From an uncultured Bacteroidales bacterium (lineage in GTDB: Bacteria > Bacteroidota > Bacteroidia > Bacteroidales > P3), in contig CAMVGR010000003.1 in the NCBI GenBank assembly GCA_947167075.1, positions 1 through 64,000 of the forward strand: a DNA stretch of 64,000 nucleotides, read 5' to 3'. A model generated the notes under the pieces. That model was given only the letters and a program-made list of their open reading frames with translations. It had not been told where the DNA came from and ran no database searches. Positions 1 through 64,000 of this stretch are shown here, one piece after another (within the stretch, counting starts at the first letter, position 1; each line of letters begins with the position of its first letter). Position numbers and translations under genes: made by a program.

Positions 1-197
1 AGGCTCTGCCCGCCAACATGCCCAGCGAGGTGCTCCTCGACATCACCAACCTCGACGTGAACCAGCGCATCCGTGTGCAGGACATCGCCACCGACAACTA
101 CTGCATCCTCAATCCGAAGAGCAGCGAGGTGGTCAATGTGCTCAGCACCCGTGCCAGCGCCACTTCGGACGATGGCGAAGAGGCCGCTGCCGAGTAA
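1..197 (+). CDS. rplY: 50S ribosomal protein L25 (bL25/Ctc), 3' end only
   Basis: The window opens inside a gene. The visible 64 codons read from base 3 in frame to a TAA at 195-197. They match the C-terminal beta domain of the long (CTC-type) L25, with the characteristic stretch LPANMPSEVLLDITNLDV, and end in an acidic tail (DDGEEAAAE). bL25 binds 5S rRNA in the large ribosomal subunit. The N-terminal 5S-binding domain lies upstream of the window. A strong terminator follows within 20 bases, so this is the last gene of its transcript. Confidence 0.85.
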   Translation, partial: ALPANMPSEVLLDITNLDVNQRIRVQDIATDNYCILNPKSSEVVNVLSTRASATSDDGEEAAAE

Positions 198-214
198 GTA
201 CGCTTATTAACAGT

Positions 215-254
215 AAAAAAGCAGGCGATTCATTTGAGTCGCCTGTTTTTTTTT
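215..254 (+). terminator. Intrinsic terminator after rplY
   Basis: GCAGGCGA pairs with TCGCCTGT around a ten-base loop and a long T run follows. Leading A bases make it usable from both strands, so it may also serve the convergent gene to its right. Confidence 0.85.
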
Positions 255-265
255 ATCTAATTTGC

Positions 266-1441
266 CTATTCCTCTTTGTAATTTACACACTCCCAGTCGA
301 CGGGCGTGAAGTCGCTGGTGTCGTCCTTGTAGTCCGGGTCGGGCATGTACCACCAGAGGCCCTCGAAGTATTGGCGCAGGCGGCGGTCGCGGAACACGTG
401 GCCGCGGTGGGCGTAGGGCAGGTTGCGCATCACTCGCTGGCGGAAGGCCGCGTCGGCGGGCACCCACTGCATACCATCGTAGGGGCCCCAGTCGATTCGC
501 ACGGAGCGGTCGTAGGTGCCGCCCGCGATGCATTGCTTGCCAACGTAGCATCCATCGACTCCCACGGCGCGGATGGTCAGTTCTCCAGTGGGGCGGAAGT
601 CGGTGGCGTGGAGGGTGATGGCGCCGTTGCGGAGGCTCACCTCGGCGCATGGGTCGCCGTAGCAGGTGGCACGGCGCGTCTTGCCCATGCCTTCGCTGAC
701 AGCAAAGGGGGCGCCGGCAAACGAGCTGTCGAAGACGTAGAAGTGCTTGGCCGTGCTGTCGACACGGATGGTGAGCGTGAAGTCTCCAATTTTGCCCCCG
801 GCCCAGCGGGCGGCGGGCGTCAGCTTGTAGTCGACAATGAACGGGCTGCCCACATTGGTCGACATGCGGTAGACATACGTGTGATGCACGTGGTTGAGCC
901 CCGGCTGGAAGTCGGCGTCGAAGTAGTAGACGTAGGCGAAACGGATGCCGGCATCGTAATCTATTGGGTCGCTGTAGTCGGACTTCGGGTCGGCGTTGGC
1001 GGTGTCGTAGAGCCAGTTGTTGTCCCACATATAGTAGCGCTTCAGGTCTTTGATTTTTGTCAGCGGCAGCGTGTCGGCCACGCACACGGCGTTGCAGTAC
1101 TCCAGCTGCCGGCCGTTCATCTCGACGGTGAAGAGGCTGATGCTGGGGTGGCGCCCGTCGGGGTGGAGCTTGTAGTCATAGTTGTACGGCGGGTCGGCTT
1201 CGAAGCCCATTGTGAGGCGTTTGGCACCGCCCGGGTTCCAGAATTCGTACTGCACATCCACGCGGGCCATTCCGTTGTCCATTAGGCTGATGGTTAGCAC
1301 CTCACGTTTCACGCTGATGTCCGTCTCTTGCAAGGGGACGAGCTGGTTGCCACGGGTGTAGTAGGTGCCGTCGTTGGCCGCGGTGGAGAGGGTTAGCACT
1401 ACGCAAAACACGGCTAATAGATATGTTCTCAGAGTCTTCAT
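266..1441 (-). CDS. Secreted YARHG-domain protein
   Basis: 391 residues. A signal peptide covers about residues 1-21 (MKTLRTYLLAVFCVVLTLST). The body is a beta-rich extracellular region of unknown role containing a few cysteines. The C-terminal part, about residues 336-366, carries the YARHG signature (RNLPYAHRGHVF, then a YF..LWWY run), a small extracellular domain common in Bacteroidetes and Firmicutes and presumed to bind cell-envelope components. Function is unknown. The gene is monocistronic, converges on rplY and has a -7 box about 30 bases upstream. The ATG at 1441 directly precedes the hydrophobic signal, so the start looks right. Confidence 0.8.
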   Translation of the reverse strand: MKTLRTYLLAVFCVVLTLSTAANDGTYYTRGNQLVPLQETDISVKREVLTISLMDNGMARVDVQYEFWNPGGAKRLTMGFEADPPYNYDYKLHPDGRHPSISLFTVEMNGRQLEYCNAVCVADTLPLTKIKDLKRYYMWDNNWLYDTANADPKSDYSDPIDYDAGIRFAYVYYFDADFQPGLNHVHHTYVYRMSTNVGSPFIVDYKLTPAARWAGGKIGDFTLTIRVDSTAKHFYVFDSSFAGAPFAVSEGMGKTRRATCYGDPCAEVSLRNGAITLHATDFRPTGELTIRAVGVDGCYVGKQCIAGGTYDRSVRIDWGPYDGMQWVPADAAFRQRVMRNLPYAHRGHVFRDRRLRQYFEGLWWYMPDPDYKDDTSDFTPVDWECVNYKEE

Positions 1442-1469
1442 GCTATGTTTATGTAAACAAATGACACTG

Positions 1470-1477
1470 CAAAGATA
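1470..1477 (-). promoter_or_regulatory. -7 box for the YARHG gene
   Basis: TATCTTTG on the minus strand, matching the Bacteroidetes TAnnTTTG element, about 30 bases before the ATG. Confidence 0.6.
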
Positions 1478-1553
1478 TATAATAAAAACGTATCTTGCAA
1501 CGTCATCAAGAAAAAATGTGTTGCGGGCGACTTTTATAACGGCGAATTACTCT

Positions 1554-1645
1554 AATTACTCGAAGCTACGCAGGTTAATTCATGTCGAATTACTCGAAAC
1601 TATGCAGGTCAATTCGTGACGAATTACTCGAAGCTACACTGCAGG
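1554..1645. repeat. 34-bp tandem repeat, about 2.7 copies
   Basis: Copies of AATTACTCGAAGCTACGCAG start at 1554, 1588 and 1622, a period of exactly 34 bp, with a few substitutions between copies. The repeats are joined head to tail with no unique spacers. An extra AATTACT precedes the first copy. It lies between the YARHG promoter and the tRNA terminator, in a stretch without genes. Confidence 0.75.
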
Positions 1646-1657
1646 CAAAAATATATA

Positions 1658-1695
1658 AGATTTACAAGATTTCGCGAGCGGAGCGAGCAGGATAC
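1658..1695. repeat. Interspersed ATTTACAAGATTT element, copy 1
   Basis: ATTTACAAGATTTCGCGAGC followed by GGAGCGAGCAGGATAC. Related sequences occur at 15382-15424 and 49985-50024. The 3' half (GCGAGCGGAGCGAGC) is GC-rich and partly self-complementary, as in REP-type elements. Confidence 0.65.
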
Positions 1696-1778
1696 AAGCA
1701 CACCATCCTAGTCATTCGCCGTAAAAAAAAAACGTGATGCTGACACTCTATCTGAAATCGTCTCCGACAAGGCATAAA

Positions 1779-1807
1779 CAGAAGAGGCCATCGTAATTGA
1801 TGGCCTT
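1779..1807 (-). terminator. Terminator after tRNA-Ser
   Basis: GGCCATC pairs with GATGGCC across a six-base loop. In the minus orientation it begins about 10 bases after the tRNA 3' end and is followed by TCTTCTGTTT. Confidence 0.7.
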
Positions 1808-1816
1808 TATTCCTTG

Positions 1817-1903
1817 CGGAGAGACAGGGATTCGAACCCTGGGACCAGCAAGCTGGTCAACGGTTTTCGAGACCGCCCCGATCGACCACTCCGGCATCTC
1901 TCC
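1817..1903 (-). tRNA. tRNA-Ser (anticodon CGA)
   Basis: The minus strand folds as a class II tRNA: a seven-base acceptor (GGAGAGA with TCTCTCC and a G discriminator), an anticodon arm GCGGT-CTCGAAA-ACCGT giving anticodon CGA for UCG codons, a long variable arm (GACCAGC/GCTGGTC type) typical of tRNA-Ser, and the T-loop GTTCGAATC. The CCA tail is not encoded (GCA follows), so CCA must be added after transcription. The gene has its own promoter and terminator. Confidence 0.95.
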
Positions 1904-1904
1904 G

Positions 1905-1935
1905 AATTGAAAATTGAAAGTTGAAAATTGAAAAA
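1905..1935. repeat. TTGAAAA microsatellite beside tRNA-Ser
   Basis: AATTGAAAATTGAAAGTTGA repeats with a 7-10 base period between the tRNA and its promoter. It is closely related in sequence to the repeat inside the symporter gene at 3216-3384. Confidence 0.65.
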
Positions 1936-1966
1936 CTTCAACACTTCCAATGCTCAAAAGCGGGTG

Positions 1967-1998
1967 CAAAAGTACTAACTTTTTGCGATATGGCCAAA
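1967..1998 (-). promoter_or_regulatory. Promoter of tRNA-Ser
   Basis: On the minus strand a -33 TTTG (1998-1995) is followed by exactly 20 bases starting GCCATATC and then TACTTTTG (1974-1967). The same TTTGGCCATATC layout recurs at 14807, 30276 and 47829. The upstream end touches the rnz stop codon. Confidence 0.65.
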
Positions 1999-1999
1999 T

Positions 2000-2824
2000 T
2001 TATTTTTCATTTGCCGTAGTGTCAGTGGGTTGGGTGGGGTTGTGGGAGATCTCGTAGCGTTGGTTGTCGGCAGCAATGAGGGTGTTTGGGAACTCTTGCT
2101 GTGCTTGTTGTAGTAGTAGGTCGGGCTCGCGGAAGCGTGCGCTGATGTGGGTGAGCAACAGCTGACGTGCCCCCGCTAGGCGAGCTAGGCGGCCTGCCTG
2201 CCCCGCGGTGAGGTGCATGCGTTCGGTGGCCAATGGTTCGAACTCGTTGCTGAAGGTGCATTCGAGGCACAGCAGGTCGACGCCTTCGATGTGTGGCAGG
2301 ATACGTTCGTCGTAGGCCGTGTCGCAACAGTAGGCGTAGACGAGAGGGGTGTGATTGCCACGGGGACGTTCGGTGATGCGGAAGCCATAGTCGGGCACCG
2401 AATGGTAGATGGGAAAGGCATCGATGGTGCAACGAGAAGTTTCCAGCACCCGCTGTTCGCCATGGTCGAAGTCCATCTCGTGCCATTCTATGGGAAAAGC
2501 GATATGGTTGCCTGTGAGTTCGAAGATGGTCTCTATCACCTGCCGTGCCCCTTTGGGTGCAGCGATGGCTACCGTCTCGGTGCGCCCGCACAGATGCATG
2601 GTGCTAAGCAACCCGGGCAGGCCGAAGAAGTGGTCGCCATGGAGGTGTGAGATGACGATGGTGGAGATCGACTGCAACTTGAGGTGGTTGTAGCGGATGC
2701 GGTCCTGGGTGGCTTCAGCACAGTCGATCAGGAGCTTGAAGCCCCCGATGTTGAGCACTTGGGCCGAGCAGCGCCGTGCACCAATGGGCAGGGCGGCTCC
2801 GGAGCCGAGGATGGTGACGAACAT
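2000..2824 (-). CDS. rnz: Ribonuclease Z
   Basis: A metallo-beta-lactamase-fold endonuclease that removes 3' trailers from tRNA precursors. This fits an organism whose tRNA-Ser lacks an encoded CCA. Visible motifs are the N-terminal GSGAALP, the zinc-binding HLHGDHFFGLPG near residue 60, a later CDTAYDE segment with the metal-bridging Asp, and a C-terminal THISARF. About 274 residues, a little shorter than the usual 300 or so. The ORF track begins at a TTG (2830), but the ATG at 2824 (MFVTILGSG) fits the family better. The tRNA-Ser promoter abuts the stop codon. Confidence 0.88.
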   Translation of the reverse strand: MFVTILGSGAALPIGARRCSAQVLNIGGFKLLIDCAEATQDRIRYNHLKLQSISTIVISHLHGDHFFGLPGLLSTMHLCGRTETVAIAAPKGARQVIETIFELTGNHIAFPIEWHEMDFDHGEQRVLETSRCTIDAFPIYHSVPDYGFRITERPRGNHTPLVYAYCCDTAYDERILPHIEGVDLLCLECTFSNEFEPLATERMHLTAGQAGRLARLAGARQLLLTHISARFREPDLLLQQAQQEFPNTLIAADNQRYEISHNPTQPTDTTANEK

Positions 2825-2854
2825 GTTCAATGCTTTTGGTTTACAGTTTACGGT

Positions 2855-4483
2855 TTATGGTTTATCGACTTGGGGAGTGCTTTTGTTGATGCTCAGCGAG
2901 GATAACCATAGCAGGGCAAAGGTGATGAGGCCGTTGAGGAGGAGCAGTTCGAAACCGAAGTGGTAGCCAAACCACTGGTAGGAGTTGAGCTTGAGGAGGT
3001 AGCAGAGCACCGGCGAGAGAATGGCGATGAAGGGCACCCAACGGTCGCGGGCGCGGCGCCGTGTGAAGAGGCCGAAGGCGTAGAGGCCTAGCAGGGGGCC
3101 GTAGGTGAAGCCAGCCACGTCGAACAGGGTGTCGATGAGCGACTGACGGTGGAAAGGCCGGAAGGCAATGATAACCAACAGGTAGAGCAGTGCGAAGGCC
3201 ACATGGACCAGGCGGCGGATTTTTAATTGAGAATTGAGAGTTGAGAATTGAGAATTGGAAATTGAGAATTGAGAATTATTCCGGACCTGTTTTTTACTTT
3301 CCACTCGCTGATTTCCACTCTCCACTTGCTGCTTTTCACTTTCCGCTTGCTGCTTTCCACTTTCCACTCGCTGCTCTTCGGTTTCCTTTCGACCGAAGCC
3401 AAGGAAGTCGTAGCAGAAGGTGGTGGTGAGGGCGGTGAGGGTACCGTCGGCACTGGAGTAGCCTGCGGCGACCATGCCGAGTACGAAGCAGACGGCGGTG
3501 AATCCGCTCAGCGAGAAGGCGATGGATGGGAATATCTTGTCGGGCACCACTGCTCCACCATCGCCCAGCGGCAGGGGGAAGCCGGTGTGGTCGGCATAGA
3601 CCAGCAGGGCCGAACCCAGGCAGAGGAAGAGTATGTTGACCACGATGAAGAGCATCGACGAGGTCATCACGTTCTTCTGTGCATCGCGCAAGCTTTTGCA
3701 GGTGAGGTTCTTCTGCATCATATCCTGGTCGAGGCCGGTCATGGTGATGGTGATGAACATGCCGCTGACAATCTGTTTCCAATAGTATTTTGGGGCCGAT
3801 GGGTCGGTCTCCCACATGCGCGTGTATCCTTTCTCGTCCGACACCCGCATCAGGTCGGCGAGGTTCATGTCGAGTGCGGAGAGAATGGCCACCACGGTGG
3901 CTGCCGCTGCCAGCAGGAGGAAGGTGGTCTGCAGCATGTCGGTCCACACCACCGTCTTGATGCCACCTCGGAAGGTGTAGAGCAGGATGATAGCGATGAA
4001 CACCACCGCCGGCACCCAGAAGGGGATGCCCCAAGCGCGGAAGACGAACTCGTAGAGCACAAACACCACCAGATACATCCTCAATGCCGATCCCAGCAGC
4101 CGGCTAAGGATAAAGAAGAGGGCACCCGTCTTCTCGCTGAAGGGGCCAAAGCGCTGCATGAGGTAGGTGTAGATGGAGGTGAGGTTGAGTCGATAGTAGA
4201 GTGGTAGCAACACCAGTGCTATCACGGCGTAGCCCAACACATAGCCGAACACCAGCGGCATGTAGGTCCACCCCCCGTTGTACACACCGCCTGGCACCGA
4301 CATAAAGGTGACCCCGCTCAGCGAGGCTCCTATCATGCCGTAGGCTACCACAGGCCATGGCGAGCGACGACCGGCCCGAAAAAAAGCCTCGTTGCCCTTT
4401 GCTCCTCGTCGCCCAGTGAGCCACATCACACCGAAAAGCAGTGCGGTGTAGAGTGCAAAACATATTAGGATAGTCAGTTCCAT
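2855..4483 (-). CDS. Sodium:solute symporter (SSS family)
   Basis: About 542 residues from the ATG at 4483. The longer ORF start at 4636 runs through the promoter and is unlikely. The protein has 12-13 hydrophobic segments, with the SSS-like start of helix 1 (YTALLFGVMWLTGRR) and YGMIGASLSGVTFMSVPGGV in helix 2. It is an inner-membrane permease that couples sodium to uptake of an organic solute; the substrate is not predictable. Unusual: a hydrophilic insert of about 56 residues near residues 367-422 is encoded by short DNA repeats (ESGKQQ-like, then NSQFSxxNSQ units), in a loop before the last helices. The stop lies 30 bases from rnz, so the two may be co-transcribed. Confidence 0.87.
   Translation of the reverse strand: MELTILICFALYTALLFGVMWLTGRRGAKGNEAFFRAGRRSPWPVVAYGMIGASLSGVTFMSVPGGVYNGGWTYMPLVFGYVLGYAVIALVLLPLYYRLNLTSIYTYLMQRFGPFSEKTGALFFILSRLLGSALRMYLVVFVLYEFVFRAWGIPFWVPAVVFIAIILLYTFRGGIKTVVWTDMLQTTFLLLAAAATVVAILSALDMNLADLMRVSDEKGYTRMWETDPSAPKYYWKQIVSGMFITITMTGLDQDMMQKNLTCKSLRDAQKNVMTSSMLFIVVNILFLCLGSALLVYADHTGFPLPLGDGGAVVPDKIFPSIAFSLSGFTAVCFVLGMVAAGYSSADGTLTALTTTFCYDFLGFGRKETEEQRVESGKQQAESEKQQVESGNQRVESKKQVRNNSQFSISNSQFSTLNSQLKIRRLVHVAFALLYLLVIIAFRPFHRQSLIDTLFDVAGFTYGPLLGLYAFGLFTRRRARDRWVPFIAILSPVLCYLLKLNSYQWFGYHFGFELLLLNGLITFALLWLSSLSINKSTPQVDKP
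3216..3384. repeat. Translated microsatellite inside the symporter gene
   Basis: The plus strand shows TTGAGAATTGAGAGTTGAGA units followed by CTTTCCACTCGCTG-type units of about 21 bp. Both parts are in frame in the minus-strand gene and keep it open. TTGAGAATT-type repeats otherwise tend to lie between genes. Confidence 0.8.
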
Positions 4484-4509
4484 CAGTCTCTCTTGTGTTT
4501 TGAAAAATG

Positions 4510-4517
4510 CAAAGATA
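4510..4517 (-). promoter_or_regulatory. -7 box for the symporter
   Basis: TATCTTTG on the minus strand, 27 bases before the ATG at 4483. It supports the shorter start. Confidence 0.65.
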
Positions 4518-4611
4518 CATAAAAAAAACAACATGGCGACCAATAGACAAAAAAAGGTACCGTGAAAATGGAATAATAAATGCCTAAAAAACAATAAGAT
4601 CAACCTGCTTT

Positions 4612-4662
4612 CACCGTACTTCATCCGTACATGCACCGTACATGCACCGTAGATGCACCGTG
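4612..4662. repeat. 12-bp-unit repeat family, copy A
   Basis: Read on the minus strand: tandem GGTGCATGTACG units followed by GATGAAGTACGGTG. The same roughly 40-bp core occurs at 36226-36276 and 60249-60289 on the plus strand. It lies in the 416-bp gap between the symporter and sdhC; apart from this and two promoters I see nothing else in that gap. Confidence 0.8.
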
Positions 4663-4779
4663 ATTTTACGTTCGATTCACTTCGATTCTACGCCCTCTGT
4701 GCTGTGGAAAAAAGCAGCTAAAAGAGAGTAGAGAGGGCGAACGGCAGATAAACAACCAGTCCGATTCAAAAAAAAATGC

Positions 4780-4787
4780 TATCTTTG
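4780..4787 (+). promoter_or_regulatory. -7 box for the sdhCAB operon
   Basis: TATCTTTG on the plus strand, leaving an untranslated leader of about 105 bases before sdhC. Confidence 0.6.
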
Positions 4788-4899
4788 CAAAATGTAAGGC
4801 ATCCGGAATAAACGCTATATTGTACTGAAAGATAGGTGGATGCAGCTAAAGATAAATAATATATACTAGTTAAAAAACAGAAAAATAAACAATAATAAT

Positions 4900-5859
4900 A
4901 TGGATTTACCCAAGATTCACTCCATTACTAAAAAGATTTTAGTGGCCTTGCTGGGCGGATTTCTTCTGCTATTCGTGTTGTTTCACGCTTCGGCCAACCT
5001 GCTTATTCTGCGCCACGACGAGGGCGCCTGGTATTCGGCATTCTGCCATTTTATGGGTACCAACTGGATTGTCAAGGTGTTTGAAATCGTGCTGCTAGGT
5101 TTTATCCTGCTGCATGTGTTGTTCACCCTCTGGCTAGTGCTGACCAACCGTCTGGCCCGACCAGTTCGCTACAGGCAGCCGCAACGCTCGAAAACCCACA
5201 GCACATCCAAGTTGATGGCTCTGTCGGGCATCCTCATCTTCGTGTGCCTAATTATGCACTTCACCGACTTCTACTTTGTGAAGGTAGGTTGGGTGAAAGG
5301 AGAATACATGGTGAAGACGGAGAAACTGCAGGATCCGGAGACCATGAGTCTGCTGCAAATGGCCCAGCAGTGGGGCATGACCCCCGAGGAATTGGTCGAC
5401 GAGCTGGAGCAAGAGTCGGCTATGTATACCGAAGAAAACGGCGATGCAGCCGAGACAAAGGCTTATATCGACGGCCTCCGTTCGAAACTGAGCGTGGTGA
5501 AAATCATGCAGCGTGCCTCGCAAGAAGGGATCATTACGCAGAATGGGCAATGGATACGCCACCTGACCTACGACGAGCGCCAGACCCTGCGCCAGGCACT
5601 GCCCGAAAGCGATCCGGAGCCGGACTTCTACTACATGGCCCGTGCCAAGTTTAAGAATCTCTACCTAGTGGTAATGTACCTGCTCTTCTTCGCGTTGCTG
5701 TTGGTCCACATGCTTCATGCTTTCCCCTCGGCCTTCCAGACATTAGGACTGAGCAACTATAAGTACGCTCCCGCCATCGAGGTGATAGGCAAGATATATG
5801 CATGGCTGGTCACGCTGATGTTCACAGCCACGGTGGTGCTGGTGTACCTCGGTGTATAA
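4900..5859 (+). CDS. sdhC: Succinate dehydrogenase/fumarate reductase cytochrome b subunit, with enlarged loop
   Basis: Membrane anchor that binds haem b and passes electrons between menaquinone and SdhB. There are five hydrophobic helices at about residues 13-33, 55-79, 104-125, 250-272 and 290-318. Histidines in helices 1, 2, 3 and 4 (FHASAN, LLHVLF, MHFTDF, LVHMLHAF) are candidate haem ligands. The C-terminal FPSAFQTLGLSNYKY is typical of the Bacteroidetes family. At 319 residues it is roughly 90 longer than I recall for the family. The extra length is a hydrophilic, partly helical insert at about residues 130-230 between helices 3 and 4. First gene of sdhC-sdhA-sdhB. Confidence 0.88.
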   Translation: MDLPKIHSITKKILVALLGGFLLLFVLFHASANLLILRHDEGAWYSAFCHFMGTNWIVKVFEIVLLGFILLHVLFTLWLVLTNRLARPVRYRQPQRSKTHSTSKLMALSGILIFVCLIMHFTDFYFVKVGWVKGEYMVKTEKLQDPETMSLLQMAQQWGMTPEELVDELEQESAMYTEENGDAAETKAYIDGLRSKLSVVKIMQRASQEGIITQNGQWIRHLTYDERQTLRQALPESDPEPDFYYMARAKFKNLYLVVMYLLFFALLLVHMLHAFPSAFQTLGLSNYKYAPAIEVIGKIYAWLVTLMFTATVVLVYLGV

Positions 5860-5892
5860 CCATATATAATAGGAACTATAAAACAAGACGAC

Positions 5893-7851
5893 ATGAAACT
5901 CGACTCCAAGATACCCGAAGGGCCCCTCAGCGAGAAGTGGACCCGCTATAAATCCAGCCAAAAACTGGTGAACCCTGCCAACAAGCGCAAGCTAGACATC
6001 ATTGTGGTGGGCACCGGATTGGCTGGTGCATCGGCAGCCGCGTCGCTGGGCGCATTGGGATTCCATGTGGACATCTTCTGCATCCAGGATTCGCCTCGCC
6101 GCGCACATAGTATTGCCGCCCAGGGCGGTATCAATGCTGCTAAGAACTATCAGAACGACGGCGACAGTGTGGAACGTCTGTTCAAAGACACCATCAAGGG
6201 TGGCGACTACCGTGCCCGCGAAGCCAACGTGTATCGACTGGCCGAAGTGAGCGGCAACATCATAGACCAGTGTGTGGCCCAAGGTGTGCCTTTCGCACGC
6301 GACTACAGTGGACTGCTCGACAACCGGTCGTTCGGTGGAGCACAGGTGTCTAGAACATTCTACGCCCGTGGACAGACGGGTCAGCAACTGCTATTGGGTG
6401 CCTATGGTGCCCTGAGCCGCGAGATAGCCCGTGGCACCGTCACCCTGCATGAACGTTGCGAGATGATGGACCTAGTGGTGATCGACGGACGGGCCCGTGG
6501 CATCATAGTTCGCAACCTGGTCAGCGGTGAGCTGGAGCGCTATGCAGCCCATGCAGTGGTGCTCTGTTCGGGTGGCTATGGCAATGTTTACTATCTGTCT
6601 ACCAATGCCATGAACAGCAATGGCTCGGCAGCATGGGTGTGCCATCGCAGGGGTGCTGCTTTCGCCAACCCATGCTATGTACAGATCCATCCCACCTGCA
6701 TCCCCGTGCATGGCGACTATCAGTCGAAACTCACCTTGATGAGCGAAAGCCTTCGCAACGATGGTCGCATCTGGGTGCCTAAAAAGAAAGAGGACTCGGA
6801 GGCCATCCGCCGTGGCGAAAAAGGTCCGAACGATATTGCCGAAGAGGATCGCGACTACTATCTCGAGCGCCGCTATCCTGCCTTTGGCAACCTGGTGCCA
6901 CGCGATGTGGCCAGCCGTGCCGCCAAGGAGCGCTGCGACGCTGGCTACGGGGTGGGTAGCACCGGTCTGGCTGTGTATCTCGATTTTGCCGATGCCATCC
7001 GTCGCCTAGGACGCGACGTGGTGGAGCAGAAATACGGCAACTTGTTCCAGATGTACCAGAAAATCACCGACCAAGACCCCTATCAAGTGCCCATGATGAT
7101 CTATCCTGCCATCCACTACACGATGGGTGGCCTGTGGGTGGACTATGAGTTGCAGACCACTATCCCCGGACTCTTCGCTGCCGGCGAAGCCAACTTTAGC
7201 GACCACGGTGCCAACCGTCTCGGTGCATCGGCACTGATGCAGGGCCTGGCCGACGGCTACTTCGTCTTGCCATACACTCTGCAGAACTACCTGGCCGACC
7301 AGATATACGTCGGAAAGATCAAGCCGGAAGGCCCCGAATTCGACGAGGCAGAGGCCTCCGTGCGTGCCCGACTCGACAGTCTTATCGCTATTGGCCGTAA
7401 CAGTCAGGATCCCCATTCGAACCACAGCGTGGACCACTACCACAAAGCGTTGGGCAAAGTCATGTGGGAATACTGCGGCATGGCACGAAGCAAGGAGAGC
7501 CTAGGCATAGCCGAGAAGAAGGTGGCAGAACTGGAAGAAGATTTCTATCAGCATGTGTATATCCCCGGCAAGCCTCTGGAGATGAATCCCGAACTGGAGA
7601 AGGCCTACCGCTTGGCAGACTATTTCGAACTGGCACGCCTCATTATCGCCGATGCCACCCAAAGGGAGGAGAGTTGTGGTGGTCACTTCCGTGTGGAACA
7701 CCAGACCGAGGATGGCGAGACCCTGCGCGACGACCAGAACTTCATGTTCGTGGCAGCCTGGGAATATCAAGGCCACGACAAGCCGGAGCTGATGCACAAG
7801 GAGGAACTCAACTATGAGTATATCCAGATTGTTAAACGTAATTACAAGTAA
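5893..7851 (+). CDS. sdhA: Succinate dehydrogenase/fumarate reductase flavoprotein subunit
   Basis: 652 residues, a normal length for the Bacteroidetes form. It catalyses succinate/fumarate interconversion on a covalently bound FAD; in anaerobic Bacteroidales the usual direction is fumarate reduction. Visible are the Rossmann motif GTGLAG (residues 40-45), the FAD-linking His in [11 protein letters not shown] (His72), the active-site region around HPTCIPVHG, and [23 protein letters not shown] near the FAD ribityl site. It starts 33 bases after sdhC and ends 3 bases before sdhB, so it is in the middle of the operon. Confidence 0.95.
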
Positions 7852-7854
7852 GCC

Positions 7855-8613
7855 ATGCACTTTACACTTCATATATGGCGTCAGGAAAATGCCCGCGCCA
7901 AAGGCCATTTCGAGACCTACGAAATAGACAACATCAGCGACGAGTGCTCTTTCTTGGAGATGCTCGACCAACTGAACGAGAAACTGATCAACGACCACAT
8001 CGCCCATCCGGTATGCTTCGACAACGACTGCCGTGAGGGTATCTGCGGCATGTGCGGCCTGTATATCAATGGTCGTCCACACGGCAACGACGACGGAGTG
8101 ACCACCTGCCAACTCCACATGCGCCACTTCCACGACGGCGACGAGATATGGATAGAGCCCTGGCGTGCCAAAGCCTTCCCTGTCATTAAAGACCTGGTGG
8201 TAGACCGTACGGCCTTCGACAAGATCATCCAGGCGGGTGGCTATATCAGCGCCACCACCGGTGGTGTGCCCGATGCCAACAATATCCTTGTTCCTAAACA
8301 CAAGGCTGATCAGGCGATGGATGCTGCGGCCTGCATCGGTTGTGGTGCCTGCGTAGCGGCATGCAAGAATGCCTCGGCCATGCTCTTTGTGGGTGCTAAG
8401 GTGAGCCATCTGGCCCTGCTGCCACAGGGTAGGCCCGAAGCTGCCGACCGTGTGCATAAGATGGTCTGTAAGATGGACGAACTGGGATTCGGCTCCTGCA
8501 CCAACACCTACGCATGCGAGGCCGAATGCCCCAAGCAGATCAAGCGCCAGAACATCGCCCGCCTCAATAGGCAGTGGATCGGTCAGCTATTCGGCCGCGA
8601 CCGCAACAACTAA
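7855..8613 (+). CDS. sdhB: Succinate dehydrogenase/fumarate reductase iron-sulfur subunit
   Basis: 252 residues. It relays electrons from SdhA to the membrane subunit through three clusters. The [2Fe-2S] ligands are in [15 protein letters not shown], and the [4Fe-4S] and [3Fe-4S] ligands in [14 protein letters not shown] and [14 protein letters not shown]. The 3' end of this gene is duplicated: bases 8483-8564 are identical over 82 bp to 11248-11329, after which the two copies diverge. This copy therefore has a different last 16 codons ([15 protein letters not shown]) from the downstream remnant. Confidence 0.95.
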
Positions 8614-8624
8614 GAGACAACAGA

Positions 8625-8650
8625 GAAGGGTGCCCATTCAGGCACCCTTC
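8625..8650 (+). terminator. Hairpin after sdhB
   Basis: A perfect ten-base stem GAAGGGTGCC/GGCACCCTTC with a six-base loop, 12 bases after the stop. Only a weak T run follows. Confidence 0.6.
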
Positions 8651-8679
8651 TACAATGAATGTGGTTTTGTTGGCAGTTA

Positions 8680-9936
8680 TTACATACTGCCCACTATGAC
8701 TTTCCGTGTTTGGTTGTTGTCAAATTTTACCAGATATACACCTTGTTGAAGAGGCTTGGATAGAGTTCCATTTCGAATGACATCCACAAGTCGACCCATC
8801 ATGTCGTAAATATTGACATTTCCATCCACAAAGCAATTAATACTGATGCATCCGTTTGTTGTGTTTATTATTGTTTCTGGCATTGTTGTCCTTTCAATAC
8901 CCACTGGGTCGGGATTATCTGGTTCTTCGTTTGAGCAGTCTTCAATGATGTTCCAAAAGTGTGCCCACAAATAAGTTGTTTCATAAACGTTCAATTTATT
9001 GCAAGGAACAACCAATATCGTTGAATCTGGATTCATTCCTACAAGTCCGTCTATTGAGTATAGATGGGAACTAGATCCGCCATGGTTATTAACATCATCC
9101 ACTACATAAACAATATTTTCTTCATTTTTTAATACTAACGTATCAAGATTGCAACCAATAAAAGCCGAATTCCAAAACCATTCCACTGTGTTACCCAAAA
9201 CTACTGTCTTTAAGTTGTAACAATTAGCAAAAGCTCTTTGGTCAATATAGGTGGCGTCTTCAAAAAGAGTAGTACTGAAAAGGCCAAAATATTTTAGATT
9301 TGTGCAATTTTCAAAACAATTGCTTTTAATTCCTCCCTCATAAATAATTACAGAGTCCAACATAGAACAACCATAGAAGGCATTGTAGCGCAAATGTACA
9401 TTATGTAAAATAATATTCCCCGAAAGATTAGTGCAACCCTTAAAGCAGCTTTCTTCAATTCGGGTAATAGAATTTGGAATGTTTACTGAGACCAAATTTG
9501 AACAATTGTAGAAACAATATTGAGGTAGTATTGAAATAGAATTGGGAATATCAATACTAGTAAGTCCGCTATGGGAGAAACATCTATTGCCTATCATCGT
9601 AACTGTACTGGGAATATTAATTGATGCTAGGTTCGAACATCCATAAAAACATTCCTCCTCAATCTCGACAATGGTATTTGGAATGATCACTTCTGATATT
9701 GTAGTATTGTTTTTAAAACAATGTGAGCCTACCTTTGTTACTGTATAGTTTCTATTATTATAGGTTACCATACTAGGTATAGTCACACTATTTTGGTGAC
9801 CTAGGTATGATTTTAAACAAGCTTCAGTTGCAGCTGGATATGAAATGTAATATTCCATACTATCTACAATAAACGTTTCTGCATAGACGTTTTCAACAGC
9901 GAGCAAGACTGCAAGAATGATACTAAACTTTTTCAT
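8680..9936 (-). CDS. BspA-like leucine-rich-repeat surface protein with type IX sorting domain
   Basis: 418 residues. The signal peptide covers residues 1-19. Residues 45-290 hold repeated units of the BspA type (LRR_5), with cores such as IPNTIVEIEEECFYGCSNL and IPSTVTMIGNRCFSHSGL. The last 70 residues look like a type IX secretion sorting domain (VNIYDMMGRLVDV, then GVYLVKFDN and KVIV). This predicts export by the Por system, of which PorD and PorQ are encoded in this window, and attachment or release at the cell surface, probably for adhesion. The gene is clearly more AT-rich than sdhCAB and nfo on either side, suggesting acquisition. Confidence 0.85.
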   Translation of the reverse strand: MKKFSIILAVLLAVENVYAETFIVDSMEYYISYPAATEACLKSYLGHQNSVTIPSMVTYNNRNYTVTKVGSHCFKNNTTISEVIIPNTIVEIEEECFYGCSNLASINIPSTVTMIGNRCFSHSGLTSIDIPNSISILPQYCFYNCSNLVSVNIPNSITRIEESCFKGCTNLSGNIILHNVHLRYNAFYGCSMLDSVIIYEGGIKSNCFENCTNLKYFGLFSTTLFEDATYIDQRAFANCYNLKTVVLGNTVEWFWNSAFIGCNLDTLVLKNEENIVYVVDDVNNHGGSSSHLYSIDGLVGMNPDSTILVVPCNKLNVYETTYLWAHFWNIIEDCSNEEPDNPDPVGIERTTMPETIINTTNGCISINCFVDGNVNIYDMMGRLVDVIRNGTLSKPLQQGVYLVKFDNNQTRKVIVGSM

Positions 9937-9942
9937 AATATA

Positions 9943-10188
9943 CTAATCATTGATTGTTATTTCTTTTATGTTTCCAACCCCTATTTTTGTTCCGATGGAA
10001 ATCCCTGTCCAAGGTATTTCCTCGTATGGTCTTATCGGAACCATTGTGGCAGCAGCGTGGTCAACACCTGTGATTACGCCCTCAATAACCTTGTCATCGT
10101 TCAAAACAACAGTTGCCGAATGGCCTTGCCATTCCATGACTTCCGCGGTACTTAAACCTAATATTTGATGTTCTGTGTATTTTTTCAT
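9943..10188 (-). CDS. Small protein of unknown function
   Basis: 81 residues (MKKYTEHQILGLSTAEVMEW...). No signal peptide or membrane segment. The sequence reads as a small beta-rich fold with a DDKVIEGVITGVDHAAATMV strand pair. I do not recognise the family. It starts 2 bases after the stop of the next gene upstream, so the two are almost certainly co-transcribed and possibly translationally coupled. It ends 6 bases before the LRR gene start, so all three may form one transcript. AT-rich like its neighbours. Confidence 0.6.
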   Translation of the reverse strand: MKKYTEHQILGLSTAEVMEWQGHSATVVLNDDKVIEGVITGVDHAAATMVPIRPYEEIPWTGISIGTKIGVGNIKEITIND

Positions 10189-10189
10189 T

Positions 10190-10471
10190 TTATTCTAATG
10201 TGGATACGATACTTTTCAAGATGGCCATTATCTCACCATGCTTTTCTTCAGAAACATCAGTCTTCTTATCAATAAATGTTTCGTATTGTTCTGGATAGAT
10301 ACTATTTTTATAGACATATCCCTGAACTTCTTCAAGCCACTTTATATATCTTATTTCATCTTCATAGTCAAGCCCCATAAACAGAGGAGGATTAATGGTG
10401 TTATCATATCTTGGGTGCACCATGTTGGAGAGAGTCTCTCCTTCTCTTATTAATTCCAATCCCGTTTTCAT
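10190..10471 (-). CDS. Small protein of unknown function
   Basis: 93 residues, acidic and mostly helical, with no signal peptide. Family not recognised. It is the first gene of the minus-strand pair, with a -7 box (TATTTTTG) about 30 bases upstream. Its stop is 2 bases from the ATG of the 81-residue gene. Such paired small genes beside a surface-protein gene could be a toxin-antitoxin or immunity-type pair, but nothing in the sequence proves it. Confidence 0.6.
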   Translation of the reverse strand: MKTGLELIREGETLSNMVHPRYDNTINPPLFMGLDYEDEIRYIKWLEEVQGYVYKNSIYPEQYETFIDKKTDVSEEKHGEIMAILKSIVSTLE

Positions 10472-10501
10472 TTTTTGCTATTGTATTTGTTTTCCCGATT
10501 G

Positions 10502-10509
10502 CAAAAATA
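10502..10509 (-). promoter_or_regulatory. -7 box for the small-gene pair
   Basis: TATTTTTG on the minus strand about 31 bases before the ATG at 10471. Confidence 0.5.
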
Positions 10510-10561
10510 CAAATATCGCATCAAAAGGGATGTTGCAGATGTTGCTACGTGGCAACATCTG

Positions 10562-10771
10562 CTACATGTTTAAATAGTTGGAATAGTATGCAAAAAAGTC
10601 AGTGTCAAGTACTCTGCTTACACGGTATAGAATCTGTGTATCAATGGATGGCTTATTAAAGAGGCGCTGGACGGTGCTGCGATCAACGCTTAATTGGTCA
10701 GCAAGCCACTGGTTTGTGCGGCTTTGGCGGTGAAGTTCGTCGTGGATGATGTGGCCTATGTGAATCTGCAT
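10562..10771 (-). CDS. Small XRE-like helix-turn-helix protein
   Basis: 69 residues forming one helix-turn-helix domain (NQWLADQLSVDRSTVQRLF), then SIDTQILYRVSRVLDTDFFA. This is a compact Bacteroidetes family of DNA-binding proteins that consist of the domain alone. It has no sensory domain. It lies just downstream, in the same orientation, of the structured RNA candidate at 10827-10985, so its leader contains the terminator of that RNA. Target genes are unknown; the small genes and LRR gene next to it are possibilities only by position. Confidence 0.75.
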   Translation of the reverse strand: MQIHIGHIIHDELHRQSRTNQWLADQLSVDRSTVQRLFNKPSIDTQILYRVSRVLDTDFFAYYSNYLNM

Positions 10772-10826
10772 AGAGGTTGCTATTTGTGCGCGGTGCTACC
10801 AATTCCTCTTTCCCCTACGACCAATT

Positions 10827-10985
10827 AAAAAAAGGAGGCGAGCAAATCTCGTCTCCACACTGCGGTCGTAGGATTACCTTAGAGGAAAGATGGAAAAGCT
10901 CGCCATACTAGCGAGCATTTGCCAGTCTCTATTCCTCTAAGTCCTCATGAAGTGTCCTACGTTTCAGTGTGGTCGGAACAAATAG
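10827..10985 (-). ncRNA. Structured RNA candidate with intrinsic terminator (6S-like / Bacteroidales-1-like)
   Basis: On the minus strand two long arms pair: CCACACTG, CGTAGGA, CTTAGAGGAA and GCTCGC on one side find complements in order on the other (10855-10972), leaving internal bulges and a TAGTATG-type apical loop. A second hairpin GGAGACGAG/CTCGCCTCC followed by seven T bases (10827-10856) closes the transcript. A long interrupted hairpin with a central bubble plus a terminator is the architecture of 6S RNA, and I recall the Bacteroidales-1 motif having that form. The 5' end is estimated; no clear -7 box was found upstream. Confidence 0.5.
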
Positions 10986-11237
10986 CAAACGCTTGGTTAA
11001 TAAAATATGTTCTTACTTTGTATGTTCTTTGTTTAAGTCATATTCTTCATTTCAAATTTAGTTGCAAAATTACAACATTTTTCCCATTCTACAAAAAAAT
11101 ATTTGTGGGGATAAAATTTATTCCTATCTTTACAACAAAAATAAGATGATATTATGACTACAATACTAACTCTTTTCGACCTGCGTATGAACTGATGCAG
11201 CAAATAGACTCCTGGTGATACAACGAATCCGTGCCGA

Positions 11238-11378
11238 ATGGATGAGTTGGGATTCGGCTCCTGCACCAACACCTACGCATGCGAGGCCGAATGCCCCAAG
11301 CAGATCAAGCGCCAGAACATCGCCCGCCTGAACCGAGAGTGGATAGGCCAGGCCTTCGGTCGCGACCGCCGCAACTAA
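11238..11378 (+). pseudogene. Duplicated 3' end of sdhB (remnant)
   Basis: 46 codons reading [20 protein letters not shown] onward to a stop, matching the SdhB C-terminus. Bases 11248-11329 are identical to 8483-8564 over 82 bp. After that the copies differ (NREWIGQAFGRDRRN here). There is no N-terminal part and no obvious promoter, so it cannot make a working SdhB. It marks the right edge of the AT-rich islet that begins after the intact sdhB. Confidence 0.9.
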
Positions 11379-11407
11379 GCTTATCTGGAAGCATAATAAA
11401 GATAGAT

Positions 11408-11436
11408 GGCCACTCCATTGGGGTGGCCTTCTGTCT
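11408..11436 (+). terminator. Hairpin after the sdhB remnant
   Basis: GGCCACTCC pairs with GGGGTGGCC (one G-T) around ATT, followed by a T-rich run. It may be the original sdhB operon terminator left with the displaced gene end. Confidence 0.6.
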
Positions 11437-11451
11437 TCGTTGTACCTATGA

Positions 11452-12291
11452 CTATAGGCTCCGTAGCCACTTGATCTCGTCGGCCCAACGCATGGGGTCG
11501 GGGGTCTCGAGGATGATGGGCATGTCGTCGAAGCGCGAATCGTGCATAAGGCGGGCGAAGAAGTCGCGCCCCATCATGCCGAGGCCTAGGCTTTCGTGGC
11601 GGTCCACATGGCTACCGGCACCCTTCTTGCTGTCGTTGAGGTGCACGGCTCGGAGGTACTTGAAGCCTACCACACGCTCAAACTCGTCGAAGCAGAACTG
11701 GTAGCCCATTTCGGTCGAGAGGTCGTAGCCGGCGGCCAGCGTGTGGCAGGTGTCGATGCAGACACCCACTCTAGACTTGTCGTCCACCCCCTCGATGATA
11801 CGGGCTATATGTTCGAACTTCCAGCCGAGGTTGGTGCCCTGCCCGGCGGTGTTCTCTATCACTGCCGTCACGCCCTCGGTCTTGCTGAGGGCTAGGTTCA
11901 CTTCGCGGGCTATCTGGTCGAGGCACTCTTCCTCGCTGATGCGGTTCAGGTGGCTACCTGGGTGGAAGTTGAGCATCGTCAGCCCCAGCTGCTGCGCTCT
12001 GTACATCTCGTCGAGGAAGGCAGCGCGACTCTTCTGCAGTGTTTCCTCGTCGGGCGAACCTAGATTGATGAGGTAGCTGTCGTGCGGAAGCACCATCTCG
12101 GGCCGGAAGCCACGGTCCACCAGCAATGCCCGAAAGCCGTCTATCTCCAGCTGCGGCAGCGGTTTGCTGACCCATGAGCGCTGGTTGCGGGTGAAGAGTG
12201 CAAAAGCATTGGCACCGATGGCCTCTGCATTAAGTATGGCGTTGCCTACGCCTCCCGATGCGCTCACATGTGCGCCGATGTATTTTGTCAT
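11452..12291 (-). CDS. nfo: Deoxyribonuclease IV (endonuclease IV)
   Basis: 279 residues, standard length. A TIM-barrel AP endonuclease with three zinc ions that cleaves 5' of abasic sites in base-excision repair. Characteristic segments are the N-terminal [12 protein letters not shown], then [33 protein letters not shown] and [17 protein letters not shown], which carry the metal ligands. Its ATG overlaps the stop of the upstream helicase gene by four bases (ATGA), so the two are translationally coupled. Confidence 0.96.
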
Positions 12292-14426
12292 GATGTATAT
12301 GGTTTGTTATTTGAATAATCGTGTACTATGGCCAGTATTTCGTCGCCGTATCGTTCCACGGTCTTCTCGCCTACGCCCATCTGCCGCTTCAGTTCGGCGA
12401 CGGTGAGGGGACGGTTGGTGACGATGGCTTGAAGGGCTTTCTGCTGCAGGACGACGTAGACGGGTACGCCGAGGTCGGAGGCTTTCTCCTTGCGCCAATT
12501 GCGCAGTGCGATGCCAAGGTCGTTGTCGATGCTCTCGTTGCCGCTCTGTTTTGCAGCGATGCTCTTTTTCTTGGAGCGGTTTTCGTGGTGTCCCACTATG
12601 AAGTCTGTTTTGGCTTTCTGCATGGTCTGCACCGTATAGCCCTTCTCGGCTACTGCTTTCATGCAGGCTATCTTCATGCCCAGCGCATCGGCAAACGATG
12701 TGCCGGCTTCGTTCACACTGTGGTGTATCTGCTTGTTGTCGATTTCGACGGAGAGTAGTGGAACCACCTTGGCTGCAATAGAGGACAGCTGCTGTGCGTA
12801 GTAGTGTGCCCCTTGCTGCGCTCGCTGGGCTTGTGCCGAGGAGTCGAGGTTCATCAGCTGCACCTTGAACTTCTCGCTCACCCCCTGCAGGTTCAGCAGT
12901 GAGGTGTTTTGTGAGTCGAGGGTGGCTAGCTCCGTGGGGTAGATGTTCTTCAGTCTGGCATATGCTTCGTGCAGGCGGTCGGCAAGGTAGACGAGGTCGT
13001 CCATGCCGAATAGCTCCATCAGTTTTGCTATGTGGTACTCCTGCTCGTAGGCTGACACCGAGGCGGTAGCCTGCTCGAAGGAGGGACACAAGCTGACAAA
13101 TTGCGACACCGAGCTGTCGCTGAACGCGACGCCGGCACCGAGTGGGGTGGTGAGCGTCAGTCCTTCGAGGGTGCGGCAACGGCTCAATGCCACATACACC
13201 TGCCCGAAGGCAAAGGCATCGGCAGCATCGATTCTGACGCGGTCGAAGGTAAGCCCCTGTGCCTTGTGGATGGTCACCGCCCAGGCCGCCTGCAGCGGAT
13301 ATTGGCTGTAGGTGCCCTCCACCTCCTGTTCTATCTCGTTGGTCTCCTCGTTGAGTGAATAGTGCATACTCTCCCACACCTCGCGACCGGCGAAGATGGT
13401 GTTGCCGTCGTCGCTTGCCACCATCACCTGCGTGCGACCGTCGTCCTCGTGAAATCCGGTCACGGTGCCTAGCAGACCGTTGTAGTAGCGATGAGCACCC
13501 GACGTGTCGTTCTTGACGAACATCACCCGCTCGCCCACCTTCAGCGTCAAAATCCGGTCGCAGGGAAGTGCTTTTTCAGGATAGTTGCCTGTCAGCCTTG
13601 CCTCGAACACACGCTCCTCGCCCGTCAGTGCCTCCATCCGTTGCCGGTTGATGGCATCGGCCTGTCGGTTGTGGGTGGTGAGGGTGATGGCCGTGGGCTG
13701 AGGGTCGGAGGCATGCCCCGAGGAGCTACCCGTGGCCCGCACTCCGCTGTCTACCCTCGCATTGAGCAGGGCCAGGGTAGCGTTGTCGATATGGTTGTCG
13801 CGCACACGATTCAGCAGTTCGACGAAGGCGGGATCCTGCTGGCGATAGATGGTGGTGAGCTCGATGGTGACATAGGACATGCGGTGCAACGCTTTGCTGG
13901 CGAAGAAGTAAGGGGTGGGGTAGACGCGCTCCATGAAGGGACGCTCCTGTTCGGTCACCACGGGCGAAAGCTGGTGCACGTCGCCAATCATCAGCAGTTG
14001 CACCCCTCCAAATGGCTGGGTGCTATGGCGATAGCGACGCATCGTCATGTCGATGGCATCCAACAGGTCGGCCCGCACCATCGAGATCTCGTCGATGATG
14101 AGCAACTCCAACGTGCGGATGATATTAATCTTGGTCTTGTTGAGCGATTTGCGCCGTTCCGGAAGTTGATACTCCGTCACCAACTCCTTCACCTCGGGCA
14201 GGTAAGGTTCGAAGGGCAACTGGAAGAAACTGTGGATGGTGACACCGCCAGCATTGATGGCTGCTACGCCGGTCGGGGCTACCACGGCATGCCGCTTCGG
14301 GCAGTGTGCCGCCACCTCGCGGAGGAACGTCGTCTTGCCAGTACCTGCCTTGCCGGTGAGGAATACCGACACCCCCGTCTGCTCTATATACCTCCGAGCC
14401 AGCTCAATCTGTGGGTTTGTCTCCAT
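12288..14426 (-). CDS. PIF1-like helicase with C-terminal HRDC-like domain
   Basis: 712 residues. Superfamily 1B DNA helicase: Walker [14 protein letters not shown] near residue 20, [21 protein letters not shown] (motif Ia), [18 protein letters not shown] (Walker B), [10 protein letters not shown] (motif III), and a UvrD/RecD-like 2B segment ending in [13 protein letters not shown] (motif V) and [12 protein letters not shown] (motif VI). The last 80 residues ([20 protein letters not shown], then [17 protein letters not shown]) form an HRDC domain as in RecQ. It likely acts on replication or recombination intermediates. Co-transcribed with nfo, which supports a DNA-maintenance role. Confidence 0.92.
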
Positions 14427-14460
14427 GTCGCGTTGTATTAGTCTCTTTCAGTTTAGGCTG

Positions 14461-14468
14461 CAAAAATA
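14461..14468 (-). promoter_or_regulatory. -7 box for the helicase-nfo operon
   Basis: TATTTTTG on the minus strand about 35 bases upstream of the ATG at 14426. Confidence 0.6.
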
Positions 14469-14806
14469 CACCTTTTTGTTCAATCGGCAAAACATTTTTT
14501 CGTACTTTCCATTCATGACATATCCGATTCTTTGGCTCATCCCCTTTATCTATTACCCTTTTTCCTCTATTTATCATTTAGCCAACTCATACTTTTTCAT
14601 TTGTCATGTCTTACTTTTTTAAGAGATGAGTAATTGATGAGTAGGAGAAGAGTAAGAGATGAGTAAGACATGGTCTATTCATACAGCTGACAATCAAGCA
14701 TATTCGGAGGCGACATTTTGGCCCTTTTTGGCCCTTTTTTCAAAAATCGAACTCCACTATTTAGCCATTTGTCTGCGCCCGATTCTGGAGGCCAACCAAA
14801 AATAAT
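14469..14806. other. Gene-free AT-rich stretch with short repeats
   Basis: No gene supported. It contains GATGAGTAAGAG-type repeats around 14624-14670 (similar words recur near 29030) and a TTTTTGGCCC ten-base tandem around 14716-14741. Confidence 0.5.
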
Positions 14807-14838
14807 TTTGGCCAATCCGAAAAATGTGTGTAATTTTG
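14807..14838 (+). promoter_or_regulatory. Promoter module (orphan)
   Basis: TTTG, a 20-base spacer beginning GCCAATCC, then TAATTTTG. The -33 sits in the palindrome CCAAAAATAATTTTGG. Same layout as the modules at 1967, 30276 and 47829. Downstream only short reading frames follow, including one of 33 codons starting near 14859. Confidence 0.5.
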
Positions 14839-15072
14839 CACCGTCATTGCCAAGAGAAATGGCAACGACGGTAGAAGAACTCAATTGCCTTACAAATCAC
14901 CACCTTGAAGATAATTCGAGCCTATCTACAATTTTGAGACTTTTGTGCTTTCTATAGGTACAAGTTGTCCATAGTTGTAGATGGTTGTGGTGAACCAGTA
15001 AGGCAGATGGAAAGGCTTGTACCTTTATTATTTAACGGCAATAATGCACAAAACTTACAAATACACCACAAA

Positions 15073-15201
15073 ATGCACAAAACATTTATTATTAGTATTG
15101 CAGTAGTTAGTACTATGGTACTGGTAGGCTGCACGAGCACAAGACTAGTAACATCCCGTAAGACATTTGACAGTATGGTTGAGGAAGATTTTCGGACGTA
15201 A
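15073..15201 (+). CDS. Possible small lipoprotein
   Basis: 42 residues with a clear lipoprotein signal (MHKTFIISIAVVSTMVLVGC, cysteine at residue 20) and a short hydrophilic tail. It could be a genuine small lipoprotein or the 5' stub of a larger decayed gene. A promoter module lies 235 bases upstream, and a long REP-like hairpin follows directly. Confidence 0.35.
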   Translation: MHKTFIISIAVVSTMVLVGCTSTRLVTSRKTFDSMVEEDFRT

Positions 15202-15210
15202 ATGATCATT

Positions 15211-15302
15211 CGTGGGCGTGAGCCCACGGAACGTGACGGTAAAAGTATTTCGAGCCCCGAAAGGGTGGCACTTTGGTTGAGGTGTCGCCCCTTCGGGGCT
15301 CG
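15211..15302. repeat. Twin-hairpin REP-like element
   Basis: CGTGGGC/GCCCACG with a GTGA loop (15211-15228), then a long imperfect inverted repeat whose arms begin CGAGCCCCGAA (15251-15271) and end TTCGGGGCTCG (15282-15302). GC-rich palindromes in an otherwise AT-rich gap, not followed by a T run suited to termination. Confidence 0.7.
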
Positions 15303-15381
15303 GTTTTGTAGGGAATATGCCTACCGTAGGTTTAATACCCGAGTATAAAGACGGTCGCCCTTATAGGGCTAATTACATCAT

Positions 15382-15424
15382 CTACAAGATTTACAAGATC
15401 TCGCTTGCGCAGCGAGCAGGATAC
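15382..15424. repeat. Interspersed ATTTACAAGATTT element, copy 2
   Basis: CTACAAGATTTACAAGATCT followed by GCGCAGCGAGCAGGATACT. It abuts the stop codon of the dipeptidase gene. Compare 1658 and 49985. Confidence 0.65.
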
Positions 15425-16284
15425 TTACGCTTTCAGCAGGAAGTTCAAATCGTCCTTTAGGCCATATTCCTTGGTGTTCTCCATCTTGGTCTTGAAGACC
15501 TTGCACTCCTTTTTGCCCTGCGGATTGGGCTTGCCGATGAGAGAGAGCTTGCCGTCTTCGAGCAGCAGGGCCGTGGCCTCGCGGATGGCGGCGACGGTGG
15601 CTTTGGGGTTCACCATGATGTACTCCTTCAGACGGTCGTCGCGTGTCTCACCGCCGTGCTTGGGGTCGAAGAAGTCGGTGTAGTGCGGGTTGATTTGGAA
15701 CGGCACCAGGCCCATGCAGTCGAACGAGGCGGGCATGACAATAGGCATGTCGTTGGTGGTGCAGAGGGTGGGACCGGCCACATTGCTACCGGCGCTCCAG
15801 CCCATGTAGGGCATGCCGTCGAAGGCACGTTGGCGGATGGCCTGCATCAGGCCCGTGCGCTGCAACTCGCGTACGAGGTGGAAGGTGTTGCCACCACCCA
15901 CAGCCACGCAGTCGGTGTCGTACACAGCATTGACGGGCAGTGCCTTGTGGTGCACAGAGGTGAGCCGCACGCCGAACTCTTTGTACACGGCTGCCACCTT
16001 TTGCTCGTAGGCGTCGTAGCTCTTGGTGAGGCCGTTGGGTGCCAGGCTCACGCCGGCATAGGGCACGAAGAGCACTTTCTTCACATTGTGCCGACGGCAG
16101 AAGTCGGCAATCATATCCTTGCACCAGCCGAGGTAAGCCTCGCCGCGCATGGTGCTGTTGCTAATCAGGAGAAGGTTTCTTTTATCCATAAATTGTATTT
16201 TGGTCGGTATTATCTCGGTGGCTTCCACCTGGGTGGTTGGCTCCTCGTTGTGGTCTTCGATGCTTTTAACCTCTTTGAGGGCCA

Positions 16285-16285
<1 letters not shown>
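15425..16285 (-). CDS. pepE: Dipeptidase E (peptidase S51 family)
   Basis: Serine peptidase with a class I glutamine-amidotransferase-like fold, hydrolysing Asp-X dipeptides in the cytoplasm. Motifs: LLLISNSTMRGEAYLGW at the family N-terminus, AVGGGNTFHL, the nucleophile elbow GWSAGSNVAGPT, and QINPHYTDF. The 286-residue frame starts at an ATG that overlaps the gyrB stop by one base (TAATG), which allows translational coupling and adds a 32-residue acidic leader. The ATG at 16189 (MDKRNLLLISN) gives the usual length of about 254, so either start is possible. Co-transcribed with gyrB. Confidence 0.87.
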
Positions 16286-18261
<1,976 letters not shown>

Positions 18262-18276
18262 CTATATTTAAAAATG

Positions 18277-18284
18277 CAAAGATA
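18277..18284 (-). promoter_or_regulatory. -7 box for gyrB
   Basis: TATCTTTG on the minus strand. Confidence 0.6.
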
Positions 18285-18349
18285 CTATTTTTTCTCCGAA
18301 TGGCAGAGGAAAAGAGGACAATGTTATTAACAATTATTCAACACCCACG

Positions 18350-19159
18350 TCACCATAGGCTCAGCTGCGATGGGTCGGCTCTTGCAGGGGCGGATGCAGG
18401 TGCCGCATCGAGTGTGTCGGGCAGAGGCTGGTCGGCATCGGAGATAGAGGTGGAGTCCATGCTGGCTGCGGTTGTGCTAATGGGCTGTTCGGGTGTTATA
18501 ATATCGTCAGATGCAGTCTGTTGCAGGATGATATGACCTATATATAAGGTCTCCGACATCATCCCCTCGCGGTTGCACACCATGCCGTAGAGGTGCACCT
18601 CGCAGTGGTCGAAATGGGAGGGCAGTAGCACCGCCAGCCGCTTGTCGCGGCGGTGGACCGGTGCCGACAGGAATCCTTGTCCCTGTGCGGGGCAGTAGGC
18701 GTAGAGGTAGACATAGTCGTAGGGCGAAGCCGAAGTGAGCCCCTGTGGATTCTTTTCGAAGCTCACAGTCAGTCTGTTGCCCTCGTCGATCGAGGGAGTG
18801 CCGAATGCCACCGGTGCTGTCGGTCCGGCACTGAGGCGGAGCGAGGCATAGTCGACCGTGAACACCTTGTCTACCAAGCTGAAAGCGTGCTGATTGATGC
18901 TGACAAAGGTGTTGTGGGTCGTCATGTTGGCTTCGTCGGCTAGCGAGCGGAGCCCCAGGTTGATGGCGTCGGCCATGTGTGAGGCGGTACGCACCTCTTC
19001 GCGAAACATCTCGCGATGCTCCATCTGCTTGGTTGTGCGTGGATTGTACACCTCGCCTGGCAGCGAACGCACACACCATACCCCTTTCCACCGATAGCCT
19101 ACGGCAGGCCCCAGCCGACCGCTGAAGCCTCCTAGATAACTGTTAGTTTGTTTTGCCAT
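18350..19159 (-). CDS. DUF6266 family protein, paralogue 1
   Basis: 269 residues, no signal peptide. The N-terminus (SYLGGFSGRLGPAVGYRWKG) is nearly the same as in the gene at 28123-28929, and the two align to about residue 215 (SINQHAFSLVDK versus SLNQHCFSLKDG; VTVSFEKNP versus NISFEKNP). The C-terminal 50 residues are a Ser/Asp/Pro-rich low-complexity tail. I recall this family as DUF6266, a Bacteroidales family without known role. No neighbour suggests a pathway. Confidence 0.75.
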   Translation of the reverse strand: MAKQTNSYLGGFSGRLGPAVGYRWKGVWCVRSLPGEVYNPRTTKQMEHREMFREEVRTASHMADAINLGLRSLADEANMTTHNTFVSINQHAFSLVDKVFTVDYASLRLSAGPTAPVAFGTPSIDEGNRLTVSFEKNPQGLTSASPYDYVYLYAYCPAQGQGFLSAPVHRRDKRLAVLLPSHFDHCEVHLYGMVCNREGMMSETLYIGHIILQQTASDDIITPEQPISTTAASMDSTSISDADQPLPDTLDAAPASAPARADPSQLSLW

Positions 19160-19508
19160 ATCGTCAGTTTTACTTTTGCTTATTTTTTTACCATAACGTT
19201 ACTTTCGATATATTATTGCTTTCTTTTCTAAAAGATAATAAATCGAATGTATAGGGAATAGAAAGAGATAGGTAAGAGGTAGTGCGGCTAAGTGGCACAT
19301 TATTATTCTGTTGCAAAACCGGTTTTGGACCGTTTTTGAACTGCTTTTTCAAAAAAATATCTGTTCTTTGCCATTAGGCACTGTGGAGCCGGAATGTTGG
19401 AAAGATTGGGACGATATTTTTAAAGTTATATTTCGCTAATAGACAAATATTTGTGTTTTTTATTAATGGTTCATTTATGGTGAAAAGTGTTTTATTGATT
19501 TTTTTTTG
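19160..19508. other. Gene-free AT-rich gap
   Basis: Between divergent genes. I see only the promoter of porD at its right end and an AAAACCGGTTTTGG palindrome at 19315-19328. No reading frame supported. Confidence 0.5.
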
Positions 19509-19516
19509 TATCTTTG
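19509..19516 (+). promoter_or_regulatory. -7 box for porD
   Basis: TATCTTTG ends 11 bases before the ATG, implying a very short leader. Confidence 0.55.
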
Positions 19517-19527
19517 CAGGCTGAAGA

Positions 19528-20451
19528 ATGCGTAAAATAGTTGTTATAATATTCACAATGTGTTTTTTCTGTACCGTAATGGCACAGGAATTCCGTTGTT
19601 CGGTGCAGGTGAACTACCAGAAGTTGCTCACCACACAGCAGGCGTATGGCTCGGAGAACGACAAGAAGGTGTTTGAGAGCATGAAGCAAGCCATAGAGGA
19701 TTTTGTCAATGGGCGTCGTTGGACGGGGCTGCAGTTCGAGCCGCAGGAGAAGATAGACATGTCGCTGTCGCTGATACTGAACACCCGCTCGTCGGCCACC
19801 GAGTTTGGCGGACAGGTGCAGCTGCAACTGCGTCGTCCGGTGTTCGGTTCGACCTACACCACGGGCCTGTTCAACTATATGGAGCCGGGCGAGTTCAAAT
19901 TCGTCTACAACGAGAGCCAGTCGCTCGACTTCGACCCCAACAACTACTACAGCAACCTTACCTCGATGATAGGCTTCTACTGCTATATCTTCTTGGGAAT
20001 GTATTTCGACAGTTTCTCGCCCAATGGAGGAGAGCCTTTCTACCAGCTGGCGCAGCAGGTGCAGCAGAGTGCCGAGGGGAGTGGAGCCATAGGATGGACC
20101 AGCTCTGCCGACTATAAGTCGCGCTACTGGTTTATGGAGAACCACATCAACAGTGCCTACGAGACCCTCCATTCGGCCTACTATAAGTACCACCGTCTGG
20201 GGCTGGATATGATGACCCGCGACCAGGCCAAGGCCCGCAAAGCCATCATCGAGGCCTTGGATGATGTGAAGACCGCCGCTGCCCGCAAGCCCAATGTGCT
20301 GTCGGGCAGCCAGTTTGCCGAGACCAAGGTGCAGGAGCTCATGGCCATCTTCGGCCCTGCACCGGCCGAGGAGAAGCAGCAGGTGTTCGACCTGATGAAG
20401 GCGATAAGCCCCATCAATGCCATCAAGATGAAAGAGTTCAACACAAAATAA
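19528..20451 (+). CDS. porD: Type IX secretion protein PorD (DUF4835 family)
   Basis: 307 residues. Signal peptide at residues 1-19 (CFFCTVMAQ), then the family start EFRCSVQVNYQKL, the repeated-strand region with NGRRWTGLQFEPQEKIDM, a central YYCYIFLGMYFDSFSPNGGEP hallmark, and a C-terminal ISPINAIKMKEFN. PorD/DUF4835 proteins are outer-membrane or periplasmic accessory proteins of the type IX (Por) secretion system. The gene is usually found near coaBC and recN, which are absent here. An aminotransferase gene follows after 73 bases in the same direction. Confidence 0.85.
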   Translation: MRKIVVIIFTMCFFCTVMAQEFRCSVQVNYQKLLTTQQAYGSENDKKVFESMKQAIEDFVNGRRWTGLQFEPQEKIDMSLSLILNTRSSATEFGGQVQLQLRRPVFGSTYTTGLFNYMEPGEFKFVYNESQSLDFDPNNYYSNLTSMIGFYCYIFLGMYFDSFSPNGGEPFYQLAQQVQQSAEGSGAIGWTSSADYKSRYWFMENHINSAYETLHSAYYKYHRLGLDMMTRDQAKARKAIIEALDDVKTAAARKPNVLSGSQFAETKVQELMAIFGPAPAEEKQQVFDLMKAISPINAIKMKEFNTK

Positions 20452-20524
20452 GGGAACGATGGAGGTGGCACCTATACTAACCAGAACTTTTCGGAAGAGA
20501 TAATCAACTAAAAATAATAATATT

Positions 20525-21841
20525 ATGACCCAAATACCTATACAGAAAGAAACGATAGACCGCATTGCTGCGGCCAACAAAATTAAGAATCCAGGCAAGG
20601 CCAGTATCCGCGAGATGCGCAAGATGATCCAGGATGTGGAGAAAGAGACCGGCATTCGCTTTGTGAAGATGGAGATGGGTATCCCCGGATTGCCCGCACC
20701 CAAGGTGGGTGTAGAGGCCCAGATAGAGGCCCTGCGCAACGGCGTGGCCAGCATCTATCCCGAAATATACGGCACCGCCGACTTCAAGCAGGAGGCCGCC
20801 CGCTTTGTGAAGAATTTCCTCGACATCGATGTCACGCCCGACTGCTGCGTGCCTACCGTGGGCTCGATGCAGGCCGGCTTTGCCAGCTTCCTCACACTGA
20901 CCCGCTACGATGCCAAGAAGACCAAGGTGCTCTTCATCGACCCTGGTTTTCCGGTGCAGAAACAGCAGTGCCGTGTGCTGGGCATCCCGATGAAGACTTT
21001 CGATGTGTACGAATATCGTGGCGATAAGCTGCGCGACAAGTTGGAAGAGGAACTGAAAGACGGCGATGTGGCCTGCCTCATCTATAGCAGCCCGAATAAC
21101 CCCGCTTGGTTCTGCTTCACCGAGCATGAGCTGCAGATCATCGGCGAGATGGCCAATAAGTATGGTGTGGTGGTGCTCGAGGACGATGCCTACTTCCTGA
21201 TGGATTTCCGCAAGGACTACTCTGTGCCTGGCAAGGCTCCGTTCCAGCCCACCGTGGCCAAGTATACCGACCGCTATGTGCTTATGATCAGTGGCAGTAA
21301 GAGCTTCAGCTATGCTGGCGAGCGTATTGCCATGATGATTTGCAGCCCGAAGCTGTTCAATATGGAATGCCCCGACCTGGCTCGCTACTACAGTCAGACG
21401 CAGCTCGGTCGTGCCCTTATCTTCGGCACCCTCTATTGCCTCAGCTCCGGCACAGCCCACAGTGTGCAGTATGCCATGGCAGCCATGCTGAAGGGCGCCA
21501 ACGACGGCACCTTCAACTTTGTGAAAGACATTAAGGAATATGGCGAGAAGGCCAATGTGATGAAGAAACTATTCACCGACAATGGCTTCTACATCGTCTA
21601 CGACAAGGATATGGGCGAGGACATCGGCGACGGCTTCTACTTCACCTTCTGCTATCCGGGCTTCGAAGGGGTAGACCTTCTGAACGAACTTATCCGCTAT
21701 GGTGTCAGTGCCATCGCTCTCGACATCACGGGTAGCCATAAGCAGGGAATCCGTGCATGTGTGGCCCTGGTGCAGCGCGACCAGTTCCCCGACCTCAAGG
21801 TGCGCCTAGAGCAATTCCACAAAGACCACCCTGTGAAGTGA
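20525..21841 (+). CDS. PLP-dependent aminotransferase, class I/II
   Basis: 438 residues, fold type I. Visible are IYPEIYGTADFKQEAARF, the cofactor-stacking region PTVGSMQAGF, SSPNNPAW with the substrate-carboxylate Asn, VVLEDDAYFLMDF with the pyridine-N Asp, and the internal aldimine Lys in SGSKSFSYAGERI. Probably an aspartate/aromatic-type aminotransferase of amino-acid metabolism. The exact substrate cannot be read from the sequence. The N-terminus is longer than usual (IREMRKMIQDVEKETGIRFV). A strong bidirectional terminator follows. Confidence 0.88.
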   Translation: MTQIPIQKETIDRIAAANKIKNPGKASIREMRKMIQDVEKETGIRFVKMEMGIPGLPAPKVGVEAQIEALRNGVASIYPEIYGTADFKQEAARFVKNFLDIDVTPDCCVPTVGSMQAGFASFLTLTRYDAKKTKVLFIDPGFPVQKQQCRVLGIPMKTFDVYEYRGDKLRDKLEEELKDGDVACLIYSSPNNPAWFCFTEHELQIIGEMANKYGVVVLEDDAYFLMDFRKDYSVPGKAPFQPTVAKYTDRYVLMISGSKSFSYAGERIAMMICSPKLFNMECPDLARYYSQTQLGRALIFGTLYCLSSGTAHSVQYAMAAMLKGANDGTFNFVKDIKEYGEKANVMKKLFTDNGFYIVYDKDMGEDIGDGFYFTFCYPGFEGVDLLNELIRYGVSAIALDITGSHKQGIRACVALVQRDQFPDLKVRLEQFHKDHPVK

Positions 21842-21851
21842 GTCTGACGAT

Positions 21852-21898
21852 AAAAAAAGAATGGCTGACACTTGATTGCGTCAGCCATTCTTTTTTTT
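21852..21898. terminator. Bidirectional terminator
   Basis: An eleven-base perfect stem GAATGGCTGAC/GTCAGCCATTC flanked by A and T runs, between convergent genes. Confidence 0.9.
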
Positions 21899-21910
21899 AT
21901 TACCAAACGG

Positions 21911-22489
21911 TTATTTCTTCTTAATGTTTTTGTACTCTTCGTTCAAGCCCTCGACAATCTCGTTGGTGATGTCCATAGCGGGATTGATATACAGTGTGGC
22001 GGCTTTGGTGATGATGATGTCGAATTGTTGGTTGGCCGCGTTGTATTCGCGAACATAGGCCATAATTGCGTTCATTACCTTCACAGTCTCGCTGCTTTGT
22101 TTGTCGGCTATCTTGGTCATCAGCTCCTGTTCGAGCGTCTGCATCTTTTCGGCACGCTGCTTCAGTTCGGCCTCTTTGCTTTGCTGCTGGGTGAGGGTCA
22201 TGGTGGAGCCGGTTTGCAGATAGTTGTTGTAATCCTTTTGGAAGGCATCCACCTGCTGCTGACCGTAGCGGCGCTGCTGTTCGCCATATTCGCGGATTTC
22301 TTTTTCCATGTCGATGGCGTATTGGTATTTGGCCAGCAGTGTGTCGGTGTCGATATAGGCTATCTTTAGGCCTCCTTCTGCTACGACCGGTGTGGTTGCT
22401 TCGGGATTCTGTTTGTTGTTTGCATTGTTGCAGGCCGCCAAGCCAAGGGTGAAGATGGCGGCGAGTAGGAGTGTGGTGTGTTTTTTCAT
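21911..22489 (-). CDS. OmpH/Skp-family periplasmic chaperone-like lipoprotein
   Basis: 192 residues. Lipoprotein signal ending LGLAAC, a short Asn/Thr linker, then the OmpH start (LKIAYIDTDTLLAKYQYA), a long Gln/Glu-rich coiled coil (about residues 60-140) and a C-terminal strand-helix. Skp-type trimers hold unfolded outer-membrane proteins in the periplasm. The lipobox implies anchoring to a membrane, unlike E. coli Skp. It lies downstream of gltX with a 20-base gap in the same orientation. Confidence 0.85.
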   Translation of the reverse strand: MKKHTTLLLAAIFTLGLAACNNANNKQNPEATTPVVAEGGLKIAYIDTDTLLAKYQYAIDMEKEIREYGEQQRRYGQQQVDAFQKDYNNYLQTGSTMTLTQQQSKEAELKQRAEKMQTLEQELMTKIADKQSSETVKVMNAIMAYVREYNAANQQFDIIITKAATLYINPAMDITNEIVEGLNEEYKNIKKK

Positions 22490-22509
22490 TATTCTATTGT
22501 ATTATTATT

Positions 22510-24039
22510 TCAATTCTCGATTTCCCCTATGGTGTCGATGGCACGTTGCACGCGGCGGATGGTCTCTTCCTTGCCGAGCATCATTACCAGTGTGAGCATG
22601 TCGGGGCCAACGGTCTTGCCTACCACAGCCAAACGTAGCGAGTTCATCACAGAGCCCATATTGAGCTGATTGCCTTTGATGTAGTCCTCCAGTAGGGCTT
22701 GATGAATGGCATCGTAGTCGAATGGTACGGTGTTCAGTATCTCTATCACTTTGGTCATGTGGGTCGTCATGCCGGCCTTCCAACGTTTTTTCACGGCTGC
22801 AGGGTCGTATTCGGTGGGGGCTTGGAAGAAGTAGCAGCAAGTGTCCCACAACTCGCATGGGAAGGTGATGCGTTCTTTCATCAGTGCAGCCACCTTCACG
22901 GCAAAGGTGTGGTCGGGTTTATAACTGTGCTCTTCGGCTTGTTTCCCGAGCATGATGGCCACCTGTTCGTCACTGAGTTGCTGGAAGTATTCGTGCTGGA
23001 ACCATTTGGCTTTGTCTAGGTTGAACTTGGCTCCGTTCTTGCTGATATGCTCTATGTTGAATAGCTTTATCAGTTCGTCCATGCTCATGATTTCTTGTTC
23101 GGTGCCTGGGTTCCATCCCATCAGTGCCAGCATGTTGACTACGGCCTGTGGCAGGTAGCCTTGCTCGCGGTAGCCACTCGACACCTCCCCGCTTTTGGGG
23201 TCGTGCCACTCGAGTGGGAACACGGGGAATCCAAGTCGGTCGCCGTCACGTTTGCTGAGTTTGCCGTTGCCCTCGGGCTTCAACAGAAGGGGGAGGTGTG
23301 CGAACTGGGGCATGGTGTCTTCCCATCCGAAGGCCTTGTACAGCATCACATGCAGTGGTGCCGATGGGAGCCATTCCTCGCCACGTATGACGTGTGATAT
23401 TTGCATCAGGTGGTCGTCTACGATATTGGCCAGGTGATAGGTGGGCATGCCGTCGCTCTTGAACAGTACTTTGTCGTCCAGTAGGCGGCTGTTCATGGTG
23501 ACATCGCCACGTATCAAGTCGTGTACGGTGATGTCTATGTTTTCGGGAAATTTGAATCGTACTACGTAGGGGTCGCCGGAGTCGAGGCGGTGTTTTACCT
23601 CTTCCTCTGGCATTGAAAGACTGTTGCACATGCCCATTCGGGTGGTGCAGTCGTATTGGAATGTCTTTTTCTGCGACTCGTACTCTTTTCGTTTGGCATC
23701 GAGTTCCTCCGGACGGTCGAAGGCATAGTAGGCCCATCCGTCGGTCAACAGTTGGTCAGCATACTGGCGGTAGAGTGCTTTGCGGTCGCTTTGGCGATAG
23801 GGGCCAAAGGGTCCACCGAGGTGTACTCCCTCGTCGAATTGTATGCCAAGCCAGTCGAGGGCTTCAATGATATATTGTTCAGCACCGGGCACAAATCGTG
23901 TCTGGTCGGTGTCTTCTATTCGTAGGATCATCTTCCCGCCCTGTTGACGGGCAAAGAGATAGTTGTAGAGGGCGGTACGTACACCGCCGATGTGGAGGGG
24001 TCCCGTGGGAGACGGGGCAAATCTTACTCTTATTTGCAT
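22510..24039 (-). CDS. gltX: Glutamyl-tRNA synthetase
   Basis: 509 residues. Class I synthetase charging tRNA-Glu. The HIGH motif is in [20 protein letters not shown] near residue 10 and the KMSKS equivalent is [10 protein letters not shown]. The Rossmann catalytic domain is followed by the helical anticodon-binding domains ([14 protein letters not shown] and onward). Full length. It starts 20 bases after the beta-barrel gene ends, and four minus-strand genes (24824 down to 21911) may share a transcript. Confidence 0.96.
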
Positions 24040-24059
24040 TAGTGTGTGTGTAATGTATG

Positions 24060-24824
24060 TTATTTTGCAAGGCTCCCCAATTTGTAGGAGACTCCGAACA
24101 TGACGGAGTGGTTGTTGCCATTGGGGATTTTGATATTGACATCTTCGGCGATGGCTCCAGTCTGCTGATCGAGCAGACGGATGATGTCTTCGCCTTCAGA
24201 AGTGGCCATGAAGCCATGGTCCATGAAGAGGGTGAAGGTGAATGGCCCGCGTTCGTAGCTGATACCGAGTATGGCACCAATGTCCAGACGGTTGATATGG
24301 TTGAACAGTTTACGGTCGTCGGGGCTGCCATTGAAATTCACGTCGTAGTTATCGTGGTAGGTGCTCATGCCCGGGCTCACCTTTCGGTCTGAGTATTTGC
24401 CGAATACTCCGTAGTTGATGGTGGGTCCCACGAAGACACCTACGATATGGCCGGCTTCGCGGATAGGCAGTTCAAGATGTACGCCTGCCAGTATAGGCAG
24501 CTGCACATACCATGTATGGTAGTAGCCTGTGCGGATGCTGAGGGTGTTCTCGTTTTCGAATATCTCCTCAAAGGAAGCACCGCGACGCACCAGGTTCAGC
24601 CCAGTCTGCAAATAGAATATCTCTGCTAGAACGGTAGGATTGTTCTGCAGGGTGAAGTTGATGTATCCTCCTGCGTTGAATCCAAATAGTGGTGCTTTGG
24701 TGGCCAGGTCGTCTTCGATGGTGGCTACGCCGGCAGCCAACTTGACACCGTAGTCGCTGAATTGGGCGTGTGCGTTTCCGCACAATACGAGGGCCAATAC
24801 GATAATGAGGCTTATACGTTTCAT
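24060..24824 (-). CDS. Outer-membrane beta-barrel protein
   Basis: 254 residues. Signal peptide at residues 1-20 ([10 protein letters not shown]), then alternating amphipathic strands rich in aromatic residues ([37 protein letters not shown]). It resembles the PorT/outer-membrane beta-barrel (OMP_b-brl) family. Its last residue is not aromatic (ends GSLAK), so insertion by the BAM pathway would need an internal signal. No ligand can be inferred. It starts 8 bases downstream of the DPP-IV gene end. Confidence 0.75.
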
Positions 24825-24831
24825 AATTGAT

Positions 24832-27144
24832 TTATAGTTTTCTAAGAATAAAATCGGTCATCAATTGATATAGGTTGAGGCGTGTGTTGCCTGTGGCATC
24901 GTAGATAGAGTGGTTTTTGTTGGGATATATCATAAACTCGAAGTGCTTGCCAGCCTCTTCCAGCTTTTCTACCATCTCGGCACTGTTCTGAAAGTGTACG
25001 TTGTCGTCGCCGGTGCCATGGATGAGAAGGTAGTTGCCTTGCAGTTGGTCGGCGAAGTTAAGTGGCGAGTTCTCGTCGTATCCCTTGGCGTTGTCTTTCG
25101 GCAGACCCAGATAACGCTCTGTGTAGATGTTGTCGTAGTAGCGCCAGTTCATGACCGGTGCCACGGCGATGGCGGCTTTGAACACATCGTTGCCTTTCAG
25201 CAGCGACAGAGTGCTTAGGTAACCACCAAAGCTCCAACCCCATATTCCAATGCGGTCGGCATCCACCCATGTCTGCCGTCCCAGCCAGCGTGCCGCTTCG
25301 ATGGCATCTTCGCATTCCATGCGACCCATGTCGCCGTAGGTCTGTTTTTTGAACTGTACGCCACGGCCACCAGTGCCGCGTCCATCAAAGCAGAACACCA
25401 CATAGCCCTTCTCGGCCAGCATGTGGTACCAGTAGTAGTCCGAGTAGCCATAGCTGTCGGTCACCTGCTGGTTGCCAGGACCGCCATAGACGTAGATCAG
25501 CACGGGGTATTTCTTGGTGCCGAGTGATGCATCTCGGGTGTTGAGCTCCGATGGGGCTATCATGTAGTAGTTCAGTTCGGTGCCGTTGGCTGTGGTGAAT
25601 GAGCCAAACTGCTTGCGAAGGGTGCCGTAGTCGGCCATTTTCTTGTTGAGCGCAGCGTTGTCTTGCAGCACTTTAACCGTTTTTCCCTGTGAATCGTGCA
25701 GGGTATAAATGGGGGCGGTGTTGGCATTGCTGTAGGTGCAGATATAGTATTTGCATCCTTCGCTGAAAGCAGCACTGTAGGTGCCTAAGATGTAAGGGCT
25801 CTTAGTATTTCTTACTTCAGCAGACGCATGTATGGGCAGGTTCCCGTTGTCCTTCCAAGTATAGTCGAGGCAAGTGGTCTTTATTTTCTTGCCACTATAG
25901 TCGACCACGAAGAGGCTCTTCTCGATGGCACCGTGCTCACGACTGGTGTAGTAGATGCGCTGATGTTCGTCGTCGATGGCACACACCTCGCACACCTCCC
26001 AATCGCCATGGGTCAGTTGCTTCAGTTCTCTGCCCATCACATCGTAGAGGTACAGGTGGCGGAAGCCGTCCTTCTCGCTGGTGATGATGAACTGTTGCTC
26101 TTGTCCGCTCAGTTTCTTGCCTTTAGGCTGTTTGGGCATGATGAAATGCCACGTGTCGGGCACCTCCACATAGGTGTCGCTATTCTCCTCGTACATGGGC
26201 ATCACCTCCAGCTCGTTGGCATCGATGAGTAGCAGCTCCATCTGGTTCTGCAGTCGATTCATCCGCATCACAGAGAGCAGGTTGGGGTCTTTGGTCCATT
26301 GGAAACGAGGTAGATACTGGTCGCGTTCGCTATGTAGGAAGGGGCGTTTCAGCTGCTTGTTCTCGAGGGTATAGATGAATATCTCCACCATCGAGTTGTC
26401 CTCGCCGGCTTTGGGATATTTGTAGCGATAGTCCTCGGGATAAAGCGCTCCCCACATCTGCATGTTGTATTCTTTCACATTCCGCTCCTCGAAGCGGTAG
26501 AAGGCGATGCGCTTGCTGTCCGGACTCCATTCAAAGCCCTTGGTGATGGCAAATTCCTCTTCGTACACCCAGTCGGTGGTGCCATAAATCACCTGGTTGG
26601 GCCGTCCGTCGCGGGTGATGGGGTACTCGTCGAGGGTGGCTAGGTCGATCCAGTAGAGGTTGTTCTCGCGCACAAAGGCCGCCTTTGTACCGTCGGGGCT
26701 CAAGGTGGTCAGCCGCTGTTTACCGCTGCCACTCAGCTTGGTGAAGGTGCCTTCTTGGATGTCGTAGAGCCAGTAGTCGCTCACCCCGCTATGGCGGTAG
26801 ATGGGCTCGAAGCCGCTGCTGAGCAGTATCTTCTGCTCGTCGTCGCTCATCACAAAACTCTCCATCGGGGGGAGCGGCTTGACTTTCGGACCCATGGTGG
26901 GCGAGGCAAAGAGACAGATGTCTTCCACCTTCTCGCCGGTCAGGTAGCTGTATTTCGCAATGCCTGTTCGCGACATGACGAGGTAGTGCTCGCCGTCGGC
27001 CATCGACCGCACACTTCCGATGCCCTGCGGGGCGAATGTCCGCTTGGTCCAGATGTCTTCCAACGTGATATTCTGACTTTGTACCGCTGCACCGCCACCA
27101 GATAGGACTACTGCAAACGTCACATACATAAGTAGTTTCTTCAT
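24832..27144 (-). CDS. Dipeptidyl peptidase IV (S9 family)
   Basis: About 770 residues from the ATG at 27144, directly before a signal peptide (LLMYVTFAVVLSGGGAAVQS). The ORF-track start at 27213 adds an implausible cytosolic leader across the promoter. N-terminal beta-propeller (DPPIV_N), then the alpha/beta-hydrolase domain: YVYGGPGNQ, catalytic Ser in GWSFGGY, Asp in LLIHGTGDDNVHF, His in YPNKNHSIY. It removes X-Pro dipeptides from peptides in the periplasm or at the surface. Together with lysine-fermentation genes it fits an organism that lives on protein. Confidence 0.93.
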   Translation of the reverse strand: MKKLLMYVTFAVVLSGGGAAVQSQNITLEDIWTKRTFAPQGIGSVRSMADGEHYLVMSRTGIAKYSYLTGEKVEDICLFASPTMGPKVKPLPPMESFVMSDDEQKILLSSGFEPIYRHSGVSDYWLYDIQEGTFTKLSGSGKQRLTTLSPDGTKAAFVRENNLYWIDLATLDEYPITRDGRPNQVIYGTTDWVYEEEFAITKGFEWSPDSKRIAFYRFEERNVKEYNMQMWGALYPEDYRYKYPKAGEDNSMVEIFIYTLENKQLKRPFLHSERDQYLPRFQWTKDPNLLSVMRMNRLQNQMELLLIDANELEVMPMYEENSDTYVEVPDTWHFIMPKQPKGKKLSGQEQQFIITSEKDGFRHLYLYDVMGRELKQLTHGDWEVCEVCAIDDEHQRIYYTSREHGAIEKSLFVVDYSGKKIKTTCLDYTWKDNGNLPIHASAEVRNTKSPYILGTYSAAFSEGCKYYICTYSNANTAPIYTLHDSQGKTVKVLQDNAALNKKMADYGTLRKQFGSFTTANGTELNYYMIAPSELNTRDASLGTKKYPVLIYVYGGPGNQQVTDSYGYSDYYWYHMLAEKGYVVFCFDGRGTGGRGVQFKKQTYGDMGRMECEDAIEAARWLGRQTWVDADRIGIWGWSFGGYLSTLSLLKGNDVFKAAIAVAPVMNWRYYDNIYTERYLGLPKDNAKGYDENSPLNFADQLQGNYLLIHGTGDDNVHFQNSAEMVEKLEEAGKHFEFMIYPNKNHSIYDATGNTRLNLYQLMTDFILRKL

Positions 27145-27179
27145 TAGTATATCCAAATATATGTTTTTATAATAAAATG

Positions 27180-27187
27180 CAAATATA
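27180..27187 (-). promoter_or_regulatory. -7 box for DPP-IV
   Basis: TATATTTG on the minus strand, 36 bases before the chosen ATG. Confidence 0.55.
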
Positions 27188-27248
27188 CATCTTTTTTTTT
27201 GAAACAATGGCAAGTGTTCAAAAAAAAACTCGCATCTGCAGTCTTTTC

Positions 27249-28079
27249 TCAGCTTTGCACCGCGTCTTGTACCACCAGTCCGGCCAAGGTGAAACCCATG
27301 ATGGCAGTGATATGGGCCATTGTGCCGTTGATCTGGGCTTTGCTGCTGTTCCAGTCATGGCTGGCTAGGTCGGCACGTCCGGGAGTGTGCAGACTGCTGT
27401 CGTCTAGTAGTTTGTCTGTTCCAAAGCCGTCGTTGGCTCCTAGGTTGGGGAGCACTTCGGGGCTCCAAACACATTTGAATTTGTGTCCAGGAAAACGTTT
27501 CTGCCGCCGCATCCGGCGACGAAGTGCCGCTGCCAATGGACAACCGTCTACTTCCCAGAACTCGCTGACCCTCACCTGCGTGGGGTCCATCTTCAGTGCC
27601 GCCCCCATCGAACTGAAGAGGGTAGGCCGGCGGTGGCCATCGATAGCCGTGGCCAACTTCTTGTCGCTTGCCTGCACGATCAGCTCCATCTTGTTGGTCA
27701 GGCTGTCGATAGCATCTATCACATAATCATATTCTTGCAGCCGAAAGAGAGGTGCTGTCGCAGCCGAATAGATTTCCTGCACTGCCTGCACGTCGCTCCC
27801 TGGGGAAATCTGTAGCAGTCGCTCGCGCAGCGCCTCCACCTTCACCTGTCCCACGGTGAGACTGGTGGCCATGGCCTGTCGGTTTACGTTGGATGTGCTC
27901 ACACGGTCGCTGTCCACCACGGTCAGATGTCCTATCCCACTGCGTATCAGACTCTCGGCACACCATGACCCTACGCCGCCCACGCCGAACACAATCACGC
28001 GTGTCTGTGCCAGCCGCTCCATGGCCGCTGCCCCCACCAGCAAGGCGGTGCGGTCGAAAATAGGACTGCATTCTCTCAT
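27249..28079 (-). CDS. tcdA: tRNA threonylcarbamoyladenosine dehydratase
   Basis: 276 residues from the ATG at 28079 (MRECSPIFDRTALLVGAAAM). The longer ORF runs into the neighbouring DUF6266 gene. E1-like ThiF/MoeB fold: VFGVGGVGSWCAESLIRSG is the nucleotide-binding loop, VVDSDRVSTSNVNRQ the adenylation site, and DYVIDAIDSLTNKMELI the conserved helix. TcdA (YgdL) cyclises t6A to ct6A at position 37 of ANN-decoding tRNAs. The C-terminal MRRQKRFPGHKFKCVWSPE segment is typical. The cysteine count is low, as in the YgdL rather than the MoeB group. Confidence 0.9.
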   Translation of the reverse strand: MRECSPIFDRTALLVGAAAMERLAQTRVIVFGVGGVGSWCAESLIRSGIGHLTVVDSDRVSTSNVNRQAMATSLTVGQVKVEALRERLLQISPGSDVQAVQEIYSAATAPLFRLQEYDYVIDAIDSLTNKMELIVQASDKKLATAIDGHRRPTLFSSMGAALKMDPTQVRVSEFWEVDGCPLAAALRRRMRRQKRFPGHKFKCVWSPEVLPNLGANDGFGTDKLLDDSSLHTPGRADLASHDWNSSKAQINGTMAHITAIMGFTLAGLVVQDAVQS

Positions 28080-28122
28080 TGTCTTGTTGTTTTCTCTCCT
28101 TAACGCTACCGAATGCACTTTA

Positions 28123-28929
28123 TTATGTGGTAGCACTATTTGCATTCGGCCCTCGTCGATAGCCCTCGTCGGGTGGGGTGGCTTCGTTGCTTTTCGCAGG
28201 CGATTCATTGATGTTGCTTTCCGATTCGGAACTCCCCTTGTGCTCCAATGCCGACAAGCCAATGGCTGCTGCATCGTCCACTCCCTGTGTGGGTTCCATT
28301 GCCAGGCAGCCGCCATAGGTTGTCTCCGACCACTCGCCGCGTTCGTTCTTCACCATCAGGTAGAGGTGCACTTCTTGGCCTGCGAAGCTGTCGGGAAGAC
28401 TGACGCTGAGTTGTTTGCTGCGACGGTACACAGGTGCGGCCAGGAAGCCTTCGCCCGACGAAGGGGCGTAGACATACAGATACACACTGTCGTACTGGCT
28501 GCAACTGAGCCGCAGAGGGTTCTTCTCGAAGCTGATGTTCAGCACGTTGCCATCATCCACCGTCACTCCGGCGGTCTCCACCGGTGCCACCGGTCCGGTG
28601 CTGAGCGACAGACGACTGTAGTCCACCTCCAACGCACCGTCTTTCAGCGAGAAACAGTGTTGGTTCAGACTGACAAACAGGTTGAAGGGGGTCATGTGTG
28701 CTTCGCGGGCTGTCTCGCGAAGGCCGTTTATCACCGCCCAACGCAGTCGTGCTGCCAGTTGCACCTCGGCCTTGAACATGTTGCGATGCTCTATCTGCTT
28801 CGCTGTGCGTGGGTTATGCACATGCTGTGGACGTGAACGCATGCACCAAACACCATTCCACATATAGCCGACGGCAGGCCCCAGCGTCCCGCTGAATCCA
28901 CCAAGATAACTGCCGTATTGTTTCGCCAT
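28123..28929 (-). CDS. DUF6266 family protein, paralogue 2
   Basis: 268 residues, no signal peptide. Aligns with the 18350-19159 product over residues 1-215, starting SYLGGFSGTLGPAVGYMWNG; both end in unrelated low-complexity tails (here Ser/Asn/Glu-rich). Function unknown. The 43-base gap to tcdA makes co-transcription possible. The two copies lie 9 kb apart in the same orientation. Confidence 0.75.
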   Translation of the reverse strand: MAKQYGSYLGGFSGTLGPAVGYMWNGVWCMRSRPQHVHNPRTAKQIEHRNMFKAEVQLAARLRWAVINGLRETAREAHMTPFNLFVSLNQHCFSLKDGALEVDYSRLSLSTGPVAPVETAGVTVDDGNVLNISFEKNPLRLSCSQYDSVYLYVYAPSSGEGFLAAPVYRRSKQLSVSLPDSFAGQEVHLYLMVKNERGEWSETTYGGCLAMEPTQGVDDAAAIGLSALEHKGSSESESNINESPAKSNEATPPDEGYRRGPNANSATT

Positions 28930-29590
28930 GATGATATATTTTATATTTGTTTTCTAATAATGATAACATACTTTTCGACTATTTATTGCTTACTCGAATA
29001 ATATTTAATAAATGGATGATAAAAGGAAGAGTAGGGGATGAGTAAGAGATGGTATCATGGATGACTGGATTACTGTCGGTTACGGTGGGGACTTTTTTCT
29101 ATTCGTTAGCCATTTGGCTACGTTGTGCATGCGGGGCGAGGGTGGGGGAGCGATGGATGACACATCCCCAAGATCGGTGGCCGGCAGAAGTCGAATCCAA
29201 AATCTCGACGCTGAGCGTATTTCTTCTCCATCTAGGACTCCACACTGCACCACGGCTACAAACGTCTGTCTGGAGCGATTTTCTACGTTTTACTTTTGTA
29301 AACACCAGACGGTGCATCTGATGTATATACAGATGTAAATAGTGTTGTAATCTGTAATATTGTGTAATATTTACAGATGTATCATGTAAATATTGTTAAA
29401 TCAATTCACAGTTGGCTGTTATATAATATATAATAATTAATACTCAGTGTTTTATACCTGTCTTTTCAACTATAGAATGAACCTGTTAGCGGTGCTTAAG
29501 TATAATGTATGCAATATGATAATAATACTTATAACTATAAGAAATATAGGTATATAGTAAGTTTTATTAATGCAATAATCTAATTTTCTA
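28930..29590. other. AT-rich gene-free region upstream of the XRE regulator
   Basis: No gene supported. A TACTTTTG box at 29291-29298 could start a short transcript. TACAGATGTA-type palindromic words at 29328-29339 and 29371-29382 match the operator-like sequence nearer the XRE gene. The stretch from 29280 to 29690 is very AT-rich. Confidence 0.5.
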
Positions 29591-29595
29591 ATATG

Positions 29596-29685
29596 TTTAC
29601 AAATGTAATTTTGTAAAATAATTTTGTTGGTTCTGAAAATTGTTGTATTTTTGTAAATCGATAATTATACATTTTACATCTGTAA
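29596..29685 (+). promoter_or_regulatory. Promoter and palindromic operators of the XRE gene
   Basis: TATTTTTG (29646-29653) is the -7 box. TTACATCTGTAA (29674-29685), a palindrome except at its centre, lies between it and the ATG at 29690, and TTTACAAATGTAA (29596-29609) lies upstream. Placement over the transcription start suggests autorepression. Confidence 0.6.
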
Positions 29686-29689
29686 GAAT

Positions 29690-30232
29690 ATGATAAACAG
29701 GATAAATCTGATTTTACAGGCAAAAAATATCACTGCAAAACAGTTTGCAGAAGAGATTGGCATACAGCCTTCCGGTATGTCGCACATTTTGGGTGGCCGC
29801 AACAATCCCAGTCTCGATTTTGTGAACAAGGTGCTTCGTCGCTATCCAGAGATAGATGCCAACTGGCTGCTGCTAGGTCGCGGTCAGATGTATGGCGGAA
29901 TGGCGTCTGTTGGTAGCCGAATGGAAGAAGATGAGCATCATGTAGATAAATCGGAGCCGACACTCTTCAGCGAAGGACCGTCGGACACGGTGATGGTGGC
30001 AGAGCCTCGCCATGAGCCGATGACCCAACAGGAGGCCATCGACGAGGAAGAGAGGCAGAATCGTATCGCCACTGCCCCGCCGGAACCCATCTATGCCCCT
30101 TCCTACATCGCCTCGGCCCCTACAGAAGAGTCGGATAAGAATACAGATCGTGCGGAGACATCGGAGCATCGGCTGGCGCGTTTGCTGTTCGTATATTCCG
30201 ACCATACATTCGAGGAGTATCGTCCCCGATAG
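29690..30232 (+). CDS. XRE-family transcriptional regulator
   Basis: 180 residues. Residues 1-62 form a Cro/CI-type helix-turn-helix (ITAKQFAEEIGIQPSGMSHILG, then NPSLDFVNKVLRRYPEIDANWLLLGRG), the common Bacteroidetes arrangement. The remainder is a long acidic, low-complexity linker (DEEERQNRIATAPPEP) and a short C-terminal segment that could mediate oligomerisation. The palindromes TTACATCTGTAA and TTTACAAATGTAA upstream are likely its own binding sites. The targets may lie elsewhere. It is flanked by an AT-rich region, unlike the gene itself. Confidence 0.82.
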   Translation: MINRINLILQAKNITAKQFAEEIGIQPSGMSHILGGRNNPSLDFVNKVLRRYPEIDANWLLLGRGQMYGGMASVGSRMEEDEHHVDKSEPTLFSEGPSDTVMVAEPRHEPMTQQEAIDEEERQNRIATAPPEPIYAPSYIASAPTEESDKNTDRAETSEHRLARLLFVYSDHTFEEYRPR

Positions 30233-30275
30233 TCGCTGTAGGCGACACATTATGTTGGCGGGGGGCGAAAATAAA

Positions 30276-30307
30276 TTTCGCCATATCGGTTTTTATTTGT
30301 ATCTTTG
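30276..30307 (+). promoter_or_regulatory. Promoter of kdd
   Basis: TTTC (-33), a 20-base spacer beginning GCCATATC, and TATCTTTG. The -33 is the right half of the palindrome GGCGAAAATAAATTTCGCC. Same module as at 1967, 14807 and 47829. Confidence 0.65.
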
Positions 30308-30372
30308 TACGTTTCATTTCCCGCAAGAAACGTTAAAAACAATTAATAATCAAAAAAATAACAACATCTATT

Positions 30373-31446
30373 ATGCAGAAAAAAGGCAACAAGTACGGTA
30401 CACACCGCGTCATCGAGCCGAAGGGTGTGCTTCCCCAGCCCGCCAACAAGCTTGACAACAACATGGACGAAATCTACGACAATGAGATCCTCATCGACGT
30501 CCAAACCCTGAACATCGACTCCGCTAGCTTCACGGACATCCACAACTATGCCAAGCAGCAGGCCGGCGAAGGTGCCAGTCAGGAGAAGATCATGGAAGAG
30601 GTGAAGAAGGAGATGCTCCTCAACGTCGAGCTTCAAGGCAAGCATCGCAACCGTCGCACCGGTTCGGGTGGTATGCTACTCGGCAAGGTGGAGAAGATCG
30701 GCGACGCCCTGAAGGGCAAGATCGACCTCAAGGAGGGCGACCGCATCGCCACCCTCGTCAGCCTCTCGCTCACCCCACTGCGCATCGACGAGATTCTCGA
30801 AATCCGTCCCGACGTGGACCAGGTGGACATCAAGGGTAAGGCCATCCTCTTCGAGAGTGGTATCTATGCCAAGATCCCGACCGATATGCCCGAGAAACTC
30901 GCCCTGAGTGCCCTCGACGTGGCCGGTGCTCCCGCCCAGACCGCCAAGCTGTGTCAGTATGGCCAGACCGTCGTCATCCTCGGTGCCGGCGGCAAGAGCG
31001 GCATGCTCTGTGCCTACGAAGCCAAGAAGCGTGTCGGTGTCACCGGTAAGGTGATCGGCATCGCCAACAGCCCCAAGAGCACCCAGCGCATCAAGGATCT
31101 CGGCTTCTGCGACATCGTGGAGTCCGCCGCCGGCATGACCCCTGTGCAGGTATACGAACTCATTGAGCGTCTGACGGATGGCAAGATGGCCGACGTCACC
31201 ATCAACTGTGTCAATGTGCCCGACCAGGAGATGACCGCCGTACTCTGCACCAAGGACGACGGCATTGTCTACTTCTTCTCGATGGCCACCAGCTTCACCA
31301 AGGCCAGCCTCGGTGCCGAGGGTATTGGTGCCGATGTGAACATGATCATGGGCAACGGCTACACCAAAGGTCACGCCGAGTTCACCCTCCAAGAGCTCCG
31401 CGAGTGCCCGAAGCTTCGCAAGATCTTCGAGGAACTGTATGCCTAA
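30373..31446 (+). CDS. kdd: L-erythro-3,5-diaminohexanoate dehydrogenase
   Basis: 357 residues. NAD-dependent oxidative deaminase of the lysine fermentation pathway, making 3-keto-5-aminohexanoate. The family N-terminus is YGTHRVIEPKGVLPQPANKL; the nucleotide-binding loop VVILGAGGKSGMLCAYEAK lies near residue 195, followed by IGIANSPKSTQRIKDLGFCD. kamA, the first enzyme of the pathway, starts 380 bases downstream in the same direction but with its own promoter. The other genes (kamDE, kce, kal) are not in this window. Confidence 0.9.
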   Translation: MQKKGNKYGTHRVIEPKGVLPQPANKLDNNMDEIYDNEILIDVQTLNIDSASFTDIHNYAKQQAGEGASQEKIMEEVKKEMLLNVELQGKHRNRRTGSGGMLLGKVEKIGDALKGKIDLKEGDRIATLVSLSLTPLRIDEILEIRPDVDQVDIKGKAILFESGIYAKIPTDMPEKLALSALDVAGAPAQTAKLCQYGQTVVILGAGGKSGMLCAYEAKKRVGVTGKVIGIANSPKSTQRIKDLGFCDIVESAAGMTPVQVYELIERLTDGKMADVTINCVNVPDQEMTAVLCTKDDGIVYFFSMATSFTKASLGAEGIGADVNMIMGNGYTKGHAEFTLQELRECPKLRKIFEELYA

Positions 31447-31475
31447 TTGTGCCGGATACAGTATGACATAATAAA

Positions 31476-31504
31476 TAGTGGCCCCGCCGATGGCGGGGCC
31501 ACTA
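31476..31504 (+). terminator. Hairpin after kdd
   Basis: A thirteen-base perfect stem TAGTGGCCCCGCC/GGCGGGGCCACTA with a GAT loop; only a weak T run follows. Confidence 0.6.
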
Positions 31505-31523
31505 CTGTATCTGTCTGTTAGCT

Positions 31524-31632
31524 TTAGAAGCGATAGGTGAGTCGGAGCGTCAGTCCGACAGCAATGCCGAACTCCCATTGGTTGTCGATTTCTAGGCTGT
31601 AGCAAGCCGATTTGCTGTTTGTTTTTACGCTG
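31524..31632 (-). pseudogene. Possible stub of a beta-barrel outer-membrane protein gene
   Basis: The minus strand reads in frame to a stop through WEFGIAVGLTLRLTYRF, which looks like the last strands of an outer-membrane beta-barrel ending in Phe. A TATTTTTG box (31633-31640) sits immediately upstream with no ATG between, so the body of the gene appears to have been deleted. Too short to identify. Confidence 0.3.
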
Positions 31633-31736
31633 CAAAAATACAACTTTTTTTGAGGAAAATCCCTAATGGTCAGTATATTTTCCTCTTGATGTCTTTGGCA
31701 AAGTAAAGTTATTTCTGCTAAGTGGATGTTTTTTTG

Positions 31737-31744
31737 TATCTTTG
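31737..31744 (+). promoter_or_regulatory. -7 box for kamA
   Basis: TATCTTTG, 81 bases before the kamA ATG. Confidence 0.6.
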
Positions 31745-31824
31745 CATCGTGAAGTGTGTGAACAGGAGTGTTCGTTTGCATGTGCTATAATATTGATATA
31801 AAAAGGAATAAATATAATAAATAT

Positions 31825-33072
31825 ATGAAAGTTAACCGCAGAAAAGAATTGTTCCCCAACGTCACAGACGAGCAGTGGAACGACTGGAAATGGCAGGTGA
31901 AGAACCGCATCGAGACCTACGAAGAACTGAGCAAGTATTTCACCTTCGAGCCCGACGAAGCTGAAGGTATCAAGAAGGCCCTGGCCAAGTTCCGCATGGC
32001 CATCACGCCCTATTATCTGAGTCTTATCGACCCAAACGACCCCTTTGACCCTATTCGTCGTCAGGCCATCCCACAGGGTGCCGAGTGCAACATTGCCCCA
32101 GCCGACCTCAACGACCCGTTGCATGAGGACGAGGACTCGCCAGCCCCTGGTCTGACCCACCGCTACCCAGACCGTGTGCTTTTCCTCATCACCGACATGT
32201 GCTCCATGTACTGTCGCCACTGCACACGCCGTCGCTTTGCTGGCCAGAAGGACGACGAGAGCCCCAGCGAGCGCATCGAGAAGTGTTTGGCCTATATCGA
32301 GAAGACCCCCGAGGTGCGCGATGTGCTGCTCAGCGGTGGAGATGCCCTGATGGTCAGCGACAAGAAGCTCGAATATATCATCCAGCGCCTACGTGCCATC
32401 CCGCATGTGGAGATAGTACGCATCGGTAGCCGCACCCCCGTGGTCTGTCCGCAGCGCATCACCCCCGAGCTGTGCGAGATGCTGAAGAAGTATCATCCCA
32501 TCTGGCTCAATACCCACTTCAACCACCCCAACGAGTTCACCCCCGAGGCGGAGCAGGCCCTCGCCCGTCTAGCCAACGCCGGCATCCCTCTGGGCAACCA
32601 GACTGTGCTGCTGCGTGGCGTGAACGACTGCGTGCATGTGATGAAGAAACTGATGCACGAGCTGGTGCGCAACCGCGTACGTCCGTACTATATCTACCAG
32701 TGCGACCTCTCGATGGGGTTGGAGCATTTCCGCACTCCCGTCAGCAAAGGTATCGAGATCATCGAGAACCTACGCGGCCATACGAGTGGCTATGCTGTGC
32801 CCACCTTCGTGGTCGACGCCCCGGGTGGTGGTGGAAAGACCCCTGTGATGCCCCAGTATGTCATCTCGCAGAGTCCCGACAAGGTGATTCTGCGCAACTT
32901 CGAAGGCGTTATCACCACCTATACCGAACCGCGCGAGTATCACGAAGAATGCCATTGCGAGGCTTGCGAAGCCAAACGTCGTGTGGACGAAGGTGTCGCC
33001 TCACTGCTCGAGAGCGACCGTATGTCGCTCGAACCCAAGCATCTGATGCGTCACGAACGTAACAAGAAATAG
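31825..33072 (+). CDS. kamA: Lysine 2,3-aminomutase
   Basis: About 415 residues from the ATG at 31825 (MKVNRRKELFPNVTDEQW); the ORF-track start at 31768 adds an unlikely leader. Radical SAM enzyme: CSMYCRHCTRRRF supplies the three cluster cysteines, LLSGGDAL binds SAM, and the PLP lysine is in DAPGGGGKTPVM. It converts L-lysine to beta-lysine, the entry to lysine fermentation to butyrate and acetate. The porQ gene starts 7 bases after the stop, which places a secretion gene on the same transcript. Confidence 0.95.
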   Translation: MKVNRRKELFPNVTDEQWNDWKWQVKNRIETYEELSKYFTFEPDEAEGIKKALAKFRMAITPYYLSLIDPNDPFDPIRRQAIPQGAECNIAPADLNDPLHEDEDSPAPGLTHRYPDRVLFLITDMCSMYCRHCTRRRFAGQKDDESPSERIEKCLAYIEKTPEVRDVLLSGGDALMVSDKKLEYIIQRLRAIPHVEIVRIGSRTPVVCPQRITPELCEMLKKYHPIWLNTHFNHPNEFTPEAEQALARLANAGIPLGNQTVLLRGVNDCVHVMKKLMHELVRNRVRPYYIYQCDLSMGLEHFRTPVSKGIEIIENLRGHTSGYAVPTFVVDAPGGGGKTPVMPQYVISQSPDKVILRNFEGVITTYTEPREYHEECHCEACEAKRRVDEGVASLLESDRMSLEPKHLMRHERNKK

Positions 33073-33079
33073 GTCTATA

Positions 33080-34132
33080 ATGATTATCAAAGGATTGAAA
33101 AGGAAGGCAATGATGCTGACTTGTTTCGGCATTGCTTTCCTTTTCCCCTTTTTTGTGCATGCCCAGGTGAGTGGCATGAGCACGCTGACGGCCCTCGACC
33201 TCAGTCCTTTTGCCCGCACGTCTGCCATAGGGTTCGACTATCTGTCGCTCTATTGCGACGACCCGACAGTGGGATTCGACAATCCCTCGATGCTCAACAG
33301 TAGCATGTCGGGTGCAGCAGTGCTCAGTTTTGTACCCATGTTTGCTGGCAGCAACATGGGGGCTATTGGCTATATTCATCAGTCGAAACACATCGGAACA
33401 TTCTCCTTTGGATTCAATTTCATGAACTATGGGCGCTTTCAGGCCTACGACGAAGAGGACACCCCCCAGGGGCAGTTTGGTGCCGGCGACTACAGTCTGA
33501 CGGTGGGGTGGGGTATGTGGCTCGATTCCAACTTCAGTATTGGTGCTCGTTTCAAACCCGTTCTCTCGCAATACGAAAGCTACACTGCCTTTGCCGTGGC
33601 GTTCGATGTTGCGGCTAGCTACACTAGCGACTCTCGTTCGTTTGCTGCCACCCTGATGATGAGGAATATAGGTGCACAGATAGTCACCTTCGACCAGTCG
33701 ACCGAAAGCCTTCCTTTCGAGTTGAGTGCTGAGGTGTCGTACAAACTCAAGCGTGCACCATTCCGCCTTTTCTTTGCTGCCACCAACCTGCAGCAGTGGA
33801 ATCTCCGCTATGAGGATCCGCTGCACCCCAGCACCCATGTCGACCCCTTCAGTGGCGAGGTGACCCGACCGAGCTGGATAGCTTCCACCGCCGACAATCT
33901 GCTTCGGCATGCACAGGTCGGCATCGAGATTGCCGTGGGACGCTCTCTCTTTGCCCGTGTAGGCTACAGCTATCGGCAGAGTGCCGAGATGCAGGGGTTC
34001 GATGTGCTCAACCTCAGCGGATTCAGTTTCGGCCTTGGATTCCGCACTCGCCGCTTCGAACTGGGATTTGCCCGCCGCAACTACCATGTTTCGCAGGCTC
34101 CCAATTACTTTACCTTCATATATCGATTCTGA
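33080..34132 (+). CDS. porQ: Type IX secretion system protein PorQ
   Basis: 350 residues. Signal peptide to about residue 28 (FLFPFFVHAQ), then a predicted 14-strand outer-membrane barrel with the family traits STLTALDLSPFARTSAIGF, FAGSNMGAIGYIHQSKHIGTF, NYGRFQAYDEED, and a C-terminal aromatic end (FTFIYRF). PorQ takes part in the attachment complex that delivers sorting-domain proteins to the surface. An alternative start (MMLTCFG) exists 10 codons in. The stop TGA shares bases with the ATG of lplA (TGATG), so translation is coupled. Confidence 0.87.
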   Translation: MIIKGLKRKAMMLTCFGIAFLFPFFVHAQVSGMSTLTALDLSPFARTSAIGFDYLSLYCDDPTVGFDNPSMLNSSMSGAAVLSFVPMFAGSNMGAIGYIHQSKHIGTFSFGFNFMNYGRFQAYDEEDTPQGQFGAGDYSLTVGWGMWLDSNFSIGARFKPVLSQYESYTAFAVAFDVAASYTSDSRSFAATLMMRNIGAQIVTFDQSTESLPFELSAEVSYKLKRAPFRLFFAATNLQQWNLRYEDPLHPSTHVDPFSGEVTRPSWIASTADNLLRHAQVGIEIAVGRSLFARVGYSYRQSAEMQGFDVLNLSGFSFGLGFRTRRFELGFARRNYHVSQAPNYFTFIYRF

Positions 34133-35118
34133 TGAATCTGCAGTTTGTCGTTTCCAACCAGACCAATCCTTTCCTCAACATCGCTGTGGAAAACCACCTG
34201 CTCGCATGCAAAAATGAGCAAACCATCACACTCTATCTCTGGCGAAACCACCGCACGGTGGTGATCGGGCAAAACCAAAACCCCTACAGCGAGGTGAATA
34301 TGGATGCCCTGACCGCCGATGGAGGCCACTTGATGCGTCGCCGTACGGGTGGCGGAGCAGTATATCACGACAGTGGCAACCTCAACTTCAGTTTCATCGT
34401 CCCCAAAGCCCTGTACGATCAGCCACGCCAGTTCGAGGTGTTGCAACGTGCGGTGAGGCATTTCGGTCTGCATACCGAGGTGAGTGGCCGCAACGATGTG
34501 TTGGTAGAGGTGCCTACCAACGAGCCCGACGGCGAGCGACAGATGCGTAAGTTCAGCGGCAATGCCTTCAGCAAGGGCCACTACAACAACCTCCACCACG
34601 GCACCATCCTGATACACACCAATATGGACGACCTGCAGCGCTACCTACGTCCTAAGCCGGCCAAGCTGCGCAAACATGGTGTCGAATCGGTGCAGAGCAG
34701 AGTGGCCAACCTAGGCGACCTCTGTTCCGACATCACTGCCGAGAGCATTCAGCAGCCACTGCACGAAGCCTTTGAACAGGTCTACGGAGCCTCGTCCACG
34801 GTGCTGGACTTCGACGTTCTGGCTTCGCATCCCGATGTGGTCAAGCTTCGCGACGAGTTCGCCTCCGACCGCTGGCGGCTTGGCAACTGGAGCGACTTCC
34901 GTTTCCAGCGTTCGGCACAGTACGAATGGGGTGGGGTGGAGATAGCCCTCGGCATAGAGGGGAACACCATTCGCACGGTACAGATTGCCTCCGATGCACT
35001 GGATATGCAGGCCATCGACGAGGCCAAGCACCTGCTGACGGGTGCCGACATCATGACGATGCCCGTTTCCGACAACGCCATCGTGACCGACATTCTGTCG
35101 CTCGTCTACAAGGCGTAG
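34132..35118 (+). CDS. lplA: Lipoate-protein ligase A
   Basis: 328 residues. Activates lipoate with ATP and attaches it to lipoyl domains of 2-oxoacid dehydrogenases or GcvH. The N-terminal LplA/BPL domain has LYLWRNHRTVVIGQNQNPYSE, RRRTGGGAVYHDSGNLNFSF and GRNDVLVE, then KFSGNAFSKG. The last 85 residues form the C-terminal accessory domain (FQRSAQYEWGGVEIALG). Third gene of kamA-porQ-lplA, overlapping porQ. Convergent with dus across a 41-base gap. Confidence 0.93.
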   Translation: MNLQFVVSNQTNPFLNIAVENHLLACKNEQTITLYLWRNHRTVVIGQNQNPYSEVNMDALTADGGHLMRRRTGGGAVYHDSGNLNFSFIVPKALYDQPRQFEVLQRAVRHFGLHTEVSGRNDVLVEVPTNEPDGERQMRKFSGNAFSKGHYNNLHHGTILIHTNMDDLQRYLRPKPAKLRKHGVESVQSRVANLGDLCSDITAESIQQPLHEAFEQVYGASSTVLDFDVLASHPDVVKLRDEFASDRWRLGNWSDFRFQRSAQYEWGGVEIALGIEGNTIRTVQIASDALDMQAIDEAKHLLTGADIMTMPVSDNAIVTDILSLVYKA

Positions 35119-35159
35119 CCCTTTGGGATATGCTTGCTCGACGGCTCTGTGGAATGACA

Positions 35160-36077
35160 TTATAACGATTTGATTATCTGCACTAAAGCTTCGTTGTATT
35201 GCTGTAAGGTACGGCTCTTGACGATGGCCTTATACTGTCTGTGGTCGAGCCATGATGCCATGTATTCCCAGAATGTTTGCAGGTGCATCAAGGTCTGTTT
35301 TTCGCCGCAGTAGGTTGCCACAGCGTGGCGGTAGACTCTTTCGTGCATCCCCTTCACCACACTTCCTGGACTATTCTCGCTTAGCATCCATGGCCTAGCT
35401 AGCAGCCCTCGCCCCAGCATGAAGCCTTTCAATAAGGGGTAGCGTGCTTGCATCGCCTCCATCTCTTCCATTGTGTGCAGGTCGCCATTGTAAACCACAG
35501 GATGACTGCATACTGACATCAGACTTTCGAATGCCTGCATGTCGGGTACGCCTCGATATTGCTGTATACCCAGTCGAGGGTGGATGGTGATGTGCAGCAG
35601 TGCGATGCTATTGAGTATGGGCATTAGAGCCCTTGCCTCGTCTGGCGAGTGGAACCCCAGTCGCATCTTGACCGAGAAGACCACCTCGGGCCGATGCTTC
35701 ATTTCGCAGGCGATGGCCTCTACGCGGTCGGGGTGTGCCAATAGTCCGCTTCCTCTTCCGCTCCGGACCTGCATAGGGAAGGGACACCCCATGTTGAGGT
35801 CGATTCGATTCCATCCCTGGGCTTGCAGGGCATCGCATAGCCTGGCAAATTCGTCGGCATTAGCTGCAATCACTTGTGGCACAGTGGGAACACCGCTATT
35901 AGCCTCGGCACTAGTGTCGGCCATGTCGTGTCGCCGTGGTGCTCCTTTCTCCATCCGGACAAAAGGCGTATAGTATTCGTCCACGCCTCCGGCACATTGG
36001 CAATGGGCCTGACGATAGACATGGTCTGTGTACCCCTGTATCGGGGCAAAGGATATATATTTCAGTGCGTTGTGCAT
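35160..36077 (-). CDS. tRNA-dihydrouridine synthase
   Basis: 305 residues. FMN-dependent TIM barrel reducing uridines in tRNA D-loops. Motifs: FAPIQGYTDHVYRQ at the N-terminus, RIDLNMGCPFPMQVRSGRGSGLL with the catalytic Cys and following Arg/Gly, VKMRLGF, and a C-terminal helical recognition domain. Which Dus class it belongs to cannot be decided by eye. It is a single gene with its own -7 box. Confidence 0.9.
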   Translation of the reverse strand: MHNALKYISFAPIQGYTDHVYRQAHCQCAGGVDEYYTPFVRMEKGAPRRHDMADTSAEANSGVPTVPQVIAANADEFARLCDALQAQGWNRIDLNMGCPFPMQVRSGRGSGLLAHPDRVEAIACEMKHRPEVVFSVKMRLGFHSPDEARALMPILNSIALLHITIHPRLGIQQYRGVPDMQAFESLMSVCSHPVVYNGDLHTMEEMEAMQARYPLLKGFMLGRGLLARPWMLSENSPGSVVKGMHERVYRHAVATYCGEKQTLMHLQTFWEYMASWLDHRQYKAIVKSRTLQQYNEALVQIIKSL

Positions 36078-36103
36078 GATTGTATCACCCTAGGATGCCA
36101 GTG

Positions 36104-36111
36104 CAAAAGTA
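36104..36111 (-). promoter_or_regulatory. -7 box for dus
   Basis: TACTTTTG on the minus strand, 27 bases before the ATG. Confidence 0.55.
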
Positions 36112-36225
36112 CAATTTTTTTCCCAAAGTGCAATAGAATGCGGTCTCGTTCGTTCAATTCAATGTAACAAGTGCAAACTATCGATGCCGATGGTACGTAC
36201 ATGCTCCGACTCGAGAGGGTGATTT

Positions 36226-36276
36226 CACGGTTCATCTACGGTGCATGTACGGTGCATGTACGGTTGAAGTACGGTG
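36226..36276. repeat. 12-bp-unit repeat family, copy B
   Basis: CACGGTTCATCTACGGTGCA followed by two further GGTGCATGTACG-type units and GTTGAAGTACGGTG. Opposite orientation to copy A and the same as copy C (60249). Confidence 0.8.
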
Positions 36277-36360
36277 TTGGTACCATAAGAGGCTGGTCTC
36301 ATTATAGATAGGTGCTGTTACATTGGGTTTTTGTTATTAACAGTTAAAACAGAACATAGT

Positions 36361-36813
36361 ATGCTGGAAATTGGCACAAAGGCTCCTTGGTTCGAAGGTG
36401 TGGACGAAAATGGCAACAAAGTGACACTGGGCGATTTCGCCGGTCGCCGACTGGTACTGTATTTCTATCCCAAGGATAGCACCCCCGGCTGTACCTCAGA
36501 GGCGTGCAGTCTGCGCGACAATTACGAACGATTCATCGCACAGGGATACAGTGTGTTGGGGGTCAGTCGCGACAGTGCCGAAAGTCATCACCGCTTCATC
36601 GCGAAATATCAACTGCCGTTCCATCTAGTAGCCGACACCGACCTCGCCATCCTTAAGGCTTACGAGGCGTGGGGCGAAAAGACAAGTTTCGGCAAGGTGA
36701 GCGAAGGCACCCTTCGCACCACCTACGTCATCGACGAGCAGGGCTTCATCATCGATGCCATTGGCAAGGTGAACACCAAGGAGCATGCCAGTCAGATATT
36801 GGGCAACAAGTAG
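36361..36813 (+). CDS. bcp: Thioredoxin-dependent thiol peroxidase (Bcp/PrxQ)
   Basis: 150 residues from the ATG at 36361 (MLEIGTKAPWF). Peroxiredoxin reducing H2O2 and organic hydroperoxides. YFYPKDSTPGCTSEACSLRD contains the peroxidatic Cys and, five residues later, the resolving Cys of the PrxQ type. First of three closely spaced plus-strand genes (gap of 41 bases to the deaminase). Confidence 0.93.
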   Translation: MLEIGTKAPWFEGVDENGNKVTLGDFAGRRLVLYFYPKDSTPGCTSEACSLRDNYERFIAQGYSVLGVSRDSAESHHRFIAKYQLPFHLVADTDLAILKAYEAWGEKTSFGKVSEGTLRTTYVIDEQGFIIDAIGKVNTKEHASQILGNK

Positions 36814-36854
36814 TTGTACATCATCAGTATGGTCAATATATAAACATCATTCCT

Positions 36855-37313
36855 ATGAACAGATATATGCAGACAGCCATCGACGAAGCCCGTCGTGGCA
36901 TCGAAGCACACGATGGAGGCCCATTTGGTACGGTGGTGGTGAAGGATGGGATAATAGTAGGACGTGGCCACAATCGGGTGCTGGCGCACCACGACCCCAC
37001 GGCACATGGCGAGATAGAGGCCATCCGCGACGCTTGTCAACGACTGATGACCCACGACTTGACAGGTTGCGAACTCTACACTACCGGCGAGCCGTGCCAC
37101 ATGTGCCTCTGTGCATGCATGTGGGCGAATATCAGCAGGGTATACTATGGATGCACGATCAAGGACAATGCCATGATAGGTTTTCGCGACGAGAAGTTCA
37201 ACGAGATATTCTCTGGACGCGATGAGTTGGGCGACTACCTGGTGCAGACAGACCGCGATAGCTGTTTGGAGCTCTTCCGCTACTATCAATCCATGCAGCA
37301 CGAGAGCTACTAA
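36855..37313 (+). CDS. Nucleoside/guanine deaminase
   Basis: 152 residues from the ATG at 36855 (MNRYMQTAIDEARRG). Zinc-dependent CDA fold: DPTAHGEIEAI supplies the zinc His and catalytic Glu, and EPCHMCLCACMWANI the two zinc cysteines. The FRDEKFNEIF C-terminus is that of guanine-deaminase-type nucleoside deaminases rather than TadA. HGE instead of HAE occurs in this subgroup. The ORF-track start at 36669 lies inside bcp and is wrong. Confidence 0.85.
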   Translation: MNRYMQTAIDEARRGIEAHDGGPFGTVVVKDGIIVGRGHNRVLAHHDPTAHGEIEAIRDACQRLMTHDLTGCELYTTGEPCHMCLCACMWANISRVYYGCTIKDNAMIGFRDEKFNEIFSGRDELGDYLVQTDRDSCLELFRYYQSMQHESY

Positions 37314-37351
37314 TGTCCGTCATCCTATACAATTGGAATAACCGTAGCATT

Positions 37352-38371
37352 ATGAAGAAACCGTTGCTATCGATAACGAACCTATGGTTAGCCTTTATTC
37401 TGTGTGCCATGGGTGTTGCACTGGCATCATGCCATGGAAGGTCGATTCGCGAGGCTGTGCCTGCCGAGCCCGACTATGCCGACTCGTCGATGTGGTACGT
37501 TGAGGATCGTTTGTCCGACGTAGACCTTTTCTACATCACCTCCACCGAGACGGGCGACTACACGCTGAACGGGGTTGCAATGCACCATGCCGATGTCACC
37601 CTCGACAGCATCCGCGCCCTGCTGCTAGGCGAGATGCAGGGCATAGACCACATGTATGGCGAGGGTTTTAACTTCTTTTCGCCCTACTACCGGCAGTGCA
37701 CGCTCGAGACATACACCAGCGACTCGCTGCTGGCCGCGCGGCCAACGCTGGCCATGGGTGATGTGCGTCGCGCATTTGATTACTACCTTGAACACCTCAA
37801 CGAGGGGCGCCCCTTTGTGTTGATGGGCTTCAGCCAGGGTGCGCAGGCTGTTGTGGAGCTGTTGCGCACACTGAGCGACGAGGCCTACAGTCGCATGGTA
37901 GCCGCCTATGTCATCGGTTGGAAGGTGACCGACGATGACCTCGCCGCCGCCGGTGGCCATATCCGTGCCGCACAAGACAGTGCCGACCTCGGCACCACCG
38001 TCTGCTTCAACAGCGTCCGCTCGCCCGAATGCGCCATCTCCACCATCAGCCACGGCAACCGCCTGGCCATCAACCCCGTCAATTGGCGCACCGACTTCAC
38101 GCCGGCCACTCTGGTGTACAAAGGCGATACGCTGACGGTCTGTCTCGACACAGCCTCGCTGCTGCTTTGTGTCGATGGGTACACACGCGACGACTACATG
38201 CTCCCCCTCATCGGACGCGACGGCAACTACCACCGCCTCGACATCACCCTCTATCACCAAAGTCTCCACCGCAACATGGCTCTCCGAGCCTCGCGGTGGA
38301 CGGTCGGAACATCAGCGAACATATCAAAAGGGACGTGCTTGGAAACAAGCGCGCTACCTATGGAAAACTAA
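37352..38371 (+). CDS. DUF3089-family lipoprotein (alpha/beta hydrolase), altered C-terminus
   Basis: 339 residues from the ATG at 37352. Lipoprotein signal with lipobox LASC near residue 27. DUF3089 is an alpha/beta-hydrolase family; the nucleophile elbow is VLMGFSQGAQAV. Substrate unknown. The native protein probably ends near LYHQSLHRNMALRA. The final 25 or so residues (SRWTVGTSANISKG...) are read out of frame through a decayed YhcG copy and stop at a TAA inside it. The native end was therefore replaced by a recombination or deletion, and activity may or may not survive. Confidence 0.75.
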   Translation: MKKPLLSITNLWLAFILCAMGVALASCHGRSIREAVPAEPDYADSSMWYVEDRLSDVDLFYITSTETGDYTLNGVAMHHADVTLDSIRALLLGEMQGIDHMYGEGFNFFSPYYRQCTLETYTSDSLLAARPTLAMGDVRRAFDYYLEHLNEGRPFVLMGFSQGAQAVVELLRTLSDEAYSRMVAAYVIGWKVTDDDLAAAGGHIRAAQDSADLGTTVCFNSVRSPECAISTISHGNRLAINPVNWRTDFTPATLVYKGDTLTVCLDTASLLLCVDGYTRDDYMLPLIGRDGNYHRLDITLYHQSLHRNMALRASRWTVGTSANISKGTCLETSALPMEN

Positions 38372-38623
38372 TTGTCGCGCCACATGCGCGACAATTGACG
38401 TGGTCTCACTTCCTGCTGGTTGTGCACATTAAGGAACCGCTGACACGTGAATTCTATCTGACTATGGCAGCTGTCGAGCAGTGGAACAAGCGCACCCATG
38501 AAGCCAAGACCGTGTATGACACAATATATGACTGAGCTGTCATCCAAAGAGCTTCTGCAACGCCAGTCACACAAAAGGCATGAGGCCGCCCGCCAACATT
38601 GGGATGGCTACACGGAGGTCTGA
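38311..38623 (+). pseudogene. YhcG-family (DUF1016) nuclease, decayed copy 1
   Basis: In frame +2 relative to the DUF3089 gene one can read EHIKRDVLGNKRATYGKLIV, then RQLTWSHF, REFYLTMAAVEQW, and at the end YMTELSSKELLQRQSHK. These match the intact protein at 47925-48980 at its residues about 45-70, 110-145 and 318-351. Two internal deletions removed most of the gene including the catalytic domain. The first deletion joins the two repeated IVxxxxRQL motifs into one, as expected from recombination between them. The downstream flank still matches the flank of the intact gene. Confidence 0.85.
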
Positions 38624-38660
38624 TTCTACAATAAGTTTTTTTTGATTCAAATATAATTCG

Positions 38661-38668
38661 TATCTTTG
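38661..38668 (+). promoter_or_regulatory. -7 box before YhcG copy 2
   Basis: TATCTTTG in a context (TTTGATTCAAATATAATTCG) homologous to the promoter after the intact YhcG gene at 48994-49025. Confidence 0.6.
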
Positions 38669-38697
38669 CAAACAAAAAAACAGCTAACAACCATCTA

Positions 38698-39112
38698 ATG
38701 GCAGACAGCATAACTATACAGAATAACAACATTATGCCGTTGGTTGACGACTTGCGGCAGATAATCAATCAGACACGCAACCGCGTGGCCGTCAATGTCA
38801 ATGCAGAACTCACCCTGATGTATTGGCATATCGGCGAACGCATCAATCGAGAAGTGCTTGGGAACGAGCGCGCTGAATACGGGAAACAGATTGTTGCGCA
38901 GGTGGCGCGACAATTGCAAGAAGAATTTGGAGCAAAGGGATTCGACGAGAAAAGCATTCGTCGTATGATGCAATTTGCATCCTTGTTTCCTGAATTTCAA
39001 ATTGTCGCGACAATTACAATGGTCTCATTTTGTAGAGGTTATTCCTTTAAAAGACGACCTTCAACGGGAATTCTACCTGACGTTGGCAGCCTCCGAAAGA
39101 TGGTCTATTCGT
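38698..39112 (+). pseudogene. YhcG-family (DUF1016) nuclease, decayed copy 2
   Basis: Starts MADSITIQNNNIMPLVDDL and matches the intact copy closely to IVAQVARQLQEEFGAKGF and FPEFQIVA. At 39001-39014 the second palindromic motif is reduced to ATTGTCGCGACAAT, 11 bases shorter than the 25-base form, which shifts the frame. The old frame resumes as WSHFVEVIPLKDDL and REFYLTLAASERWSIR before homology ends at 39112. The C-terminal PDDEXK domain is missing. Confidence 0.88.
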
Positions 39113-39173
39113 CACCCTGCGCAATGAGCCCTTCCCGGACACCTACTTCACATTCCCCGTGCGGCAGCTGTAA
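39113..39173 (+). pseudogene. Fragment of another gene's 3' end
   Basis: Continuing from the truncated YhcG copy, one frame reads TLRNEPFPDTYFTFPVRQL to a stop. It looks like a protein C-terminus but the gene is not recognisable. Confidence 0.3.
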
Positions 39174-39193
39174 AGCACAAGCCACGCCAACCC

Positions 39194-39238
39194 GTGCAGC
39201 GGTAGGGAATCGGCCCGTCCGCTGCACATTGTGTTTTT
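39194..39238 (+). terminator. Hairpin after the gene fragment
   Basis: A nine-base perfect stem GTGCAGCGG/CCGCTGCAC with a 16-base loop, followed by ATTGTGTTTTT. Confidence 0.55.
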
Positions 39239-39272
39239 CGCCCCTGTGGCAGACCTCGACACACACAGCAAT

Positions 39273-40373
39273 ATGGAAAGAAACCGCAAAATCATACAGG
39301 TGAGCACCGTGGGAATAGTGGCCAACGTGCTGCTCGCTGCCTTCAAGGCTGCAGTGGGATTCATGTCAGGCGCCATCGCCATAGTGATGGATGGAGTGAA
39401 CAACCTGAGCGACGCCCTCTCGTCGGTGATCACCATCGTGGGCACCAAGCTTTCCGCCAAGCCGGCCGACCGTGAGCACCCGTTCGGACACGGACGCGCG
39501 GAGTACCTGACAGCCATCGTCATCGCCCTCATTGTCACCGCAGCCGGAGTCACATCGATGGTAGAGTCGATCCAGAAGCTCGTCAGCCGCACCACCCCCA
39601 CCTACTCCACCGTCACGCTGGTGGTGGTCGTAGTGGCCATAGCGGCGAAGCTGGTGCTGGGACATTACGTGAGACGAGAGGGCAGAAAACTGAAAAGCGA
39701 TGCCCTGGCGGCCAGCGGTGCGGATGCCCTTTTCGACGCCATCGTCACACTATCCACCCTTGTGTCGGCGGGCATCACGATGCTGTGGGGGTTGAACCTC
39801 GACGGCATCATCGGCACGCTGATTTCGCTGGTCATCATAAAGGCCGGTGTAGAAATGCTGGCCTCGCCCGTCGGCGAGCTGCTGGGCAGCCGCATCTCGC
39901 CTGAATTCGTCGCCTCGCTGAAAGAGAAAGCGCTGACGTTCGAGGACGTGAACGGGGTGTACGACATTATCGTGAACAACTACGGCCCCAACGTGCTTAT
40001 CGGATCGATGCACATCAGCGTCCCGGAGAACATGACAGCCAGGAAGATACATCTGCTCACGCGCTCGCTGTCGACCACACTCTACAAGGAGTTCGGAGTC
40101 ATTATGACCATCGGCATCTATGCCCTCTACACCGGCGACACTCCCATGGCGCACCTGCAGGACGATGTGCTCCGAACGGCCTCCAGCCAGCCGGGCGTGC
40201 TGCAGACACACGCGTTCTATTACTATGAAGACCAGAATCTGATCACTATCGATGTGGTGCCCGACGAAAGCGTGCATGACGACCAGGCCTTCTCCGACAC
40301 CATCGTCGAACTGCTCACCCGAAGCTTCCCGGACTATCGGTTCAGCATCGTGGTGGACCACAACTACAGCTGA
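39273..40373 (+). CDS. Cation diffusion facilitator family transporter
   Basis: 366 residues from the ATG at 39273 (MERNRKIIQVSTVGIVANVL). Six transmembrane segments. Metal-binding residues typical of Zn2+/Mn2+/Fe2+ exporters are seen in DGVNNLSDALSSV (helix 2) and SGADALFDAIVT (helix 5). HPFGHGRAEYL is the conserved loop after helix 2, and a cytoplasmic ferredoxin-like C-terminal domain follows. It exports divalent cations in exchange for protons. The long C-terminal domain, which ends in a His, exceeds the usual 300 residues. The start lies 160 bases from the decayed YhcG copy. Confidence 0.9.
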   Translation: MERNRKIIQVSTVGIVANVLLAAFKAAVGFMSGAIAIVMDGVNNLSDALSSVITIVGTKLSAKPADREHPFGHGRAEYLTAIVIALIVTAAGVTSMVESIQKLVSRTTPTYSTVTLVVVVVAIAAKLVLGHYVRREGRKLKSDALAASGADALFDAIVTLSTLVSAGITMLWGLNLDGIIGTLISLVIIKAGVEMLASPVGELLGSRISPEFVASLKEKALTFEDVNGVYDIIVNNYGPNVLIGSMHISVPENMTARKIHLLTRSLSTTLYKEFGVIMTIGIYALYTGDTPMAHLQDDVLRTASSQPGVLQTHAFYYYEDQNLITIDVVPDESVHDDQAFSDTIVELLTRSFPDYRFSIVVDHNYS

Positions 40374-40380
40374 ACAAGCC

Positions 40381-41115
40381 TCACTTCAGGCAATCGAGAT
40401 AGCGGGCAATGGTCTGCCCGATTCCCAAATAAAGGGCGTCGGAAATGAGGGCATGGCCGATGCTCACTTCATCGAGCCACGGTATCTGCTGGTGGAACCA
40501 GGACAGGTTCTCCAGCGAAAGGTCGTGCCCTGCGTTGAGACCCAGGCCGCAGTCGCGTGCCACCCGCGCGGCCTCGACAAACGGAGCCACCGCAGCTTCG
40601 CGTCCGGCAGAATACTCACGTGCATAACTCTCCGTGTCCAGCTCCACACGGTCGGTGACTGTCCGCGCAGCCATCTCGATCATCTTCGGGTTGGCGTCGA
40701 TAAAGATGCTCACACGGATGCCGCAGGCCTTGAACTCCTTGACCACATCGCACAGATAGTCCTGGTTCTTGACGGTATCCCATCCGGCGTTGGAGGTCAG
40801 CACCCCCTCGGCGTCGGGCACCAGCGTCACCTGCGCGGGCTTGATTTCCTTCACAAGGTCGATGAAACCGTAGGGTCGACTCTTAGACACTCCCTTGGGA
40901 TTACCCTCGATATTGTATTCCACACCTATCAGCGGCCCTATAGCCAGCGCGTCGGCATAGCGGATGTGGCGCTCGTCGGGACGGGGATGCACCGTGATGC
41001 CCTGTGCGCCGAAGCGCTCGCAGTCCTGTGCGAACTTTAAGACGTCGGGGGTGTTGCCGCCACGTGCATTACGGATGGTCGCTACCTTGTTGATATTGAC
41101 ACTCAGTTTTGTCAT
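40381..41115 (-). CDS. pdxJ: Pyridoxine 5'-phosphate synthase
   Basis: 244 residues, full length. Condenses 1-deoxyxylulose 5-phosphate and 3-amino-1-hydroxyacetone phosphate to pyridoxine 5'-phosphate. TIM barrel with [19 protein letters not shown] at the N-terminus, [30 protein letters not shown] and [13 protein letters not shown] broken copy of its 5' end lies at 47470-47619. Convergent with the cation exporter across 7 bases. Confidence 0.96.
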
Positions 41116-41155
41116 ACTTGCTCTTTTCTTGCTTTATAGAATGGAAAATCGTGTG

Positions 41156-41163
41156 CAAAAATA
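41156..41163 (-). promoter_or_regulatory. -7 box for pdxJ
   Basis: TATTTTTG on the minus strand, 41 bases before the ATG. Confidence 0.55.
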
Positions 41164-41368
41164 CAAAGTTTTTTTTATCCGACAGAACAAGTGCACTATA
41201 TTTAACATTTACCGGCCCGCACGTATGCCCGGAGAAGGGATTTTGGGCACAGGACATGAATGGGGCTGCATGCGGAACAGGCCTCTCACGGTCAGTACAG
41301 AAGCGGCATTTGAAGCCTTCGCAATGGCAAATCCACAAGTTTTTTAGTTGCAGAAAACATTTTTTGTG

Positions 41369-41376
41369 TAACTTTG
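41369..41376 (+). promoter_or_regulatory. -7 box for the DUF2147 gene
   Basis: TAACTTTG, 23 bases before the ATG. Confidence 0.6.
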
Positions 41377-41398
41377 CACCCGACAAACAAATAACGAC

Positions 41399-41860
41399 AT
41401 GAAGAAGATTATTCTTGCAGCAGTGATGGTTTTGGGCATGATATGCCCTGTGGCAGCACAGCAGATGCTGAACATGAAAGGCGACAATATTGTAGGTACC
41501 TACAAGGGTAAACAAGGCGATGATGTCTTCAAAGCCCGCATCACCCGCTTGGCCGACGGCACCTACCAGGGACAGATCATCTGGATGGAACACGACCGAG
41601 ACACCAACGGCCAGAAGATTCTCGACAAGAAGAATCCCGACAAGAGCCTTCGGACGCAACCGGCCGACCGCATCATAGTGTTCTCCGGTCTAAAATACGA
41701 CAAGGCCAACCATCACTGGGGAGACACCAAGATCTACGATCCCCAACGTGGCCTACGCGCCAAGATGACAGCCGACTTTGCACCAGACGGGCGCCTGCGC
41801 ATCAAAGGATCCCTTCTCGGAATCAGCGAGACGGTCTACTGGGTCAGGGTCGGCGACTGA
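41399..41860 (+). CDS. DUF2147 secreted protein
   Basis: 153 residues. Signal peptide at residues 1-20 (MICPVAAQ), then one DUF2147 domain: NIVGTYKGKQGDDVFKARI, DGTYQGQIIWME, a GLKYDKANHHWGDTKIYDP core with aromatic residues, and GSLLGISETVYWVRV. A lipocalin-like periplasmic domain of unknown ligand, common in Bacteroidetes. Single gene, convergent with the efflux operon. Confidence 0.85.
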   Translation: MKKIILAAVMVLGMICPVAAQQMLNMKGDNIVGTYKGKQGDDVFKARITRLADGTYQGQIIWMEHDRDTNGQKILDKKNPDKSLRTQPADRIIVFSGLKYDKANHHWGDTKIYDPQRGLRAKMTADFAPDGRLRIKGSLLGISETVYWVRVGD

Positions 41861-41877
41861 AGGACCCGGTCGCGCAA

Positions 41878-43230
41878 TCAGAACTGTTTGCTCTGCAAGT
41901 CGGCCAAACGGCGACGTGCCATGATATAGGAGGTGCGCCGGTCGGTGATGGCGTTTTGGGCCTGGAGCAGCAAAGCGTGGGCTTGAAGCACCTCGGACAG
42001 GGTGCACACACCGGCAGTGTAGTTCAGGTTGGCAATCCTGTAATTCTCGGCAGCGATATCGAGCGCGGACGAATCGGAGCGGATAAGCATATAGGCATCC
42101 ACCATATCGCTGTACGCTTTCTCCTCTTCAATCGACATCATTCCATTCAGATGCTCCTGCTTGATGGCCGTCTCATGGATGCGGATGTCATGCTGGCGCA
42201 AGCGGTATGCTGTTTCCCACCAGGCGCTGATGGGGACGGACAGCGACAACAGCACGACAGCGTTGGCCGAAGGGTCCTGCTTAATCACGTTACCATAAAA
42301 GGCCGACCCGATGAGGGTGAGCTGCGGCAGGGTCTCGCCGAGGGTCATGCGCTTGTTGAGCCGCTCGGCTTCCAACGCGAGTGACAGCAGACGCACCTCG
42401 GGCCGCAGGCTGTCGCCGGTGGTGGCGAAGGTGTACCGCAGCGGGGGCAACTCCATCATCTCCGAAGCGACAAAGGCAAGGCTGTCGCTATAAGCAATGC
42501 CTATCTGCGAGCAGAGCAGCCTCTTCGAGAGACGTATTCCACTGGTCAGCTGCTGTCGTTGAGCGACAATCTCGTTACGTTTCAGCTGCACCTGAAGGGC
42601 ATCGGACTTGGTGACGAGACCGTTGGCAAGCGCCGACTGCACCGTGCGGTCGAGCGAGTCGATGAGATCCAATGCGGCAGATACCGTGGTTTCTTTCTCC
42701 TGCAGACCTACAACCAAATAGAATGTCGACTCGACCGATTCCAGAATATCACGTATCTGGACCTTGGCCTGCAATTCGGCTGCCTCGATTCCGATGTCGG
42801 CCAGGCGGTTGCCTGTCACGATACGGCCGCCGGCGAATAACGGCTGCGCCACCATTGCCATGGCACTGCCGCCTCGCTTCATGAGCGACACCTCGTTACG
42901 CACATCGCTTCCCGCCTCAGCCACCAGTTCGTAGAGTGCCTGAAGGATCTCGCGCATATCGTTGGACTGCACATCATTGATACCAAACCTGATGAGAGGA
43001 TCGGCCGCATAGTATCCCAAGGCACTGACACGCATTTGCGGGAAGTATTTGGTAAAGACCTGTTTCTTTACCTCGCGGGCACGCTCTATTTCCAGCAAGG
43101 AAGTGCGTATGTCGGCATTGTTGCGCTGCGCCATGGCAAGACAGCTGTCGAGGGTTAAGGTTTGAGCGTAGGCCCTCGGCAAGAAGGCTGTCAAAAGCAC
43201 GAAAGCTATGATATATATCACTCTTTTCAT
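41878..43230 (-). CDS. TolC-family outer-membrane efflux channel
   Basis: 450 residues. Signal peptide at residues 1-22. Two homologous OEP halves of long helices and short strands (TLDSCLAMAQRNNADIRTSL at the start; LNYTAGVCTLSEVLQAHALL in the second half). It forms the trimeric duct through the outer membrane. Third gene of the tripartite pump operon, 23 bases after the RND gene. Confidence 0.92.
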   Translation of the reverse strand: MKRVIYIIAFVLLTAFLPRAYAQTLTLDSCLAMAQRNNADIRTSLLEIERAREVKKQVFTKYFPQMRVSALGYYAADPLIRFGINDVQSNDMREILQALYELVAEAGSDVRNEVSLMKRGGSAMAMVAQPLFAGGRIVTGNRLADIGIEAAELQAKVQIRDILESVESTFYLVVGLQEKETTVSAALDLIDSLDRTVQSALANGLVTKSDALQVQLKRNEIVAQRQQLTSGIRLSKRLLCSQIGIAYSDSLAFVASEMMELPPLRYTFATTGDSLRPEVRLLSLALEAERLNKRMTLGETLPQLTLIGSAFYGNVIKQDPSANAVVLLSLSVPISAWWETAYRLRQHDIRIHETAIKQEHLNGMMSIEEEKAYSDMVDAYMLIRSDSSALDIAAENYRIANLNYTAGVCTLSEVLQAHALLLQAQNAITDRRTSYIMARRRLADLQSKQF

Positions 43231-43253
43231 CTGAAGAACGCTTTAAGATTCAG

Positions 43254-46200
43254 TTATTCATGTATACGGTCCTTTAGTGGACGGAAGTTCTGGCGTTTCT
43301 TGTTTTCGAAAGCGACACAATAGGCCACCGGCAGGATAGTGACCACAAACGGGAGGGTGAGGAGTGTGCCAAAGCAAATGACAACGCCCATAGGCATCCA
43401 CAGCATGGTACCGGCCAGAATCATTGGCACGACCCCCAAGGCGGTGGTCGCCGAGGTTAGGAATATGGGCCTCATGCGGCGAATACCTGCTGTGAAGGCG
43501 GCATCGCGGACGGACATCAGCTCCTTATTGCGCAACTCTGCCACATAATCATACATGATGATTGAATTACGCACAATGATACCTACCAGTGAGATGATTC
43601 CAAGCGTAGCCGTTACTGAGAAATCAAGGCCAAACAACCACAGTCCGAGGATGGCGCCGAAGACGCACAATACAGACATGGAGATAGAGAGGAGCGAGAT
43701 GCCCAGTTTTCCGTAGTGGATGATCAGGACCAAGAACATGACTCCTATTGCCGCCAACACAGAGAGCATCAGGTCTGGCATCAGTGTCCTGGAGACAGCA
43801 TAGGTGCCCCCCTGCTCAATAGTCACGTCCTCGGGGAGATCCATTTTGTCCAGTTCCTTCATTATCTTACGGAACTCACGCATCTGCCCTGCACCGGCCA
43901 TCACGTCTGCCGACACGGTAACCGTCCTAATGCCATTACGGTGAGGCAGGTTATTATGGTGGAAATGAGGCTTGATATCGGCCACCAAACGCAACGGCAC
44001 CCAAGCACCCGGCTGTGCGCCCGGCACGAGCATATCCCCTAACGAGGCGTAGTCAATCTGGTGCTTGTCTTTCGAGTATATTGCGATCGGAATGCTGTAA
44101 TCGCCCTCCCACAAGGAGGTAAGGTTCGTGCCAGACAGGGCTCCGCTAAGGAACACCGAAAGGGTAGACTGAGAGATGCCCAGCCTATTGGCTATATCGG
44201 TCTTGAGCACCACATCCACCATGGCCTGCGTCTCGTCATAGTCGGAATGGACATAGAACAAGTTGGGGGTTTGCTTCATGATGCGCAGCAGCGAGTCGCG
44301 CACCGGCTCTATCTTGGCATATGAATCTGCCTGAATATAGAACTCAATGGGCGATGCTGCAGGCTGGTAATCCATCTGCTTGAACCTGATCTGCGCCTGC
44401 GGGAAGTAGTTTTCGTAGCGTTGAGCATATTCGGCGATAAGCTCCTTGGTTGCCTTGTCGCTGGTAGTATTCACTATGAACTGTGCATAGTTATCCGACG
44501 GCAATTGAGGAGCATACGTAATATGGAATCGCGGCGACGACATACCCACAAAAGAGGTGATACTCTTCACACGCGGGTCCTTAAGCATTATCGCCGTCAG
44601 CGAATCAGCCACCTGCTCTGTCTCATCGACAGAAGAACCCGCCGACAGATGCAACTCCACCGCAAAACTATCGCGCTCGGCCTTAGGCAATATCTGAATA
44701 TTCAGTTGCGAGAAGAGGAATATACCAAACAGTAAAAAGATAGCACCATTAAGCAGTGTAAGTTTCTTATGGCGGAAGCAGAAAGTTAGCAACCGCTCAT
44801 AGCCCCGTTGCAGCCAGCCGAAGAAACCCTCTTGTACCTTCTCAAAGGCATTGGGAGCCTTCCCCGCATTTCTTCCAATCAAGCGAGACGAGAGGAACGG
44901 AATCACCTGAACAGAATAGAGGAAACTGCATGCCAGGGCGATGAGGATGGTCCAGGGGAACAACTTGATGAAGTCGCCCATCATGCCGCCTTTCATGATA
45001 GAAAGCGTCGGGAAGAACATCGCTGCAATCGAAATCGTGGCGAAAAGCATCGACCCTGCCAGTTTCGTGGTCGAAACGACAGCTGAATACCATCGCGAAT
45101 GGCCCACCCGCAACAAGTCAGAATACCCGTCTATGACTACCACCGAATCGTCAACCACCATTCCCAATACAGCAATCAGGGCTGCCAGGGTGACTGTATT
45201 GAGCTCGAATCCAAGGAAATACATGATACCTAACGTGGCTGCAATACAGATTGGGACCGATGTGGAGCTCACCAATGCTGTGCGCAGCGGGAAAAGCAGT
45301 AGCATCACAATGATGACCACCAGCACTGCCTCGAGCAGATCTTTGAGGAACGACTGAACCGAACGGTCCACTATCTTGGGCTGGTCGGTGACACGGTGGA
45401 TATGAATGTCGGGGGTGAGGGTTTTCTCATACTCCCTAATGATTTTCTCCACCCGTTTACCGAAGTCCACCACATTGTTCCCCGTACGCATCTCTATCGA
45501 AAGCATGACACACCTGCTGCCGAACGATGAGGAATCACTGTATTTTATATGCGGCTTCAGTTCTTCGTACTGCGATTCGACGGTAGCCACATCGCGTAAA
45601 CGTAGTGTCTGACCCGTCGCGGGGTCGGAGAACACGATCAACTCATTTAGGTCGTAAATATTCCCGAATGGAATTGAGACATGCACTATGGCACTTCCCT
45701 CATCGTTACTCACCTTTCCCGATACTGTCCGGAACCCATGGGCAGCCAACTCGGCCGACACTATCGAAGGCGAGATGGCATACTGCGTCAGCTTCATGGG
45801 GTCCATATAGACGGCTATTTCTTCCTTCTGCGTACCCACCACGCTGATCTTTCCCATCTCCTTGATACTGCGCAACCGTGTAGAGAGTTGCTTGGCTACA
45901 GCTTCCAACTCACGCGGCGAACGCTCGGCACTCTCTATAGCCAGCAGCAACGACGAGGAATTTCCAAAGTCATCCATCACTGCCGTGGCAGCAACCCCTT
46001 GGGGCAAGTCTGTAAGACGGAAAAGCGACAGACCCTCACGTATCCGCGACCATGTAATCTTGGTATCCGTATCCGTAGGCACCAACGTCACAAACACATA
46101 TAGCATCCCGTTCTGGCTATAGGAATAGGTCTTGGTCTTGTCCACATCGGTAAATGTAAAGAGGTACTCTTCGACAGGTCCTGCCACCTGTTCTTCAATC

Positions 46201-46385
46201 TCCTCGGCCGATGCACCCGGATACACTACCGCCACCACACCCTGCTTCAGCGACATTGCCGGGAACTCGTTCTTGTTCAGGTGAGGCAACGCATATGTCC
46301 CCAACAAGATAATCACAACGAGGGTGAAAGCGAGGATGGGAAAACTCCGCATCGTACCCTCAATCAGATTGCTTCTGCGTGCCAT
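43254..46385 (-). CDS. RND multidrug/solute efflux permease
   Basis: 1043 residues. Twelve transmembrane helices with two large periplasmic loops. Family marks are PGASAEEIEEQVAGPVEE near residue 55, DDSVVVIDGYSDLLR in helix 4 (the proton-relay segment with adjacent acidic residues), and VGIIVRNSIIMYDYVAEL late in the protein. It exports drugs, bile acids or dyes using the proton gradient; the substrate is not predictable. Second gene of the operon. The 4-base gap to the adaptor gene indicates coupling. Confidence 0.94.
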   Translation of the reverse strand: MARRSNLIEGTMRSFPILAFTLVVIILLGTYALPHLNKNEFPAMSLKQGVVAVVYPGASAEEIEEQVAGPVEEYLFTFTDVDKTKTYSYSQNGMLYVFVTLVPTDTDTKITWSRIREGLSLFRLTDLPQGVAATAVMDDFGNSSSLLLAIESAERSPRELEAVAKQLSTRLRSIKEMGKISVVGTQKEEIAVYMDPMKLTQYAISPSIVSAELAAHGFRTVSGKVSNDEGSAIVHVSIPFGNIYDLNELIVFSDPATGQTLRLRDVATVESQYEELKPHIKYSDSSSFGSRCVMLSIEMRTGNNVVDFGKRVEKIIREYEKTLTPDIHIHRVTDQPKIVDRSVQSFLKDLLEAVLVVIIVMLLLFPLRTALVSSTSVPICIAATLGIMYFLGFELNTVTLAALIAVLGMVVDDSVVVIDGYSDLLRVGHSRWYSAVVSTTKLAGSMLFATISIAAMFFPTLSIMKGGMMGDFIKLFPWTILIALACSFLYSVQVIPFLSSRLIGRNAGKAPNAFEKVQEGFFGWLQRGYERLLTFCFRHKKLTLLNGAIFLLFGIFLFSQLNIQILPKAERDSFAVELHLSAGSSVDETEQVADSLTAIMLKDPRVKSITSFVGMSSPRFHITYAPQLPSDNYAQFIVNTTSDKATKELIAEYAQRYENYFPQAQIRFKQMDYQPAASPIEFYIQADSYAKIEPVRDSLLRIMKQTPNLFYVHSDYDETQAMVDVVLKTDIANRLGISQSTLSVFLSGALSGTNLTSLWEGDYSIPIAIYSKDKHQIDYASLGDMLVPGAQPGAWVPLRLVADIKPHFHHNNLPHRNGIRTVTVSADVMAGAGQMREFRKIMKELDKMDLPEDVTIEQGGTYAVSRTLMPDLMLSVLAAIGVMFLVLIIHYGKLGISLLSISMSVLCVFGAILGLWLFGLDFSVTATLGIISLVGIIVRNSIIMYDYVAELRNKELMSVRDAAFTAGIRRMRPIFLTSATTALGVVPMILAGTMLWMPMGVVICFGTLLTLPFVVTILPVAYCVAFENKKRQNFRPLKDRIHE

Positions 46386-46389
46386 ATCA

Positions 46390-47433
46390 CTAACGGATTG
46401 TTTTCACTGGTGCACCGGTGTAGAGTTTCTGCCGGCCTTCCGCCACCACCGTATCACCAGCAGAAAGGCCCGATTTCACATATACTCCATTGTAGTAGAA
46501 ATCGCCCACTTCTATGCGGCGCTGCTCCGAACGGCCATTCTTCACAACCCACACTATCGTACCATCAGGCATGGTCTGAATGCAGTCTACAGGGATAGCC
46601 ATACCATCGGATTCACCCAGTGTGGTCTGCACTTTAGTCACCATATCGGGCAACAGCCCCTTGCAATCGCCCCCAATCACCGAGGCATGCACCCTGTAGG
46701 TATGGCCCATCGGATTTGCTGTCATTCCTTTGTCTGCCACACGCAGGCTCAACTGCCGATCGCCCAATGCCGGCACAATGGCTGTAGCTTTGTCACCCAC
46801 AGATATCAGCGCAATCTCCTGCTCTGGAACCGAGAAGTTTACTCGCATCTGACCCATGTCTAACACATGGCAGAACGACTCGCCAGGCTTCATCTCCTCG
46901 CCAATGTGGTGGTCCACACACGACACCACGCCTGAGAAAGGAGCCTTGATAACACAATCTTCCATATGCTTTCGCGAACTCAACTCGGCTTGGCGTGCTT
47001 TCTCCAGGTCGGTCTCCATCTCTATCCACCTCACATCGCTGATACCACCCTCTTTGTGCACAGCCTCCAAGCGACGATAGGCATCTTCTGCCTGACGCAG
47101 GGAAGCCAGCGAAGCATCATGCAGGCTTCTGGCCGTCGTGGCATCGATTTCGGCTATCACCTGGCCGGCCGTCACCCGATGCCCGTTGCGGGCGGCTATC
47201 TTGGTCAGCACCCCACCCATCGGGAAAGAGAGTGACACCTCACGCTCCGACCCAATGGATCCCACATAGTTGCGTTCTGCTGACATCCCGACATTCCCCA
47301 CCACCACATAACCGATGGGTATCGTGTCGCTCCAACCTGTCTGCTTCTGCTTCTTTCCTGAGCATGCCGACAGCAGCAGAATTACAAGCAGTATACCAGA
47401 GATTGATCTAGTTAACGAGTTGATTCTTTGCAT
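46390..47433 (-). CDS. RND efflux periplasmic adaptor (MFP/HlyD family)
   Basis: 347 residues. Lipoprotein signal ending LLSACSG. Then a beta-barrel/lipoyl/hairpin order: VLTKIAARNGHRVTAGQVIAEID is the lipoyl half-motif, a short alpha-hairpin follows (ASLRQAEDAYRRLEAVHK), then DCVIKAPFSGVVSC and the membrane-proximal domain. It links the RND pump to the TolC channel. First gene of the three-gene operon. Directly upstream lies a broken pdxJ copy with a -7 box, which may drive the operon. Confidence 0.92.
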   Translation of the reverse strand: MQRINSLTRSISGILLVILLLSACSGKKQKQTGWSDTIPIGYVVVGNVGMSAERNYVGSIGSEREVSLSFPMGGVLTKIAARNGHRVTAGQVIAEIDATTARSLHDASLASLRQAEDAYRRLEAVHKEGGISDVRWIEMETDLEKARQAELSSRKHMEDCVIKAPFSGVVSCVDHHIGEEMKPGESFCHVLDMGQMRVNFSVPEQEIALISVGDKATAIVPALGDRQLSLRVADKGMTANPMGHTYRVHASVIGGDCKGLLPDMVTKVQTTLGESDGMAIPVDCIQTMPDGTIVWVVKNGRSEQRRIEVGDFYYNGVYVKSGLSAGDTVVAEGRQKLYTGAPVKTIR

Positions 47434-47469
47434 AAATATTTCAATTTAAAATCTTTATTTGATAGTGTC

Positions 47470-47619
47470 TTACTTGTCGAATTGTCCCATGCCGAAGCAG
47501 GCAGGCTTCAAGCATAAGCCCTTGCTGCCCATGGCAGACCTTTGTCCATCAGGCATCTTTTCACCCCGCGTATTGCGGATGGTGGCCACCTTGTTGATAT
47601 TGACACTCAGCTTTGTCAT
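47470..47619 (-). pseudogene. pdxJ 5' remnant upstream of the efflux operon
   Basis: The minus strand from the ATG at 47619 reads [20 protein letters not shown], the first 20 residues of PdxJ with three changes from the intact copy. It then runs into unrelated sequence and stops at 47470. The DNA match to pdxJ covers about 65 bases including the ATG. Thirty-six bases separate its stop from the adaptor gene. Confidence 0.85.
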
Positions 47620-47644
47620 TGTTGTATCGGTATTAAATTCGGCT

Positions 47645-47652
47645 GCAAAATT
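47645..47652 (-). promoter_or_regulatory. -7 box ahead of the pdxJ remnant and efflux operon
   Basis: TAATTTTG on the minus strand, 26 bases before the remnant's ATG. No better promoter lies nearer to the adaptor gene. Confidence 0.5.
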
Positions 47653-47828
47653 ACGAAGAATGTACGGAATGGCAAAATAAATTACAAAACCATTCCCCAT
47701 ACGACCGCTTAGCTTTTACTCCCCTTTTACTCAAACTCTAATCAAACTTTACCTCGGTCTATGTCTCCCCTATGCCTCCAATGCCACACCTCCATCGTTC
47801 ACCCAGCCATGCCCGCCTCCAAAATAAA

Positions 47829-47860
47829 TTTGGCCATATCAGAAAATTGTCGTAATTTTG
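47829..47860 (+). promoter_or_regulatory. Promoter of the intact YhcG gene
   Basis: TTTG, a 20-base spacer starting GCCATATC, then TAATTTTG. Same module as at 1967, 14807 and 30276. Confidence 0.65.
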
Positions 47861-47924
47861 CAAAACAGAAAAATAAAGTCGAAGATACCCTCGCATAATC
47901 CAGCCTCACAATATCAGACACCTC

Positions 47925-48980
47925 ATGAACGACAACATAACCATACACAACAACAGACTTACGCCTCTGGTTGACGACCTGCGGAAGATAATCAACCAGA
48001 CGCGCAACCGCGTTGCCGTCAATGTCAATGCCGAACTCACCCTGATGTATTGGCATATCGGTGAGCGTATCAACCGTGAAGTGCTTGGCAATGAGCGCGC
48101 AGAATACGGGAAACGGATTGTGTCGGCAGTGTCGACACAATTGCAGTTGGAATTTGGCAGTAAGGGATTTGAGCCACGTAGCATTTGGCGGATGATGCAA
48201 TTCGCACAAGAGTTCCCTGAGTTGAAAATTGTGTCGGCAGTGTCGACACAATTGACGTGGTCGCATATAACAGAGATTTTACCCTTAAAAGACGACCTCC
48301 AGCGGGAATTCTACCTGACGTTGGCAGCCTCCGAAAAATGGTCAGTTCGCCAGCTGCGCAAGGAGATTGACGGTATGCTCTACGAGCGTACTGCCATTGC
48401 GACGAAACCAGACGAACTGATCAAACAGGAGCTGTCGGAACTGCGGGACAACAATGTCCTCACCCCGGACCTTGTCTTCAAGAGCCCCTATTTCTTGGAG
48501 TTTACAGGACTGAAGGGGATGTATAGCGAAAAGAGTCTTGAGGACAGTCTTGTGGCGCATCTGGAGCAGTTTATACTGGAGTTGGGCAATGGCTTCACTT
48601 TCGTCGAGCGACAGAAGCGGATGATTATCGACGGCGAGGACTTCTATCTCGACCTGCTTTTCTACCATCGCAGGTTGCACCGTCTGATAGCCATCGATTT
48701 GAAACTCGGTAAATTCAAGGCACAGTACAAAGGACAAATGGAGTTGTATCTGCGCTGGCTCGAAGCCCACGAGATGGAGGCTGGCGAGGAGCAGCCCCTC
48801 GGGTTGTTGCTATGCACCGAAGGTGGCGACGAGCAGATAGAGTTGCTGCAACTCGACAAATCCGGCATCAAAGTGGCGCAATATATGACCGAACTCCCCT
48901 CCAAAGAACTGCTGCAACGCCAGCTACACAAAGGCCTTGAAGCCGCCCGCCAGCGCTGGGAGAATTATCAGGAGAATTGA
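47925..48980 (+). CDS. PDDEXK nuclease of the YhcG/DUF1016 family
   Basis: 351 residues. N-terminal DUF1016 helical domain (NQTRNRVAVNVNAELTLMYWHIG, then GSKGFEPRSIWRMMQFAQEFPEL) followed by a C-terminal PDDEXK-like nuclease (residues about 185-340: NGFTFVERQKRMIIDGEDFYLDLLFYHRRLHRLIAIDLKLGKF has the D...DxK arrangement). Such proteins are associated with DNA recombination and defence loci. The nine-residue motif IVSAVSTQL occurs twice, encoded by two identical 25-base imperfect palindromes at 48117 and 48228. Two decayed paralogues lie at 38311 and 38698. It immediately precedes the restriction-modification genes. Confidence 0.88.
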   Translation: MNDNITIHNNRLTPLVDDLRKIINQTRNRVAVNVNAELTLMYWHIGERINREVLGNERAEYGKRIVSAVSTQLQLEFGSKGFEPRSIWRMMQFAQEFPELKIVSAVSTQLTWSHITEILPLKDDLQREFYLTLAASEKWSVRQLRKEIDGMLYERTAIATKPDELIKQELSELRDNNVLTPDLVFKSPYFLEFTGLKGMYSEKSLEDSLVAHLEQFILELGNGFTFVERQKRMIIDGEDFYLDLLFYHRRLHRLIAIDLKLGKFKAQYKGQMELYLRWLEAHEMEAGEEQPLGLLLCTEGGDEQIELLQLDKSGIKVAQYMTELPSKELLQRQLHKGLEAARQRWENYQEN

Positions 48981-48993
48981 TTCAACAATAAGA

Positions 48994-49025
48994 TTTGTTT
49001 GATTCAAATATTATCCGTATCTTTG
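48994..49025 (+). promoter_or_regulatory. Promoter of the restriction-modification operon
   Basis: TTTG (48994-48997), a 20-base spacer, then TATCTTTG (49018-49025). The flank GATTCAAATATTATCCG matches the sequence before YhcG copy 2 (38645-38660). Confidence 0.65.
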
Positions 49026-49108
49026 CAGTCGAAATAATAACTAAAAAATAACATATAGAAACAGAAAAAATAGAAGATAAATAACATATTATAAAGCGTT
49101 TTCGCTCT

Positions 49109-49250
49109 AACTTGCCATCTTAAAGTTCCACAGTTAAGACCAGTCAATGTAAAGCGGTAAACGCCTGCGAGAATATCGTGGGCTTTACTTATTGGCTGGG
49201 CAGGTCGTGGAACACCTAAGATGGCATAAGCAAAGTTCCACGATTTTCTT
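49109..49250 (+). ncRNA. Structured leader of the restriction-modification operon
   Basis: The 5' leader of the methylase gene folds on paper into a long hairpin: GCCATCTTA (49114-49122) with TAAGATGGC (49217-49225), GTTCCAC (49125-49131) with GTGGAAC (49207-49213), and CCAGTCAATGTAAAGC (49140-49155) with GCTTTAC...TTGGCTGG (49182-49199). A second GTTCCACG (49235-49242), ten bases before the ATG, is an alternative partner for CGTGGAAC (49206-49213). The two folds exclude each other. A regulatory leader or separate small RNA is inferred; the family is unknown to me. Confidence 0.55.
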
Positions 49251-49251
49251 T

Positions 49252-49896
49252 ATGCCCAGCAACGAAAACACAAAACAGATTAAGAGCCGCCAGAGGGTGG
49301 CAGACCACGGCGAAGTGTTCACTAATCCGCGCGAGGTGAATGCTATGCTCGACTTGGTGCGCGACGAGTCGTTCCGGCTCGACAGCCGCTTCCTTGAGCC
49401 TGCCTGCGGCGACGGGAATTTCCTTATCGAGATTCTGCGTCGCAAACTTTCACTACTTTCTTCTGTAAAGTCTTCGACGGAATGGGAATTCCAAATTCTT
49501 ATCGCCGTAGGGTCGTGCTATGGGATTGAGCTGTTGGAGGACAATGCGGAGGACTGCCGGGAGAGGCTGTTTGGGGAGGTGGTGGGTCGAATGGGTCGAA
49601 TGGGCGATTTGGGCGACTATGGGAAGAGCTTACGCTATATGCTGCGGAAGAATATCGTCTGCGGAGATGCGCTCACCTATCGTACTGCCGACGGCAAACC
49701 TATCACTTTCTGTGAATGGACTCCCATTGCGGGGAGCATGCAGTTCTCGCGGCGCGATTTCCAGTTTGACTTCATTGTCAACCAGACGCATCAGTATTCA
49801 CTCTTCGACGAGCAGGGCGAGGCGCAGAATTTCGACGAGCCTGTGCGGTCGTATCCTCCGCTGCATTACACTCAAATCTATAGATATGGCGATTAA
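49252..49896 (+). CDS. Small DNA-methylase-like protein of an R-M system
   Basis: 214 residues from the ATG at 49252 (MPSNENTKQIKSRQRVADHG); the ORF-track start lies inside the structured leader. SAM-binding motif I is FLEPACGDGNFL near residue 47, after the conserved GEVFTNPREVNAMLDLV helix. A catalytic NPPY motif is missing: the expected position reads FDFIVNQTHQ. It may therefore bind SAM or DNA but not methylate alone. I recall similar small proteins beside Eco57I-type methylases, where they may be a subunit. The partner methylase starts 149 bases downstream and shares the EVFT...MLDL start. Confidence 0.72.
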   Translation: MPSNENTKQIKSRQRVADHGEVFTNPREVNAMLDLVRDESFRLDSRFLEPACGDGNFLIEILRRKLSLLSSVKSSTEWEFQILIAVGSCYGIELLEDNAEDCRERLFGEVVGRMGRMGDLGDYGKSLRYMLRKNIVCGDALTYRTADGKPITFCEWTPIAGSMQFSRRDFQFDFIVNQTHQYSLFDEQGEAQNFDEPVRSYPPLHYTQIYRYGD

Positions 49897-49930
49897 TCAA
49901 TACTCTTTGCCCTGCGGGCAGAAATCTAGT

Positions 49931-50024
49931 AAATCTTGTAAATTAATGCGCTTCGCGTAACCGCCGCAGGCGGAACAAATCTGCGAGATTTACAAGATTT
50001 CGTGAGCACGTAGTACGAGCAGGA
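49931..50024. repeat. Inverted pair of ATTTACAAGATTT elements, copy 3
   Basis: AAATCTTGTAAAT (49931-49943) and ATTTACAAGATTT (49988-50000) are perfect 13-base inverted repeats. Between them are the small hairpin CCGCCGCAGGCGG and GCGCTTCGCG. The right part continues CGTGAGCACGTAGTACGAGC, resembling the elements at 1658 and 15382. It fills the gap between the two methylase genes. Confidence 0.7.
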
Positions 50025-50044
50025 GAAAATAAAGATATACTGAT

Positions 50045-51580
50045 ATGAAAGAACGATATGCACCGGACATACTCAACTGCTTGGCCAATCTGAGTAGTGA
50101 CGAGGTCTTCACCTCGCCGGAGTTGGCTAATAGGATGCTTGACCTATTGCCGCAGGAGTTGTTCCATAGTCTGAAGACTCGCTTTCTCGATCCCTGTGCG
50201 AAGAGTGGCGTCTTCCTGCGCGAGATTGCCAAGCGACTGCTGGCTGGGTTGGAAGCGGAGATTCCCGACCTACAAAAGCGCATTGACCACATTATGACCC
50301 AACAGGTCTTCGGCATCGCCTGCACCGACCTTACCGCCGAGATGAGCCGACGGACACTCTACTGCTCCAAGCTTGCCAACGGCGAGTACAGCGTCACCAC
50401 CGCCTTCCGCGACCAGCAAGGCAACCTGCTGTACGACCGCTGCCAGCACACTTGGAACGCGCAAGGCCGCTGCGAGTACTGCGGTGCCAGCAAAGGCGAG
50501 TACCTCCGCACCGACAGCCGCGAGACGTATGCCTATCCCTTTATCCATAAATCAATCAAAGAAATATTCCATAAAGATATGCAATTCGACGTAATCATAG
50601 GTAACCCACCGTACCAATTGAGTGATGGAGGACACGGAGCTAGTGCAATTCCTATTTATCAGCATTTTGTAGAAAAAGCAAAAAAATTGAATCCAAGATA
50701 CTTGAGTATGATTATCCCTGCGCGATGGTACTCTGGTGGACGTGGTCTAGATAGTTTTCGAGAGGCCATGTTAAACGACCATAGAATACGTGTGCTATAT
50801 GATTACTTTAATTCGGAAGAGTGTTTTCCTGGTGTTGACTTATCGGGTGGAATATGCTATTTTCTTTGGGACAGAGAGAACGTCGGTTTATGTAAAGTTT
50901 CGTCAGTTTTTAATGGCCAAACAACAACACTTGAACGGCCTCTCCTAGAAAAAAACGCAGCTTCATTCATTAGATTCAATCAAGCAATTACTATTGTCTC
51001 AAAAGTGAGTGAGAAACATGAAGAATCTTTTATGAATATAGTTAGTTCTAACGATCCATTTGGATATGATGTTCGTGAGGAAAACTCATATACACGTATA
51101 AAACCAAACATTAAAGAAGAAAAATTTGCTAATGCTTTAAAGATACATTATTGGGGGAAGCAAGGCAAAAGCATGGGGTATATTGAGAAAAAAACAGTAA
51201 GAAAAGGGCACGAAATGATTGAGAAAAAGAAACTCTTTATTTCACGTTCATATGGTGAAAGAGGGGAATTTCCGTATCTCGTGATAGGAAAACCTTTTAA
51301 AGGAGAGAGCGGAACTGTTTGCACTGAAACATACGTTGTTGTGGGAACATACGATGATGACAAAACAATGGATAACGTTATCTCCTATATGACTACAAAG
51401 ATGTTTCGATTTTTAGTCATGTTAAAGAAAAACACTCAAAGTGCTACAAAAAGTGTTTATCAATTTGTTCCCCTTCAGGACTTCTCCCACCCATGGACGG
51501 ACGAGATGCTGTATAAGAAATACGGCCTGACGCAGGACGAGATTGCCTTTATCGAAAGTATGATACGACCAATGGAATAG
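50045..51580 (+). CDS. Eco57I-type N6-adenine DNA methylase
   Basis: 511 residues. Motif I is RFLDPCAKSGVFLREIAKRL (residues about 47-66) and catalytic motif IV is FDVIIGNPPYQL (NPPY at 187-190). A zinc-ribbon-like CQHTWNAQGRCEYC lies at about 133-146. The C-terminal 300 residues should contain the target-recognition domain. Bases about 50535-51470, covering motif IV and that domain, are markedly AT-rich. The flanks match the GC-rich neighbours, so the specificity part looks replaced. Expected to methylate adenine in a specific site and protect host DNA from the helicase-nuclease downstream. Confidence 0.85.
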   Translation: MKERYAPDILNCLANLSSDEVFTSPELANRMLDLLPQELFHSLKTRFLDPCAKSGVFLREIAKRLLAGLEAEIPDLQKRIDHIMTQQVFGIACTDLTAEMSRRTLYCSKLANGEYSVTTAFRDQQGNLLYDRCQHTWNAQGRCEYCGASKGEYLRTDSRETYAYPFIHKSIKEIFHKDMQFDVIIGNPPYQLSDGGHGASAIPIYQHFVEKAKKLNPRYLSMIIPARWYSGGRGLDSFREAMLNDHRIRVLYDYFNSEECFPGVDLSGGICYFLWDRENVGLCKVSSVFNGQTTTLERPLLEKNAASFIRFNQAITIVSKVSEKHEESFMNIVSSNDPFGYDVREENSYTRIKPNIKEEKFANALKIHYWGKQGKSMGYIEKKTVRKGHEMIEKKKLFISRSYGERGEFPYLVIGKPFKGESGTVCTETYVVVGTYDDDKTMDNVISYMTTKMFRFLVMLKKNTQSATKSVYQFVPLQDFSHPWTDEMLYKKYGLTQDEIAFIESMIRPME

Positions 51581-51836
51581 GCCAACACCGCCGAGAGGTC
51601 ACCGAAGGATCGTAGAACCCACATAGCTGCCTGACCGCAGGGAATGGCCTGTGTGGTAAGACCTGCGAGCACCACTAAATAGATTAACTATAGCGAGTCA
51701 ACTTGATGAGCAAACCCACGCCGAGGGGAATGACTCGGCAAAAAGCAACAACAGAGCGCTCTTTGAAATAAAAAATGTAATGGTGAGGCAATAAAAAGGG
51801 AACTGACGACGTTATAATGACAAAAAGGAGTTTATT

Positions 51837-52046
51837 ATGACCGAGTTGACATTGAGAATTACTGACGAAAGCCTTCTGCCAAGCTTCCGCAGACTGGTGA
51901 GAAGTATCGATGGCATCGAAATCGTACCTACCAAACGTAAGCGCAAGAGTGGTATTGAACAAGCACTTGAAGACGAAGCTGCCGGACGGGTGACCGAGTG
52001 GAAAAGTGCTGATGAAATGTTCAAAACATTAATGGCTGAGGCATAA
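51837..52046 (+). CDS. Antitoxin of a YafQ-type toxin-antitoxin pair
   Basis: 69 residues. An N-terminal strand (TELTLRITDESLLPSFRRLV), a basic stretch TKRKRKSGIEQALEDEAAGR and a C-terminal helix (WKSADEMFKTLMAEA) form the usual layout of short RelB/DinJ-like antitoxins in Bacteroidetes, where the C-terminus wraps the toxin. The stop TAA shares its last base with the toxin's ATG. The pair lies between the methylase and the helicase-nuclease and would act as an addiction module for the locus. The 256 bases before it hold a GCCGAG/CTCGGC hairpin but no gene. Confidence 0.75.
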   Translation: MTELTLRITDESLLPSFRRLVRSIDGIEIVPTKRKRKSGIEQALEDEAAGRVTEWKSADEMFKTLMAEA

Positions 52047-52321
52047 TGTACAGTGTACAAACTACAAAGAACTACGAGCGCGCTTTCAAAAGGTGCGTCC
52101 GTCGTGGGTTGCCTATGGATAAGTTGGACAAGGTTGTTAAATTGCTTGAAGCCACGGGCACACTTCCACAAAAGTACCGTCCTCATAAGCTGTCAGGCTT
52201 TGTCGGTAACAACGTTTGGGAATGCCATATCCAACCCGATTGGCTTCTCGTATGGAGGCAGTATGACGACGAACTGGTATTGCTAATGCTCGATACGGGC
52301 ACACACGCCGACCTTTTCTAA
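52046..52321 (+). CDS. YafQ-family toxin (RelE superfamily mRNA interferase)
   Basis: 91 residues. RelE/ParE fold with KNYERAFKRCVRRGLPMDKL at the start, LPQKYRPHKLSG, VWECHIQPDWLLVW, and the C-terminal GTHADLF containing the catalytic His and terminal Phe typical of YafQ. It likely cleaves ribosome-bound mRNA when the antitoxin is lost. One-base overlap with the antitoxin gene. Confidence 0.88.
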   Translation: MYSVQTTKNYERAFKRCVRRGLPMDKLDKVVKLLEATGTLPQKYRPHKLSGFVGNNVWECHIQPDWLLVWRQYDDELVLLMLDTGTHADLF

Positions 52322-52387
52322 TCCATTACATTTTTATTTCTGCATAAGGGCGTCTGTTTGAAATGATAACGGACAAACTGATATATT

Positions 52388-54922
52388 ATGCAGACCAACG
52401 AACAGATACTACCCACTATGCGGCGTGCGGTGCCGCAGATTTATATGTATGATGACACGTCGTTTCCCGGATGGATCAAGATCGGGCAGACGACGCGGGC
52501 CGACGTGCGGCAGCGCATCGACGAGCAGCACCCCATTACCGAGCCGCACAAGACCTACCACCTGCTGTGGCACGACAACGCCTTCTATGCCGACGGCAGC
52601 GGCGAGAGTTTCAGTGACCACGACCTGCACGAGGTGCTGCGCCGCATGGGCAAGGAGCTGATAGGCGAGTGGTGCCGCTGCTCGCTGCGCGAAGCCAAGG
52701 CCGCCTACGTGGCGGTGCGCCATCGCGACACCCATATCGAGACGGTACGCGACCTCGACCACAAGATGCGTCCCGAGCAGGAGAAGGCGGTGAACGACAC
52801 GGCGGAATACTTTGCGCAGATGGACCGCGAGGAACCCAACCGCCCCAGCCACTACCTATGGAACGCCAAGATGCGCTTCGGCAAAACTATTTCTACTTAC
52901 CAGTTGGCCCGCAGAATGGGCGCCAAGCGGATATTGGTGCTCACCTTCAAGCCCGCCGTCGAGGACTCGTGGCGCGACGACCTGCTGCGCCACCGCGACT
53001 TCGAAGGATGGCGGTACTACAGCAGCCGTGAGGCGGATGCCACTAACGCATTGACGCACTCCCACAATAACACATCCCCGCTCGTTGTCTTCGGCTCGTT
53101 TCAGGACTACCTCGGCCGCGACAAGTACGGCAACATCAAGCCCAAGAATGAGTGGGTGCACACCATCAACTGGGACCTCATTGTGCTCGACGAATATCAC
53201 TTCGGCGCCTGGAACGACCACGCCAAGAGTCTGCTCGACCTCGGCGACAGCGAGGCCAGGAACCGCCAGACGGAAGAGGACGAGGTGATGCGCGAGAGTG
53301 GCATCGACGTGGAGAGCGGCCGCGCATGGGACGACGAGGACATACCCATCACCGGCTGTCACTTCCTCTACCTCAGTGGCACACCCTTCCGTGCCCTCGC
53401 CACGGGCGAATTCATGGAGAACCAGATATTCAACTGGACCTATCAGGACGAGCAGAAGCGCAAAGAGGCCGTCGGAGGCCCCTATCTGGAGATGCCGACA
53501 ATGGTGATGATGACCTATCAGATGCCGCAGGACCTCGGCGCGATGATAGAACAGTGGGATATGGACGGCTTCGACCTGAATGAGTTCTTCCGAGCGGAGC
53601 CAGCCAAGGGTAAGGAAGTGGCCACATTCGTACACGAGAAGGCTGTGCAGAAATGGCTCGACATCATCCGCGGCAAGACACCCATCTATGGCGACAGCAG
53701 CTCGCCCCTCAACGAGCACCCTCCGCTGCCATTCGAAGACACGCGCCTGCTCGACCTCTGCGCCCACACGATGTGGTTCCTGCCCAACGTGGCCTCGTGC
53801 GACGCAATGGAGGCCCTGCTGCGCCGTCCGGCCAACGGATTCTACCAGACTTACCAGATCATCAACTGCAGCGGTACGAAGGCCGGCATCGGCATTGACG
53901 CCCTCGGGCCTGTGCGCGAAGCTATGGGCGACAACCCGCTGACGACGCGCACCATCACCCTCACTTGCGGCAAGCTGACCACCGGCGTCACCCTGCGGCC
54001 GCTGGGCGGACTGCTGATGCTGCGCAACTGCAAGAGCCCGGAGACCTACTTCCAGACGGCTTTCCGCGTGCAGAGCCCGTGGACGACGACCGACAAGGAC
54101 GACCCGACGAAGAAAACCATCTTGAAGCCCACCTGCTATGTCTTTGACTTCGCCCCCAACCGCGCCCTGCGCGAGGTGGTGACCTACGCCAACCAGCTGG
54201 ACATAGACAGCAACCGTCGCATCACCGACAAGGTAAACGAATTCATCAATTTCCTGCCCATCCTACAGTTCGACGGAAGCTCGATGAAACGGGTGAATGC
54301 CACTGAAATACTTGACTTTGTGGACAACGGAACCAGCGGAACGCTGCTGGCGCGCCGATGGAACAGCGCCCAGCTGGTCAATGTGGACAACGCCACCCTG
54401 CAGCGTGTGCTCGACAGCCCCGAGGCGATGGCCACCATTATGAAAATCGAAGGCTTCCGCGCACTGGGCAGCGACATCATCGAGAACATCGTCAACCGTG
54501 CGGAGCGGATCAAGAAACTGAAGCGCGAGGCTGGCGACGACCCCAAGAAGAAAAAGGAACTGACTGCCGAGGAGAAGGAGTACCGCAGCAAGCGGCGCGA
54601 GGTGCAGGAAAAACTGATGAAATTCGCTACGCGCATCCCCATCTTTATGTACCTCACCGACTACCGCGAGGAGAGCCTCGAAGATGTCATCCGCAAGCTG
54701 GAGCCAAGTCTCTTTGAACGCGTCACAGGCCTCACCATCGACGACTTCGACCTGCTGCTTCGCATCGGCGTCTTCAACCGCGCCCAGATGAACGACGCCA
54801 TCCTGAAATTCCGCCGATACGAGGACGCCTCGCTGGCCTATACGGGAGTGAACCGCCATGCAGACGAAACGAGAATCGGTCTGATGGATAGTTCGATTCC
54901 TATTGAGGCATTGTTGGGATGA
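52388..54922 (+). CDS. GIY-YIG nuclease / DEAD-box helicase restriction protein
   Basis: 844 residues. Residues about 17-115 form a GIY-YIG-like domain of the T5orf172 type (IYMYDDTSFPGWIKIGQTTR, with later RQRI and a conserved Glu). A superfamily 2 motor follows: Walker A in NAKMRFGKTIST (GKT at 165-167), DEYH box at 268-271 (LIVLDEYHFGAW), YLSGTPFRA as motif III, and FQTAFRVQSPW as motif VI. The last 300 residues contain a Lys/Glu-rich helix and an unassigned C-terminal domain. It should translocate on and cut unmodified DNA. It lacks its own promoter and follows the toxin gene by 66 bases. Confidence 0.85.
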   Translation: MQTNEQILPTMRRAVPQIYMYDDTSFPGWIKIGQTTRADVRQRIDEQHPITEPHKTYHLLWHDNAFYADGSGESFSDHDLHEVLRRMGKELIGEWCRCSLREAKAAYVAVRHRDTHIETVRDLDHKMRPEQEKAVNDTAEYFAQMDREEPNRPSHYLWNAKMRFGKTISTYQLARRMGAKRILVLTFKPAVEDSWRDDLLRHRDFEGWRYYSSREADATNALTHSHNNTSPLVVFGSFQDYLGRDKYGNIKPKNEWVHTINWDLIVLDEYHFGAWNDHAKSLLDLGDSEARNRQTEEDEVMRESGIDVESGRAWDDEDIPITGCHFLYLSGTPFRALATGEFMENQIFNWTYQDEQKRKEAVGGPYLEMPTMVMMTYQMPQDLGAMIEQWDMDGFDLNEFFRAEPAKGKEVATFVHEKAVQKWLDIIRGKTPIYGDSSSPLNEHPPLPFEDTRLLDLCAHTMWFLPNVASCDAMEALLRRPANGFYQTYQIINCSGTKAGIGIDALGPVREAMGDNPLTTRTITLTCGKLTTGVTLRPLGGLLMLRNCKSPETYFQTAFRVQSPWTTTDKDDPTKKTILKPTCYVFDFAPNRALREVVTYANQLDIDSNRRITDKVNEFINFLPILQFDGSSMKRVNATEILDFVDNGTSGTLLARRWNSAQLVNVDNATLQRVLDSPEAMATIMKIEGFRALGSDIIENIVNRAERIKKLKREAGDDPKKKKELTAEEKEYRSKRREVQEKLMKFATRIPIFMYLTDYREESLEDVIRKLEPSLFERVTGLTIDDFDLLLRIGVFNRAQMNDAILKFRRYEDASLAYTGVNRHADETRIGLMDSSIPIEALLG

Positions 54923-54991
54923 TTGATGACGAAATATAGATTGTGTTTATGTGTTGATATTTTGATATGTTGATACGTTGACATTTTAGGG

Positions 54992-55091
54992 ATATGCTTT
55001 CTATATGTTTTTGTATATGCTTTCCATATGCTTTCCATATGCTTTGTATATGCTTTGTATAGTGTGGGGATATGGTAAGTATATGGTAGAC
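54992..55091. repeat. 11-bp tandem repeat ATATGCTTTCC
   Basis: About nine units of 11-12 bases starting ATATG (ATATGCTTTCC, ATATGCTTTGT, ATATGGTAAGT and similar). It lies in the 342-base gap between the nuclease gene and the hydrogenase operon, after a GATATGTTGATACGTTGACA stretch. Confidence 0.7.
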
Positions 55092-55213
55092 GTAAGGTGG
55101 GTAACCCATACCGGTAACGTAGAAAGAAGTCTTGACGAACAAGATTGCCGGTATCGGCAAAAAATGTATCTTTACAATGTGTTTTTTAATAAAAGTCTTG
55201 CCGATAAAATACT

Positions 55214-55245
55214 AAAAGAGGGCACCCGAATGGGTGCCCTCTTTT
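55214..55245. terminator. Bidirectional terminator
   Basis: A fourteen-base stem AAAAGAGGGCACCC/GGGTGCCCTCTTTT with a GAAT loop between convergent genes. Confidence 0.9.
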
Positions 55246-55264
55246 CTGTTAAGTCGACAATGAC

Positions 55265-55741
55265 TTATTTGTACTCGGCGATGATGCCGGGGACCTTGTC
55301 GGGGGTGAGGCGGCCGTAGACCTTCTCGCCGATCATGGCCACGGGGGCCAGACCGCAAGCACCCACGCAACGGAGGGTGTTGAGGCTGAACTTGCCGTCG
55401 GGGGTGCATTTGCCCACCTGGACGTTCAGCTCACGCTGGAAGGCATCCAGCACCTTCTCGGCGCCGCGCACGTAGCAAGCCGTGCCGAGGCAGACATCGA
55501 TGGGGTGCTCGCCCTTGGGCTCCATGGTGAAGAAGCTGTAGAAGGAGACGATGCCGTAGACCTTGGCCACAGGCATGTTCAGCTCGTGGGCCACGACTTC
55601 CTGCACCTCGGCGGGCAGGTAGCCGAATTTGCCCTGCACCTGGTGCAGCACGTTGATGACCTCGCCGCTATTGTTACCAAAGCTCTTGCAGATGTCTTTG
55701 ATAATGTTTATTTTCTCTTCGGAAATCTTAACGTTTGCCAT
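55265..55741 (-). CDS. hydC: NADH-dependent [FeFe] hydrogenase, NuoE-like subunit
   Basis: 158 residues. Thioredoxin-like [2Fe-2S] protein: VCLGTACYVRGAEKVLDAF and TLRCVGACGLAPVAMIG hold the four cluster cysteines. KFGYLPAEVQEVVAHELNMP is the NuoE N-terminal helix. It carries electrons between the NuoF-like subunit and HydA. Last gene of the operon; the 66-base gap to hydA contains an inverted-repeat element. Confidence 0.92.
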   Translation of the reverse strand: MANVKISEEKINIIKDICKSFGNNSGEVINVLHQVQGKFGYLPAEVQEVVAHELNMPVAKVYGIVSFYSFFTMEPKGEHPIDVCLGTACYVRGAEKVLDAFQRELNVQVGKCTPDGKFSLNTLRCVGACGLAPVAMIGEKVYGRLTPDKVPGIIAEYK

Positions 55742-55756
55742 TGTTGTTTTTATTAG

Positions 55757-55799
55757 GTCAGACGGGTCGGACTAGTCAGACTAGTCCGACTTGTCTGAC
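55757..55799. repeat. GACTAGTC-type palindrome between hydA and hydC
   Basis: GTCGGACTAG/CTAGTCCGAC around TCAGA, nested in GTCAGAC/GTCTGAC. Repetition of GACTAGTC words gives a short period. Confidence 0.7.
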
Positions 55800-55807
55800 G
55801 GGTTACT

Positions 55808-57601
55808 TTATTTCGTTACTTCCAATTTGTCGCTCTTGTCGAAGTAGTGGGTGTGGAGCTGCTCGTGGCTGAGGTGGCCGCAGGGTTCACCGTAGTACTC
55901 CTTGTAGATGGCGATGATGTCGGGGTTCTCGTGGCTCTTGCGGATGGGCTTGCCAGCGTCCTCGCGGTAGATGGCGTCCATGCGCTTCTTGATGATGTCG
56001 CTCTTGCCGTGGTGGTAGGGCTGGCCGGCGCCGCCGATGCAGCCGCCGGGGCAGGCCATGACCTCGATGAAGTGGTAGCCGTTGGGGTTGCCGTCGCGGA
56101 CCTCTTCCATGAGCTTACGTGCATTCGAGAGACCGTAGCAGATGGCGATCTTCACGGGCAGGCCGTCGAAGTCGATGGTGGCCTCGCGGACGCTGTCGCC
56201 GAAGATGCCGCGGCACTCCTCGAAGTCGATCTTCGGGAGGGTCTTGCCGGTATGCACCTCGTAAGCGGTACGGAGGGCAGCCTCCATCACGCCGCCAGTG
56301 GCACCGAAGATGACGGCGGCACCAGTCGACTGGCCGAGAGGATTGTCGAAGTCCTCTTCGGGCAGGCTGTTGAGGTCGATGTTGCTCTGCTTGAGCATGT
56401 GGGCCAGCTCACGGGTGGTGAGGCTGAAGTTGACATCCTGGTCGGTGCCGTTGCCGAGCTCCGGACGGGCGCACTCGCTCTTCTTGGCCAGGCAGGGCAT
56501 GATGGACACGCAGACGACGTCCTCGCGCTTCACGCCGATCTTCGGGGCGAAGTAGTTCTTGGTGACGGCGCCGAACATGCCCTGGGGCGACTTGGCGGTC
56601 GAGGGATGGCCGAGCAGGTCGGGGAAGTTCTTCTCGTAGAAGGTGACCCAGGCGGGGCAGCAGCTGGTGAACATAGGCATCTTGACATCCTTGTCGCCAG
56701 CGAGGAGCTTCTTCACGCGGCCGAGGAGCTCGGTGCCTTCCTCCATGATGGTGAGGTCGGCGCTCCAGTCGGTGTCGAAGACATAGTCGAAGCCGAGACG
56801 GCGCAGGGCAGCGGCCATCTTGCCGGTGACGATGGTGCCGGGCTCCATGCCGAACTCTTCGCCGAGGGCGACGCGGACGGCGGGAGCGGTCTGCACGACG
56901 ACCTTCTTGGTGGGGTCGGCGAGGGCCTTACGCACGTCGTTGATGTTGTCGACGAGGGTGAGGGCACCCACGGGGCACACCTGGACGCACTGGCCGCAGT
57001 TGACGCACGAGCTGTCGCCGAGCTTCTGCTCGAAGGCGGGAGCCACCACCGAGGGGAAGCCGCGGTTGACGCCGCTCAGGGCGCCCACGCTCTGGAACTT
57101 GTTGCACATCTCCTCGCAGCGGCGGCAGTAGACGCACTTGTCCATGTCGCGGTATACGCTGAGGGTGGTGTCTTTCTCATAGTGGCTCTGCTCGCCCTTG
57201 AAGGGGATCTCGCGGATGCCCATACGGACGGCGAGGCTCTGCAGTTCGCAGTCGCCGCTCTTCTCGCACTGGAGGCAGTCGTTCGGGTGGTCGCTGAGGA
57301 TCAGCTCGAGGACGGTCTTGCGGGCGTTGAGGGCGCGGGGCGAGGCGGTGAGCACCTCCATGCCTTCCACGCAGTCGGTGGCGCAGGCGGGAGCCAGGTT
57401 GCGGCGGGGCTTGCCGTTGAAGTCCTTGGTCACCTCGACCATGCAGACGCGGCATCCGCCAGGTTTATTCTCAAATTTCATTCCGTCGAGCTCGAAGTAG
57501 CAGAGCGTCGGGATGTCGATACCGGCCATGCGGGCAGCTTTCAGGATAGTGGTGCCTTCGGGGACCTGGATCGCTTTATTATCTATAGTTACGTTAATCA
57601 T
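55808..57601 (-). CDS. hydA: [FeFe] hydrogenase catalytic subunit
   Basis: 597 residues, group A modular type. Order: N-terminal [2Fe-2S] domain (residues 1-78; CYFELDG, GGCRVCMVEV), a His-containing [4Fe-4S] segment (NDCLQCEKSGDCELQ), two [4Fe-4S] motifs (CVYCRRCEEMCN, CVNCGQCVQVCP), then the H-cluster domain: TSCCPAW (L1), MPCLAKKSECARPE (L2) and MACPGGCIGGAGQP (L3). A C-terminal small-subunit domain is present (DIIAIYKEYYGEPCGHLSHEQLH). It reduces protons or oxidises H2. With HydB and HydC it should form an electron-bifurcating enzyme using NADH and reduced ferredoxin. Confidence 0.96.
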   Translation of the reverse strand: MINVTIDNKAIQVPEGTTILKAARMAGIDIPTLCYFELDGMKFENKPGGCRVCMVEVTKDFNGKPRRNLAPACATDCVEGMEVLTASPRALNARKTVLELILSDHPNDCLQCEKSGDCELQSLAVRMGIREIPFKGEQSHYEKDTTLSVYRDMDKCVYCRRCEEMCNKFQSVGALSGVNRGFPSVVAPAFEQKLGDSSCVNCGQCVQVCPVGALTLVDNINDVRKALADPTKKVVVQTAPAVRVALGEEFGMEPGTIVTGKMAAALRRLGFDYVFDTDWSADLTIMEEGTELLGRVKKLLAGDKDVKMPMFTSCCPAWVTFYEKNFPDLLGHPSTAKSPQGMFGAVTKNYFAPKIGVKREDVVCVSIMPCLAKKSECARPELGNGTDQDVNFSLTTRELAHMLKQSNIDLNSLPEEDFDNPLGQSTGAAVIFGATGGVMEAALRTAYEVHTGKTLPKIDFEECRGIFGDSVREATIDFDGLPVKIAICYGLSNARKLMEEVRDGNPNGYHFIEVMACPGGCIGGAGQPYHHGKSDIIKKRMDAIYREDAGKPIRKSHENPDIIAIYKEYYGEPCGHLSHEQLHTHYFDKSDKLEVTK

Positions 57602-57613
57602 TTCTTTCTTTAA

Positions 57614-57660
57614 TTTCTAGTGATTCTAGATTTTCTAGATTTTCTAGACTTTCTAGATTG
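57614..57660. repeat. TTTCTAGA microsatellite between hydB and hydA
   Basis: Six TCTAG units at roughly nine-base spacing (TTTCTAGATTTTCTAGACTT). Confidence 0.75.
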
Positions 57661-57667
57661 TACTATT

Positions 57668-59482
57668 TTATTTAATCGAGATGGCACCAAACTTACAGTT
57701 CTGGTAGCAGGCACCGCACTTGACGCACTTGTCCTGACCGATGACCATCGAAGCCAGCTTGTGGCCGGGAGCGATGTAGTCGGTGCGGGTGATGGTCTCG
57801 GCGGGGCAGTTCTTGGCGCACTTGCCGCAACCGATGCACTTCTCGGGATCGATGACATACTGCATGAGTTTCTTGCAGACGCCGGCGCGGCACTTCTTGT
57901 CCACGACGTGCTCCACGTACTCATCCCAGAAGTTGTCGAGGGTGGAGAGGACGGGGTTCGGCGAGGTCTGGCCGAGGCCGCAGAGGGCGCTGTCCTTGAT
58001 GACGGCGGCCAGGTTGCGCAGGGCGTAGAGGTCGTCCATGGTGCCACGTCCGTCGGTGATCTTCTCGAGCAGCTCGCAGAGGCGCTTGTTACCGATGCGG
58101 CAGGGGCTGCACTTACCGCAGCTCTCCTCGCAGGTGAACTCCAGATAGAACTTGGCGATAGCAGGCATGCAAGAGGTCTCGTCCATGACGACCATACCGC
58201 CGGAGCCCATCATCGAGCCAGCAGCCACGAGGCTGTCGTAGTCGATCTCGGTGTCGAGGTGTTTGGCAGTGAGGCAGCCGCCGGAGGGACCACCGGTCTG
58301 CACGGCCTTGAACTCGCGGCCATCCTTGATGCCGCCACCGATCTCGTAGATAATCTCACGAAGGGTGATGCCCATCGGGACCTCGATCAGACCCACGTTG
58401 TTGATCTGGCCGGCGAGGGCGAACACCTTGGTTCCGGGCGACTTCTCGGTACCGATGGTGCGGAACCAGTCGGCGCCCTTGGTGATGATGACGGGGATGT
58501 TGGCCAGGGTCTCGACGTTGTTCACGTTCGAGGGCTTGTCCATATAGCCGCGCACAGCGGGGAATGGGGGCTTCAGGGTGGGCTCGCCGCGCTTGCCTTC
58601 CATGGAGTGGATAAGGGCGGTCTCTTCGCCGCAGACGAAAGCACCGGCACCGTAGCGGAGCTCGATGTCGAAGTTGAAGCCAGTGCCGAGGATGTCCTCA
58701 CCGAGGAGGCCATACTCGCGGGCCTGGCTGATGGCGATCTTCAGACGGTCGATGGCCAGAGGATACTCGGCACGGATGTACACAAGACCCTTGCTGGCAC
58801 CGATGGCGTAGCCACCGATGGCCATGGCCTCGACGATGCTGTTGGGGTCACCCTCGAGGATGGAACGATCCATGAAAGCACCGGGGTCGCCCTCGTCGGC
58901 GTTGCAGATGATGTACTTCTGGTCGGCCTGGTTCTTGGCGCAGAGGCCCCACTTGACGCCGGTGGGGAAGCCGGCGCCGCCACGGCCGCGGAGGCCGGAC
59001 TTGGTGATCTCGTCGATAACCTGCTGCGGGGTCATCTCGGTCAAGCACTTGGCCAGAGCCTCGTAACCGCCACGGGAGATGCTCTCCTCGATGTTCTCGG
59101 GATCCACAAAGCCGCAGTTGCGCAGGGCGATACGGATCTGCTTGCGGTAGAAGTCCATGTGCTTCGAGTCGCTGACGTGCTCCTTGTTCTCGGGGTTGGT
59201 GTAGAGCAGCTCGGGAACCTTACGACCCTTGATGATGTGCTCGTTGACGATGCGCTCCACGTCCTCGGGCTTCACCTGGGTGTAGAAGGTGTTGTCGGGC
59301 ATGATCTTCACGATGGGGCCCTTCTCGCAGAAGCCGAAGCAGCCGGTCTTGATGACCTGCACATCGTCGGCCAGGCCTTTCTCGGCGAGAATCTTATGGA
59401 AATTGTCGATGATCTGGAGGCTGTTGCTGGACTTACATCCGGTACCGCCGCAGATCAGGATATGCATTTTGTATTTTGCCAT
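57668..59482 (-). CDS. hydB: NADH-dependent [FeFe] hydrogenase, NuoF-like flavoprotein
   Basis: 604 residues. N-terminal thioredoxin-like [2Fe-2S] domain (ICGGTGCKSSNSLQ, KTGCFGFCEKGP), the FMN/NADH-binding NuoF core (GLRGRGGAGFPTGVKWG, CNADEGDPGAFMDR), an SLBB domain, the C-terminal NuoF cluster (CGKCSPCRIGNKRL), and two extra [4Fe-4S] motifs at the end (CIGCGKCAKNCP, CVKCGACYQNCK). This fused layout is that of HydB/HndC in bifurcating hydrogenases. It binds NAD(H) and is the likely bifurcation site. Confidence 0.95.
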   Translation of the reverse strand: MAKYKMHILICGGTGCKSSNSLQIIDNFHKILAEKGLADDVQVIKTGCFGFCEKGPIVKIMPDNTFYTQVKPEDVERIVNEHIIKGRKVPELLYTNPENKEHVSDSKHMDFYRKQIRIALRNCGFVDPENIEESISRGGYEALAKCLTEMTPQQVIDEITKSGLRGRGGAGFPTGVKWGLCAKNQADQKYIICNADEGDPGAFMDRSILEGDPNSIVEAMAIGGYAIGASKGLVYIRAEYPLAIDRLKIAISQAREYGLLGEDILGTGFNFDIELRYGAGAFVCGEETALIHSMEGKRGEPTLKPPFPAVRGYMDKPSNVNNVETLANIPVIITKGADWFRTIGTEKSPGTKVFALAGQINNVGLIEVPMGITLREIIYEIGGGIKDGREFKAVQTGGPSGGCLTAKHLDTEIDYDSLVAAGSMMGSGGMVVMDETSCMPAIAKFYLEFTCEESCGKCSPCRIGNKRLCELLEKITDGRGTMDDLYALRNLAAVIKDSALCGLGQTSPNPVLSTLDNFWDEYVEHVVDKKCRAGVCKKLMQYVIDPEKCIGCGKCAKNCPAETITRTDYIAPGHKLASMVIGQDKCVKCGACYQNCKFGAISIK

Positions 59483-59499
59483 GTTTTATTGTCTTTTGT

Positions 59500-59538
59500 T
59501 ATAGGACCTATAGGACGTATAGGGCTTATATGACCTAT
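59500..59538. repeat. TATAGGACC microsatellite upstream of hydB
   Basis: Units of nine to ten bases: TATAGGACCTATAGGACGTA, TAGGGCTTATATGACCTAT. Confidence 0.75.
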
Positions 59539-59541
59539 GCT

Positions 59542-59937
59542 TTATTTGTCAATCGTTTCGTAGTTCACGGGGATGATACCCTCTACCAATTCGCCGTTTT
59601 GGACGTATTTGGTCAGGATTTCGTCGGCACGGTTGTTATCGACGTGGCCGAAGACGATAGGGTCTTTGCCGGGGATACGCACCTCGAGGGTGGGTTCGGC
59701 GTGGCAGTAGCCCATGCATCCGGTCTGCGTGAAGACAGCGGGGATGTGCAGTTCGTCGGCCTTCTGCATCATGTGTTCCATTACTTGCTTGGCTCCTGCT
59801 GCAATTCCGCATGTGGCCATAGCAACTTTGATCTGCACAAGGCTCTCTGGGTGTTCAGCCTTCTCTCGAACGTCGAGATTCGACTGGAGTTTCTCGCGCA
59901 TGGCCTTCAAGTCGGCCAAAGATTTAACTTTTGTCAT
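59542..59937 (-). CDS. [2Fe-2S] thioredoxin-like ferredoxin of the hydrogenase operon
   Basis: 131 residues. Cluster cysteines lie in AMATCGIAAGAKQVM and FTQTGCMGYCHAEPT. N-terminal helix KSLADLKAMREKLQSNLDVR. It resembles HndB/small HydB-associated ferredoxins encoded with bifurcating hydrogenases, probably an extra electron carrier or regulatory subunit. First gene of the four-gene operon (this gene, hydB, hydA, hydC). Confidence 0.88.
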   Translation of the reverse strand: MTKVKSLADLKAMREKLQSNLDVREKAEHPESLVQIKVAMATCGIAAGAKQVMEHMMQKADELHIPAVFTQTGCMGYCHAEPTLEVRIPGKDPIVFGHVDNNRADEILTKYVQNGELVEGIIPVNYETIDK

Positions 59938-60026
59938 AGTAGACTAAGGTTTTTAGGATTAATATTAATATTTACTTTATTGTATATCAAAAAATTATCT
60001 ACGCATTGAATGCTATTTAACCCTTG

Positions 60027-60034
60027 CAAATATA
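60027..60034 (-). promoter_or_regulatory. -7 box for the hydrogenase operon
   Basis: TATATTTG on the minus strand, 90 bases before the first ATG. The rest of the gap to mltG (60035-60332) shows only repeat copy C and no gene. Confidence 0.55.
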
Positions 60035-60248
60035 CAAAAAAAAATCAAGTTGCAATAAATTTTTTCATCTTTTTTCACCATTTTTGGTGAATTTCTGAAT
60101 GTATGTTGATGATTATGAGAAATGGTTACCTATCAACTCGTTGACAATCGGTTGTTTTCATCCATCTACAACCGCCTTTTCGCCCATCCATCCCGTCCTT
60201 GTATGCGGACTATCTTCGACGTATTTTCACCGTGGATATGCGAGGATG

Positions 60249-60289
60249 GTACGGTGCATGTACGGTGCATGTACGGATGAAGTACGGTG
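60249..60289. repeat. 12-bp-unit repeat family, copy C
   Basis: GTACGGTGCATGTACGGTGC followed by ATGTACGGATGAAGTACGGTG. Same order of units as copies A and B; here it lies just downstream of the mltG stop. Confidence 0.8.
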
Positions 60290-60332
60290 TTGATACCACA
60301 TTGACGTGTGGCTGAGGAGGATAGGAGAGGGG

Positions 60333-61337
60333 CTATCGGATGCCTTGGGCATTCAGAGCACGATGGAAGGCTGCTGCATTCCTGTTGTGCTCGGCCAAGG
60401 TGGTTGCAAATCGGTGGGTGCCATCCATTTTCTCGCTGGCGCAGAAGTAGAGGTAGTTGGTCTCCGGTGCATCGATTACGGCTTCGATCGACGACTTCGA
60501 CGGCAGGCAGATGGGGGCGGGGGGCAGACCGGTGTGGAGGTATGTATTGAACGGACTGTCGGCGGAAAGGTGTCGGTTGAGAATGCGTCGCAGTCCGAAA
60601 TCGCCCACCGCATATTTCACCGTTGGGTCTGCCTGCAGGGGGATACCCCGCCTCAAACGGTTCCAGTACACACTGGCTATGAGTGGCTTTTCTGGGTTGT
60701 AGTTGGTCTCTTCCTCGACGATGGAGGCGATGATGATGGATGCCAACCGTATGTCGAACGTTGTGTCGTGCGGTGTCTGCAGGTTGAGGCAAAACTCGCC
60801 ATTGGTCACCGCCTTCCCTTCCCAATATTTTTCATACTCGTTGCACATGCGTTGCATGAATTGTTGAGGCGTGATGGTCCAGTAGACTTCGTAGGTGTCG
60901 GGCAGTATGAGGTGGAAACTGTCGAGAACAATATTGAAGTCGTTGTGCATCAACTTGCTGTCGAGGTATTGGTTTAATTGTTCTGGTAGGCGGAACTTGC
61001 CGATAGTGAGTCGGAGCGGATCCTGCTGACCACGATAGAGTTTCTGCACCAGATGTACGACACTAGTACCACTCTGCACTACGTAGCTTCCTGCACGGAT
61101 ATTCTTGTCGAGACCACGTCCGCGGCTGACGATGTCGAATACCATCATACTCTTCAATATATTGTTGGAAGACAATGTGTCGCACAAGCCCTTGTAGGAG
61201 GTGCCTTCGGGTATAAAGACACGTACAGCTTGGGCATTTGTGGTGCGATTGTGCAGCAATGTATAGGCGGCTCCCAATGCTAGTAGGATGAGTGCCGCTA
61301 TAATAACTAGAAGGATAGGTAAGGTTTTCTTTTTCAT
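60333..61337 (-). CDS. mltG: Endolytic peptidoglycan transglycosylase MltG
   Basis: 334 residues from the ATG at 61337 (MKKKTLPILLVIIAALILLA); the longer ORF lies inside the neighbouring gene. One N-terminal membrane anchor, a LysM-like segment (VRVFIPEGTSYKGLCDTLS), and the YceG catalytic core with ASIVEEETNYNPEKPLIASVYWNRL (catalytic Glu), LQADPTVKYAVG and NTYLHTGLPPAPICLPS. It cuts nascent glycan strands and ends their elongation. Its ATG overlaps the GNAT stop by four bases. Confidence 0.94.
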   Translation of the reverse strand: MKKKTLPILLVIIAALILLALGAAYTLLHNRTTNAQAVRVFIPEGTSYKGLCDTLSSNNILKSMMVFDIVSRGRGLDKNIRAGSYVVQSGTSVVHLVQKLYRGQQDPLRLTIGKFRLPEQLNQYLDSKLMHNDFNIVLDSFHLILPDTYEVYWTITPQQFMQRMCNEYEKYWEGKAVTNGEFCLNLQTPHDTTFDIRLASIIIASIVEEETNYNPEKPLIASVYWNRLRRGIPLQADPTVKYAVGDFGLRRILNRHLSADSPFNTYLHTGLPPAPICLPSKSSIEAVIDAPETNYLYFCASEKMDGTHRFATTLAEHNRNAAAFHRALNAQGIR

Positions 61338-61711
61338 GACTTGAGGATTAGTTGCATACGGACAGTGTCTACATATTCTTGGTCGACCATGACCCATTCG
61401 CGAAAACGACCACATTCTGTATAGCCTGCCTTTTGGAAAAGGTGTAAGGATATGGTGTTGGAGGTGATGATGTCGGCATATAGTTGATGCAGAGAGTTTT
61501 GGTACATTTCTTCGAGCGATCGCAACATGGCCAAGGCATACCCTCGGCCACGGTGTTCGGAGGCGACCATAATGCCTACGGCAGCACGTCGATTGATGGG
61601 GTCGTAGTTGTACAAATCCACACACCCGTAGGGGAGGGCATAGAGTCGCAGGCTACCACTAGACAGGGAGGTGCCTTGTTCGGCTGCCAGCACTAGCTTA
61701 TTTTGCTCCAT
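61334..61711 (-). CDS. GNAT acetyltransferase, N-terminally short
   Basis: 125 residues from the ATG at 61711. The acetyl-CoA loop region is present (AVGIMVASEHRGRGYALAMLRSLEEMY) with the following NTISLHLFQKAGYTECG. Relatives usually have about 45 more N-terminal residues (strand 1 and helices 1-2). Here the start lies inside the 3' end of recG, so that part is missing. The gene keeps an open frame with overlaps on both sides (19 bases with recG, 4 with mltG), which suggests it is still translated. Substrate unknown. Confidence 0.72.
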   Translation of the reverse strand: MEQNKLVLAAEQGTSLSSGSLRLYALPYGCVDLYNYDPINRRAAVGIMVASEHRGRGYALAMLRSLEEMYQNSLHQLYADIITSNTISLHLFQKAGYTECGRFREWVMVDQEYVDTVRMQLILKS

Positions 61712-63768
61712 AGGAATTTGTTTTTCGATTGTTCTAGATGCCGTTGCAGAATTGGGTAGTTGCTTAGTGAGGGGTCGCTGTCGAGCAGGCGGCGCACACT
61801 GTCGCGGGTGGCCCCGACGAGGGGTTCGTCGTCGACGATGGATGCTATTTTGAGTTCGAGCATACCGCTTTGTTGCAGTCCCTGCATATCGCCGGGACCA
61901 CGCAGTTTTAGGTCGGCCTCTGCTATCTTGAATCCGTCGGTGGTACTGCACATGGTGCGGATACGTTCGCGACTGGTCGAACTCAGTTGGTCTTTAGTCA
62001 TCAGAATGCAGTAGCTCTGTTTGCCGCCTCGTCCGACGCGCCCGCGCAGCTGGTGTAGTTGTGACAGACCGAAGCGTTCGGCATTCTCGATCACCATGAC
62101 GGTGGCGTTGGGCACGTCCACGCCCACCTCGATCACTGTGGTGGCCACCATGATGTGGGTCTTGCCCTCCTTGAAGCGCTGCATCTCGCTGGCCTTCTCT
62201 TCGGCGGTAAGCTGACCATGCACCATCGATGTCTGGTATTGAGGTCGAGGAAAGTAGCTCTGAATCATCTCTAGTCCATCCTCGAGGTCTTTTAGGTCCA
62301 TCTTCTCGCTTTCGTGGATGAGAGGGTAGACGAAATAGACCTGCCGTCCGGCGTCGATCTCCTGTTTCAGAAAATGGAACACCAGCGGACGTCCAGGTTC
62401 GGTACGGTGCACAGTTTTGACTGGTTGTCGGCCTGGGGGGAGCTCATCGATAATCGAGCAGTCGAGGTCGCCGTATATTGTCATAGCTAGCGTACGTGGT
62501 ATGGGGGTGGCTGTCATGACCAAGATATGAGGATGGCCCTTAGCCCATAGCTTGGCACGCTGTTCCACTCCGAATCGATGCTGCTCGTCGATGACCACTA
62601 GCCCCAGGCGTTGAAACACTACATCGTCTTCGAGAAGGGCATGGGTACCGATCAGCAGGTGGGTCTCTCCATTGGCGATTCGCTGTTTGATTTTCTTTTT
62701 CTCAGAAGCCTTTACGCTGCCTATCAGTAGTTCTACTTTGACAGGCAATCCGTCGAGCATGCGGCAAAAAGTCTGGTAGTGTTGAGTGGCCAGTATCTCT
62801 GTAGGAGCCATCAGACATGCCTGGTAGCCATTGTCGGGAGCAAGAAGCATACTCATCAATGCCACCAGTGTTTTGCCACTGCCTACATCACCCTGCAAAA
62901 GGCGGTTCATCTGTCGCCCAGAGCGCATGTCTTCCCTGATTTCGCGGATCACTCTCTTTTGAGCACCGGTGAGGGGGAACGGGATTTTCTCTTTGTAGAA
63001 ACGGTTGAAACAGTCGCCCACCGACCTAAAGACGTATCCGGCAGCGGCTTGATTGCGATAGAGATGCGAATACTGATGGTCGAGTTGTAAGAAAAAGAGT
63101 TCTTCAAATTTGAGCCGCAGACGAGCCGATTCCAGTTGTTGTTGGCTTTGAGGATAGTGTATGGCAATCATGGCTTGGTGGTGCGACAGCAGATGGAATT
63201 GGTCCACCACATCTGGAGGGAGGTTTTCGTCGAGGGGTGTTATACAGCCGCAGAGAGTCTCTGTGAGACGTGCCATGGCACGTGTGCCGAGCCCTACTCG
63301 TTTCATCTTTTCGGTCGTGTTGTAGACCGGTAGGTATTTCAGTTCTATATCGGCAGAATTGGCCACTTCCAGTTCGGGGTGTGTTATTTGCCAAGTACCG
63401 TTGTAGAATGACGGCTTTCCCATGATGGTGTACTTTACCCCTGGCTTAAGTTTTTCGCGTACCCATTTGGTGCCTTGAAACCATACCAGTTGTAGCACAC
63501 CGGTGTTGTCGCTGAAGTCCACGGTCAGTCGTTCGCGAAAGCGGCCAGTGCTGATCACACTCATATTGCTCACCGTGCCCTGCAGTGCCACATAGCCACT
63601 TTCTTCAGAGAGCGTGTTGATGGTGGTCATCGAAGATCGGTCGATATGCCGGAAAGGGAAATGCTGCAAAAGATCGGCGGCGGTATGTATATCGAGTTCC
63701 GCTGCTAAAACTTTAGCCCTAGATGGACCCACTCCTTTGAGATAGACTATGTCGTCAGAGGGTTGCAT
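61693..63768 (-). CDS. recG: ATP-dependent DNA helicase RecG
   Basis: 691 residues from the ATG at 63768 (MQPSDDIVYLKGVGPSRAKV). It reverses stalled forks and processes Holliday junctions. Wedge/OB domain first (SGYVALQGTVSNMSVISTG), then the SF2 motor: GDVGSGKTLVALM (Walker A), VIDEQHRFGVEQR (DEQH), TATPIPRTLAMT, and ATTVIEVGVDVPNATVMVI with QLRGRVGRG (motifs V-VI). Full length. The first codons overlap the coaD stop by 14 bases. Confidence 0.96.
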   Translation of the reverse strand: MQPSDDIVYLKGVGPSRAKVLAAELDIHTAADLLQHFPFRHIDRSSMTTINTLSEESGYVALQGTVSNMSVISTGRFRERLTVDFSDNTGVLQLVWFQGTKWVREKLKPGVKYTIMGKPSFYNGTWQITHPELEVANSADIELKYLPVYNTTEKMKRVGLGTRAMARLTETLCGCITPLDENLPPDVVDQFHLLSHHQAMIAIHYPQSQQQLESARLRLKFEELFFLQLDHQYSHLYRNQAAAGYVFRSVGDCFNRFYKEKIPFPLTGAQKRVIREIREDMRSGRQMNRLLQGDVGSGKTLVALMSMLLAPDNGYQACLMAPTEILATQHYQTFCRMLDGLPVKVELLIGSVKASEKKKIKQRIANGETHLLIGTHALLEDDVVFQRLGLVVIDEQHRFGVEQRAKLWAKGHPHILVMTATPIPRTLAMTIYGDLDCSIIDELPPGRQPVKTVHRTEPGRPLVFHFLKQEIDAGRQVYFVYPLIHESEKMDLKDLEDGLEMIQSYFPRPQYQTSMVHGQLTAEEKASEMQRFKEGKTHIMVATTVIEVGVDVPNATVMVIENAERFGLSQLHQLRGRVGRGGKQSYCILMTKDQLSSTSRERIRTMCSTTDGFKIAEADLKLRGPGDMQGLQQSGMLELKIASIVDDEPLVGATRDSVRRLLDSDPSLSNYPILQRHLEQSKNKFLWSKIS

Positions 63769-64000
63769 GAGACAATCGTTCTCGTTCCAGCGTACTGCTG
63801 ATTGCCACATGATCTGCGTCTGCCATCACCAGTAGGGTTTCGATAGTGGGGTCTTGAGCTCGATTCACACTAGCTACAAGTTGTTCGTATTCGAAATCAG
63901 CAGCAGTTCTAATACCTCGCACGATGCATTGTGCCCCAATCTGATGACAGAAATCGACAGTCATCCCGCTGTAGGATACGATGGAAATATTGGAAATATC
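63755..64000 (-). CDS. coaD: Phosphopantetheine adenylyltransferase, 3' part
   Basis: Truncated by the window edge. The visible 81 codons include ISIVSYSGMTVDFCHQIGA, CIVRGIRTAADFEYEQLVA with the substrate-binding Arg, and a C-terminal VAISSTLERE matching the SSS(x)RE region that contacts ATP. It catalyses the penultimate step of coenzyme A synthesis. Overlaps recG by 14 bases. The frame is open to base 64000. Confidence 0.92.
   Translation of the reverse strand, partial: DISNISIVSYSGMTVDFCHQIGAQCIVRGIRTAADFEYEQLVASVNRAQDPTIETLLVMADADHVAISSTLERERLSHATL

Follow-up and report, generated by a model that had tools for sequence, protein, structure and literature searches.

Proteins of the YhcG/DUF1016 family (PF17761 + PF06250, COG4804) occur in Bacteroidota, Pseudomonadota, Actinomycetota, Cyanobacteriota and Deinococcota, as well as in phages and plasmids, and part of them belong to restriction or BREX loci. 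Their C-terminal domain is a predicted nuclease related to Holliday junction resolvases (PMC1189080). Loss of yhcG is synthetic-lethal with alleles of dnaB, dnaN and parE (PMC2672614), so YhcG matters to DNA replication somehow. In the literature on YhcG/DUF1016 we found no paper on a palindrome, nor on the N-terminal domain as a sequence-specific reader. Among the systems already described, the ParB-parS and Noc-NBS pairs share with YhcG (on the YhcG side by prediction) an all-helical domain with three reader helices and a short palindrome read as a two-fold dimer, and in Bacillus subtilis a parS site lies inside spo0J. The readers of ParB are on helices alpha4, alpha6 and alpha8, and few residues set its specificity (PMC7383237). 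In contrast to ParB and Noc, YhcG has no CTPase domain, is fused to a PD-(D/E)XK nuclease and has a longer site, which is found within its own gene family-wide and in many different specificities. Rickettsia palindromic elements (RPEs) are also palindromic DNA kept in frame within protein genes (PMC4316617), but they have about 100-150 nt, fall into few sequence classes and are spread over many genes, whereas the yhcG palindrome has about 25 bp, is variable, is bound to one family and is matched to its protein. Homing endonucleases are nucleases with a long, rare recognition site, as predicted for YhcG; unlike them, YhcG has its site intact within the nuclease gene (59/64 representatives), with no intron, intein or target allele shown. 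Restriction-modification loci autoregulated by a C protein limit themselves through a palindromic site, and yhcG likewise adjoins DNA methylases, although its site is in the coding sequence and not in the promoter, and the predicted reader is the nuclease itself.

The window investigated here is a stretch of 64,000 nucleotides from an uncultured Bacteroidales bacterium (GCA_947167075.1, contig CAMVGR010000003.1), with one intact yhcG gene and two decayed copies (Table 1). The product of the intact gene is a member of the family (PF17761, E 2.6e-46, 157.6 bits for a cut-off of 32.8; PF06250, E 5.3e-44, 150.3 bits for a cut-off of 32.5) and matches the PADLOC model PDLC04807 of the phage-defence candidate PDC-S02 (E 2.5e-124). 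From the PD-(D/E)XK catalytic residues, D243 and K260 are invariant in 43 relatives and D258 is present in at least 90% of them. The gene contains, as the initial annotation had reported, two identical 25-bp palindromes starting 111 bp apart (48117, 48228), each coding for IVSAVSTQL. Only three DUF1016 genes are found in this genome, the intact one and copies 1 and 2, which are 9 kb from it. With up to 3 mismatches to ATTGTGTCGGCAGTGTCGACACAAT, no site was found in the genome beyond the two inside intact yhcG, and hence no dispersed copies as in a mobile element of RPE or REP type. The ResIII/T5orf172 protein is likely part of the same restriction locus as the Eco57I-type methylase. The methylase gene 3' of yhcG is apparently split, with a weakly MmeI-type methyltransferase-like piece at 49192-49896 besides the one at 50045-51580. 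In many Bacteroidales loci, an orphan fragment from the C-terminal end of yhcG (residues ~312-351) is found about 80 bp before, and sometimes after, the intact gene (L009, L039, L040, L042, L043, L045, L052, L056 and L059), as if deletions had removed most of a set of tandem copies, and the window copies 1 and 2 are spaced alike.

Table 1. Features of the yhcG locus and its neighborhood, with positions in the window.
Feature	Position	Strand	Basis
Copy 1, yhcG remnant: one palindrome, nuclease domain lost, C-terminal tail kept	38311..38626	+	Start as in the initial annotation
Copy 1 palindrome ATTGTCGCGCCACATGCGCGACAAT at the junction of a repeat-bounded deletion	38371..38395	.	Sequence
Copy 2, yhcG remnant: codons 1-~147, frameshifted	38698..39128	+	PF17761 E 2.7e-26; alignment to L037
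Copy 2, motif-1 palindrome ATTGTTGCGCAGGTGGCGCGACAAT, kept	38890..38914	.	Sequence
Copy 2, collapsed motif-2 palindrome ATTGTCGCGACAAT, 11-nt loss	39001..39014	.	Alignment to L037
Intact yhcG, 351 aa: DUF1016_N + YhcG_C PD-(D/E)XK nuclease	47925..48980	+	Pfam
Motif 1, palindrome ATTGTGTCGGCAGTGTCGACACAAT, identical second copy of motif 2	48117..48141	.	Palindromic in the window clade only
Codons 85-89 (R85, R89), predicted readers of positions 7 and 5, start of helix 84-96	48177..48191	+	Covariation
Motif 2, palindrome ATTGTGTCGGCAGTGTCGACACAAT, predicted family-wide cognate site	48228..48252	.	Place and covariation
Codons 116-117 (T116, E117), predicted readers of position 4, helix 112-118	48270..48275	+	Covariation
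Codons 141-142 (V141, R142), predicted readers of positions 3 and 2, start of helix 141-149	48345..48350	+	Covariation
Eco57I-type restriction-modification methylase adjoining yhcG (neighborhood, outside the element)	50045..51580	+	PF07669 E 8e-35
ResIII/T5orf172 protein (neighborhood)	52388..54922	+	Domain match

The motif positions were first extracted from about 110 homologous loci, where the motif-2 palindrome is present even at one-third protein identity, with differing arm sequences. From a family set of 154 genes, 64 representatives with less than 70% identity were retained. In most of them the best palindrome of the whole gene is located at residue ~106, and 59 have a site scored as paired at this place. 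The arms of these sites pair on average at 11.3 of 13 positions against 6.0 expected under a synonymous-codon null (p<0.01 in 56 of 59 genes; Fisher 1e-107), which rules out amino-acid constraint alone as the cause of the palindrome. Covariation between the arms is strong at pairs 3-9 (z 8.6-11), while the peptides coded by the palindrome are diverse (EIWHTRVPNL, PIFQAVLGKL, EICYTLCSKL, EILAPMAREI). Judged from these alignments, the palindrome is shown to be conserved in place and symmetry, not in sequence. It was also found in genes of E. coli, Deinococcus, Rhodococcus, Curtobacterium, Leptolyngbya, Burkholderia, Legionella, Methylomonas and the Wolbachia phage WO. Motif 1 is more restricted, with a mean pairing of 11.3/13 in 83 genes of the window clade and 7.0/13 in 69 others, and its half-site is closer to motif 2 of its own gene (0.86) than to motif 2 of other genes (0.73). 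Most family members have one palindrome with no partner. In L144 and L149, two similar in-frame palindromes are 36-48 bp apart, which suggests in-frame site duplication. The site is absent from the canonical place in 17 of 216 genes, some of which have one elsewhere in the locus; in L151 and L153 a site matching the reader code described below is directly upstream of the frame instead.

A blind scan with a pattern of ten free arm bases was run on 198 Bacteroidales genomes, and the 30 loci examined contained 30 sites with complementary free arms, of which 27 were in DUF1016 frames. The other three are a site adjoining a decayed copy, a site that is itself a decayed remnant of DUF1016, and a solo site. 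None of four sites with non-complementary arms was in a DUF1016 gene. In a second set of 379 genomes, the site was in a DUF1016 frame in 13 of 18 loci examined, with a few solo copies between or after other genes. A search of viral contigs for relatives by exact peptide patterns returned 0 and 1 loci. Extra dyads matching the site are mostly inside the gene, being a promoter copy rare, so an operator in promoters was rejected as a general rule. The decayed remnants L261 and L262 retain little besides the palindrome. Solo palindromes between or after unrelated genes were seen in L226, L227, L228, L239 (around 1500) and L269:1500, and L227 and L228 have GACATTTGGCAGAC...GTCTGCCAAATGTC in common in unrelated settings.

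Half-site positions were numbered outward from the center, using the left-arm base. We looked for protein columns that track each base beyond overall relatedness, leaving out the residues coded by the palindrome itself; under this relatedness control, which is approximate and not tree-based, the strongest N-terminal columns were 142 for position 2, 141 for 3, 116/117 for 4, 89 for 5 and 85 for 7. Columns of the C-terminal part score as well in some cases, for positions 4, 8 and 9. Position 8 has no N-terminal partner and is variable among the E. coli sites too. Within 52 representatives, the pairs Arg85-G7 (19/19), Lys85-C7 (6/6), Arg116-C4 (15/15) and Arg142-C2 (41/41) have no exception, and few were found for Arg89-C5 (11/12), Lys/Arg141-C3 (12/13) and Val141-A (17/20); Asn, Gln, Tyr, His, Leu or Met at 89 go nearly always with A. 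In the window clade, the counts are 43/44 for R85-G7, 25/25 for K85-C7, 45/45 for E117-G4 and 26/26 for other residues at 117 with A4. Textbook contacts are those of Arg or Lys with G on one strand and of Asn or Gln with A. At the level of sequence, the covariation of half-site bases with residues 85, 89, 116/117, 141 and 142 is shown, and the pairs are chemically sensible.

These rules, fixed beforehand, were applied to held-out genes of other clades with less than 60% identity to any training gene, where 167 of 183 calls were correct. Some held-out loci had come from the palindrome pattern, a possible bias, and the test was repeated with the same result on loci found by the family HMM only: 131 of 142 were right (92%), against 53% in shuffled data and a maximum of 69% in 5000 shuffles. 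By residue, the correct calls were 29/31 for 85, 23/27 for 89, 26/29 for 141 and 30/30 for 142. The site is paired at 10/13 or more in 71% of the held-out genes, a level that only 9% of the other windows within these genes attain. Second copies, that is motif 1 and the second and downstream sites of E. coli, follow the code less well.

The model of the N-terminal domain (pLDDT 85.8, pTM 0.80) retrieved ParB, Noc or Spo0J as nearly all of the top 15 PDB matches, some of them in complex with parS or NBS. The probability is up to 0.99, but the resemblance is weak by E-value (0.15-0.7) and by TM, which does not exceed 0.48 of the query. The C-terminal part resembles EndoMS/NucS. By sequence, no solved homologue of YhcG was found in the PDB, including ParB and Noc, and no ParB Pfam domain was found in intact YhcG. 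We do not file YhcG as a ParB/Noc member, as it has neither sequence homology to them nor the CTPase domain. In the model, helices 84-96, 112-118 and 141-149 seem to be spaced like alpha4, alpha6 and alpha8 of ParB, and the segment coded by the palindrome is a short helix (100-107) between the first two reader helices. The covariation points to few residues on three helices (85/89, 116/117, 141/142) setting the specificity, as in ParB and Noc.

We suggest that YhcG probably recognizes the palindrome built into its own gene. In the best reading, YhcG/DUF1016 would be a dimeric, sequence-specific DNA-binding nuclease with a putative site of roughly AATT-N7-CANTG-N7'-AATT within its own coding sequence, and the covariation indicates a joint evolution of site and protein in several bacterial phyla. 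Each subunit would take one half-site by means of its three helices, which would correspond in function to alpha4, alpha6 and alpha8 of ParB/Noc.

The decayed copies bear on a different proposal. In copy 1, a single palindrome is left (38371-38395), preceded by the flank that lies upstream of motif 1 and followed by the one downstream of motif 2, and the 37 codons between the motifs are gone, as the initial annotation had described. This is the pattern expected from a loss between two direct repeats, and the 111-bp loss is in frame. The N-terminus and the nuclease domain were also lost, away from the palindromes. The collapse of the second palindrome of copy 2 by 11 bases was likewise recovered: in comparison with the locus L037 (88-97% identical), there is an exact 11-nt deletion at 39002/39003, the deleted unit being one of two tandem TGTCGCGACA units. 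Everything 3' of codon ~147 is also missing from this copy, again away from the palindromes. In the window, ATTGTCGCG has 6 occurrences against 0.78 expected.

In E. coli K-12, the first palindrome inside yhcG is AATTCACCAGACAATGTCTGGCGAATT, and alleles of this species have 1-3 in-frame copies. At the first site, Lys85 goes with C7 and Arg85 with G7. A noncoding copy is found 16 bp past the yhcG stop, ATTCTGCAGAC...GTCTGCAGAAT in K-12 and ATTCTCCAGAC...GTCTGGAGAAT in LR-28, so that compensatory change is seen even between strains of a species. We discarded a rule by which position 7 of the downstream site would always carry the opposite base, since strain RIVM_C036569 breaks it. By BLAST of 5,360 E. 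coli genomes, only 1-4 palindrome places per genome were found. The interval from gltD to nanQ is variable; the gltF-yhcG island of K-12 lies between two related palindromes (L154:633-657 and 8971-8995), and strain 5132 has no island and one palindrome at that place (L217, between gltD and nanQ). The yhcG of HUSEC2011 (L214) is truncated where its third palindrome ends. That of FMU073332 (L215) has an IS1 which begins about 1 bp past one palindrome and directly adjoins another. Insertion sequences may favor yhcG palindromes, considering these alleles interrupted at palindrome ends, one of them by IS1.

The palindrome is transcribed and could fold, so an mRNA hairpin for translation control or attenuation has to be considered, but we regard it as extremely improbable. 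Among arm mismatches there are 16 G-T and 31 A-C (G-T fraction 0.34, with 0.47 expected), and since there is no G-U excess the palindrome is shown, on this sequence criterion, to act as DNA and not RNA. Some sites are perfect through the center and noncoding copies occur, and a hairpin would not yield base-to-reader-residue tracking with a two-fold DNA pattern. Scarcely more credible is a functionless quasi-palindrome kept perfect by arm-to-arm template switching in replication, a process known to homogenize inverted-repeat arms in coding DNA (PMC8604942). It leaves unexplained the fixed place across phyla and the tracking of residues 85, 89, 116, 141 and 142, which are encoded elsewhere; as a full explanation it is contradicted by the held-out code test, though it may still supply symmetric mutations. 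The initial annotation had proposed that the motif pair drives repeated inactivation and that the family may be phase- or copy-variable. It is true that two window deletions end in motifs, E. coli alleles are broken at palindromes and remnants L261 and L262 retain little else, so the part of the proposal about damage at palindromes stands to this extent, but both copies also have larger losses elsewhere. The comparison of both motifs across YhcG genes points the other way: 72 of 83 relatives (at least 65% identity) keep the two palindromes well paired, the arms change in a compensatory way that follows the protein, and no inversion, ON/OFF allele or mixed allele was seen in the comparative data. 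Nearly every DUF1016 gene has a palindrome at motif 2, even distant genes without one at motif 1, so the pairing of repeats is not the point. We consider deletion hot spots very improbable and, as the main function, already contradicted; the window deletions are best read as by-products of slippage at a tandem or paired-repeat palindrome, in copies that are no longer maintained.

A selfish palindromic element of RPE or REP-like type, landing in genes and moved by the nuclease, would fit the solo intergenic copies of other genomes (L226, L227, L228, L239 and L269), the multiple in-frame copies of E. coli alleles and the flanking copies of K-12. It seems improbable to us, as nearly all complementary sites of the blind Bacteroidales scan are in DUF1016 genes, the palindrome places in E. 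coli are few by BLAST and no insertion footprint was shown. The remaining alternative retains the self-recognition and gives it another use, with the nuclease cleaving the palindrome and repair copying, swapping or deleting the segment, as in homing or cassette exchange. The conserved active-site residues, the K-12 island flanked by palindromes together with the island-free, single-palindrome strain 5132, and the breaks that HUSEC2011, FMU073332 and the window copies have at palindromes are in agreement with it. However, an intact yhcG and several intact sites are found together on the same chromosome, the gene does not interrupt the site as in homing, the junctions could be explained by ordinary repeat deletion, and the flanking sites seem peculiar to E. 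coli. We regard a cutting or recombination site as rather unlikely.

Recognition by YhcG of the palindrome in its own gene is the reading we retain. The codons of its predicted readers flank the site, 85/89 on the upstream and 116/141/142 on the downstream side, so site and reader would tend to be carried together in recombination. As for its purpose, we tentatively propose, at somewhat less than even chances, a built-in operator that lets the nuclease keep its own transcription in check and that cannot be lost from the gene on transfer; this would suit a nuclease that needs a low level and moves between genomes. Against a classical operator, promoter copies of the site are rare, contrary to its prediction. 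We give about an even chance to a kind of element-protein pair not described before: a self-addressing nuclease family, with the site between its own reader codons, both drifting into many specificities within a genome and across phyla, and the nuclease acting via the site on its own gene, either self-limiting or in self-directed cutting or exchange.

This interpretation would provide a function-bearing reading for a large family of unknown function. The very many natural protein-site pairs, each contained in one gene, are a ready data set on the evolution of DNA-binding specificity, and the code between reader residues and bases is testable at once in E. coli K-12. It is also a warning that conserved palindromes inside coding sequences may be binding sites of the very proteins encoded there.
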